Shown: in pieces, positions 1 to 41,915 of the stretch
Numbering within the stretch: the first letter of the stretch is position 1
How the letters are laid out: each line of letters starts with the position of its first letter
NCBI RefSeq assembly: GCF_030730205.1
Contig: NZ_JANQVQ010000197.1
Span: forward strand, 1-41,915
Direction: 5' to 3'
Origin: Paraglaciecola sp.
GTDB taxonomy: Bacteria > Pseudomonadota > Gammaproteobacteria > Enterobacterales > Alteromonadaceae
Length of the DNA stretch: 41,915 nt
Translations under genes and position numbers: made by a program
Notes under the pieces: generated by a model
Seen by the model: only the letters and a program-made list of their open reading frames with translations
Told to the model about the DNA's origin: nothing
Database searches by the model: none

Positions 1-1317
1 GGTTATGTTGGCTTGGTGCAAGCCGCAGTCATGGCAGAAGTCGGTCATGATGTGGTGTGTATCGACGTAGACCAAGCTAAAGTTGATAAGTTAAAACAAG
101 GCCATATTCCTATTTTTGAGCCCGGTTTAACGCCTTTAGTCACTTCTAACTATGAAGCGGGTCGTGTAGATTTTACGACTGATGCCGCGCGCGGTATTGA
201 ACATGGAGAGGTTATTTTTATTGCTGTTGGTACGCCGCCTGATGAAGATGGTTCGGCCGATCTAAAGTATGTGTTGGCAGTGGCAGAAACTATTGCTACT
301 CATATGAATAAACACAAAATCATTATTAACAAGTCAACCGTTCCTGTTGGTACTGCTGACCGGGTTAAAGCCAAAGTATCCGAAACATTGGCTAAATTGG
401 GTAAAACCCAAACTTTTGATGTGGTTTCAAACCCAGAATTCTTAAAAGAAGGGGCTGCGGTTAATGACTGCATGCGTCCTGACCGTATTATTTTAGGAAC
501 AGACAGCGCTAAAGCAGAAAAGAAACTTCGCGAGTTATATTCACCGTTTAACCGTAATCACGACAAAATAATCGTGATGGATATTCGCAGTGCCGAGTTA
601 ACCAAGTATGCCGCTAACTGTATGTTAGCAACCAAAATTAGTTTTATGAATGAAATGGCCAACCTTGCTGAACGTTTTGGTGCTGACATTGAAAACGTGC
701 GCAGAGGTATCGGTTCGGACCCGCGTATTGGCTATCAATTTATTTACCCAGGCTGTGGCTATGGTGGGTCATGTTTCCCCAAAGATGTGCAAGCCTTAGT
801 CCGTAGTGCTCAGGGCGTAGGTTACACTGCCCAAGTATTAGAAGCGGTTGAAGCGGTTAACTACGCGCAAAAAGAAAAACTATTTGAATACATTCTTCGA
901 CACTTTGGTGGCGATGTGTCTGGGAAAACCGTGGCATTGTGGGGCTTGTCATTTAAACCCAACACGGATGATATGCGCGAGGCTTCTAGCCGCGTATTGA
1001 TGGAAAGACTATGGGCTGCTGGCGCTAAGGTTAAGGCCTATGATCCAGAAGCAATGGAAGAGACTCAACGGATTTATGGTAATCGTTCAGAGTTATCTTT
1101 GATGGGGACGAAAGAGGCTGCTTTAGAGGGCGCTGATTTCTTGGTGATTTGTACAGAATGGCAATCATTTAGAGCGCCTGATTTTGATTTAATTAAGAGT
1201 AAATTGAGTTTACCTCTGATTTTTGATGGCCGTAATTTATTTGAGCCACAGATGATGATGGAACACGGTTTGCATTACTATGCAATTGGACGCGGACTTT
1301 CAGTTAAGGAACATTAA
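1..1317 (+). CDS. ugd: UDP-glucose 6-dehydrogenase, 5'-truncated by window edge
   Basis: Oxidises UDP-glucose to UDP-glucuronate with two NAD+, feeding capsule, exopolysaccharide or LPS sugar synthesis in the cytoplasm. The frame is open from base 1 and reads [19 protein letters not shown], the tail of the N-terminal Rossmann GxGYVG motif, so only about eight residues including the start codon are missing; the TTG at 13 is not the true start. Further on are the family motifs [15 protein letters not shown] and the catalytic-cysteine motif [10 protein letters not shown], followed by the C-terminal domain with [15 protein letters not shown]. Length matches the usual bacterial enzyme. galU starts three bases after the stop, so the two are almost certainly one operon making UDP-glucose and then UDP-glucuronate. 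Very confident. Confidence 0.95.
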
Positions 1318-1320
1318 AAA

Positions 1321-2214
1321 ATGAGTCAAGTTAAAAAAGCGGTTATCCCTGTCGCAGGGTTGGGAACAAGAATGTTGCCGGCAACGAAAGCAATTCCCAA
1401 GGAAATGCTACCTGTTGTTGATAAACCTCTTATTCAATACGTAGTAACCGAGTGTATAAACGCGGGCATAAAAGAAATTATCTTAGTGACTCATGCCAGT
1501 AAAAACAGCATCGAAAATCATTTTGATACCAGTTTTGAGCTTGAGGCCACATTAGAAAAACGGGTTAAGCGTCAGTTACTTGAAGCGGTTCAGGGCATTT
1601 GTCCAAAAGACGTGACGATAATGCACGTCCGCCAAGGCGTGGCGAAAGGTTTAGGCCACGCTGTGTTGTGTGCTCGCCCTATGGTAGGTGATGCGCCCTT
1701 TGCCGTGGTGTTACCTGATGTCATTATTGATGAATACACGCACAATCCGAAAAAAGAGAACTTAGCTGATATGGTGGCTAAATTTAACACCAGTCGTGTA
1801 AGTCAAATTATGGTTGAGCAAGTTCCTCAAGAAGATGTGAGTAAATACGGTGTAGTTGATTTAGAAGGCTTAGTACTTAAGCCTGGCGAATCCGGTAAAA
1901 TTTACGACATGGTTGAAAAACCTGCACTAGAGGATGCACCATCTGACCTAGCAGTGGTTGGGCGTTACGTGCTTTCTGGTAAAATTTGGGATTTATTGGA
2001 ACTGACTCCTCCAGGTGCTGGTGATGAAGTTCAGTTAACCGATGCTATTGCCGCGCTCATGAAAACCGAACAAGTTGATGCCTACTATATGAAAGGCCGT
2101 AGCCATGATTGTGGTAGTAAGTTAGGTTATATGACGGCAAATGTTGAATTTGCTTTGCGCCACCCCGAGTTAGGTGAGCAGTTTAAGGGCTTTTTGAAAG
2201 GTTTAGAGCTGTAG
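1321..2214 (+). CDS. galU: UTP--glucose-1-phosphate uridylyltransferase GalU
   Basis: Makes UDP-glucose from UTP and glucose-1-phosphate, supplying the substrate of the Ugd encoded immediately upstream. The 297-residue protein has the nucleotidyltransferase signature [18 protein letters not shown] at residues about 14-31, then DKPLIQYVV, and later VEKP and [12 protein letters not shown], all typical of bacterial GalU. Length equals the usual GalU size of roughly 300 residues. Only three bases separate it from ugd, so it is translated from the same transcript, and a strong hairpin just after its stop ends the operon. No oddity seen. Confidence 0.96.
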
Positions 2215-2227
2215 TCGTATTCTTTTA

Positions 2228-2264
2228 AAAATAGCTCGGCAATGGTAGTTGCCGAGCTATTTTG
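2228..2264. terminator. Bidirectional rho-independent terminator between galU and comEA
   Basis: A perfect inverted repeat, AAATAGCTCGGCAA at about 2229-2242 and its complement at 2249-2262, with a six-base loop. It is flanked by an A-tract on the left and a T-tract on the right. It lies in the 53-base gap between the convergent ugd-galU operon and the comEA-like gene and can stop transcription in both directions. Confidence 0.9.
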
Positions 2265-2267
2265 GTC

Positions 2268-2573
2268 TCAAAGACTAACGTGGTCTTTCATTTTCTCAAG
2301 CATTTTTTTGCCAATTCCTTTTACGTCAGCTAATTGGTCGAGTGACGTGAATTTACCCATCTTTTCACGATATTCAATAATTGCTGCAGCTTTCTTTTTG
2401 CCAACACCTGGCAATGCCGTTAATTCGTCTAATGACGCGGTATTAACATTAATTTTCTGCATTTTCATTTGCATCGCTTTGGTTTTGTCTACAACAGAGT
2501 CAGCTAAAACTAGCGGTGAGATTGAAAATAAAAACGTGCTGGATAACAGTAGAAGGGGAATGATCTTTTTCAT
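2268..2573 (-). CDS. ComEA-family helix-hairpin-helix DNA-binding protein
   Basis: A 101-residue secreted protein. A Sec signal peptide covers residues 1-24 (KKIIPLLLLSSTFLFSISPLVLA). It is followed by a short charged linker and the ComEA helix-hairpin-helix domain: INVNTASLDELTALPGVG, then AAAIIEYREKMGKFTSLDQL and VKGIGKKMLEK. Proteins of this form are periplasmic DNA-binding proteins that pull transforming DNA through the outer membrane; Vibrio ComEA is the known model. Many gammaproteobacteria carry it whether or not competence has been shown. An AAGGA ribosome site lies just upstream of the ATG. The gene stands alone, convergent with galU. The type IV pilus genes at 23.7-35.7 kb would fit a DNA-uptake role, but that link is inference. 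Confidence 0.88.
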   Translation of the reverse strand: MKKIIPLLLLSSTFLFSISPLVLADSVVDKTKAMQMKMQKINVNTASLDELTALPGVGKKKAAAIIEYREKMGKFTSLDQLADVKGIGKKMLEKMKDHVSL

Positions 2574-2682
2574 AACGAGTCCTTATTCATATTTCCATTA
2601 GGATGCGAATGCATCAAAGAAAAAGTAGTCCAGACTTAGTGATTGGTAAAGAAAGTAGGGTAAAATTTTTCTGAAAAAGCTC

Positions 2683-2709
2683 AGGTGCTGGAATAATCAT
2701 CCAGCACCT
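2683..2709 (-). terminator. Terminator downstream of icd
   Basis: Perfect nine-base stem AGGTGCTGG (2683-2691) and CCAGCACCT (2701-2709) with a nine-base loop. It starts ten bases past the stop codon of the minus-strand isocitrate dehydrogenase gene. Read on the minus strand it is followed by an imperfect T-rich stretch. Confidence 0.75.
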
Positions 2710-2718
2710 TCTTGTTGT

Positions 2719-3726
2719 TTATAGACGTTCTAATAGTGCCTGAGTGAAGTCACTTGTGCCATGTACACCACCAAGATCGCGGGTTGTGCGGTCGCCAGAC
2801 TCAATGACATCTTTAAGTGCATGTCTTATCTTATCTGCCTGTTCACCCATTTTTAGATATTCTAACATTTGTACAGAAGCTAAAATGACAGAGGTAGGAT
2901 TCGCCAAGTTTTTACCAGCGATATCAGGTGCTGAACCATGTACAGCTTCGAATATTGCGCAATCAGTACCTATGTTAGCGCCTGGAGCCATTCCCAAGCC
3001 ACCCACTAAACCAGCACATAAGTCTGATAAAATATCACCAAATAAGTTGGTGGTAACGATCACGTCGAATTGGTGAGGGTTCATCACTAACTGCATACAG
3101 GTGTTATCAACGATCATTTCGTTTGATTCTATATCAGGATAACGCTGTGCGACTTCACGGGCGACCTTCAAGAACAAGCCAGACGTTGATTTCAATATAT
3201 TGGCTTTATGTACCGCGGTGACTTTTTTACGTTTATCGCGGCGCGCCATTTCGTATGCGTAAACTAAAATGCGCTCTGCGCCTTCACGAGTGATCACGCT
3301 CTTTGCTTCGGCTTGACTGCCATCTGGCGAGACTATTTGGCCTAAACCACAATACATGCCTTCTGTGTTTTCACGCACAGTCACAATATCAATATCTTGA
3401 TACCGCGCTTTGGTCCCTTTAAAAGAGATCACTGGGCGTAAGTTAGCGTAAAGCTGGAACTTTTTACGTAAGCTAACGTTAATTGACGTGAAACCTTCTC
3501 CCACAGGTGTAGTGAGTGGACCTTTTAATGCCACTTTATTTTTGGCAATTAAATCTAAGGTTTCTTGCGGTAATAACTCACCGTGATTTTCTAAGGCGAC
3601 TAAGCCTGCATCGGCGAAGTCATATTCAAAATCACACCCTACTTTATCAAGTACCTGTAAGGCTGAATCAATAATATCTGGCCCTATACCGTCTCCACGG
3701 ATAACGGTTATTCTTTGCTTAGTCAT
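2719..3726 (-). CDS. icd: Isocitrate dehydrogenase, short NAD-type
   Basis: A 335-residue member of the isocitrate/isopropylmalate dehydrogenase family, converting isocitrate to 2-oxoglutarate and CO2 in the TCA cycle. Visible motifs are the N-terminal IRGDGIGPDI, TSINVSLRKKFQLYANLRP for substrate binding, ENTEGMYCGLG, the catalytic lysine region VHKANILK, the metal-binding aspartates in NLFGDILSDLCAGLVGG, and the cofactor loop HGSAPDIAGK. It is much shorter than the roughly 416-residue NADP enzyme of E. coli and resembles the NAD-dependent forms common in Alteromonadales. Its relatives LeuB and homoisocitrate dehydrogenase are the main alternatives, but there are no leucine genes around. An AGGA site precedes the ATG. 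Family certain, NAD preference inferred. Confidence 0.87.
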   Translation of the reverse strand: MTKQRITVIRGDGIGPDIIDSALQVLDKVGCDFEYDFADAGLVALENHGELLPQETLDLIAKNKVALKGPLTTPVGEGFTSINVSLRKKFQLYANLRPVISFKGTKARYQDIDIVTVRENTEGMYCGLGQIVSPDGSQAEAKSVITREGAERILVYAYEMARRDKRKKVTAVHKANILKSTSGLFLKVAREVAQRYPDIESNEMIVDNTCMQLVMNPHQFDVIVTTNLFGDILSDLCAGLVGGLGMAPGANIGTDCAIFEAVHGSAPDIAGKNLANPTSVILASVQMLEYLKMGEQADKIRHALKDVIESGDRTTRDLGGVHGTSDFTQALLERL

Positions 3727-3849
3727 AAATGTTCCTGTCGTTTTAAAAGGTTGTCGATGTAGGGTTTTATTATTTTTACGGCGTAAGCCAATTTTAGGGC
3801 GCGTTTATACCACAAATCCCTATTTTTTTCTAGTTTGCCACTAAATCGT

Positions 3850-5568
3850 TTAAAAGCTAAGGCTGCAATATACTTGGTTTTTTAATGCAAGGTCTTTGAG
3901 CAATTCGTCGAATAGGGTTTGACTAAATTTTAACTGTTTAAAAGCGTTTTGTTTAAATAATTCAGTGCGTTCACAGCTCGCATTTTCTTGAAAATAAATG
4001 TCTCTGCTTGCGATAAGTGCTAGGCCAATAACAAGGCAAATTTGAGAAGCGCCTATGTGGCTATCGCCCATCGATAGCTGCTTTAAGGCAATAATTACCT
4101 GTTTAGGTTGTTGCCATGCTTGGGCCAACTTTACCGGAAATTGCTTGAACTGCTCTGGATGTTCAAGTGCAAAAAGGTGACTGAGTTTGTAATGCTCTAC
4201 TGGGATTGGTTGCCACATGTGCCGAGTTCTGATCATTGGCGAAATAAAAAAATACGATAAAGCGAATAGACAAACCGTAGAAGCTAAGTCGGAAGCTTTA
4301 CTTGCAAGACGTTTTGAGATTTCATCTGCCGTAAAGCAAAACAACTGCGTAAAGTTAGCTAATCTATTTTGCAGAGGAAAGGTTTCTTGCGTTAAACGAG
4401 ACAATAAACTGTGCTGCAGTAAGCTTTGATATGAGCGATCAAAGCCATTCATCAATAGCCCATGGCGAGAGCTAACGACAGGTAACATAAGCCGACTATT
4501 GGCACTTGCAATGTGTTGCAACTGCGTGGAAAAAGCTTGTTCTTTTTCCAGTATCGCGACAATTTTATCCACATTAGGTTGAGGTGTATTCAGTTCAAGC
4601 TGAATGGCGACTAAGCTTGATGGTACAGAGCTTAGGCTGGTCTTTTTATTCCAAAGGCTTATGCTTTCAGATTTAGCCGCTTTGATTTGTTGAAATTTGG
4701 GCCCCCAATACTCATCTAACTTATTAATGTTAGGCAGTTTTTGCACTGAAAAAACCTGTTTCACTTTTGCTGTTTCTATTATTCGAATTGCTATTTGCTT
4801 GATGGTGTCGTTGGCATTTGAAAGTGGGTAAATAATTGTTTTTTCAGACTGGATCGCGAGACAAAGCTGTAGGTCGTCATGTTGATCTTTTAAAGTAGAG
4901 CCCGGCGGTATTAGTGATGGATAGAACATCAAGGGCCTGAGTAGGGCGTACCAATGCTGCGGGGCGTCTAGACATATTTTTTTAAGAGCGTGCGCAAAAC
5001 TTAAAGGCGCTGTTTTTCCGTTATTTCGGGTCAAGCTAGCGAGTTTGACGGCAATAAATAGCAAGGATTGTAGGGTATCTAGTTTAGCCAGTTTGTTAGA
5101 ATTTTTGTGTAAGTATCTTAAAGCATATTCTTTTACTACTAACATACGGCGGCATAACTTCCAGCGAGAAGCAGCAAACAAGGTTAACTGTGCATGCAGT
5201 AAACTGGTTTTAAGCTCGGTTTTGTTGTTAGATGCCTGAGGCGAGTCAGCGCTAGAGCTTACGCAGATGGCTGCAATTAACAGTTGCTGTAGAACGGTTT
5301 CATCGAGTTTATTGCGGCCTGCTATTACACTTAAGTAGACCAAGGTATTAAACATCACGTTTACTTTAGGGGAAAACTGCGATTTATATAGGTGGGGCTG
5401 AGCGCTAAACACGTCAGGGTGTTTTTTAGCAAACAATAAAAATTGATTGGTAAAAACAGCTAATTTGCTGGTAAGTGTGGCTTGAAATGGTGGATTGTCC
5501 AACTCGGTGCTTATTTGTTCGAGTTGTTGATATAAGTTAAAAAGGGATGAGTAATTTAACTCATCCAT
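3850..5568 (-). CDS. Uncharacterised 572-residue protein, possibly a diverged HDOD-type regulator
   Basis: I do not recognise this protein with confidence. It is 572 residues, with no signal peptide and no clear membrane topology. A segment in the middle to second half (PQPNVDKIVAILEKEQAF, then LQHIASANSR) has the spacing of an HDOD domain, in which a helix with DPAL is followed by a NSA-like motif. A stretch before it (PPGSTLKD followed by LCLAIQ) resembles the PPGSxVxLS element of HD-type signalling proteins. Classical HD metal ligands are not evident, so it would be a degenerate regulator at most. Its start overlaps the stop of the upstream DUF3192 gene by eight bases, so the two are translationally coupled. 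Function unknown. Confidence 0.7.
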   Translation of the reverse strand: MDELNYSSLFNLYQQLEQISTELDNPPFQATLTSKLAVFTNQFLLFAKKHPDVFSAQPHLYKSQFSPKVNVMFNTLVYLSVIAGRNKLDETVLQQLLIAAICVSSSADSPQASNNKTELKTSLLHAQLTLFAASRWKLCRRMLVVKEYALRYLHKNSNKLAKLDTLQSLLFIAVKLASLTRNNGKTAPLSFAHALKKICLDAPQHWYALLRPLMFYPSLIPPGSTLKDQHDDLQLCLAIQSEKTIIYPLSNANDTIKQIAIRIIETAKVKQVFSVQKLPNINKLDEYWGPKFQQIKAAKSESISLWNKKTSLSSVPSSLVAIQLELNTPQPNVDKIVAILEKEQAFSTQLQHIASANSRLMLPVVSSRHGLLMNGFDRSYQSLLQHSLLSRLTQETFPLQNRLANFTQLFCFTADEISKRLASKASDLASTVCLFALSYFFISPMIRTRHMWQPIPVEHYKLSHLFALEHPEQFKQFPVKLAQAWQQPKQVIIALKQLSMGDSHIGASQICLVIGLALIASRDIYFQENASCERTELFKQNAFKQLKFSQTLFDELLKDLALKNQVYCSLSF

Positions 5569-5935
5569 CGATATAACTTTGGTAAGCGCTGTCTCCCCAA
5601 GCGATTAATTGCCCATCCACAAATAACAGTGGGGTGCATTCATCTTGAGTCGTAATGCCATCGGCTTGTTTATGTTGGGTACGATAAAACATCACCTGCA
5701 TCTCTTTGTCAGCTAATCTTTTGGCTTCAGTGATATCGGGGTTCCCTAGTAAGGCTAGAATGTCTTGTTTATTTAGGCCCAGTTCAATCTTTGCGATTTG
5801 GATCTTGTTGTATTCTTCACGATCTTTCCAATCCATGTCTTCTGGTTTATCTGGATAAAATAGAAGCACTGCCACCACAAAAAATCCATACAACAACACA
5901 CCGATACCAATTCTTATAGCTATTTTATTATTCAT
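5561..5935 (-). CDS. DUF3192 family membrane-anchored protein
   Basis: A 124-residue protein of the DUF3192 family. The N-terminus has one membrane segment (IGVLLYGFFVVAVLLFY), then a charged region and the conserved core: LGLNKQDILALLGNPDITEA, VMFYRTQHKQADGITTQDEC, TPLLFVDGQLIAWGDSAY. The core resembles the small SmpA/OmlA-type fold with its LGxPD turn. It is a paralogue of the lipoprotein at 9472-9849, which shares the pattern YFRTQ-GDGVTTKDECTPLIF-GWGDTAYK but is anchored by a lipobox instead. The downstream 572-residue gene overlaps its end by eight bases. Family assignment is good; function is unknown. Confidence 0.85.
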   Translation of the reverse strand: MNNKIAIRIGIGVLLYGFFVVAVLLFYPDKPEDMDWKDREEYNKIQIAKIELGLNKQDILALLGNPDITEAKRLADKEMQVMFYRTQHKQADGITTQDECTPLLFVDGQLIAWGDSAYQSYIDG

Positions 5936-6044
5936 TTTTATCTAACTTAGTCATTGTGATCTTAGAAATTATATTTTATTTCGCTTTAAACAGGTAACGC
6001 TTAAGCGTAAAAATTTGTGAATCTACCTTAGTCTTATTTGTGGT

Positions 6045-7403
6045 TTACTTCACGACTTTATAACAAGGTTGATATTCTGAACCTGGTAATTTCATACGTT
6101 GTTGTTTTACAAAGGATTCAAGTAAGGTATCCATTACTTCCATCATTTCGGAGTCGCCGTGTAATAAGAATGGCCCTTTTTCTCGAATAAGTTTTACCCC
6201 TTCAGCTTTCACATTGCCGGCCACAATGCCTGAAAACGCTTTACGTAAGGATGCTGCTAGTTCAGCCTTCGGTTGCTCAAAATGTAAATTCAAGCCTGAC
6301 ATGTTTTCATGATTCGGAACGAAGGGTAATTGAAACTCAGGTGAAATTTTTAATGACCAGTTATAGTCAAAAGAATCGCCTTTTTCTTTTCGATAATTTT
6401 TTACGACGCTTTGTTTTTGTTTAATGGTGCTGGCAACCAACGCCGCATCGCCGACGATAATTTCGTAAAGATCTTGTGCCTCTTTGCCTAAGGTTAAACC
6501 AATAAAGTTGTCGAGTGCCTCAAAATACCCCTTACTTTGCTCTGGCCCTGTTAAGATAATGGGCAGTACCTGATCTTTGTTTTGTGGATTCAGCATAATA
6601 CCAATTAAATATAATAATTCTTCAGCGGTGCCCGCGCCGCCAGGGAAAATAACAATGGCATGCGCCATTCTAACAAAGGCCTCTAGGCGCTTTTCGATGT
6701 CAGGCATAATCACAAGCTCATTCACGATGGCATTAGGCGGTTCAGCGGCAATAATGCTGGGCTCGGTAATGCCAAGGTACCGACCGTTCTTATAACGTTG
6801 TTTGGCATGGCCGATGGTGGCACCTTTCATCGGTCCCTTCATCGCACCAGGTCCACAACCGGTACAAATATTGAGTTCTCGCAAGCCTAATTGGTAGCCC
6901 ACTTCTTTGGTATATTGATATTCAATTTCGCCTATTGAATGCCCGCCCCAACACACAACCAAATTGAGTTCTGCGGTATTTTTTAGTACTTGAGCATGTC
7001 TGAGCATATCGAATACGGAATTGGTTAAGACGTGACTGTCTAATTTTCCAAGCGATGAGGTAAGTGCATACTTCGCACCTATGTGCAGTAAATCTCTAAG
7101 AACAGCAAAAATATGTTCGTGCACACCTTTGATGAGTTTGCCATCCACAAAGGCGAGGGCTGGTGGGTTAATTAACTCAATTTTAACGCCACGCTCTCTA
7201 CCGATAAGTCTTATGTCAAAGTCACGGTGAGGCTCAAAAATATTTTCACAGTTGTCAATTTCAGCACCACTATACAGTACCGCTAAACAACAATTTCTGA
7301 ATACGTGATAGAGGTCTCCATCGGCTGATTTACTTAATGAATCAACTTCTATCTGTGACAATTGGCTCATCGATCCTAAGGGGTTTAGTTGAATACTATG
7401 CAT
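6045..7403 (-). CDS. ppnN: Pyrimidine/purine nucleotide 5'-monophosphate nucleosidase PpnN (YgdH)
   Basis: Hydrolyses nucleoside monophosphates to base plus ribose-5-phosphate; in E. coli it is a (p)ppGpp-binding enzyme of nucleotide salvage. The sequence follows E. coli PpnN along its whole length: NPLGSMSQLSQIEVDSL at the start, CWGGHSIGEIEY, LNICTGCGPGAMKGPMKGA, TEPSIIAAEPPN, the LOG-family motif IFPGGAGTAEELLYL, and QRMKLPGSEYQPCY at the end. I chose the ATG at 7403 (452 residues) because it aligns with the E. coli start and has an AGAGAACG site upstream. A longer start at 7430 has no ribosome site. It lies next to queF and syd, as in Enterobacteriaceae. Confidence 0.95.
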   Translation of the reverse strand: MHSIQLNPLGSMSQLSQIEVDSLSKSADGDLYHVFRNCCLAVLYSGAEIDNCENIFEPHRDFDIRLIGRERGVKIELINPPALAFVDGKLIKGVHEHIFAVLRDLLHIGAKYALTSSLGKLDSHVLTNSVFDMLRHAQVLKNTAELNLVVCWGGHSIGEIEYQYTKEVGYQLGLRELNICTGCGPGAMKGPMKGATIGHAKQRYKNGRYLGITEPSIIAAEPPNAIVNELVIMPDIEKRLEAFVRMAHAIVIFPGGAGTAEELLYLIGIMLNPQNKDQVLPIILTGPEQSKGYFEALDNFIGLTLGKEAQDLYEIIVGDAALVASTIKQKQSVVKNYRKEKGDSFDYNWSLKISPEFQLPFVPNHENMSGLNLHFEQPKAELAASLRKAFSGIVAGNVKAEGVKLIREKGPFLLHGDSEMMEVMDTLLESFVKQQRMKLPGSEYQPCYKVVK

Positions 7404-7469
7404 ATTTCGTTCTCTGTTATTCTGAGTCATCGTTGTGTAAACGATGGCGCTAAGCGTTGCCTTATTTGG

Positions 7470-8309
7470 CTACTGTCGAGCTAATCTAAACTCGGGATAA
7501 ATCTGCTCAAAGTTGCTGCGAAATGGATTGATGTCCAAGCCTCCTCGACGAGTATAGCGCGCATAAACCGTTAAATGTTGTGGTGAGCAGTGTTGCATAA
7601 TGTCACAAAAAATCCTTTCTACACATTGTTCATGAAATTCGTTATGTTTTCTGAATGAAATTAAATACCTGAGTAAAGATTCATGATGTATTTTTTTTCC
7701 TGCGTAGCGGATCAATACGCTACCCCAATCGGGCTGATTGGTAATCAAACAATTTGATTTTAATAAATCGCTACAAAGGGTTTCTTCTATCCATTGCTCT
7801 TCTACAGCTAATAAAGCAGGGTTTAGCTGGTATTCGTTAATTTCGATGTCTAACGCGTCTATGGAATGAGCATGCAAAGGCGACATCACTAAGGTGTTAA
7901 ATTCTCTCGGGCTAACCAGTTTAACCATAACTTGTTCGTTGGCGCACAACGATAAGTCTTGTTGGATCGTGCGCTGGACCTGTTCTAATGAATCAAAATG
8001 GCTTTGGTTAAAGCTGTTTAAATATAACTTAAATGATTTGGACTCAATCAAATGAGAGGATGACGCTGGTACCTCACACTGTAGAATTGCAATCTGGGGT
8101 TTGCCTTTGGGATTGAGCCATGACAACTCATAGCCTGTCCATCGATCAACGCCAGTAAAGGGCAAGTCATGGTTAAGCTGAATCTCTTCTCGATTAAGAC
8201 TTCGAGGCACACCTTGTAACAGCTCTGGGGCATAATTTTCTTGGTATTCGGTTATTTTACCAAGACTCAAATTGCTTAAAATAGCAGTTTTATCAGCGCT
8301 ACTCGCCAT
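7470..8309 (-). CDS. queF: NADPH-dependent 7-cyano-7-deazaguanine reductase QueF
   Basis: Reduces preQ0 to preQ1 in queuosine biosynthesis for tRNA modification. It is 279 residues, the long two-domain (YqcD) form. Motifs include the signature [14 protein letters not shown] near residue 90, the catalytic cysteine in [13 protein letters not shown], and [21 protein letters not shown] near the C-terminus. The gene sits between ppnN on the same strand and syd in divergent orientation, the classical neighbourhood of these three genes in gammaproteobacteria. No missing residue seen. Confidence 0.96.
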
Positions 8310-8429
8310 ATATGTACTCTTAAATCATTGTTTGCAAAGTATTTAGTAGTTTAGCGTACATCAGAAATGACTAGAACATGTGGATCGGTTATTTTGTTCG
8401 TTATATTGGATTTAATGCAGAGAAACGTG

Positions 8430-8993
8430 ATGTCCCAAGAAGTAAGTGATGCAATAGATGGTTTTATTCATCGACTATTGCAAAAAGCCCAAAGCGATAA
8501 ATCGGCGTTATTGATTGAGTTTGACCCAGAATGGCCTTCGGCGTGCTACCTAGATCAAGCCGGTAACGGTGGCAACGTAAATTGGCAACCAGTGCGTCAG
8601 AGTCAAGAAAATGATTGGTCAGACTTCGAAAAAGCGCTAAATATAATAGTGCACCCTAGCATTAAAAGTTTCTATCAATGTTATTGGAGTGATAACTTAG
8701 CCGCGCAACATCATTTTGGGCCATTAGAATTAATCCAAGTGTGGAACGAAGCGGATTTTGAGCGTCTTCAACAAAACTTAATTGGTCACATTCTAATGAA
8801 AAGGCGCTTAAAGCAAAGCGAAACCCTATTTTTTGGCCTAACCGACGAGGAAGACGAAATTCTGTGCGTGAATAATCAAACCGGAGAGGTGGTATTAGAA
8901 CAAGTAGGAATGGAGGCCAAAAAAGTGATTGCTCCAAACCTCGCCCAATTTTTATTGTCAATCGACCCCGTCATTATTGTGAACTCCGATTAA
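8430..8993 (+). CDS. syd: SecY-interacting protein Syd
   Basis: Syd binds the cytoplasmic face of SecY and is thought to proofread SecYEG complexes. The 187-residue product matches E. coli Syd in its main blocks: FEKALNIIVHPSIKSFYQ, ELIQVWNEADFERLQQNLIG, HILMKRRLKQSETLFF, and DEILCVNNQTGEVVLEQVG near the end. I prefer the ATG at 8430 (MSQEVSDAIDGF) to the upstream in-frame ATG at 8367: it aligns with the family start and has CAGAGAAA upstream. The gene is divergent from queF, and its last four bases overlap the convergent gene that follows. Confidence 0.93.
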   Translation: MSQEVSDAIDGFIHRLLQKAQSDKSALLIEFDPEWPSACYLDQAGNGGNVNWQPVRQSQENDWSDFEKALNIIVHPSIKSFYQCYWSDNLAAQHHFGPLELIQVWNEADFERLQQNLIGHILMKRRLKQSETLFFGLTDEEDEILCVNNQTGEVVLEQVGMEAKKVIAPNLAQFLLSIDPVIIVNSD

Positions 8994-9274
8994 TTGGCCG
9001 CGCGCATTAGGCTGTCTAATTTATTACTTAGCTCAACTACGTGTTTTTCTAACATTTTTACGCGCTCTTCTAGGTTATCTGGGGCGCTTAATTTAGTTTC
9101 TTTAGGCTCTTCTATTACTATTTTGGGGTTGTTTTTCCACATTTGTATGGCTTTGACTATTTCTGGGATGGTTAATGATTGACTTGAATATTGACGAACC
9201 AATGCCACGGTAGGCGTTTTACCTAAACGGTGTATTTTTTGACATGCAGCTAAGGCGTGGTTTGAACTGTGCAT
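8990..9274 (-). CDS. Uncharacterised small protein with N-terminal helical domain and coiled coil
   Basis: A 94-residue protein I cannot name. Residues 1-45 (ACQKIHRLGKTPTVALVRQY, then TIPEIVKAIQMWK) look like the helical N-terminal DNA-binding segment of KfrA-like proteins. Residues 66-90 (LEERVKMLEKHVVELSNKL) form a clear coiled coil with hydrophobic heptads. This suggests a dimeric nucleic-acid-binding protein, which is inference only. An AAGGAG site lies about ten bases upstream of the ATG. The gene converges on syd with a four-base overlap at the stops. Confidence 0.75.
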   Translation of the reverse strand: MHSSNHALAACQKIHRLGKTPTVALVRQYSSQSLTIPEIVKAIQMWKNNPKIVIEEPKETKLSAPDNLEERVKMLEKHVVELSNKLDSLMRAAN

Positions 9275-9471
9275 TATTGGTTAATCTCCTTAAAAAGTTA
9301 GCGTTTTCGCTATTGAATACCAAAATAAATCGTCTATTTTTACAGTTAATTATTTAAATTCAATAACTTAACGTTATGGCTTCATTTTTGAATAGAGGCC
9401 TCTGGTTGGCTTAATTATTCTATATTCCAGCAATTTAAAACACTAATTAATGATAAAAATGGGAGATATTC

Positions 9472-9849
9472 ATGCGTAAGCTAGTATTCGCGGCGATGTT
9501 AGGGACGTCACTTGCTTTAAGTGGTTGTGTTATTTCAGTTGATGGCGATAGTGATCATGCTTATCAGTCTGATTGGCAAGACAAAGAACAAAAGAATCGT
9601 CGTGGGATTAATGCGTTGTCACCGCTTCTTTCGTTTAAAGAAGTCACTTCGCGAATGGGAACACCAGATTTTAATGAGTATTATGAAAATAAAGGTAATA
9701 CCTACCAAGTACTATACTTTCGCACTCAACGTTTAGAGGGCGATGGAGTCACAACAAAAGACGAGTGTACGCCACTCATCTTTAAAAATGGAGAACTCGC
9801 AGGGTGGGGAGACACTGCGTATAAATTGATAGCGGCCTCGGTTAATTAA
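9472..9849 (+). CDS. DUF3192 family lipoprotein
   Basis: A 125-residue predicted outer-membrane lipoprotein. The signal peptide ends in the lipobox LSGC (MRKLVFAAMLGTSLALSGC), so the cysteine at residue 19 is the lipidated N-terminus. The DUF3192 core follows: LSFKEVTSRMGTPDFNEYY, LYFRTQRLEGDGVTTKDEC, TPLIFKNGELAGWGDTAYK. A GGGAGA ribosome site precedes the ATG. It is a paralogue of the membrane-anchored protein at 5561-5935, sharing the YFRTQ, DEC-TPL and GWGD motifs. Both belong to a family common in Alteromonadales and Shewanella. Function unknown; the fold may be SmpA/OmlA-like. Confidence 0.87.
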   Translation: MRKLVFAAMLGTSLALSGCVISVDGDSDHAYQSDWQDKEQKNRRGINALSPLLSFKEVTSRMGTPDFNEYYENKGNTYQVLYFRTQRLEGDGVTTKDECTPLIFKNGELAGWGDTAYKLIAASVN

Positions 9850-9873
9850 CCATTCACCCTGTTTGATACAAGG

Positions 9874-10104
9874 CTATCTTAAAGCATTGCTGAGTTGGTC
9901 GATAACTTCGGCCCACTCACCGTCTTCAGCCAAAGCTGTTTTTAAAAATGCTGCTTGCGCTGGAGTCCAAAACCCAGCACTTTCAATTTTGGTGTTTGCT
10001 GCCAAACCTGCATGGTTTTTAATAAACGCCTGCATGTCGTTGGCTTCATTCGGTAAGCCTAGTTGAGCAAAAAGCTCACTCATCGCGGTATGATATTGTT
10101 CCAT
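9874..10104 (-). CDS. DUF2789 family protein
   Basis: A 76-residue cytoplasmic protein matching the DUF2789 family: HTAMSELFAQLGLPNEANDM near the start, FIKNHAGLA, and the characteristic FWTPAQAAFLKTALAEDGEW followed by a short C-terminal helix. A GGAG site lies six bases before the ATG. It is convergent with the DUF3192 lipoprotein gene, 24 bases apart, with no visible terminator between them. The family has no established function that I know of. Confidence 0.87.
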   Translation of the reverse strand: MEQYHTAMSELFAQLGLPNEANDMQAFIKNHAGLAANTKIESAGFWTPAQAAFLKTALAEDGEWAEVIDQLSNALR

Positions 10105-10367
10105 TCGTTATCTCCTCAGGTTATTGGGTAACTGCCGCTCGGTATGAAAATAGTGTGATTGAGCCCATATAAGCGACAAACAGAGTATTAAATTATTCTA
10201 TAACACATTGCTTCTTAGTAAATATTAAGAATAAACGGCTATTTTATTCAGTGTCGAGTCTAATTATTAATAAAATGTTAACGAATCAGTTAACAAGTAT
10301 ATTCGCTTAGGATACAGTAGTTAAAAATCACAAGGATTTTGTCAATGATTGTATCTGTGAGGCTCAA

Positions 10368-10985
10368 GTGACTGATAATAGCAAAATAAAAGCAATTTAT
10401 TTAACTGCAGAAGATTTGAAAATAGCCGCCTCGATACTCTACTTAGCCTACCATGACGACCCTCTATTTATTGATATTTTTGAAGTTGAAAAAGAGGGTT
10501 ATGAATCCCGCTTGCGCTCTGCGATACGTGAAGAGTTAAATGCGTTTTGGCAAGCTAAGCAGCCGATGATTGGGTTGTTTGATGAAGACCGATTAGTGGC
10601 GGTGGCATGCTTAAACTTACCGAGTACTTCTGTAGGTTCAAATCGGTTTTGGCATTGGCGTTTAAAAATGCTGCTCACAGCGGGTTTTATGGGCACCAAA
10701 CAAATGCTTGAAAAAGAATCAGTTGTTCGTGAACACATGCCAAGTCAGTATTTTCACATGTTGTCTTTTATTGGCGTTCATCCTGACCATCAGCATAGAG
10801 GGCTTGGACATATATTGATGGGAGCGATTGAGAGCGTCATGCTTGAAGATCCAAAAAGTGAAGGCGTAGGTATGTTTGTTACACTACCTAAATGTTTGTC
10901 ATTTTTCGAAGATGGCAATTATACCTTAATTGAGGCAGTCCAAGCAGGCCGAATTAAAGGTCATATTATGTTTAGGCACAGATAA
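10368..10985 (+). CDS. GNAT family N-acetyltransferase
   Basis: A 205-residue GCN5-related acetyltransferase. The acetyl-CoA binding motif A is visible at residues about 130-155: MLSFIGVHPDHQHRGLGHIL with the Q/R-x-x-G-x-G/A core HRGLGH. It is followed by the C-terminal beta strands (GVGMFVTLPKCLSFFEDGNY). The substrate cannot be told. Translation is assigned to the GTG at 10368, preceded by GAGG. The ATG at 10345 leads only to an eight-codon open frame ending across this start. The gene stands alone upstream of the CsrB-like RNA. Family confident, role unknown. Confidence 0.85.
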   Translation: MTDNSKIKAIYLTAEDLKIAASILYLAYHDDPLFIDIFEVEKEGYESRLRSAIREELNAFWQAKQPMIGLFDEDRLVAVACLNLPSTSVGSNRFWHWRLKMLLTAGFMGTKQMLEKESVVREHMPSQYFHMLSFIGVHPDHQHRGLGHILMGAIESVMLEDPKSEGVGMFVTLPKCLSFFEDGNYTLIEAVQAGRIKGHIMFRHR

Positions 10986-11050
10986 ATTAGTTTATTTATT
11001 TTTCAGTTTTTGTTCTTTCAAGCATTAAGCCAGTCAATCTCCTCTGCTTG

Positions 11051-11070
11051 TTGTAAGAGATCTCTTACAA
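11051..11070. promoter_or_regulatory. GacA (UvrY) response-regulator binding site
   Basis: TTGTAAGAGATCTCTTACAA is a perfect 20-bp palindrome that contains TGTAAG-N6-CTTACA, the known upstream activating sequence of GacA/UvrY in front of csrB/rsm small RNA genes. It lies upstream of the GGA-rich RNA at about 11236-11639, centred roughly 175 bases before the inferred transcription start. The GacS/GacA (BarA/UvrY) system would therefore activate the RNA. Confidence 0.88.
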
Positions 11071-11223
11071 CTCTGTACGTCATTACGTAAAATCGTAGTC
11101 GCTCTTTTCATACGGTACTTTTAACCAATTGTTTTTTAATAACTTTTGTTTTTTACTCTCCTTTATTTGCCATATTTCTTGTAAAGAAAATTTTCCCTCG
11201 CTAGTAAAGTTTACGGATTGATT

Positions 11224-11229
11224 TATAGT
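11224..11229 (+). promoter_or_regulatory. Putative -10 element of the csrB-like RNA
   Basis: TATAGT lies seven bases before the first part of the GGA-rich transcript. No good -35 hexamer is found at 16-18 bases, as expected of a promoter that depends on an activator bound upstream. The start site near 11236 is an estimate. Confidence 0.45.
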
Positions 11230-11235
11230 TACTGC

Positions 11236-11639
11236 GTCACAAGGAAACACGACGAGTCAGGAAGACACAAGGAAGAACTTGGACAACTTCAGGATTGAAG
11301 AGTTAGGTAATAGTATTTACTTAAAAATGGAATGAGGAAAAGCAGGATGCTTTATTTGCTCGGAGAGTAAATTAGGGAAGGGATAGCTAGGACGGCTGCT
11401 TGCATTGGATGTAAGTTAGGATAAAGGACGTGCAAAGGATGGTATCTCGCAAAGGATTGACGAGGCGAATGGATTCTAGGACACACAAGGGATGGTGCCT
11501 CATTAGGAAGAATGAGACTTGATGGAAAGGGCGTAATAGGGATATTTTCAGGATAGATTTTGCAATGGATAGCAGAGAGGGACTCTCAAAATTCAGTAAA
11601 GAGGCGCATTTGAATAGACATTCATAATGCGCCTTTTTT
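11236..11639 (+). ncRNA. csrB: CsrB/RsmB-family CsrA-sequestering small RNA
   Basis: A stretch of about 400 bases with no supportable reading frame but 26 GGA triplets, many as AGGA or AGGAT and several in the loops of small hairpins: CTTCA-GGAT-TGAAG near 11287, AGCA-GGA-TGCT near 11341 and GAGAG-GGA-CTCTC near 11575. This is the hallmark of CsrB/CsrC RNAs, which bind many CsrA dimers and relieve their repression of translation. The RNA ends in a strong hairpin plus T-tract, and a perfect GacA box lies upstream. It fills most of the 823-base gap between the GNAT gene and the universal stress gene. The remaining parts (10986-11050, 11071-11223, 11640-11808) are AT-rich with nothing else I can name. 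The 5' end is estimated. Confidence 0.9.
11602..11639 (+). terminator. Rho-independent terminator of the csrB-like RNA
   Basis: AGGCGCATT-TGAAT pairs with ATTCA-TAATGCGCCT (one bulge) around a short loop and is followed by TTTTTT. It closes the GGA-rich RNA. Confidence 0.93.
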
Positions 11640-11808
11640 ATTTACACCGAAACAAACTCCCCCATATCTTCAGCGCAATACTGCACATGAAATTGGTATC
11701 AAAAATCGTATAAATATGAAAGTTAAAAACAGGGTACCTGTGTGGTTTTTAATCAGCTAGACTGTTAGTGCGTTTGCATAAATATCAATGTGATTAAGGA
11801 ACATTTCA

Positions 11809-12681
11809 ATGCCTATGTGTCAACACGCCTTCGTCATCATCGACGATAACCATCACGATTTAGCTGTTTTAAGACGCACAGTCGCTTGCTTAGGCAACAC
11901 CTTACAAACCATCAAGGTATATCGACATACGGCGCAATGTCACCCTAAAAATACTGAGTTGTGGCTGCAGTGGCAACGCTCGCAAATCGCCGAGTTCACC
12001 CATTTATTAGCTGAATTTAACTTAGATATTGAGGTGAGTTATCTTTTTACTCATCAACATTTTCACCCTGAAGAATTTGAGCAAACGATAAAACAACATC
12101 AAATCGACTTGGTGTTGAAATTGAGTAGTGGCATGCACTTTTTTGATGGTGTATTTGGCTCACGTCTTGATCACTATTTTATCGCGGACTGTTCTGTACC
12201 AGTGTGGATAGTTAAATCACGTGTGTGGGATACCGATATTGAAGTATTAGCTTGCCTCGATGTTGATGATCGCAGTGAAATTAATCATAAGCTTAATGTC
12301 GACATACTTAAGTTGAGTGAGTGCATGGCGCACCACCTAAAAGGGCAATTGCACGTTATAGATTGTTTTTGGGGTGAGGTGGCGTCTATGTCTTTTGAAT
12401 TAGATAAATCAGGCCGCTTCAAACGTACTGCAAGTATACTCACTCACCATCAAGCCTTATTAGAAGGCTATGTGGAACAATATGCACTAGCGCAACAATC
12501 CTTGCATATTGTGGAGGGAACGCCAGATTTTGCCATCCCTGATACCGCGGCGCATCTAAATGCTGAATTAGTTGTGATAGGTAACAATGCAGATCATGGC
12601 ATTTTGGATCGATTGTTTGGCGATACCGCAGCCAACTTAGTCAACACTATTGACTGCGATGTGTTAGTTGTTAAACCCTAA
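11809..12681 (+). CDS. Tandem-domain universal stress protein, UspE-like
   Basis: A 290-residue protein made of two Usp domains, as in UspE. The first (about residues 4-135) starts AFVIIDDNHHDLAVLRRTV and ends CSVPVWIVK. The second (about 145-290) starts EVLACLDVDDRSE and ends in VVIGNNADHGILDRLFGDTA, then CDVLVVKP. The ATP-binding GxxGxxG-S/T motif of classical Usp proteins is degenerate in both, so nucleotide binding is doubtful. An AAGGA site lies just before the ATG. The gene is monocistronic, directly after the CsrB-like RNA. UspE proteins act in stress resistance and motility/aggregation in E. coli; the role here is inferred. Confidence 0.85.
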   Translation: MPMCQHAFVIIDDNHHDLAVLRRTVACLGNTLQTIKVYRHTAQCHPKNTELWLQWQRSQIAEFTHLLAEFNLDIEVSYLFTHQHFHPEEFEQTIKQHQIDLVLKLSSGMHFFDGVFGSRLDHYFIADCSVPVWIVKSRVWDTDIEVLACLDVDDRSEINHKLNVDILKLSECMAHHLKGQLHVIDCFWGEVASMSFELDKSGRFKRTASILTHHQALLEGYVEQYALAQQSLHIVEGTPDFAIPDTAAHLNAELVVIGNNADHGILDRLFGDTAANLVNTIDCDVLVVKP

Positions 12682-12682
12682 G

Positions 12683-12708
12683 GTTGTATGTGGCTTAAGG
12701 CATACGAC
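12683..12708. terminator. Weak hairpin between usp and the DUF3301 gene
   Basis: GTTGTATG and CATACGAC form an eight-base stem (one G-T pair) with a ten-base loop just after the usp stop and before the convergent DUF3301 stop. There is no T-tract, so termination is uncertain. Confidence 0.3.
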
Positions 12709-12725
12709 AGTTATTAGTAGCTTGC

Positions 12726-13031
12726 TTATTGAATTCGATAGGCTGGGGTGTATAAATCTAACGCTTTTAATCCCACCATGGTCAGTACACCCTTGTAGCT
12801 GTCTTCACCATTGCCAGAAAATTCAAATGAAAATTCACTGTGCAAATCGAGTTTCCCCCGATAGCTGCCTATTCTGGTTTTAATTCGAGCAATACTTAAC
12901 AGCTGCAAATTTTGTCTTTCGCAATAATCATGTAGATGCTGATTCGCAGTTTCTGCAATTGCGCGAAACCGCCAAAACATAATAGCAGTTAACACAATCA
13001 GCAATAACACAATCAAATCAAATAAGTTCAT
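12726..13031 (-). CDS. DUF3301 family membrane protein
   Basis: A 101-residue protein with one N-terminal membrane helix (LFDLIVLLLIVLTAIMFW, residues 3-20), followed by the DUF3301 domain: ANQHLHDYCERQNLQLL, ARIKTRIGSYRGKL, FSFEFSGNGEDSYKGVL. Family function is not known. Its ATG overlaps the TGA of the upstream DUF3549 gene (ATGA), so the two are coupled in one operon, an arrangement seen in other Alteromonadales and Vibrio. Confidence 0.88.
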   Translation of the reverse strand: MNLFDLIVLLLIVLTAIMFWRFRAIAETANQHLHDYCERQNLQLLSIARIKTRIGSYRGKLDLHSEFSFEFSGNGEDSYKGVLTMVGLKALDLYTPAYRIQ

Positions 13032-14053
13032 CGGCTTTGAGTCTCAAAAAGGGTGCTGATACGCAGCACTAATGCAGGTTCTTTTTCTGGCCAACGGAGT
13101 ACGTTTAGCATGATTTCGCGGCAGTCAGGAATTTGCACTAAATCCCGAAATAGCCCGGTAAATAATTCTATCGGCGCGCTAGAGAGTCGTTGGATAAATA
13201 GAGTTAATACTTGCTGATCTTGTAATTTTTGCCAATGCCGAGCGCTGATTAAGATTAACAAATCATGAGTAACGAGGTTGTCTTGTTGTAATACATCAAT
13301 TAATAATTGAGTGATTTGCGCCTCGTCGTCACTTTGGCTTAAGGCGCGCAGAATCGCAATTAAATAGCTAGGCTCTTTGCCTTTGCGCCGCCACTCATCT
13401 ATCAGTCGTTCACCCAAGCGAGTGCTTACTGGATGATTTTCTAAGGCGTCGCAAAGTGCCATTTGAACTTCGGGTGCCAAATTTGAAAATTGTTGAATGA
13501 CTAAATCGTGTGTAGGCGCTTCGCTGATTTTCGCTGTAAGATCAGCGATACCTTGCAGTGATAGTTGTTGCCAATCGGTGTTCTGGGGGCTACGTAAATA
13601 TTGCTCTGCGAATTCCAAATATTGCGATGGGGCCAGTGCGAGCTTTTGCCTCGTCAGGCTATTAAAGCTGGCCAGTTGTGATTGCTTGGGCACAAAGGTA
13701 AATGGATTTTCTGGTAAACCCTGTTTTGCATTGTGACTTTTTTCCATTTCAGCACCAAGTGCCTCTACCACAATGTGCAAAAATTGATTACGTGCCGCAC
13801 TGATTAACTTACCTTGTTCATCTAAAGGAAGTTTCACAAACCAAATATACTGTTCTTGACTGAGTCCTTTATTAAAAAACACCAGGCCAAACCAAGCATG
13901 TTGTTGGCGAGGGTAGGGCGCTGAAATATGATTTAGTTCAAAATCTAAAAATGTTTGACTCGATAAGGGGCGTATCGCTCTGCCCATATCAAAAATTCGG
14001 TAATCGGTACCAGCATGCAGCAGAAATTCGCTGATTGTATTTATACGACTCAT
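13028..14053 (-). CDS. DUF3549 family protein
   Basis: A 341-residue soluble protein recognised as DUF3549 from its start (TISEFLLHAGTDYRIFDMGR) and the block ARNQFLHIVVEALG. The C-terminal half is helical with repeat-like segments (LAPEVQMALCDALENH, LIAILRALSQSDDEAQ), suggesting a HEAT-like solenoid. I place the start at the ATG at 14053, which has AAGGA five bases upstream. An in-frame start at 14086 would add eleven residues without a ribosome site. It is coupled with the DUF3301 gene downstream and divergent from the yqcC operon. Function unknown. Confidence 0.87.
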   Translation of the reverse strand: MSRINTISEFLLHAGTDYRIFDMGRAIRPLSSQTFLDFELNHISAPYPRQQHAWFGLVFFNKGLSQEQYIWFVKLPLDEQGKLISAARNQFLHIVVEALGAEMEKSHNAKQGLPENPFTFVPKQSQLASFNSLTRQKLALAPSQYLEFAEQYLRSPQNTDWQQLSLQGIADLTAKISEAPTHDLVIQQFSNLAPEVQMALCDALENHPVSTRLGERLIDEWRRKGKEPSYLIAILRALSQSDDEAQITQLLIDVLQQDNLVTHDLLILISARHWQKLQDQQVLTLFIQRLSSAPIELFTGLFRDLVQIPDCREIMLNVLRWPEKEPALVLRISTLFETQSR

Positions 14054-14109
14054 GTTATCCTTGACGCTAAAGTAAGGTGTTACCACTTAAATAAATGTAG
14101 TCTAAAAGA

Positions 14110-14439
14110 ATGGTGATCATGCCACGTAGTGTTGTAGAAGTCGAAGCTCAGTTGCAGCAACTCGAATTTGTATTAAGAAAAGCAGGCTTGTGGTCTATGC
14201 AGCAACCGTCCTTAGAGGCATTGCAAAGTGCGGCGCCCTTTGCCTGTGATAAAATGCCATTCGAGCATTGGTTACAATTTATCTTTATTCCACAATTAAC
14301 CATCTATTTGCGTTCAGATAAACCATTGCCTAATACCATGGGCTTGTACCCTATGGGCGAACAATGCTTTTCTGAATCCTCAAGTCGAGAGTTGGTATTA
14401 CCTGTACTGGCGCAAATTGATAAGATTTTTAACCAATAG
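14110..14439 (+). CDS. yqcC: YqcC family protein (DUF446)
   Basis: A 109-residue protein matching E. coli YqcC: VEAQLQQLEFVLRKAGLWS, PFACDKMPFEHWLQFIFIPQ and the C-terminal LPVLAQIDKIFN. YqcC is a small helical protein without an assigned function, regularly encoded before truC. An ATG at 14119, preceded by GGTG, may be the true start and would remove three residues. The stop is seven bases before truC, so the genes form the yqcC-truC-yqcA operon. Confidence 0.88.
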   Translation: MVIMPRSVVEVEAQLQQLEFVLRKAGLWSMQQPSLEALQSAAPFACDKMPFEHWLQFIFIPQLTIYLRSDKPLPNTMGLYPMGEQCFSESSSRELVLPVLAQIDKIFNQ

Positions 14440-14446
14440 ATAAACC

Positions 14447-15217
14447 ATGCATTTAAATATAATTTACCAAGACGACTACCTTGTAGTCATTGATAAACCT
14501 TCAGGATTATTAGTACACCGCAGCATGTTAGATAAACATGAAACTGAATTTGCGTTGCAGCTGGTGAGGGATCAAATTAATCAACATGTTTTTCCCGTTC
14601 ACCGTTTAGACCGTCCCACTTCTGGAGTGCTGGTTTTTGCCCTAAGTCCCGACATAGCCCGATTATTAGGAGAGCAGTTTAGTACTCAGCAGATCCTAAA
14701 ACGTTATATCACTATTACGCGCGGTCATGCCCCTGAATTGGGCGAAATTGATTATGCCCTTAAAGAACAGTTGGATAAAATTGCGGACAAAAAAGCGAAA
14801 CAAGATAAGGCCGCCCAAGCGGCTTTTACTACGTTTACAAGACTGAAAACCTTTGAGTTACCCTTTGCCGTCAGTCGTTACCCCTCGGCCCGATACTCAT
14901 TATTGATGGTTGAACCTAAAACGGGGCGAAAACATCAAATAAGACGGCATTTGGCCCATATCAATCATCCCATTATAGGTGATACCACCCATGGCGATGG
15001 TAAACATAATCAATTTTTGAAACAGCATTTCGATTTTTCGGGTTTAGCCTTAAGTTGTTTAACAATGAAATTTAAACATCCGGTTCATCAAAGTGATTTA
15101 TCCTTGCATTGTCAACCTGCTGACCATATAACACGTTTATTAGCGGCGTGGGATATTGACCGGACAAGCTTAAATACAATGATCAAAGATAATGAGGAAA
15201 AACAGCGCGATGAGTAA
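14447..15217 (+). CDS. truC: tRNA pseudouridine(65) synthase TruC
   Basis: Isomerises U65 to pseudouridine in certain tRNAs. The 256-residue protein is a RluA-family synthase: IIYQDDYLVVIDKPSGLLVH at the start, the catalytic aspartate in HRLDRPTSGVLVFAL, then GRKHQIRRHLAHINHPIIGD and the C-terminal FSGLALSCLTMKF. Length and neighbours (yqcC upstream, flavodoxin gene downstream) match TruC of E. coli (260 residues) rather than the larger RluA, RluC or RluD. Its stop overlaps the start of the flavodoxin gene by eight bases. Confidence 0.93.
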   Translation: MHLNIIYQDDYLVVIDKPSGLLVHRSMLDKHETEFALQLVRDQINQHVFPVHRLDRPTSGVLVFALSPDIARLLGEQFSTQQILKRYITITRGHAPELGEIDYALKEQLDKIADKKAKQDKAAQAAFTTFTRLKTFELPFAVSRYPSARYSLLMVEPKTGRKHQIRRHLAHINHPIIGDTTHGDGKHNQFLKQHFDFSGLALSCLTMKFKHPVHQSDLSLHCQPADHITRLLAAWDIDRTSLNTMIKDNEEKQRDE

Positions 15218-15656
15218 TATTGGAATTTTTGTTGGTAGTGTATACGGCAATGCACAGCATGTGGCGGATGAAGTGAAAGCGGCTTTGGTAGACGAAGGTC
15301 TCTCTGCAACGGTGTATAACGATCCCAGTGTTAGTGATTTTCAACAAGCCAGCAGTGTCATCGTAGTGAGTTCGACAACCGGTATGGGTGATGTTCCACC
15401 AAACTTAGAGTTTTTTATTCAGGATTTACGCGACCAAATGCCACTTATGGCAAATAAACCCTTTGCTGTTGCCGGTTTAGGTGACAGTAGTTATGGTGAA
15501 ACCTATTGTGGAGCCGGAAATCAGATCTTCAGCCTATTAGAAGAATTACAAGGTAATCCTATTGCCGATTTATTAGAAGTTGATGCCTGTGAAACTCTTG
15601 AGCCAGAAGTTGAAGTGGTTGAGTGGATTAAAGGCTTGGTTAAGTATATGGTTTAA
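15210..15656 (+). CDS. yqcA: Flavodoxin, YqcA-like
   Basis: A 148-residue short-chain flavodoxin. The FMN phosphate loop lies at residues 7-13 (GSVYGNA), the isoalloxazine loops at SSTTGMGDVPPNL and GLGDSSYGETYCGAG. It would carry electrons in the cytoplasm on FMN. YqcA and MioC are close relatives; the truC neighbourhood favours YqcA. I chose the ATG at 15210, which aligns with the family start (MSNIGIFVGSVYGN), is preceded by AGGAAA, and overlaps the end of truC. The in-frame ATG at 15192 is less likely. Confidence 0.92.
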   Translation: MSNIGIFVGSVYGNAQHVADEVKAALVDEGLSATVYNDPSVSDFQQASSVIVVSSTTGMGDVPPNLEFFIQDLRDQMPLMANKPFAVAGLGDSSYGETYCGAGNQIFSLLEELQGNPIADLLEVDACETLEPEVEVVEWIKGLVKYMV

Positions 15657-15682
15657 AATACGGCCATTTAATTACAGACATA

Positions 15683-15709
15683 AAAAAAGCGCCTTCAGGC
15701 GCTTTTTTT
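15683..15709. terminator. Bidirectional terminator between yqcA and rpsT
   Basis: AAAAAAGCGCC-TTCA-GGCGCTTTTTTT, a GC-rich stem with A and T tracts on both sides, lying between the convergent flavodoxin and ribosomal S20 genes. Confidence 0.95.
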
Positions 15710-15728
15710 GCTTAATAACCGACAAATA

Positions 15729-15992
15729 TTAAGCTAAGGCTTTAATTTGCGCAGACAAACGGCTCTTATGACGAGCAGCTTTGTTTTTGTGGATTAAGCC
15801 TTTAGTTGCCATGCGGTCAAGAATAGGTGTAGCAGCAGCATATGCAGCTTGTGCAGCTTCTTTATTACCGGTCGCGATAGCAGCGATTACTTTTTTCAAA
15901 GATGTACGTGTCATTGAACGACGGCTAGCGTTGTGCTGGCGACGCTTTTCCGATGTAATGGCACGTTTCTTAGCAGACTTGATGTTAGCCAA
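15729..15992 (-). CDS. rpsT: 30S ribosomal protein S20
   Basis: An 87-residue basic protein with the full S20 sequence: [20 protein letters not shown] at the start, [14 protein letters not shown], and [19 protein letters not shown] at the end. The start codon is TTG (CAA at 15990-15992 on the plus strand), with GGGAG about six bases upstream. E. coli rpsT also starts with the rare TTG, where it is linked to autogenous control of translation, so this is a conserved regulatory feature. The gene is divergent from murJ, as in E. coli relatives, and followed by a strong terminator. Confidence 0.97.
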
Positions 15993-16207
15993 GTTGTAAC
16001 TCCCAAAAAATTCTAGTCAAAATTCAAGGGTGCGGATTATCCAGATTGAAGGGCCTTATGTCAAATGCTTTTGCGGGTTTTATAAGCAAAGTTTGTTGTT
16101 GATTTTATATTCGGCCGAAGGCGGGATAGTTGAAGTGGCGATAATGGAGTTTAATGCTTTGGTTTTCAGCTTATTTCTATGAAGTCATAGACTGTCACTG
16201 AGGAGTT

Positions 16208-16227
16208 AACGCATACTATGCGTTTTT
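16208..16227 (+). promoter_or_regulatory. Hairpin with T-tract in the murJ leader
   Basis: AACGCAT and ATGCGTT form a seven-base stem with a three-base loop, running into TTTTT, about 20 bases before the murJ start codon. It has the shape of a weak intrinsic terminator or attenuator. No leader peptide or ligand-binding structure is visible. Confidence 0.4.
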
Positions 16228-16245
16228 GTTAGAAGGGATCACTAA

Positions 16246-17805
16246 GTGTCGAGAAAATTACTGAAATCAGGTGTGATTGTGAGTGTCATGACCTTTATTT
16301 CTCGGATCTTAGGCTTAGTGCGTGATGCTGTAGTGGCTAACTTATTGGGGGCTGGCACAAATGCAGATGTATTTTTATTAGCCAACAAAATCCCTAATTT
16401 TTTACGTCGTTTGTTTGTTGAAGGCGCATTTTCGCAAGCCTTTATACCCGTTTTAACGGATGTAAAAAATGCAGGTGATGAGGCTCACTTAAGGCAGTTT
16501 ATTGCGAAAATTTCTGGGACTCTGGGTGTTATCGTCAGTATCGTTGCAGTGCTCGGTGTTATCGGCTCCCCCGTTTTAGCGGCTTTGTTTGCTTCAGGAT
16601 GGTTTATTGAGCATTTGGAAGGCCAACCGGGTGGTGCTAAATATGAACTGGCATCGCTTATGTTGAAAATTACGTTTCCCTATATTCTCTTTATTTCTCT
16701 GGCCGGTTTAGCTGGCGCCATCCTTAATACCTTGAATAAATTTGGTGCGGCCGCTTTTACGCCAGTTCTACTAAATGTCAGCATTATTAGTTGTGCCATT
16801 TATTTGTCTGAACAGTTTTCCCAGCCTGGCTATGCCTTAGCGTGGGGCGTTTTTATTGGTGGCTTAGCGCAACTGCTATTTTTAATTCCATTTTTGATTA
16901 AAGCAGGCGTGATGGTGCGGCCAAGGTGGGGCTGGTCTGATCCTGATATTATTAAAGTAAGAACCTTAATGATCCCCGCTTTGTTTGGTGTTTCAGTAGG
17001 GCAACTCAACTTGTTGATGGATACAGTTATTGCCAGTTTTTTAGGTACCGGTGCCATTTCGTGGTTGTATTTTTCTGATCGCTTATTGGAATTTCCGCTG
17101 GGTCTGTTTGGTATTGCCATTGCTACCGTTATTTTGCCTACGCTTTCACGTAATCATGTGACTAAAGATGACGTCGCTTTTAGAAATAACATTGATTGGG
17201 CGATTAAGATGGTGTGTGTACTGGGTATTCCTGCTGCAACTGGCTTGTTTGTGTTAGCTGAACCTATGCTACTGACTATTTTTCAACGGGGTGCTTTTTC
17301 GCCCATGGACGCAGCGCGCTCAGCTGCAAGCTTACAGGCCTATTCTTTTGGCTTACTTAGTTTTATGTTGGTTAAGGTGCTGGCACCTGGCTTTTACTCC
17401 CGTCAAGATACTAAAACGCCAGTGAAATTTGGGATTTGGTGTATGGCAGCCAATATGGTGTTTAACTTAATTCTTGTCTGGCCTTATGACTATGTTGGTT
17501 TAGCTATGGCTACCTCGATGTCGGCTGCGATGAATGCGGCTTTACTATACTGGGCCTTGCACAAAAGTAGGGTTTACTTTGTTAGTAAACAAACCCTTAG
17601 CTTGGTTGTAAAAATATTCGTTGGCGCCATATTAATGGCCACCGTTATCATGCTAATGAGTCCTTCAATTCAGCAGTGGGTTGCTTTTAGTTTGTGGGCA
17701 AAAGTCACTGAATTGTTTGTACTTATTTTGACAGGATTTGGCACGTTCGCCTTATCTTTAGTCATTATGGGTGTACGTAAACACAGTTTTGTTGCTCATG
17801 TGTAA
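16246..17805 (+). CDS. murJ: Lipid II flippase MurJ
   Basis: Moves lipid II across the inner membrane for peptidoglycan synthesis. The 519-residue polytopic protein of the MOP superfamily has about fourteen membrane helices. Its signatures are at the start, SVMTFISRILGLVRDAVVAN and ANKIPNFLRRLFVEGAFSQA, and later PAATGLFVLAEPMLLTIFQR and GFYSRQDTKTPVKFG. The start is GTG with AGAAGGGA upstream. Placement between rpsT and ribF-ileS is the common gammaproteobacterial order. A small hairpin with T-tract in its leader may modulate expression. Confidence 0.96.
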   Translation: MSRKLLKSGVIVSVMTFISRILGLVRDAVVANLLGAGTNADVFLLANKIPNFLRRLFVEGAFSQAFIPVLTDVKNAGDEAHLRQFIAKISGTLGVIVSIVAVLGVIGSPVLAALFASGWFIEHLEGQPGGAKYELASLMLKITFPYILFISLAGLAGAILNTLNKFGAAAFTPVLLNVSIISCAIYLSEQFSQPGYALAWGVFIGGLAQLLFLIPFLIKAGVMVRPRWGWSDPDIIKVRTLMIPALFGVSVGQLNLLMDTVIASFLGTGAISWLYFSDRLLEFPLGLFGIAIATVILPTLSRNHVTKDDVAFRNNIDWAIKMVCVLGIPAATGLFVLAEPMLLTIFQRGAFSPMDAARSAASLQAYSFGLLSFMLVKVLAPGFYSRQDTKTPVKFGIWCMAANMVFNLILVWPYDYVGLAMATSMSAAMNAALLYWALHKSRVYFVSKQTLSLVVKIFVGAILMATVIMLMSPSIQQWVAFSLWAKVTELFVLILTGFGTFALSLVIMGVRKHSFVAHV

Positions 17806-17891
17806 TGTAGCCTTGTATCGTTTAATGACGAGAGATGTTTATTGATGGCAGTAAACTAAGGCGGTAAATATTAATAAGTAGGGCTAAGCAC

Positions 17892-17919
17892 TTTCAATCA
17901 TGACGCAGTTCGATATAAT
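17892..17919 (+). promoter_or_regulatory. Putative sigma-70 promoter for ribF-ileS-lspA-fkpB-ispH
   Basis: TTTCAA (17892-17897), a 16-base spacer and a perfect TATAAT (17914-17919), about 80 bases upstream of ribF in the 194-base gap after murJ. Confidence 0.55.
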
Positions 17920-17999
17920 CCGCGCCTTTGAAATAATTATCATCTTCAATTTTTTGCGCTTTTAGCTCTAAATTTTGACAAGTAAGAACGAGAAACTAG

Positions 18000-18926
18000 G
18001 TGGAATTGATCCGCGGACTACACAACCTGAGAGAAAAACATCGGGGCTGTGTTTTAACCATTGGAAAATTTGATGGTGTGCATTTAGGTCACCAAGCTGT
18101 ACTGAGCCAAGTATTGGAAAAAGCCAAAGCACTTGGCTTGCCTGCGACAGTCATGGTATTTGAACCACAACCAGAAGAGTTATTTACTCCATACCATGCA
18201 CCTGCACGGTTAAGTGTGCTGCGCGATAAGTACTCGCAATTGCAGGCCTTGGGCGTTGACCGCTTGTTATGTATCAAGTTCAACCATGAGTTTGCTGGAT
18301 ATAGCGCCGAGTATTTTGTTGAAAAATTATTGGTTGAACTATTGGATGTTAAGTTTCTGGTCGTCGGCGATGATTTTCGTTTTGGCAAAGGTAGGGTTGG
18401 TGATTTTGCCTATTTGCAAAAAGAAGGGACGAAGTGCCATTTTGATGTCGCCAGTACTCAAAGCTTTCGGGTAGAAAATTGTCGGATAAGCTCTACTGCT
18501 GTCAGAGAAGCATTAGCAGCGGGTAACTTTAGTTTGGCTGAACAGATGTTAGGTCGAGCGTTTACTATATCTGGCAAGGTATTACATGGTGATAAGCGGG
18601 GCAGAACCATTGGTTTTCCGACGGCTAATTTGCTGTTAAAACGCATAAAAGCGCCGGTTAATGGTGTGTTTGCTGTTGAAGTTTTGGTGCAGGGGCGTAC
18701 TTATAATGGTGTGGCGAATATTGGCCATCGTCCCACTGTCAACGGCACACGCTCGCAATTAGAAGTTCACCTTTTTGATTTTGATAAAACAATTTACGGA
18801 CAAACTATCTCGGTTGCTCTAAAGCATAAAATCCGAGAAGAAATTAAATTTGATTCATTCGAATTACTACACAAACAAATTCAACAAGACGCACAAAAAG
18901 CTCGACATTTGTTAGGCATGTCTTGA
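18000..18926 (+). CDS. ribF: Bifunctional riboflavin kinase / FAD synthetase RibF
   Basis: Phosphorylates riboflavin to FMN and adenylylates it to FAD. The 308-residue protein has the FMN adenylyltransferase domain first (GKFDGVHLGHQAVL with the HxGH nucleotide-binding motif; DDFRFGKGRVGDF; SSTAVREAL). The riboflavin kinase domain follows (GDKRGRTIGFPTANL, NGVFAV, GVANIGHRPT). The start is GTG at 18000, aligned with the family start ELIRGLHNL; the ribosome site is weak. It is the first gene of the conserved ribF-ileS-lspA-fkpB-ispH cluster. Confidence 0.96.
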   Translation: MELIRGLHNLREKHRGCVLTIGKFDGVHLGHQAVLSQVLEKAKALGLPATVMVFEPQPEELFTPYHAPARLSVLRDKYSQLQALGVDRLLCIKFNHEFAGYSAEYFVEKLLVELLDVKFLVVGDDFRFGKGRVGDFAYLQKEGTKCHFDVASTQSFRVENCRISSTAVREALAAGNFSLAEQMLGRAFTISGKVLHGDKRGRTIGFPTANLLLKRIKAPVNGVFAVEVLVQGRTYNGVANIGHRPTVNGTRSQLEVHLFDFDKTIYGQTISVALKHKIREEIKFDSFELLHKQIQQDAQKARHLLGMS

Positions 18927-18970
18927 TACACTTTTAGTCAACCCAATGACCAACTTGGATTAAACCAATA

Positions 18971-21799
18971 ATGAGCGATTATAAACCTACTTTAAACTTG
19001 CCCGATACCGCGTTTCCGATGCGTGGTGCTTTAGCTGAACGTGAGCCTAAAATGCTCCAGCAATGGATTGATAAAAACCTATATCAGCAAATTCGTCAGG
19101 CAAAAAAAGGTAAAACGCCCTTCGTCTTACACGATGGGCCCCCTTATGCGAATGGAGACATTCATATTGGTCATGCGGTTAATAAAATTTTAAAAGACAT
19201 CATTGTTAAATCAAAGACTTTGTCAGATTTTGACGCCCCATACGTACCAGGTTGGGATTGTCACGGTTTGCCTATCGAGTTGATGGTTGAAAAGAAAGTT
19301 GGCAAGCCTGGACATAAGATCAGCGCCGCTGAATTTCGTCAAAAATGTCGCGAATATGCTGAAAAGCAAATTGAAGGTCAGAAAAAAGACTTCATTCGTT
19401 TAGGTGTTCTAGGTGAATGGGACAAACCCTATAAAACCATGGATTTTAGTTCTGAAGCAGACATCATTCGTGAATTGGGCAATATAGTTCGCTCTGGGCA
19501 TCTTGAAAAAGGATTTAAGCCGGTGCATTGGTGTACCGATTGCGGTTCGGCATTGGCCGAAGCTGAAGTGGAATATCAAGACAAATCATCGCCATCAATC
19601 GATGTACGTTTTGAGGTAGTGAATGAAGCTGAGGTGCTTAGCTGTTTTGCTCATCCAGAAAAACTGCTCGGTGAAGGCCCCCTGTCAGTCGTGATTTGGA
19701 CCACTACGCCATGGACGTTACCTGCAAACCGTGCGGTGTGTTTAAGTCCAAAATTAGAATATACCTTGGTGCAAGTGAATGCCGAGTCAGGTAAAGAGCG
19801 TTTAATTATTGCTTCTGACCTTGTCACTGAATGCATGGCGCGTTTTGGCATTGATCATTATCATGCCATCGGTTTTTGTCATGGTGATGCTCTAGAAAAC
19901 CAAGCATTACAACATCCCTTTTATGATTTTCAAGTACCGCTCATTTTGGGTGATCACGTTACCACTGAGTCGGGTACGGGTTGTGTGCATACTGCGCCGG
20001 GTCATGGCGTAGAAGATTTTAATGTGGGTCGTCATTACAATCTTGAAGTCGCTAACCCGGTTGGCGCGAATGGTGTATACCTTGAAGGCACCGAATTTTT
20101 TGCCGGTGAACACGTATTCAAAGCCAATCAACATGTTGTTGATTTGTTGAAGGAAAACGGTGCTCTGGTTCATCATCATGCCTATGTCCACAGTTATCCT
20201 CATTGTTGGCGACATAAAACACCTATTATTTTTCGTGCAACGCCGCAGTGGTTTATCAGCATGGATAAAAAAGGGTTGCGTAGCGCTTCTATTGAACAAA
20301 TCCATAAAACCCAATGGATCCCTGAATGGGGCCAAAACCGCATTGAGTCTATGGTAGCAGGTCGCCCTGATTGGTGTATTTCACGTCAAAGAACTTGGGG
20401 TGTACCTATTGCTTTGTTTGTGCATAAAGACAGCGGCGAATTGCACCCTAATACCAATGAGTTATTGGAAAAAGTCGCCGTATTAGTTGAACAAAAGGGC
20501 ATTCAAGCGTGGTGGGATATAGATGCGAAGGAATTCTTAGGTGAAGATGCTGATACCTATGTAAAAGTCGCTGACACCTTAGATGTGTGGTTTGATTCTG
20601 GCGTAACGCATTACTTTGTGGTTGATCGCAGAGATGATATTCCGGCTATGGCCGACCTTTATTTAGAAGGCTCAGATCAGCATCGCGGCTGGTTTATGTC
20701 ATCGTTGATGACGTCGGTTGCAGCTAAAGGATGTGCGCCCTATAAACAAGTCCTGACTCACGGTTTTACCGTTGATGGTGAAGGTAAAAAGATGTCTAAG
20801 TCATTGGGTAATACCGTTGCACCGCAACATGTTATCAATAAACTTGGCGCAGATATTTTGCGTTTATGGGTAGCATCAACAGATTATCGCAGTGAAATTG
20901 CGGTATCAGACGAGATTTTAAACCGTTCAGCTGATGCGTATCGCCGTATTCGTAATACCTCCCGTTTCTTGTTGGCCAATCTAAATGGCTTTAAACCAGA
21001 AACGGATTTGGTACCGCTTAATGAATTAGTTGAATTAGACAGTTGGGCCGTGGCGCGTGCAGCGAAAGTACAAGAAGAAATCATTGCCGCTTATGAAAAG
21101 TATGATCTGTTGGTCGTGACACAAAAGCTGATGCACTTCTGCTCGATTGAATTGGGCAGTTTTTATTTAGATATCATTAAAGACCGTCAATATACGGCCA
21201 AAAGTGACAGTCATGCTCGTCGTTCATGTCAAACTGCTTTGTATCATATCATCGAAGGTTTAGTCCGCTGGATGGCGCCCATCATGAGCTTTACGGCACA
21301 AGAATTGTGGCAAGAATTACCTTGGCAGAAAAAAGAGTTTGTTTTTACTGATGTTTGGTATGAAACATTGAACAATTTGCACATTGACTCAAGCTTTGAC
21401 AACGATTTTTGGTTGGCAGTGTTAGATGTTAAAGAACAAGTCAATCGCAGTATTGAGGGGGCACGTAAAGCGGGTGTGATTAAAGGCTCTTTGCAAGCCG
21501 AGGTGACGATTTATGCCACCGCTGAACTTGCTGCACTTCTTAACAAGTTAGAAGATGAGTTACGTTTTGTTTTGATCACTTCTGCAGCAAACGTGGTACA
21601 AGTGGAACAGGCGCCTGAGCACGCTAACAAAACAGAATTAGCCGGCTTATGGGTTGAAATAACGGCGTCTGCAGGACAAAAATGTGCACGCTGTTGGCAC
21701 CATCGTGAAGATGTGGGGGCAAACCCCGCTCACCCTGAAATTTGTTTACGTTGTGTAGATAACGTTGAAGGAGAGGGCGAAAAACGCGCTTATGCTTAA
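18971..21799 (+). CDS. ileS: Isoleucyl-tRNA synthetase
   Basis: Charges tRNA-Ile with isoleucine. At 942 residues it has the usual bacterial length. The HIGH motif is in [15 protein letters not shown], the editing (CP1) domain includes [13 protein letters not shown] and [12 protein letters not shown], and the KMSKS motif is in [13 protein letters not shown]. The C-terminal zinc finger has [10 protein letters not shown] and EICLRCVDN, so this is the bacterial type 1 enzyme with the Zn-binding tail. Its last codons overlap the start of lspA. Confidence 0.98.
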
Positions 21800-22286
21800 G
21801 TTGTTAAGTCAAACGGGCTGGCGTTTTTTGTGGTTGTCGCTGTTGGTTTTTGTGCTTGATCAATACACCAAAGGGTTGATTGTCGAGCACATTGAGCTTT
21901 ATCAAGCGATACAAATTACGTCATTTTTTAATCTAACCCACGTTTACAACTATGGTGCCGCCTTTAGCTTTTTACATGATGCAGGAGGTTGGCAACGATG
22001 GTTTTTTACTGCCATAGCACTAGGTGTCGTTGTTTTGATGATGTGGTGGTTAAAACAGTTATCTCGCTCGCATATTTTATTGCCTTTGGCATTTTGTTTG
22101 ATTATTGGTGGTGCCTTAGGCAATGCCTATGATCGTTTGGTTCTCGGTCACGTAGTAGATTTTTTAGTAGTTTACTATCAAGAATGGGTGTGGCCTGCTT
22201 TTAATGTGGCAGACAGTGCTATTTGCGTAGGTGCTGCACTTATGATCGTTGATATGGTTAAAAATAAAGAGCAAAAAAATGACTGA
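21792..22286 (+). CDS. lspA: Lipoprotein signal peptidase LspA
   Basis: Cleaves the signal peptide of diacylglyceryl-modified prolipoproteins in the inner membrane. The product has 164 residues and four membrane helices. The two catalytic aspartates are in [16 protein letters not shown] and [13 protein letters not shown]; other family blocks are [19 protein letters not shown] and [10 protein letters not shown] chose the ATG at 21792, overlapping the end of ileS by eight bases; it gives the same length as E. coli LspA. A TTG at 21765 is less likely. It would process the lipoprotein encoded at 9472, among others. Confidence 0.95.
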
Positions 22287-22755
22287 TGTATCGCAATTTG
22301 TAACTGAACAATCGTTGGCATTTATCGAGCAGGGCAGTGAGGTTGTTTTACATTTTGACCTTAAACTGTCTGATGGCTCTGCGGCTGACAGCACTCGGGT
22401 TGACAACAAACCTGCTAAATTAGTGATAGGTGATGGCAATCTAACTCCCAATTTTGAAGCCTGTTTGCTGGGTTTGAAATGTGGTGACAAAAAGTCGTTT
22501 ACCTTGGCACCCATCGATGCCTTTGGTATGCCTAATCCCGATAACATATATTATTTGGACAGAAGTAAGTTTTCTGCTGAAACTCCTGCTGAAGAGGGGA
22601 TGATTATCGCGTTTACTCAACCAGATGGAAGTGAGTTACCTGGTATTATTCGTTCGGTTGCAGGTGATTCGGTGACAGTGGATTTTAATCATCCCTTAGC
22701 AGGTCAAGAGATTACTTTTGAAGTTGAAATCTTATCTGTAAACTTACATTCATAA
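22279..22755 (+). CDS. fkpB: FKBP-type peptidyl-prolyl isomerase FkpB (SlpA-like)
   Basis: A 158-residue SlyD-like prolyl isomerase/chaperone of the cytoplasm. The FKBP core begins GSEVVLHFDLKLSDGSAADS. The flap-containing insertion follows LTPNFEACLLGLKCGDKKSF. The C-terminus is DFNHPLAGQEITFEVEIL, with the conserved NHPLAG signature. It lacks the histidine-rich metal tail of SlyD, which fits FkpB. The ATG at 22279 overlaps the end of lspA by eight bases; the order lspA-fkpB-ispH is conserved. Confidence 0.94.
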   Translation: MTDVSQFVTEQSLAFIEQGSEVVLHFDLKLSDGSAADSTRVDNKPAKLVIGDGNLTPNFEACLLGLKCGDKKSFTLAPIDAFGMPNPDNIYYLDRSKFSAETPAEEGMIIAFTQPDGSELPGIIRSVAGDSVTVDFNHPLAGQEITFEVEILSVNLHS

Positions 22756-22779
22756 TCGACGTTTTTTAGGATAATTAAC

Positions 22780-23724
22780 ATGCAAATTCATCTCGCTAAT
22801 CCTCGCGGTTTTTGTGCAGGGGTTGATCGCGCCATCACTATAGTAGAACGAGCGCTCGAGTTGTTTTCGCCGCCGATATTTGTACGTCATGAAGTTGTGC
22901 ATAACCGCTTTGTGGTGGACGGCTTAAAAAGCCGCGGTGCGGTTTTTGTAGATGAGCTAGCTGAAGTGCCTGACGACAGTATCGTTATTTTCTCAGCCCA
23001 CGGTGTATCTCAAGCTGTTCGTAATGAAGCCGACAGCCGTGGTTTGAAAGTATTTGATGCTACATGTCCACTAGTCACCAAAGTCCATATGGAAGTCATG
23101 CGCGCCAGCAAAAAAGGCACCGAATGTATTTTAATTGGTCACCATGGTCATCCTGAAGTGGAGGGAACCATGGGGCAATATGACAATCCCAAGGGTGGAA
23201 TTTATTTAGTTGAATCGGTTGCGGATGTTGAAAAGCTGCAAGTTAAAAATAGCAAACACCTTTATTACTGCAGTCAAACAACGCTGTCTGTTGATGATAC
23301 CGCGGAAGTGATTGATGCCTTGCGTGAAAAGTATCCGGCTATTGAAGGGCCTCGTAAAGATGATATTTGTTATGCCACGCAAAATCGCCAGGATTCAGTG
23401 CGAGAGTTGGCGGCTGACTGTGACGTTTTGTTAGTAGTAGGCGCACAAAACAGTTCAAATTCAAACCGTTTGAGAGAGTTGGCTGAAAAAATCGGCGCAC
23501 AGGCTCACCTAATTGCCGATGCCAATTGTATACAACGTGAATGGTTAGAAAATGCCAAATGCATTGGCATTACCGCCGGTGCTTCTGCACCTGAGGTATT
23601 AGTGCAAGGAGTGGTCAATAGACTCAAAGAGTGGGGAGCAACTCAATCAATTGAACGCCCTGGACGTCTTGAAAACATTGAATTTGCGGTGCCGAAAGAA
23701 TTACGAGTGAAGCAAATAGATTAA
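22780..23724 (+). CDS. ispH: 4-hydroxy-3-methylbut-2-enyl diphosphate reductase IspH
   Basis: Last enzyme of the MEP isoprenoid pathway, giving IPP and DMAPP; it uses a [4Fe-4S] cluster. The 314-residue protein has the three cluster cysteines in [25 protein letters not shown] and [13 protein letters not shown]. The active-site glutamate and histidines lie in [13 protein letters not shown] and [10 protein letters not shown]. An AGGATAA site precedes the ATG. It ends the ribF-ileS-lspA-fkpB-ispH cluster and is convergent with the pilin gene 23 bases away. Confidence 0.97.
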
Positions 23725-23747
23725 CAACAGATCCAGTATCCTATTTA

Positions 23748-24155
23748 TCACCAGCACGTTGACGGCGTTTTGTTCATAGATTGGTCTAAGGCCAATGTTA
23801 GACAAGCGCCGTCGTCAGTTTGTGAGCCCTTCGCAATTGCTACTAGTGTATAAGTTGTAGCGCTGACGCCCACCACGGAAAAATCATAATATTCATTTAC
23901 CGGTAAACTTAAATCCGATGCTTCTGCATAACCAATGTGATTGAGACGATACGACTCTTGCTGCATTTTTATGCGCAGTAATTGAGTGGCACCGTCCGCC
24001 CGTCTTGATTCCATAACGTGTTGTCGGTAGCTGGGGTAAACAAGAATAATTAATAAACCGATTATAGCGAGCACGATCATCAGCTCTACCATGGTCATTC
24101 CTTTTAGGTGTTGCGGCGATTTTTGGGGAGCAATATTTGTAATAGAGCTAGTCAT
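23748..24155 (-). CDS. Type IV pilin-like protein, PilE family
   Basis: A 135-residue prepilin. After a long 19-residue leader it has the prepilin peptidase site and hydrophobic helix: KG/MTMVELMIVLAIIGLL, with glutamate at mature position 5. The region HVMESRRADGATQLLRIKMQ and the C-terminal cysteine pair (DDGACL and STCW) match the PilE minor pilins. An AAGGAA site precedes the ATG. It is on the minus strand, divergent from the fimT-pilW-pilX-pilV cluster and convergent with ispH. A second PilE of the same kind is at 34516. Confidence 0.88.
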   Translation of the reverse strand: MTSSITNIAPQKSPQHLKGMTMVELMIVLAIIGLLIILVYPSYRQHVMESRRADGATQLLRIKMQQESYRLNHIGYAEASDLSLPVNEYYDFSVVGVSATTYTLVAIAKGSQTDDGACLTLALDQSMNKTPSTCW

Positions 24156-24247
24156 CGAAAATTCCTTTTTTCCATTTTTAGAATTTGAACTATAGTTAAT
24201 TGAACGGATTTTGCGATTAGTTTTTTAGCCATAGTAAGGATACTAAA

Positions 24248-24766
24248 ATGCGTTATTGCATTGGTTTAACCCTTCTTGAAGTTTTAATTACTGTCTCAAT
24301 TATTGCCCTAACTCTCACTTTGGGTGTGCCATCTGTGCTCAACGCACAAAAAAATATGCAACTCAAAGGTGCTGTCGAAGTCAGTTACTTTGCTTTACAA
24401 AAAGCCCGCTCAACAGCCATATCGAATCAAGCAGACATTACCGTTGTATTTAATGCGACTAACCCTTGGTGCATTGCCCTAAGCGATAGTGGCTTATGTG
24501 ATTGCCATATCTATGAAAATTGCTCTGTTGAAGGTGTTGAGTCTGCAGTTAAGGCCACTGATTTCAAACTAATAGCGCTGCAAGACGTTTCTTTTGGTGG
24601 TGATGATGCCACCAATTTTGATGGCGTCAGAGGCTTATCTATTGGCCATGCCGGCTCAGCGGTATTCAGTGATGGCAGTAATGAAGTTAAGCTGATTTTA
24701 AGTAATATGGGCAGAGTCAGACTCTGTGTAAAATCGGGTCAATTAGGCGCGTATAAGCCATGTTAA
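24248..24766 (+). CDS. Minor pilin, FimT/GspH (PpdA)-like, cluster 1
   Basis: A 172-residue prepilin with a short leader: MRYCIG/LTLLEVLITVSIIAL, with glutamate at mature position 5. The globular part fits the GspH/FimT family: ALQKARSTAISNQADITVVF is the typical helix-strand link. It has many cysteines (CDCHIYENC). It is the first gene of a four-gene cluster (GspH-, PilW-, PilX-, PilV-like) with overlapping ends; the next gene starts seven bases before its stop. The order resembles ppdA-ppdB-ygdB-ppdC of E. coli, whose products form a pilus or pseudopilus tip. Confidence 0.85.
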   Translation: MRYCIGLTLLEVLITVSIIALTLTLGVPSVLNAQKNMQLKGAVEVSYFALQKARSTAISNQADITVVFNATNPWCIALSDSGLCDCHIYENCSVEGVESAVKATDFKLIALQDVSFGGDDATNFDGVRGLSIGHAGSAVFSDGSNEVKLILSNMGRVRLCVKSGQLGAYKPC

Positions 24767-25389
24767 ATCGTCTTTTATACCAAACAGGTACTTCTTTGGT
24801 TGAATTGATGATCTCGATGGCCATTGGATTTGCTTCGTTGACCGCTATGGCATCGTTGGTTGGTCATGGAATTGGCTTAAACAGTCAATTAATGGCTAAG
24901 TCTCGTCTGGATGAAGAAGTGAATGCGGTAGCTGCGCTCATGATTCGCGACATAAAACGTGCTGGTTACGATGGCAACATTGCTATTGTTGTAAACGATC
25001 CCAATCAGTTTGTTTCAGTCTTTGATAATTCTTTGGCGGTCTACAGTTACCCCGGTGAGGCTGCCAGTAGTTGTGTAGAATTCAGCTACGATCGCAATCA
25101 AAACGGTGTGTTAGATGTGGTCAGCGGTAATGAAAACTTTGGTTATAGATTAAAAGACAATGCCATCGAAATTCGCATAGACGGCTTATCTTGCGGGGCG
25201 GGTGGTTGGCACGATTTAACCGACCCAGACATAATTAAAGTCAGTCATCTTAAGTTTGTACTGCAACAACACAACAATCATGGGGTGAATACCCACCGTA
25301 TCGCTATTGAACTGCAAGCAGAGTTAAAAAGTGACTCGAGCGTATCTAAGCGTTTCAGCACTTCATTTTTAGTTAAAAATTATGACTAG
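24760..25389 (+). CDS. Minor pilin, PilW/GspJ (PpdB)-like, cluster 1
   Basis: A 209-residue prepilin: TG/TSLVELMISMAIGFASLT, with the cleavage glycine and glutamate 5. The block EVNAVAALMIRDIKRAGYDG is the PilW/GspJ signature (arginine-rich helix before RAGY). This copy is shorter than the PilW-like protein of cluster 2 (288 residues). It overlaps the gene before it by seven bases and the gene after it by eight, so the cluster is a tight operon. Confidence 0.87.
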   Translation: MLNRLLYQTGTSLVELMISMAIGFASLTAMASLVGHGIGLNSQLMAKSRLDEEVNAVAALMIRDIKRAGYDGNIAIVVNDPNQFVSVFDNSLAVYSYPGEAASSCVEFSYDRNQNGVLDVVSGNENFGYRLKDNAIEIRIDGLSCGAGGWHDLTDPDIIKVSHLKFVLQQHNNHGVNTHRIAIELQAELKSDSSVSKRFSTSFLVKNYD

Positions 25390-26515
25390 CGTCCATACTT
25401 CGCCCCTTTTACCTCACAAACAACACGGCGCTATTATCTTGGTCACCGTGGTGTTGATGTTGGTGATGATCACTCTAGTCACCTTGTATACCGGTAAAAT
25501 TCAGTCTTTCGAACATAAGATTATATTGAATAGCCAAAATAAAAAATTGGCTTTTGCAGCCGCCGAGTCGGGCCTCATGCGTGGTTTCGCAGAATTACAG
25601 CAACATAAAGAGTGGTCTATTGGTGCGATTAATGAGGTACTCCTTAGTCAAAACAGCTATACCGTTACTGCCACACAACAGCTCATTAACCGCCATGATA
25701 GAGAGTTAGCACTCATACAACTTACATCTACAGGCGTTTCAGCTGATGGCTTAGCTACCTCGACTGTGACACAGCAAGCCTTAGTCTATCCCTTGATTGT
25801 GCAGATACCAAAAGCGCCTGTATTAGTTGCTGGAGGGCTCAATGATCAAGTGAGTTTTGAACTTGCAGCAAATCCAAATGGTGGGGGAGAGAGCGTGCCC
25901 TTAAGTATTTGGTCGAATGCGCAAGTTGATATGGATGCTATTGTTGGTTTTACCTGCGCCCTAGAAGAATATTCTTCTGGCATCTGCCCGCTTAACGCTT
26001 ACTCATTTTCGATGAATCAAGGCGCGGATATTTTATCAAATGATGCAAATTTTCCCGTCGATATTTTTGCTTATTTATTTAATGTTTCTTTCCAACATTA
26101 TTCAGCCATAAAGAGTGAAGCAGATTTGGTTTTGAATGATTGTCTTTTGCTCAATAACAGCCACTTTGGAATCGTTTGGGTTGATGGGGATTGTCATATT
26201 AACAACGGCTTAAATATAGGTGATGCTGCTTATCCTGTATTGCTATTTGTCAATGACGGTAGCTTACATTTAGGCCTAGGTTCTACACTAAATGGACTGG
26301 TGTTTATGCTTAAACAAAACAGTACTTTGGCCACTTTTGATGTATTTATACCGCCTTCGAGTTCGATAAATGGGGCTTTGCTCGCTAACTACGCCTTAGG
26401 TGATTTAGCTGGCAGTCTGTACGTGAAATACGATCAGGCAGCCTTGGCGACACTAAGCGAATCGCCGACTTTTTTACGTGTCGCTAAGATCCCTGGGAGT
26501 TGGCATGATCTATAA
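25382..26515 (+). CDS. Enlarged minor pilin, PilX/GspK (YgdB)-like, cluster 1
   Basis: A 377-residue protein with a PilX-type N-terminus: KQHG/AIILVTVVLMLVMITLVTLY, lacking glutamate 5 as usual for PilX/GspK proteins, then KLAFAAAESGLMRGFAEL. It is about twice the size of a normal PilX (compare 193 residues in cluster 2). The extra C-terminal half (about residues 170-370) is rich in beta strands and asparagine/glycine (LNDCLLLNNSHFGIVWVDGD, LHLGLGSTLNGLVFML). This may form a beta-helix or a large tip domain. Pilin tip role is inferred from family; the function of the extension is unknown. Confidence 0.8.
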   Translation: MTSVHTSPLLPHKQHGAIILVTVVLMLVMITLVTLYTGKIQSFEHKIILNSQNKKLAFAAAESGLMRGFAELQQHKEWSIGAINEVLLSQNSYTVTATQQLINRHDRELALIQLTSTGVSADGLATSTVTQQALVYPLIVQIPKAPVLVAGGLNDQVSFELAANPNGGGESVPLSIWSNAQVDMDAIVGFTCALEEYSSGICPLNAYSFSMNQGADILSNDANFPVDIFAYLFNVSFQHYSAIKSEADLVLNDCLLLNNSHFGIVWVDGDCHINNGLNIGDAAYPVLLFVNDGSLHLGLGSTLNGLVFMLKQNSTLATFDVFIPPSSSINGALLANYALGDLAGSLYVKYDQAALATLSESPTFLRVAKIPGSWHDL

Positions 26516-28166
26516 CATTAGGCGTCACTGTGGATTTTCACTTATCGAAGTATTGATTGCGTCGTTGATGATCATGTTGGGTGTGACAGGCTATGTGACG
26601 CTGCAAAGTGAATTTGTATTGGCAGATTCAAAGATAAATTTACGCAATATTGCTTTACGATTAGCCCAAGAAAAATTTGATGATTTAGCCAGTTTTAGTC
26701 AAGTTATAAGCGACGCTAATGGACTTGGTTATAATGATATACAGACAAATACTGGTGGTGAGTTAGCAAGTGGTCAAGTTGAGGTGGCGTTAGGTAACAA
26801 TGCGGCTAATATTCGTACGTTTACCCGAACTTGGTTGGTCAATAATCGCTATTTTGTGGATCTCGATAATGACTCGTATGCTGATACTTGGGTGGATTCG
26901 ACTCATCCTAGCCTGATTATGCCCCTTCCGACCATTGCAGGGCAGAAAAGTATTCGGATACAAATTGATTGGCTTGATTATCAAGGGGACAATCAGTCTA
27001 TTATCTTGGCGGGCTCTTTAACTCCCGTTGCCCCGAGTCGCAGTTTATTGGCTTTTTCAGATTTACCCAGTTCAAACAAGATACCCCAAGTAGTGTTTAC
27101 ACCGAGCAGTATTCCTGACTCTCATACTGTTGAGGTGGGGAATAATGAGTTTAAACAAAGTGCCAGTCCTATTATTGTTAGCCCTGAGCGTATTGAGTTG
27201 TCGATTGAAGATTATCGGCACGAAGATGGGCAATATATCAAAAGTAGCCAAGCGGATTTTACCACGGTGAGTTGTCGATGCGAGTTAGCCGGAATGGGGC
27301 AGGGTATGACACCCTCGTTTACTACAATCAGCAATGGCAAAAGCCATATTGAAGCGGGCCAACTGCAAAATAAAATGACAGGAACACCTTCTTCAACAGG
27401 GCAGTCAACTTTATGTTCGCAATGTTGCCGAGATCATCATGACAGCACGCAAACAATCGCGGATGAGCGCTTTTATCGAAACGACAGTGGCGTACCTCAT
27501 TCCCACTTTCAACTGGTAGGCGGAACTGGCTATCAACAGGCTTTGATACCTGGTGACCAATATGATGAAGCCTGTCGATTTCGCAGAGTCGATGGCTATT
27601 TTGTGTTGTATCCTGACTGGCATTTAGTTGAGTTAGTGGCGTTTAGTCCAGATTATTTTTTAAACCCCAGCAATCTAACTGCGTATGCTGCATTTAGCCA
27701 GGCGGTGATGAGTGGCCTGATCAATCATGCAAGTTTGCCGACAAAACCCATTAACAGAGATGTAGATGCCATGAACGGCGGCGGTCAACTAACGGTAAGG
27801 GGGATTTATTTGGATCCCTTGACGACAAGTGATAGGTCTTTGTTGCAGGCAAAAATTGCAAATGGCGATGCAGATTGGTTGGCTCTTACTCCTTTTTATG
27901 ACGTGAATTTGACATTATTGGCTAACTGGAGCACTGCTGACCCATCTATTGCGGTGATTTCCAATGAGCCTCTTAGTCCTTTCCCCTCGAATACGTTTCA
28001 ATATTACCAAGAATTTAGCAGAGGAGAGTTAACAATTATCAGTTCTGGAAGCACTCAAATTTCAGCTAGCGCGTCGGTGCACAACAGCACCATGGCAGGT
28101 GTGCCTCCGATTACGCCCACAGAACTTGCCACTGTGAAGAAGGATGACAGTGTTTTGCTACATTAA
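26505..28166 (+). CDS. Very large PilV/GspI (PpdC)-like minor pilin with C-terminal extension, cluster 1
   Basis: A 553-residue protein beginning as a normal PilV-type prepilin: RRHCG/FSLIEVLIASLMIMLG, then ALRLAQEKFDDLASF. Typical PilV proteins have 150-200 residues, so about 350 residues are extra. The extension has a cysteine cluster (SCRCELAG, then LCSQCCRDHHDS) and, near the C-terminus, a segment like a bacterial Ig (BIG2) strand pattern: WSTADPSIAVISNE, then SGSTQISASAS. It may act as an adhesin or ligand-binding tip in place of PilY1, which this cluster lacks; that is inference. I chose the ATG at 26505 (GGGAG upstream, eleven-base overlap with the previous gene) over the GTG at 26478. 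Confidence 0.82.
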   Translation: MIYNIRRHCGFSLIEVLIASLMIMLGVTGYVTLQSEFVLADSKINLRNIALRLAQEKFDDLASFSQVISDANGLGYNDIQTNTGGELASGQVEVALGNNAANIRTFTRTWLVNNRYFVDLDNDSYADTWVDSTHPSLIMPLPTIAGQKSIRIQIDWLDYQGDNQSIILAGSLTPVAPSRSLLAFSDLPSSNKIPQVVFTPSSIPDSHTVEVGNNEFKQSASPIIVSPERIELSIEDYRHEDGQYIKSSQADFTTVSCRCELAGMGQGMTPSFTTISNGKSHIEAGQLQNKMTGTPSSTGQSTLCSQCCRDHHDSTQTIADERFYRNDSGVPHSHFQLVGGTGYQQALIPGDQYDEACRFRRVDGYFVLYPDWHLVELVAFSPDYFLNPSNLTAYAAFSQAVMSGLINHASLPTKPINRDVDAMNGGGQLTVRGIYLDPLTTSDRSLLQAKIANGDADWLALTPFYDVNLTLLANWSTADPSIAVISNEPLSPFPSNTFQYYQEFSRGELTIISSGSTQISASASVHNSTMAGVPPITPTELATVKKDDSVLLH

Positions 28167-28330
28167 TTTATGCCAAAGCCGCTAAACAGGATGACGGGCA
28201 GTGAATAACGACATATCACCAAACCATCGAAAATATATACCTTTCGTTAAGTAAAAATAACCAAACTTCAGGGAATTTAGCTAACATACACCAACCACCA
28301 AAGTAATTTGTTCATAGGTATGGGGTTATA

Positions 28331-28978
28331 GTGTTAGAGAGTCTACCAGTCGTTCATCGAATTCATAAGGTGCCACTTCATGTGCGCGGTGTGGGTATGA
28401 TTGAAATTTTAGTCACTCTATTTATTCTCTCTGTCGGGTTATTAGGTGTTGTTTATTTGCAATTTGTCGGTTCATTTACTAACTCTGAATCTCTAAATCG
28501 ATCCCAATCCGTATTGGTGGCTCAGCAAATGTCGGAGCGACTCAGAGCCAGCGCCACCTTCTCCATTCGAGGAGATGGCTTGGTTGTGGACAATGAATAC
28601 TTTGATCCAGATAACTATAATTTTCAAACCCTCACATGCTCGGGTAGTGAGCAAGCCTACGAATGTTTTTGTAAATCACGGCCGTCGGTGATCCCTAATT
28701 GTAACGACAATATTTGTTCTGCTAGTGATCTAGCAAAGTTTGATGCTTATGAGCTGTCGTGTGCGGCGGTGATCACCAATCCCGATGTGACTATTTCATT
28801 GGATTGCGAAGACAATGATTTAATGGATTTACAAAGTTGTAGTGTCGGTTCCAAACATATCGTTACGCTCAAGTGGCCTGTAGAGAATTGGCAAAATATC
28901 AACAGAACACTCAATGCAAAATGCATGGTAGGTGAAACGAGCCCCCATGATTGCGTATCAGTAGATGTCACACTATGA
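28331..28978 (+). CDS. pilV: Type IV pilus minor pilin PilV, cluster 2
   Basis: A 215-residue PilV-type prepilin: HVRGVG/MIEILVTLFILSVGLL, then GVVYLQFVGSF and VAQQMSERLRASATF, the usual PilV blocks. The C-terminal domain has many cysteines (EQAYECFCKS, NCNDNICSA). The start is GTG at 28331 with a long leader; the ribosome site is not clear, so the start could be further in. The 164-base gap before it separates it from cluster 1, so cluster 2 probably has its own promoter. It is the first gene of pilV-pilW-pilX-pilY1-pilE, and its stop overlaps pilW as ATGA. Confidence 0.87.
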   Translation: MLESLPVVHRIHKVPLHVRGVGMIEILVTLFILSVGLLGVVYLQFVGSFTNSESLNRSQSVLVAQQMSERLRASATFSIRGDGLVVDNEYFDPDNYNFQTLTCSGSEQAYECFCKSRPSVIPNCNDNICSASDLAKFDAYELSCAAVITNPDVTISLDCEDNDLMDLQSCSVGSKHIVTLKWPVENWQNINRTLNAKCMVGETSPHDCVSVDVTL

Positions 28979-29841
28979 AAACCCCTAAGCAACAACACGG
29001 TTTTAGTCTAGTTGAGTTGATGATTTCTTTGACTATCGGTTTGATGATCTCAGGTGCGTTGATTCAAGTTATGTTAGGCAACAATGTCACTGAAAGATTA
29101 AATCAAGCGGTGTCATCGGTCCAAGAAAGTGGTCGTTTTATTATTACTCGTTTGCGCAACGATTTATTGATGACAGGCCGTTATGATAATTTATCCCCTG
29201 ATCTTAACCGAGATGTGGATGTCGCTGTCGAAGCGGCCATTGTGCAAAATAATCCTGTGCCTTTACCTGGTGATTTTGTCAATGATGCCACAGTGGGGTC
29301 GCTTGAAGGCGCTAGTGGCGCAAGTGATACCTTAGTCGTCAGCGCTCAAGCCAGCACTGATTGTCGAGGTTATAAATTAGGTTACGCCGCCAACGAAGAG
29401 TTTTATGTGGTTAATCAGTATTTTGTTACGGGCACAACACTACAGTGCAGAGGTTTTGACGGACGAGTTCTGAGGGGGCAAAAAGTCGCTGTTGGCAATG
29501 ACAGTGATAAGGCTTATACCTTACTGGACGACGTTTATAGTTTTCAAGTGCAATACGGGGTTACTAATACTCTGTCTGTAGGCGACAACTCGTCGCGACC
29601 TGTAAGATTTGTTACCGCAGACGCTTTGGCAGCGCTTCGGACTGCCGGAGCGCAAGTTGTTGCAATACGTATCGCGGTGCTACTTAAAGCCGATTCTGAT
29701 GTTCTGATTGACCCGGTCCCCTCCTTTAAATTACTGGACGAAGCAGTGTACCAGCCCACTGACAAACGTTTATTTAAGCAATTTGAAACGACGGTTACGT
29801 TACGAAATGTAAAAAACTTTATTCGCAGTAGGAATATATGA
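28975..29841 (+). CDS. pilW: Type IV pilus minor pilin PilW, cluster 2
   Basis: A 288-residue PilW: QQHG/FSLVELMISLTIGLMISG at the start, then VQESGRFIITRLRNDLLMTG, the PilW signature, and RIAVLLKADSDVL with a DKRLFKQFETTVTLRN end as in known PilW proteins. I chose the ATG at 28975 (ATGA overlap with pilV) over a longer start at 28951. Its own stop overlaps pilX in the same ATGA manner. It acts in the minor pilin complex that primes pilus assembly and carries PilY1. Confidence 0.92.
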   Translation: MKTPKQQHGFSLVELMISLTIGLMISGALIQVMLGNNVTERLNQAVSSVQESGRFIITRLRNDLLMTGRYDNLSPDLNRDVDVAVEAAIVQNNPVPLPGDFVNDATVGSLEGASGASDTLVVSAQASTDCRGYKLGYAANEEFYVVNQYFVTGTTLQCRGFDGRVLRGQKVAVGNDSDKAYTLLDDVYSFQVQYGVTNTLSVGDNSSRPVRFVTADALAALRTAGAQVVAIRIAVLLKADSDVLIDPVPSFKLLDEAVYQPTDKRLFKQFETTVTLRNVKNFIRSRNI

Positions 29842-30419
29842 ATCATACAAATATGCACAAAAATTCAGGCATGGTGATGGTATTTGCCTTACTGATATTA
29901 CTCAGTTTAACCATCCTAGGTGTCACATCTGTCGCCAGTAGTTTGATGCAAAGCAAAATGGCGGTGTCGATGGAGCGAAGCTCTCTTGCATTTGACGCTG
30001 CAGAGTCAGCGATTGCAGGTGTCATTTTTGAGGCAGAAGATAAAGTTGTCTTAGCAGATGCAAATATAAATGACCCCTTGTCTGATGCACGAGGGGGTAA
30101 CCAATTGGATTTAACTGTGCAGTCTTTAAGTTGTTTTGAAGAAAATGATTGGACCAATCGTAGCGTGACATCAGCAGGATTGAGTAAAGGAAGTCGTCAC
30201 GTAGGGACAGGAGATTATGTCGCGCAACCTGCTATTGATAGTTGGTCTAAAACCGCCTTTTTGCGCGAGCAACCTTGTGTTGGCTCTAGCAATGTTATTG
30301 GTGGTAGTAATATTAGTTGTCACGTATTTATTGTGCGTGGCTGCGGGCAATTAAAAGACAGCAACTTTGTAGTCGCAAATACCTTGAATGCCTCGGTCTT
30401 TGCACCTGCTGCCCAATAG
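29838..30419 (+). CDS. pilX: Type IV pilus minor pilin PilX, cluster 2
   Basis: A 193-residue PilX: KNSG/MVMVFALLILLSLTILGVTS, without glutamate 5, then MERSSLAFDAAESAIAGVIF, the PilX helix with AAE. The cysteines in the C-terminal half (CFEEND, EQPCVGS, SCHVFIVRGCGQ) suggest disulfides. Coupled with pilW by an ATGA overlap; pilY1 starts eleven bases after its stop. Normal length for the family. Confidence 0.92.
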   Translation: MNHTNMHKNSGMVMVFALLILLSLTILGVTSVASSLMQSKMAVSMERSSLAFDAAESAIAGVIFEAEDKVVLADANINDPLSDARGGNQLDLTVQSLSCFEENDWTNRSVTSAGLSKGSRHVGTGDYVAQPAIDSWSKTAFLREQPCVGSSNVIGGSNISCHVFIVRGCGQLKDSNFVVANTLNASVFAPAAQ

Positions 30420-30430
30420 AGGGGGCTTTT

Positions 30431-33400
30431 ATGAATACATTACGTCAAATAAATCGGGTATTTTTGTTACTTTCGGCTTTGTGTTGCGCTCATGTCGCAC
30501 TGGCAGACGACCTTGAAATTTACTTAGGTACATCCGGCTCGCAAGTGACTTACAATCCAAATGTACTTTTTATTATGGACACTTCGGGCAGTATGACAGG
30601 TAGGGACGATGGCTCTCAGTCACGCATGTTGCGGGTTCAAAATGCCCTCAAAGAAACACTCTCTTCCGTTACCAACATTAATGCAGGTTTAATGCGATTT
30701 TCTGACTACGGTGGGCCTGTTCTCTATCCGGTTCGCCCCATTGATGACGCTGTGCGCCCAGAAATTATTACCTCAATTAGTCAAGGCAGTGACGATGCTT
30801 TCGAAATTAGCTCAAGTGTCACTGTAGGTGCTAACACCCTAAAATTGTCTGAAAGTACTACGCCAGTAACTGTGGGTATACGTTATCAAAATTTGAATAT
30901 TCCAAGAGGGGCCACCATTACTAGTGCTTTTGTGCGCTTTACCTCAAATAATTACAATGTAGCAAGCACTGAATTTACGATCAGCGGTGAGTTAGTTGGT
31001 AACGCCAGTGAGTTTTCTAATACTGCGAGTAATATCACTAGTCGTGCCAAAACCGCCAACTCTGTGTTGTGGAATACGGACAACGATTGGCCAGTGTCTA
31101 ACGAAACAATTTCAACGCCAGATATCACCAGTATCATCCAAGAGATCGTCGATCAAAGCACGTGGTGTGGCGGTAACGCGCTAAGTTTATTGATTGAAGG
31201 TGTGGGCAGTTCGAGTAGTAGTGCAAGACAAGCAAAAGCCTATGAAGAAGGCTCTGGTTTATCACCACAGCTAGTCATCACTTATGACGACACAACGGCT
31301 ACAGGCTGTGTGAAAGGCGGTTATACTTATCAAGTTAGTTCGCAGCGATACAATGCTGAAGAGCGCTCAAATGGTTATGAGTCAACGGGTAGTGAACTTG
31401 GCTTTTCAAGTGGCTCAAATGACTATGTAGGGGTGATTTTTAGAAATGTCGCCCTACCAAGAAATGCTGCAATATCGAATGCTTACCTAGAATTTACCGC
31501 CTATCAAACCAGCTCTAGTAGCTATGCTTCAATGAATATTTATGGTGCCAATGTTAATGATGTAGGCAACTTCAATAATTATGACCGCTATGAACTACGT
31601 AACATCGCTAAAACTGCTGCGGTAAATTGGGCTGACATCCCTCGTTGGTACCGAAACTATACGTATCAGAGTCCTGCCGTCACCAATATTGTGCAGCAGA
31701 TTGTTAATCGCAGTGGGTGGAATGCGGGCAATGAAATGATGTTTATTATGGCTGATTTCAACGGAACTCGAGGCGCATATAGCTACAATGGGCAACCCTC
31801 TGGCGCCGTTAAATTAGTCATTGAATTTGAAGGACAAGCCACGCCAGGGCAAACATCAACGGTGCGGGACCACCTCATAAGCCAAGTCGACTCGCTCAGC
31901 GCGGAAGGTTTTACACCGATTGTTGATACCCTATATGAGGCGGCCAACTATTATGCCGGTTTCAATGTGGACTATGGCTTGAAACGAGGCGATAGCTCAA
32001 CTTCTTCTTCGGTAAGACGAAATACCAGAGTAAGCAGTCGTTTAAGTTATATTGGGGCCGACTCTGTGTTACCTAGCGGCTGTACCTTGGATAATCTCAG
32101 TAGTTCATCCTGTGTGGGTGAATATATTCCCAGCGGCGCACAATATGTTTCACCGATTACTGACAGGCAATGCCAAACCAATAACCATATTGTATTGTTG
32201 TCCGACGGCGAAGCGAATAACAACCACAGCGTTAGTAAAATAGAAAGTATGTTAGGTTTATCTTGTCGCGGTTCCGGCGGAGAAAAGTGCGGCTTGGATT
32301 TAATCCGTAATATCGGTGATGCCGATGAATCGGTGATCGACTCAAAAATCTATACCCATACCATCGGTTTTGCCGCCAATAGTACTGCAAATGCATTTTT
32401 AAATGACTTAGCAATTAATGGGAATGGTGGCTTTTACACGGCATCGAATACCGAAGATCTAGTTGATGTGTTTGCATCCATTTTGAAGACAGTAAAGGAT
32501 GTTAACGCCACGTTCGTCTCACCCGGGGTAGCAGTTAATCAACTCAACCGATTGACCCACAATGATGAATTGTATTTTGCACTATTTAAACCAGCTGAAG
32601 GCACGTTGTGGCCTGGAAATGTAAAAAAATACAAATTAGATGGCGCAGACATACTCGATAAAAACGGCAACAATGCGGTAGACAGTTTAACCGGATTTTT
32701 CAGCGACAACGCCCACAGCTATTGGTCAGTGTTAGCTGATGGCAATGATGTCCGCGATGGCGGAGCGGCAAGCCAAATGGGTTTGCCCCGCAATGTCTAC
32801 GCGTTTTCTGGTCCTGGCACGATTATGACCACAGCGAATTTAGTCCATGAAGACAACAATAATTTTACGGTGAGCGATTTAGCCCTTGGGTCGGTAGCCA
32901 ACTCAAGTACGGTCAGAGAAACCTTACTAAAATGGGCTCGGGGTGTGGATGTTCGAGATGATGATGGGGATGGACTTGATACCGATGCCCGTTTGCAAAT
33001 GGGCGACCCGATTCATTCGCAGCCTGTTATTGTTAACTATTCTCTTACTGAGAGCGCTGTCTTGGTCGCAACAAATCATGGTTATCTGCATTCGTTCGAC
33101 CCTGAAACAGGCACCGAAAATTTTGCCATTATGCCCAAAGAATTAATGGAAAATTTGTATGACTTTTATCGTGATAGCTCGACCTTTACTCACATATATG
33201 GCTTAGATGGCGACATGGTGTTGCGTTCAGTGGGTAACAATAAATATCTTTATCTGGGTATGCGCCGAGGAGGTAAAAATTATTATGCTCTTGACGTTAG
33301 CAACAAAACATCCCCCTCTTTATTATTTAAAATAGAAGGCGGTGCAGGGGAGTTTGCTAAGCTAGGGCAAACATGGTCGAAACCCACTGTCACAAAAATT

Positions 33401-34513
33401 CGAGTAGGGAGCACGGCTAAAAATGTGCTGATTTTTGGTGGTGGCTACGACGCCGACCAAGACAGCAAATTGACGCGCAGTGCCGATAGCACAGGTAACG
33501 CGGTTTTCATTGTTGATGCTGATTCTGGTGCGCTCATTTGGTCTGCGAGTAACAGTGATGCCAATTTAAATCTCAGTGATATGCAATACAGTATTCCCGC
33601 CAGAGTATCGGTCATTGACCGAGACAATGACGGCTTTGCCGATCACATGTACGTGGTAGATATGGGCGGCCAATTGTTTCGTCTCGATATTCACAATGGA
33701 GAGGCTATAAGTGACTTAGTCACCGGTGGTTTAATGGCTGACTTTGGTGGTGATAGCAATACGGATAACCGCCGGTTTTATTATGGCCCTGATGTCACTG
33801 AAATTAGTTTAGGTGCAGAGCACTATTATGCTGTTGCTCTTGGCTCTGGCTATCGAGCTCACCCTTTAAACAGTGAGATAGAAGATCATTTTTACATGAT
33901 AAAAGACACTGGCGTTTTCACTTTTGACGAAGACGGCAATTACAGTCTACCCAGCCCTGTGTTGAGTATTTCTAGTTTGTATGATGCAACGGATCATCTG
34001 TTAAGCTCGTCTGACAGCACCTTACAGCAAATAGAGGCGAATAATTTTGCACAACTTTCCGGTTGGATGATCAGGCTTGGGGCTGGTGGTGAAAAAGTGC
34101 TCGCTTCACCCTTGATATTAGATTATCAAATTATCTTTACCACTTACTTACCGGCTACGGCGAGCACAAGCTCTTGTGCACCGCCATCAGGCAATAGTCG
34201 CGCATACTTGGTTGAGCTAGTTAACGGCAACGCGGTCACCGACTTAAATCAGGATGGGGAGCAACAGCATCAAGATCGGTACGCACAGTTAAAACAAACG
34301 GGTATTGCGCCTGATACCAAAATCTTGATTGAAGATATTATTAAGCCCATTGTTTGCTTAGGCACTGAATGCGCTTCAACGGTAATCCAGCGAGACAGCA
34401 ATGGAGATCAAATTGCCTGTAACTCAGATTTTGAATGTTTAGCCGAAAATATCTACAGTAACTTTGAACGAGTACAAAAAAGCAGTTGGAAAACTGAAAT
34501 AGAAAGGCAGTAA
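30431..34513 (+). CDS. pilY1: Type IV pilus tip-associated adhesin PilY1 with interrupted vWA domain
   Basis: A 1360-residue exported protein. The signal peptide ends HVALA/DD (residues 1-25). A von Willebrand A domain starts at about residue 43 with the MIDAS motif DTSGS (50-54). It is interrupted after FSDYGGPVLYP by two tandem beta-domains (about 120-287 and 296-467), then resumes with DSLSAEGFTPIVDTLYEAAN and IVLLSDGEANN (about 590). The C-terminal half is the PilY1 beta-propeller: GDPIHSQPVIV, VATNHGYLHSFDPETG, YGLDGDMVLR, with EF-hand-like calcium loops DDDGDGLDTDARL, DRDNDGFAD and DLNQDGEQ. PilY1 caps the pilus with the minor pilins and controls retraction and adhesion. The ATG at 30431 has a GGGGG-rich site before it and gives the signal peptide. 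pilE follows after two bases. Confidence 0.94.
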   Translation: MNTLRQINRVFLLLSALCCAHVALADDLEIYLGTSGSQVTYNPNVLFIMDTSGSMTGRDDGSQSRMLRVQNALKETLSSVTNINAGLMRFSDYGGPVLYPVRPIDDAVRPEIITSISQGSDDAFEISSSVTVGANTLKLSESTTPVTVGIRYQNLNIPRGATITSAFVRFTSNNYNVASTEFTISGELVGNASEFSNTASNITSRAKTANSVLWNTDNDWPVSNETISTPDITSIIQEIVDQSTWCGGNALSLLIEGVGSSSSSARQAKAYEEGSGLSPQLVITYDDTTATGCVKGGYTYQVSSQRYNAEERSNGYESTGSELGFSSGSNDYVGVIFRNVALPRNAAISNAYLEFTAYQTSSSSYASMNIYGANVNDVGNFNNYDRYELRNIAKTAAVNWADIPRWYRNYTYQSPAVTNIVQQIVNRSGWNAGNEMMFIMADFNGTRGAYSYNGQPSGAVKLVIEFEGQATPGQTSTVRDHLISQVDSLSAEGFTPIVDTLYEAANYYAGFNVDYGLKRGDSSTSSSVRRNTRVSSRLSYIGADSVLPSGCTLDNLSSSSCVGEYIPSGAQYVSPITDRQCQTNNHIVLLSDGEANNNHSVSKIESMLGLSCRGSGGEKCGLDLIRNIGDADESVIDSKIYTHTIGFAANSTANAFLNDLAINGNGGFYTASNTEDLVDVFASILKTVKDVNATFVSPGVAVNQLNRLTHNDELYFALFKPAEGTLWPGNVKKYKLDGADILDKNGNNAVDSLTGFFSDNAHSYWSVLADGNDVRDGGAASQMGLPRNVYAFSGPGTIMTTANLVHEDNNNFTVSDLALGSVANSSTVRETLLKWARGVDVRDDDGDGLDTDARLQMGDPIHSQPVIVNYSLTESAVLVATNHGYLHSFDPETGTENFAIMPKELMENLYDFYRDSSTFTHIYGLDGDMVLRSVGNNKYLYLGMRRGGKNYYALDVSNKTSPSLLFKIEGGAGEFAKLGQTWSKPTVTKIRVGSTAKNVLIFGGGYDADQDSKLTRSADSTGNAVFIVDADSGALIWSASNSDANLNLSDMQYSIPARVSVIDRDNDGFADHMYVVDMGGQLFRLDIHNGEAISDLVTGGLMADFGGDSNTDNRRFYYGPDVTEISLGAEHYYAVALGSGYRAHPLNSEIEDHFYMIKDTGVFTFDEDGNYSLPSPVLSISSLYDATDHLLSSSDSTLQQIEANNFAQLSGWMIRLGAGGEKVLASPLILDYQIIFTTYLPATASTSSCAPPSGNSRAYLVELVNGNAVTDLNQDGEQQHQDRYAQLKQTGIAPDTKILIEDIIKPIVCLGTECASTVIQRDSNGDQIACNSDFECLAENIYSNFERVQKSSWKTEIERQ

Positions 34514-34515
34514 CA

Positions 34516-34986
34516 ATGTATTCAAATAAAAAAAATAAGAGTGCGGGATTTACCTTAGTTGAACTGATGATCGTGGTAGCCATTGTTGGCATTATCAGTA
34601 TGTTGGCCTATCCGAGTTATCAAGGCTTTATCAAAAGCAGTAACCGGTCTGCTGCACAAGCTGATTTAATGTCATTGGCAGCAGCAATGGAGCGCCACAA
34701 AGCAGCGAGTTATAGTTATAAAAAAGCAGCAGTCTCTGGAGCAGATACTGGCAGTCCAGCCAACTTTCATAAACACAGCCCTTCTGCTGAGCCTTATGCT
34801 AATCGCAAATATGATCTTCTTATCAGCCAAGCAACAGGTAGCACGTATTTAATCGAGGCAAAACCAAGTTCTAGCAGTGCACAAGCCGGTGATGGCAGTT
34901 TGTTTTTTTACAGTGATGGTCGACGTGCGTGGGATAAAGACAATAGCGGCGCTATTAGTGGTGCAGAATATTGCTGGAGTTGCTAA
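34516..34986 (+). CDS. pilE: Type IV pilus minor pilin PilE, cluster 2
   Basis: A 156-residue prepilin: KKNKSAG/FTLVELMIVVAIVGIISM with the cleavage glycine and glutamate 5, then SSNRSAAQADLMSLAAAMER, the PilE helix. The C-terminal part (AQAGDGSLFFYSDGRRAWDK and a final pair CWSC) fits the PilE disulfide loop. It is the last gene of pilV-pilW-pilX-pilY1-pilE, the order known from Pseudomonas aeruginosa. No terminator is obvious after it, only a structured stretch at about 34999-35046. Confidence 0.92.
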   Translation: MYSNKKNKSAGFTLVELMIVVAIVGIISMLAYPSYQGFIKSSNRSAAQADLMSLAAAMERHKAASYSYKKAAVSGADTGSPANFHKHSPSAEPYANRKYDLLISQATGSTYLIEAKPSSSSAQAGDGSLFFYSDGRRAWDKDNSGAISGAEYCWSC

Positions 34987-34998
34987 CTAAAGCGAATA

Positions 34999-35046
34999 GA
35001 GACGTTTGTGACGTACTTGGTTACACAACCTTAGTTTTCACGTCTC
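34999..35046. repeat. Inverted repeat after pilE
   Basis: GAGACGT (34999-35005) pairs with ACGTCTC (35040-35046), and an inner TGTGAC/GTTACA stem lies within. There is no T-tract. It could be a weak terminator or a protein-binding structure in the 216-base gap between pilE and the convergent fimT-like gene. Confidence 0.35.
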
Positions 35047-35202
35047 TTGGTCGCTGAAACTCTGTTTCCGTCTCAAGTTAACAAGGTGATAAGAAGAGCG
35101 GTAGCCGATGAGCCTAACAAGCTAAACGTTTAAAAATGTTTAACGTTGTGTCCATTTGAGTCCGTTTGATTTCATTATCCAGGCTGGGAGCACCCCTTCA
35201 GA

Positions 35203-35748
35203 TTAGGGACAACTGAGTTCAGTACCAGTGGTGTCTTCATGAATACCATTTCTATCACTATCAGTGCTCATTTTTACTCGACCTTGAAGAGTAATTGTGA
35301 TTTGCCTAGCGTATTCTGCTTCTTTGTCGGTATGACAAATTAACAACGTATAGTTGCCTGATGCCTCACCATTTGGCAAAAACATCAGTGAATTTGCCGG
35401 GCCAGTTACATAGTTATTTGGTGAAATTGCTTCAGTGGTGGCGATTAGCTCTTCGTCTGAACCCCTATCTCCATTTCCGTCAATATCAATAAAAACGATT
35501 TTTGGGGCGTCCCAATCGTTGCTGCAAACGGAATAGTCAGATGAGGGGCACACAACCGTGCTGATTTGTTGATCAATTGAATTATTTCGAGCAAACTGAA
35601 TAACCGCACTTAATTCATTGATTTGTGAGGCTATTTTATTTTTTATTAAGATGCTCTGAATACTGGGTGCCACAGCTGTCATAATAATTGCTACGATCGC
35701 TAAACTGATCAGGATTTCGATGAGGGTTACCCCTTTTTGATTCGCCAC
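35203..35748 (-). CDS. fimT: Minor pilin, FimT/GspH family
   Basis: A 181-residue prepilin: ANQKG/VTLIEILISLAIVAIIM with the cleavage glycine and glutamate 5, then ELSAVIQFARNNSIDQQIST, the GspH/FimT helix. The C-terminal domain has DIDGNGDRGSDEE and DSDRNGIHEDTTG, both aspartate-rich and possibly calcium-binding. FimT proteins bind DNA in some naturally competent bacteria, which would fit the ComEA-like protein at 2268, but no such property can be seen here. It stands alone on the minus strand, divergent from nadE, and is unlike the FimT-like protein at 24248 in its globular part. Confidence 0.88.
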   Translation of the reverse strand: MANQKGVTLIEILISLAIVAIIMTAVAPSIQSILIKNKIASQINELSAVIQFARNNSIDQQISTVVCPSSDYSVCSNDWDAPKIVFIDIDGNGDRGSDEELIATTEAISPNNYVTGPANSLMFLPNGEASGNYTLLICHTDKEAEYARQITITLQGRVKMSTDSDRNGIHEDTTGTELSCP

Positions 35749-35902
35749 TGCCGCTCCTTTTAAACTTATTGAGATAACATAAACTAATTTAAGAAAAATT
35801 TGGTATAAATTGTGTTGTCATGGTTAGAATTGCTATACACAAGGACAAACCGATGATTTGATCGGTTTACAAAATATTGAGAAAAACGATAGGTATTACA
35901 CG

Positions 35903-37094
<1,192 letters not shown>

Positions 37095-37142
37095 CGTGTA
37101 ATGGCTTAATAAAGATTCTGTTTTTAGTGACTTTGTGAGGTG

Positions 37143-37172
37143 TTAACAGAAATACAAATTAATTTGTATTTA
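37143..37172 (+). promoter_or_regulatory. Putative promoter and palindromic operator of the hvfABC-like operon
   Basis: A 22-bp perfect palindrome at 37150-37171 (arms AAATACAAATT and AATTTGTATTT) lies 88 bases upstream of the precursor gene. TTAACA (37143-37148), an 18-base spacer and TATTTA (37167-37172) can be read as a promoter. The palindrome would then cover the spacer and -10 element, the place where a repressor binds. Promoter reading is tentative; the palindrome is certain. Confidence 0.5.
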
Positions 37173-37259
37173 ATGTGAAATAAAGTTGAGTGGGCTATGG
37201 TCTATGTTATTGACGTTATCAACCCCGCAAATTTTGTTGTTAAATTAAAGGATAAACCA

Positions 37260-37706
37260 ATGAATCAAATTAAAAAAACGGCCATCGCATCGACTATTGG
37301 TGCCGTAGTGATAGGCTCGCTTGCTTCTGTGAGCTTGCAAGCCAATGCAAACCCTTTTGAAATGCAATCTCTTGAGTCTGGTTACATGTTAAGCCTCGCT
37401 GAGGGCAGCTGTGGTGGTGACAAAGCTGCCAAGGTTAAAGATAAAGAAGGTAAATGTGGTGAAGGCAAGTGCGGCGGCGATAAAGCGAAAGCCATGGCCA
37501 AGGACATGAAAGAAGGTAAATGTGGCGAAGGCAAGTGCGGCGGCGATAAAGCGAAAGCCATGGCCAAAGACATGAAAGAAGGTAAATGCGGCGAAGGCAA
37601 GTGCGGTGGTGATAAAGCGAAAGCCAAGGTTCAAGATAAAATGAAAAAAGAAGGTAAATGTGGCGAAGGCAAATGCGGTGAAGGCAAATGCGGCGGCCAA
37701 GCGTAA
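37260..37706 (+). CDS. hvfA: HvfA/bufferin-like cysteine-rich RiPP precursor, copper-binding
   Basis: A 148-residue exported peptide. A Sec signal covers about residues 1-31 (AIASTIGAVVIGSLASVSLQ, then ANA). A short spacer and then a lysine/glycine/cysteine-rich part follow. It has ten cysteines: one in EGSCGG and nine in EGKCG motifs, arranged as three EGKCGEGKCGG units with DKAKAMAKDMK-type linkers and a final EGKCGEGKCGEGKCGG. In the related Haemophilus HvfA, cysteines in EGKCG motifs are turned into copper-binding oxazolone/thioamide groups by HvfB with HvfC; the corresponding enzymes are encoded right downstream. I infer a secreted copper-chelating peptide. I chose the ATG at 37260 (AAGGA eight bases upstream); an in-frame start at 37197 would spoil the signal peptide. 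Confidence 0.9.
   Translation: MNQIKKTAIASTIGAVVIGSLASVSLQANANPFEMQSLESGYMLSLAEGSCGGDKAAKVKDKEGKCGEGKCGGDKAKAMAKDMKEGKCGEGKCGGDKAKAMAKDMKEGKCGEGKCGGDKAKAKVQDKMKKEGKCGEGKCGEGKCGGQA
37446..37643 (+). repeat. 66-bp tandem direct repeats within hvfA
   Basis: Three units starting at 37446, 37512 and 37578 are nearly identical at the base level, each 66 bp (22 codons: two EGKCG motifs plus a lysine-rich linker). The third is diverged in its last third. A partial fourth unit starts at 37650. Such repeats can expand or shrink by slippage or recombination, changing the number of modifiable cysteines. Confidence 0.93.
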
Positions 37707-37722
37707 GCTACTACAGCAATAA

Positions 37723-37754
37723 AAAGGCCAGCCAATGCTGGCCTTTACTTTTTT
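37723..37754 (+). terminator. Intra-operon terminator/attenuator between hvfA and hvfB
   Basis: Perfect ten-base stem AAAGGCCAGC (37723-37732) and GCTGGCCTTT (37737-37746) with loop CAAT, followed by ACTTTTTT. The AAGGAG ribosome site of the next gene begins immediately after. Partial read-through would give much precursor mRNA and little enzyme mRNA. Confidence 0.88.
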
Positions 37755-37765
37755 AAGGAGCCTTT

Positions 37766-38614
37766 ATGTCTAACAAAATTCCATTTACTGGTGCGGGTTT
37801 AGGGCTTAGAAGAGAAATGTTGGACCAACTCAGCCCTGTTCCTCAACAAGTTGATTTTTGGGAAATAGCACCAGAAAATTGGATCCCATTAGGCGGTAAA
37901 TATCAAAAAGTGCTTCGTCAACTTACCGAACATCATTACTTTACCTGCCATGGGCTGTCTCTTTCCATCGGCAGTCCGGCGCCTTTAGACGTGAACTTTG
38001 TGAAGAGTGTTAAACATTTTTTAGACGAGCATAACATTCAATTTTACAGTGAGCATCTGAGTTATTGTTCGGGTGAAGGTCATTTGTATGATCTTATGCC
38101 TATCCCTTTTACAGAGGATGCAGTGAAGCACGTGGTTGCCCGCATTAAACAGGTTCAAGACATTATTGAACGACCGCTCATTCTAGAAAATGTGTCCTAT
38201 TATGCGTCGCCCGGCCAAGAAATGACTGAACAGGCGTTTACCTTAGCCATATTAGAAGAGTCGGGCTGTTCGCTCTTACTTGATGTAAATAATATTTACG
38301 TCAATTCAATTAATCATGGTTACAATGCTGAGCAGTTTTTAGCGGCGATGCCCAGTCATAAAATTGCTTATGGGCATATTGCAGGGCATTTTGATGAAGC
38401 AGATGATTTGAAGGTAGATACTCACGGCGCTGATGTCATTGAACCTGTCTGGCATTTATTGCAGCAGGCTTATGCACTTCACGGTGTATTTCCAACGCTA
38501 TTAGAGCGGGATTTTAATATTCCACCGATGCCCGTTTTATTGCAAGAAGTCGAAAATATAAAATCAATCCAAGCTCAGTTTAGGCCCACGACGGCTTCAC
38601 AAAGGTTGGCGTAA
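37766..38614 (+). CDS. hvfB: DUF692 (MbnB/HvfB/BufB-type) multinuclear iron oxidase for RiPP maturation
   Basis: A 282-residue TIM-barrel protein of the DUF692 family, the MNIO enzymes that use a two- or three-iron centre to modify cysteines. The metal-ligand motifs are visible in order: FTCHGLSLSIGSP (His near residue 62), FYSEHLSYC (Glu/His near 96-97), LILENVSYYAS, LLLDVNNIYVNSINHG, YGHIAGHF, DTHGADV and LLERDFNIP. It starts with GAGLGLRREM, as usual. It should act in the cytoplasm on the precursor encoded just upstream. An AAGGAG site lies six bases before the ATG. Its stop overlaps the start of the DUF2063 gene by one base (TAATG), so enzyme and partner are coupled. Confidence 0.93.
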   Translation: MSNKIPFTGAGLGLRREMLDQLSPVPQQVDFWEIAPENWIPLGGKYQKVLRQLTEHHYFTCHGLSLSIGSPAPLDVNFVKSVKHFLDEHNIQFYSEHLSYCSGEGHLYDLMPIPFTEDAVKHVVARIKQVQDIIERPLILENVSYYASPGQEMTEQAFTLAILEESGCSLLLDVNNIYVNSINHGYNAEQFLAAMPSHKIAYGHIAGHFDEADDLKVDTHGADVIEPVWHLLQQAYALHGVFPTLLERDFNIPPMPVLLQEVENIKSIQAQFRPTTASQRLA

Positions 38615-39369
38615 TGACCGACTTTAAAGCGATACAGCAGCAATTTATTGCTCATTTGAAAGACCCCGATAATGTGGCTTTTGATTATGGTATTGAAGAC
38701 CGCAGACTTAAAATATATCGTGAATTGTTTTTTAATAATATCCTTGGTTTTCTCAGTTCTGGATTTCCGGTACTCGCTTCGATTTACCAAGAACAAGAAT
38801 GGTTAAGACTCGCTCGCCAGTTTTTTGCTAGCCACCGTTGTCGATCACCTTACTTTACCGACATTAGTTTGGAGTTTGTTGAATATTTAAGCAGCGAACA
38901 TCAAGCAACAGATTACGATCCGCCTTTTCTGAGTGAGCTTGCACATTACGAGTGGTTAGAGTTATCTATTAGTATTAAAAAATGCTCCGAACCTTTAGTC
39001 GTTTGGGAACCAAATAAAGATGATTTTCCCACTCTGATACAGTTTTCACCCTTGGCAACCTTAGTCAGTTATCATTATCCAGTCCATCGCATTAGCGTGG
39101 ATTTTCAGCCCCATTTGGCGGAAGAGCCCGTTTATCTCGTGGTATATCGAAATAATAAAGACGACGTGAATTTTTCTTTAATTAATCAAGTCAGTGCTCA
39201 CCTGTTAAATGTGATCCAGCAAAACGCGCACATAGGGATGTCAGAGTTGTTAGCCCAGATGCAATCTGTTTTACCGCAAATTAATCCTGCACAACTCAAC
39301 TTGTCAGTGCAAAATATTGTTGAACAAATGTTGAGCAAAGAAATATTGCTGCCAACAAAATGTGATTAG
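38614..39369 (+). CDS. hvfC: DUF2063 (HvfC/BufC-type) partner protein for RiPP maturation
   Basis: A 251-residue protein. Residues about 5-100 are the DUF2063 domain: FIAHLKDPDNVAFDYGIEDR, RLKIYRELFFNNILGFLSSG, FPVLASIYQEQEWLRLARQF, FFASHRCRSPYFTDISLEFV. The rest is the C-terminal domain usual for HvfC (FLSELAHYEWLELSISI). Partner proteins of this kind bind the precursor leader and present it to the DUF692 enzyme. The TAATG coupling with hvfB supports equal amounts. No DoxX-type hvfD follows, unlike in several known hvfABCD clusters. A small membrane protein at 39483 may or may not belong. Confidence 0.91.
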   Translation: MTDFKAIQQQFIAHLKDPDNVAFDYGIEDRRLKIYRELFFNNILGFLSSGFPVLASIYQEQEWLRLARQFFASHRCRSPYFTDISLEFVEYLSSEHQATDYDPPFLSELAHYEWLELSISIKKCSEPLVVWEPNKDDFPTLIQFSPLATLVSYHYPVHRISVDFQPHLAEEPVYLVVYRNNKDDVNFSLINQVSAHLLNVIQQNAHIGMSELLAQMQSVLPQINPAQLNLSVQNIVEQMLSKEILLPTKCD

Positions 39370-39421
39370 TTTTGTTGTCAAAGGACCTTTGGCAAGGTAA
39401 AAGCTACCATTTTGAGGTGGT

Positions 39422-39450
39422 TTGCATTACCATCTTGCCCCTTATATAAA
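39422..39450 (+). promoter_or_regulatory. Putative promoter for the 40-residue membrane protein
   Basis: TTGCAT (39422-39427), a 17-base spacer and TATAAA (39445-39450), 32 bases before the start codon. A short inverted repeat CAAAGG-A-CCTTTG lies upstream at 39379-39391. Confidence 0.5.
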
Positions 39451-39482
39451 ATGCTATTTATTTGCTTCTTAGGAGTTTGGTT

Positions 39483-39605
39483 ATGCAAAATGAAAACGAA
39501 GTCATCGACCCATTCAACTGGTCCTATGTTTTTGCCGCATTAATCGTTTTATTAGCCTTTCCATTGTTAAACGCCATTGTCGGTTGGTTTGTTTTTTATC
39601 TATAA
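39483..39605 (+). CDS. Small single-pass membrane protein, 40 residues
   Basis: A short gene encoding 40 residues. The N-terminus is acidic and polar (MQNENEVIDPFNW). It is followed by one long hydrophobic stretch, SYVFAALIVLLAFPLLNAIV, and ends in GWFVFYL. Support comes from an AGGAG site seven bases before the ATG, a plausible promoter 30 bases upstream, and a coherent membrane helix. It lies between hvfC and apt on the same strand, 113 bases after hvfC and 36 bases before apt. I do not recognise the family. It may be an inner-membrane small protein of the copper system or an unrelated one. Confidence 0.7.
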   Translation: MQNENEVIDPFNWSYVFAALIVLLAFPLLNAIVGWFVFYL

Positions 39606-39641
39606 ACCGCAATAAATTTTTTACTTACTACGGGGAAATTC

Positions 39642-40178
39642 GTGTCCGCCGCTTATATAAAGTCGGTCATTAAGACCGTGCCTGATTATCCTAAACCAGG
39701 GATAATGTTCCGTGATGTCACCTCAGTATTAGAGGACCACACCGCCTATTCGCAAACCATTGCATTGTTAGTTAAACACTATGCACCAATGGGATTCGAT
39801 AAAGTTGCTGGTACAGAAGCGCGAGGTTTCCTTTTTGGCGCACCTCTAGCGATTGAGCTTGGCATTGGGTTTATTCCTGTGCGCAAGCCTAGAAAACTGC
39901 CAAGAGCCGTGATCAGCGAAAGCTACGAATTAGAATACGGTACTGATTCTCTTGAAATTCACCAAGATGCGGTAAAGCCCGGTGAAAAAGTGTTGATGTT
40001 AGATGATCTTCTGGCAACGGGTGGAACAATGATCGCTACGGCAAATTTAATCCGTCGTTTGGGGGGGATTGTTGAGCACGCTGGTTTTGTTATCTCTTTG
40101 CCCTCTCTTGGTGGTGAGCAAAAATTAACACAAAACGGCGTAACCAGTTTTTCAATTTGTGAGTTTGAAGGCGAGTAA
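39642..40178 (+). CDS. apt: Adenine phosphoribosyltransferase
   Basis: Salvages adenine to AMP with PRPP. The 178-residue protein has the family blocks [52 protein letters not shown] and the PRPP loop [20 protein letters not shown]. The start is GTG at 39642, preceded by GGGGAA. It is followed by dnaX after nine bases; apt-dnaX is a conserved pair in gammaproteobacteria. Confidence 0.96.
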
Positions 40179-40187
40179 CAAAAAAGC

Positions 40188-41915
40188 ATGAGTTATCAGG
40201 TATTAGCCCGTAAATGGCGTCCCAATAGTTTTGCCGAATTAGTTGGGCAAGAACATGTTGTATCCGCTATTTCGAATGCCTTAGATAACGATAGATTACA
40301 TCACGCTTATTTGTTTACAGGCACCCGAGGAGTAGGCAAAACTACCATCGCGCGCATTTTTTCTAAAAGCTTAAACTGTGAATTAGGTCTAAGTGCAACA
40401 CCATGCGGAAAATGCAGTACCTGTGTAGAGATTGAGCAGGGCAACTTCATCGACATGTTGGAGATCGATGCGGCCTCGCGTACTAAAGTCGAAGACACCA
40501 GAGAGTTATTAGATAACGTGCAGTATCGTCCAAGCAGAGGGCGCTACAAGGTGTACCTTATCGATGAAGTTCACATGTTGTCGAAACACAGTTTTAATGC
40601 TTTGCTTAAAACGCTAGAAGAGCCGCCTCCTCATGTGAAATTTTTGCTGGCCACGACGGATCCACAAAAGTTACCTGTCACGATATTATCTCGCTGTTTG
40701 CAGTTCAATCTAAAAGCCTTATCGCGCAGTCAGATATCACAGCAGTTGGCCTTTATTCTGCAACAAGAACACCTTGAGAGTGAAAGCGAAGCGTTAAATC
40801 AGTTAGCTCGGGCTGCACAGGGCAGTATGCGCGATGCACTCAGTTTAACCGACCAAGCCATAGCCCAAGGCAATGGGGTTGTTAGTCTATCCATCGTGAC
40901 GGATATGCTTGGCTTGATGGACAAAAATGTTGTACTCAAGTTACTTAATGCCCTCTTGCAAAAGCACAGTGATGAGGTCATGGCATCGGTTGACAAAATG
41001 GCTATGCAAGCAGCTGATTTTAGTCAGGTCTTAGCAGAGTTGATGAGTCTGTTGCATCAAGTTGCTTTGACCCAACTCGTTCCAGACGCCTGTAAACTTG
41101 AAACTATATCGGCTCGTGCGATTTATCAAATTGCAAAAGGTGTTGCCCCAGAGCATATCCAACTACTTTATCAAATCGCGCTATTGGGCAAAAAAGACTT
41201 GCCCCATGCTGCGGATGCTCGGTCTGGTTTAGAAATGACCTTGCTTAGAATGCTAGCCTTTTGCCCAGATAATATCAGTTTAAATCCTGAAGACATCAAT
41301 TCGCTGGGCACACAAGCTCTGACAAGTCAGCCTGATGTAACGCTTGCGCCTGAAAAAAAGGTGACAGTTGCTCAACCGTCTCCTGAGACAATCTCGCTGC
41401 CAGAGCCAGAGCAACCAAAGGCGGTTGATATACATACTCAAGCTAAAATATACAAAAACCTTGAGCAAGGTATCCAAACTCATCCAGAGGCTCATCATGC
41501 TAAAGTGGAAGTAGATCATAATGATGATTACCCCCACGTCGACTACGGCATGGATGAAGAACAACAAAATTTAGCTGACAGCGCCTATGAACAAGAATTG
41601 TTTGCTCAACAACAAACCATTGTTGAACAGGCTGAATACTATGGACACAGTGAGCAAGTCGCCACACCTGACGCAGCTCAGTCAAGCCCTCAATCCTCTT
41701 TAAGCACCACTGAAACAATGATTGCTTTGCGTAAAAAGCTGCAGCAGTCACAGGCGGCTATGGAGGAAAAGTCACAGGCTGAAAAAAAGCCAGTAAAGAC
41801 TGATGTTCCTAATTTAGCCTCAATTCGCCTTCCTAAAAGTAATGATAGCCTGACAGAATTAAAGAGTATTACAGCGGCTGTTGAAGTAAACACTGAGCCA
41901 CGTTCTACTGCTGTT
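40188..41915 (+). CDS. dnaX: DNA polymerase III subunits tau/gamma, 3'-truncated by window edge
   Basis: Clamp-loader ATPase. The 576 codons visible start MSYQVLARKWRPNSFAELVG and show the Walker A motif GTRGVGKTTIARIFSK. A four-cysteine zinc module follows (LNCELGLSATPCGKCSTC), then Walker B and sensor regions VYLIDEVHMLSKHSFNALLK and FLLATTDPQKLPVTILSRC. Domain III ends at about residue 365, followed by an acidic, glutamine-rich linker that runs to the edge. The tau-specific domains IV and V that bind DnaB and the polymerase are outside the window. A slippery heptamer at 41354-41360 can produce gamma (see separate entry). The frame is open to the last base. Confidence 0.96.
   Translation, partial: MSYQVLARKWRPNSFAELVGQEHVVSAISNALDNDRLHHAYLFTGTRGVGKTTIARIFSKSLNCELGLSATPCGKCSTCVEIEQGNFIDMLEIDAASRTKVEDTRELLDNVQYRPSRGRYKVYLIDEVHMLSKHSFNALLKTLEEPPPHVKFLLATTDPQKLPVTILSRCLQFNLKALSRSQISQQLAFILQQEHLESESEALNQLARAAQGSMRDALSLTDQAIAQGNGVVSLSIVTDMLGLMDKNVVLKLLNALLQKHSDEVMASVDKMAMQAADFSQVLAELMSLLHQVALTQLVPDACKLETISARAIYQIAKGVAPEHIQLLYQIALLGKKDLPHAADARSGLEMTLLRMLAFCPDNISLNPEDINSLGTQALTSQPDVTLAPEKKVTVAQPSPETISLPEPEQPKAVDIHTQAKIYKNLEQGIQTHPEAHHAKVEVDHNDDYPHVDYGMDEEQQNLADSAYEQELFAQQQTIVEQAEYYGHSEQVATPDAAQSSPQSSLSTTETMIALRKKLQQSQAAMEEKSQAEKKPVKTDVPNLASIRLPKSNDSLTELKSITAAVEVNTEPRSTAV
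41354..41415 (+). promoter_or_regulatory. Programmed -1 ribosomal frameshift site in dnaX
   Basis: The zero-frame codons GAA AAA AAG form the heptamer A AAA AAG (41354-41360), the same slippery sequence as E. coli dnaX. After a -1 slip, eight codons lead to TGA at 41384-41386, giving a product of 399 residues that ends just after domain III, as gamma does. Six bases downstream, GTTGCTC (41367-41373) can pair with GAGCAAC (41409-41415), and an inner hairpin GTCTC-CT-GAGAC lies at 41378-41389. Confidence 0.82.

Follow-up and report, generated by a model that had tools for sequence, protein, structure and literature searches.

The window analysed here, a 41,915-nt stretch from Paraglaciecola sp., carries a three-gene operon, hvfABC, whose genes, associated elements and relatives are with high confidence best explained as a whole by an EGKCG-class captophorin (oxazolin-type) system that would work by the steps proposed below. 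A promoter-like site and a hairpin, both conserved among close relatives, accompany the genes. The gene for the DoxX-type protein HvfX is unlinked to hvfABC in most of the related genomes compared and survives in this one as a remnant.

Operon layout

The following features were located in the window:

37176..37203, forward strand: two-box element TGAAAT-N17-GGTCT, an ECF-sigma-like promoter-like site
37260..37706, forward strand: hvfA, RiPP precursor of 148 amino acids, with a Sec-like signal peptide (by eye) and an NPF...L..GY leader
37443..37712, forward strand: 66-nt (22-amino-acid) core repeat, four copies as called, the last running past the stop codon
37723..37746, forward strand: 10-bp hairpin with a T-rich tail, terminator-like, between hvfA and hvfB
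37766..38614, forward strand: hvfB, multinuclear non-haem iron enzyme (MNIO, formerly DUF692) of 282 amino acids
38614..39369, forward strand: hvfC, DUF2063 / RRE partner protein of 251 amino acids

The three open reading frames (ORFs) of the operon lie on the forward strand within 37260-39369, the same trio that the original prediction had described, and the start of hvfC overlaps the stop of hvfB. The earlier description of an hvfABC-like operon, with an EGKCG precursor, a DUF692 enzyme and a DUF2063 partner, is borne out by these ORFs and by the family models. Among the relatives of HvfB (best 80 of 90 confirmed), hvfC adjoins hvfB in 80 of 80 loci and a KCG precursor lies upstream of hvfB in 67, which argues that the trio is not a chance arrangement. 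In four of the 13 loci that yielded no KCG precursor, the sequence upstream is shorter than 300 nt. The nearest relatives in this same set are Paraglaciecola proteins (71-79% identity), together with one from Aestuariibacter (78%), and then come other Alteromonadaceae. Loci from genomes of the same genus have the same sequences as those of the named species P. arctica and P. chathamensis, a grouping that places the window in Paraglaciecola. The genome has a single MNIO, a single DUF2063 protein and a single EGKCG gene, and the neighbouring genes scanned (nadE, glnB and apt) include no copper gene.

The HvfA precursor

HvfA contains nine EGKCG motifs, at residues 63, 68, 85, 90, 107, 112, 131, 136 and 141, and an EGSCG at residue 48, ahead of all of them, giving ten cysteines in total. 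The order 2+2+2+3 of the EGKCG motifs agrees with the pairs and final triplet that had been described from the sequence. Identity to copy 1 of the core repeat is 97% for copy 2, 82% for copy 3 and 64% for the final copy, which has a third motif. An alternative start for hvfA lies at 37197; the ATG at 37260 is preceded by AAGGA and opens the apparent signal peptide, in which a KK, a hydrophobic stretch and an ANA were recognized by eye. HvfA scored above the cut-off of the repeat model NF050137 (70.4 bits, cut-off 19.5) and below that of the equivalog NF050188 (59.1 bits, cut-off 95), and the Pfam search gave no match. By these models, HvfA falls in the wider HvfA family and outside the narrow equivalog.

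Precursors were compared across 79 of 115 loci, those with duplicate precursor ends, less than 250 nt upstream or no KCG precursor being dropped; precursor starts were set by rule rather than by a gene finder. A loose form of the leader motif was found in 77 of the 79 distinct precursors, the two exceptions having GF instead of GY, and EGSCG is present in 20. The motif number had been called high. This did not hold, since the 34 distinct precursors from loci with HvfB at least 65% identical (window included) carry 3-25 EGKCG with a median of 11, so that nine is an ordinary number; the median is 6 in the 45 precursors of more distant loci. A precursor with 58 cysteines has been described in Pseudoalteromonas piscicida (PMC12452194). 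Modification of nine or ten cysteines in HvfA is plausible by analogy, because FonBC was tolerant at position 3 of EGKCG, where it accepted Ala, Arg and Thr (PMC12668002), and the tenth cysteine lies in EGSCG.

Family assignment of HvfB and HvfC

Both proteins matched the expected families, and the family and gene roles first proposed for them were upheld by the models. HvfB matched Pfam PF05114 (5e-104) and scored 438.6 bits against the equivalog NF003818 (cut-off 360). HvfC matched PF09836 (5e-26) and PF22106 (3e-25) and scored 288.3 bits against the equivalog NF050145 (cut-off 142). The relatives with solved structures were 3bww for HvfB (5.9e-68) and 3dee for HvfC (1.3e-9), an MNIO and a PME1 protein, respectively, both from likely RiPP clusters (PMC12668002). 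Based upon residue numbering and the ERDF and RR motifs rather than an alignment, R15, R16, D249 and F250 of HvfB stand at the numbers reported for FonB, in which R15, R16 and F250 read EGKCG and D249 is the proposed base (PMC12668002). Among the best 80 of 90 confirmed loci, all 80 have ERDF and 75 have the RR motif. Scores against the MbnB equivalog (41.2 bits, cut-off 325) and the BufB equivalog (266.1 bits, cut-off 310), the latter together with a precursor that has no DUF2282 match, placed the operon outside methanobactins and bufferins. Judged by these models, the operon is a further member of the known EGKCG/oxazolin class, for which the name captophorins has been proposed (PMC12668002).

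A possible copper-buffering role had also been put forward; it is supported as likely for the window's product, by extension, by the family models and the published relatives. The oxazolone/thioamide groups ascribed to the Haemophilus product in the original prediction no longer stand, as that assignment has since been revised to 5-thiooxazole (PMC12668002, PMC13419390). 5-Thiooxazole formation and copper binding have been reported for relatives (PMC12668002, PMC12538549, PMC13419390), and by analogy the window's product would share both. EGKCG products are suspected of binding copper stochastically in a sequestration role (PMC12668002), and the Microbulbifer product was undetected in culture (PMC12538549).

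A promoter-like site upstream of hvfA and a hairpin after it

The end of the two-box site TGAAAT-N17-GGTCT lies 56 nt from the start of hvfA. A two-box pair this near a gene start resembles the -35/-10 arrangement of ECF-sigma promoters, and the site may well be one. It occurs in exact form in 27 of 34 loci with HvfB at least 65% identical (window included), and the same boxes at the ten other spacings tried (12-16 and 18-22) occur in none of the 34. A relaxed form, GAAA-N19-GTC, is present in 31 of these 34. Among loci with HvfB at 60-65% identity the exact site was found in 2 of 17 and the relaxed form in 4 of 17. Neither was found in the 28 loci below 60%, 12 of which have GAAA-N18-GTC, one base shorter (shuffled mean 2.3 in 79). 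Random 450-nt windows of the relatives' loci (best 80 of 90) contain the exact site in 1.4% of cases, true sites included.

Genome-wide, the exact site showed no enrichment in the Paraglaciecola sp. genome, with four sites against five for the reversed control, so further targets of the regulon are left unnamed. One of these sites falls within an MsrA-like gene (by eye) and was taken as chance. Across 40 genomes a longer pattern occurred 59 times and its control 31 times. About 18 of these 59 sites belong to hvf: the position of 15 shows this, and three more, on other contigs, were assigned by likeness only. The 20 PF08281 hits that represent ECF genes in the Paraglaciecola sp. genome include none with a convincing site upstream, and the search for sigma-70 promoters gave none in 36700-39700, where shuffled sequences gave a mean of 6.5.

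A Haemophilus cluster of doxX, COG3767, UPF0276 and DUF2063 genes is induced by HOCl in dependence on the ECF factor RpoE2 (PMC7907618). This cluster is taken to be hvf, and the ECF-like site in the window agrees with its RpoE2 dependence.

The terminator-like hairpin between hvfA and hvfB is also conserved. Where HvfB is at least 65% identical and at least 35 nt separate hvfA from hvfB, 29 of 36 loci have a terminator-like element (window included), compared with a mean of 0.1 for shuffled sequences; at 60-65% identity it is present in 5 of 10, and below 60% in 5 of 17. Such an element may cause partial termination or attenuation, leaving the precursor in excess of the enzymes.

Several other elements were observed in the same searches. 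A perfect 22-nt palindrome at 37150-37171, just before the promoter-like site, was considered as an operator and dropped, being unseen in the upstream regions of relatives compared. The same promoter-like site was seen at L234 (G004:C1:1705674-1705701), some 500 bp ahead of a divergent MNIO gene that has a DoxX gene near it, so the regulon may extend to further MNIO operons. At L132 (G000:C288), in the genome of the window itself, an ECF sigma gene is followed by a gene with H-x3-C-x2-C (ZAS-like), ChrR-like by eye; the pair is a possible redox-sensing regulator.

An unlinked hvfX and its remnant

It had been noted from the sequence that no DoxX-type hvfD follows the operon. The observation stands, the flanks being without DoxX, but it reflects a rule of the clade rather than a peculiarity of this locus. 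Of 60 genomes compared, including that of the window, 32 have a close hvfB (at least 59% identity), and in none of these 32 does a DoxX gene (PF07681) lie within 5 kb on the hvfB contig; the smallest distance is 18 kb. Divergent MNIO matches (at most 42% identity) have a DoxX gene within 5 kb in 16 of 26 cases. In the hvf loci of relatives (best 80 of 90 confirmed), DoxX was found in 7 of 80, searched with a profile built mostly from HvfX-type proteins, which may therefore miss other DoxX. The top matches of these seven DoxX proteins are HvfX-type references (205-244 bits, best three each); against the DoxX proteins of the Paraglaciecola sp. genome they score at most 56 bits. All seven, together with the distal Paraglaciecola proteins L220 and L222, scored 216-243 bits against the HvfX model NF050144 (cut-off 80).

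With L222 as query, 29 of the 32 genomes that have a close hvfB gave a match above 150 bits, as did 5 of the other 28; above 175 bits the counts are 29 of 32 and 1 of 28. Outside the genus, with one genome per genus, they are 11 of 11 and 5 of 27 (p = 3.6e-6, with kinship between genera remaining in this figure). The stricter proposal that distal DoxX is absent from every genome without a close hvfB proved too strong. Among the genomes without a close hvfB, G022, G024, G032 and G033 carry an HvfX variant with an insertion, G028 carries the variant split in two, and G027 has an HvfX match beside a divergent MNIO. hvfX and hvfB share a contig in 10 of the 29 genomes, at linear distances of 210 kb to 3.4 Mb, and lie on different contigs in the other 19, where closeness across contig ends is possible.

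In 14 of 18 loci of the genus a nitroreductase gene (judged by sequence start) then follows hvfX, and the one such nitroreductase checked by model passed NF008088. Upstream of hvfX, the element GAAA-N20-TCT[AT], with the same geometry as at hvfA, was searched for in 39 stretches, 35 of which had a match to the query. It was found in 18 of 19 loci of the genus, including the remnant in the Paraglaciecola sp. genome (the sole miss being G018), and in 8 of 16 outside it. Other spacings from 12 to 28 gave 0 of 19 in the genus and 0 to 2 of 16 elsewhere, and random 136-nt windows of the hvfX loci contain the element in 2.0% of cases, true sites included. The loci of the genus are related and therefore not independent, yet two separate places keep the same element. 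It is not exclusive to genomes with the operon, because G022 and G024 have it without a close hvfB.

A search for hvfD elsewhere in the genome, suggested alongside the original prediction, turned up no intact copy, only an hvfX remnant and DoxX proteins below the cut-off. The four DoxX proteins of the genome gave 73.8, 67.6 and 28.4 bits and no score against NF050144 (cut-off 80), and the best of them, just under the cut-off, matched over half of the model. The remnant lies at L239 (G000:C123), 1506-1699, where residues 23-70 and 169-187 are encoded in different frames with about 100 codons missing between the two segments. It adjoins an open nitroreductase gene (C123:1844-2389), and the promoter-like element is still upstream. 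In a draft of 344 contigs, misassembly is a possible cause. Two other genomes with a close hvfB, G004 and G021, yielded no hvfX in the genome or beside nitroreductase genes, and neither a close hvfB nor hvfX was found in G009. An unlinked hvfX under the same promoter geometry, with its loss here, was not met in the partial texts of the papers searched.

Comparison with known systems

Among the closest known systems is hvfABC(X) of Haemophilus influenzae, the oxazolin system, with which the operon shares HvfB, HvfC and a precursor with paired EGKCG and, in the window, an apparent signal peptide. The Haemophilus system has six modified cysteines and HvfX in the operon (PMC13419390), whereas the window has nine to ten sites and an unlinked, broken hvfX. 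The captophorin systems fon (fontiphorin) and ngo (gonophorin) likewise have an EGKCG precursor, an MNIO with R15, R16, D249 and F250 (FonB numbers) and a PME1 partner; they differ from the window in organism and motif number, fontiphorin having seven 5-thiooxazoles (PMC12668002). In Microbulbifer, mmr (bulbicupramide) is a similar trio, mmrABC, of marine gammaproteobacteria, and the main text on mmr does not mention DoxX; unlike that of the window, its precursors have five to eight cysteines in EGKCG units (PMC12538549). TGAAAT-N17-GGTCT does not occur in any of the six loci analysed from Microbulbifer (L030, L031, L033, L034, L037 and L048).

The operon itself is one among about 2,000 EGKCG precursors. 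This Buf_EGKCG/oxazolin family spans 31-506 residues with two EGKCG per repeat, as here; its repeat is 17 residues long, and that of the window, at 22, is a local variant (PMC12452194). The words "promoter" and "unlinked" are absent from the main text of that paper. Bufferins (DUF2282, BufABC) also combine an MNIO and a DUF2063 protein with an exported precursor, as that of the window is predicted to be, but differ in that the window's HvfB lies under the BufB cut-off and its precursor is without a Pfam match.

Proposed mechanism and alternatives

In the proposed mechanism, the RRE of HvfC would bind the leader of the unexported precursor and present the precursor to HvfB, which would oxidise the cysteine of each EGKCG, and perhaps of EGSCG, to 5-thiooxazole. 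The modified chain would then cross via Sec, shed its signal peptide and bind excess Cu(I) in the periplasm. An ECF-type promoter would turn the operon on under envelope, oxidative or copper stress, and the hairpin after hvfA would maintain the excess of precursor over enzymes. HvfX would be made from a distant gene with the same promoter type in most relatives and would have been lost in this genome. Several observations count against this explanation: HvfA scores under the HvfA equivalog cut-off, the neighbours scanned include no copper gene, the HvfX partner is broken, the ECF genes of the genome showed no convincing upstream site, the exact two-box site is as rare in the genome as its reversed control, and the Microbulbifer product went undetected in culture. 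We lean towards a broader reading of this arrangement as an Alteromonadales two-locus regulon, in which hvfABC and a distant hvfX-nitroreductase locus are tied together by a single ECF-type promoter (GAAA-N20-TCT). The exported peptide would then be acted on by HvfX and possibly by the nitroreductase, and the species of the window would be naturally hvfX-null while keeping hvfABC intact. If this is true, the role of HvfX is testable. The value of the system lies in a way into DoxX/HvfX function and into the signal that induces these peptides. Natural as well as engineered comparisons are possible in this genus, where hvfX is encoded away from hvfABC with a promoter of the same type and is retained in most genomes but lost in some.

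Four other explanations were weighed. The main role could be in envelope thiol or oxidant stress, with copper binding incidental. HOCl induction of the Haemophilus cluster via RpoE2 (PMC7907618), the ECF-like site of the window and the nitroreductase gene after hvfX in 14 of 18 loci of the genus all point this way. Against this, EGKCG relatives bind copper and evidence of detoxification has been given for them (PMC12668002, PMC12538549), and bufferins improve growth under copper stress (PMC12452194); this role is possible and less probable than copper buffering.

That the two-box element is a regulator site rather than an ECF promoter appears unlikely. Its two boxes keep a constant distance from each other among close relatives, reduced by a single base in distant ones, and they lie close to the start of the gene in the manner of the -35 and -10 boxes of an ECF promoter, even if the search of the genome's own ECF genes gave no sigma factor.

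Loss of a working HvfX may mean that the pathway is in decay, and the operon could be decaying or silent here, with the internally deleted remnant at G000:C123 as its sign; G009, of the same genus, is without a close hvfB and without hvfX. We consider this slightly less likely again, as the reading frames of all three hvf genes are open, both the promoter-like site and the hairpin are in place, and G004 and G021 likewise retain hvfB without a detectable hvfX.

Installation of oxazolone/thioamide pairs as in methanobactin, the original Haemophilus assignment (PMC13419390), is highly improbable, given its reassignment to 5-thiooxazole by the same laboratory and another (PMC13419390, PMC12668002) and the scores of HvfB, 438.6 bits as HvfB against 41.2 as MbnB (cut-off 325).

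A small ORF downstream of hvfC

A 40-amino-acid ORF with one membrane stretch (by eye) lies at 39483-39605 on the forward strand, followed by apt at 39642; Pfam and NCBIfam gave no match for it. It was considered as a fourth component of the operon and rejected, because it is present before apt in genomes without a close hvfB too, and so goes with apt. In G009, of the same genus, the order is nadE-glnB-ORF-apt-dnaX, with hvfABC absent between glnB and apt (L150, 3-2989). The ORF likewise precedes apt without a close hvfB at L162 and L171, with weaker matches at L174 and L173 (about 500 nt from apt), and it is kept near apt across the Alteromonadaceae.
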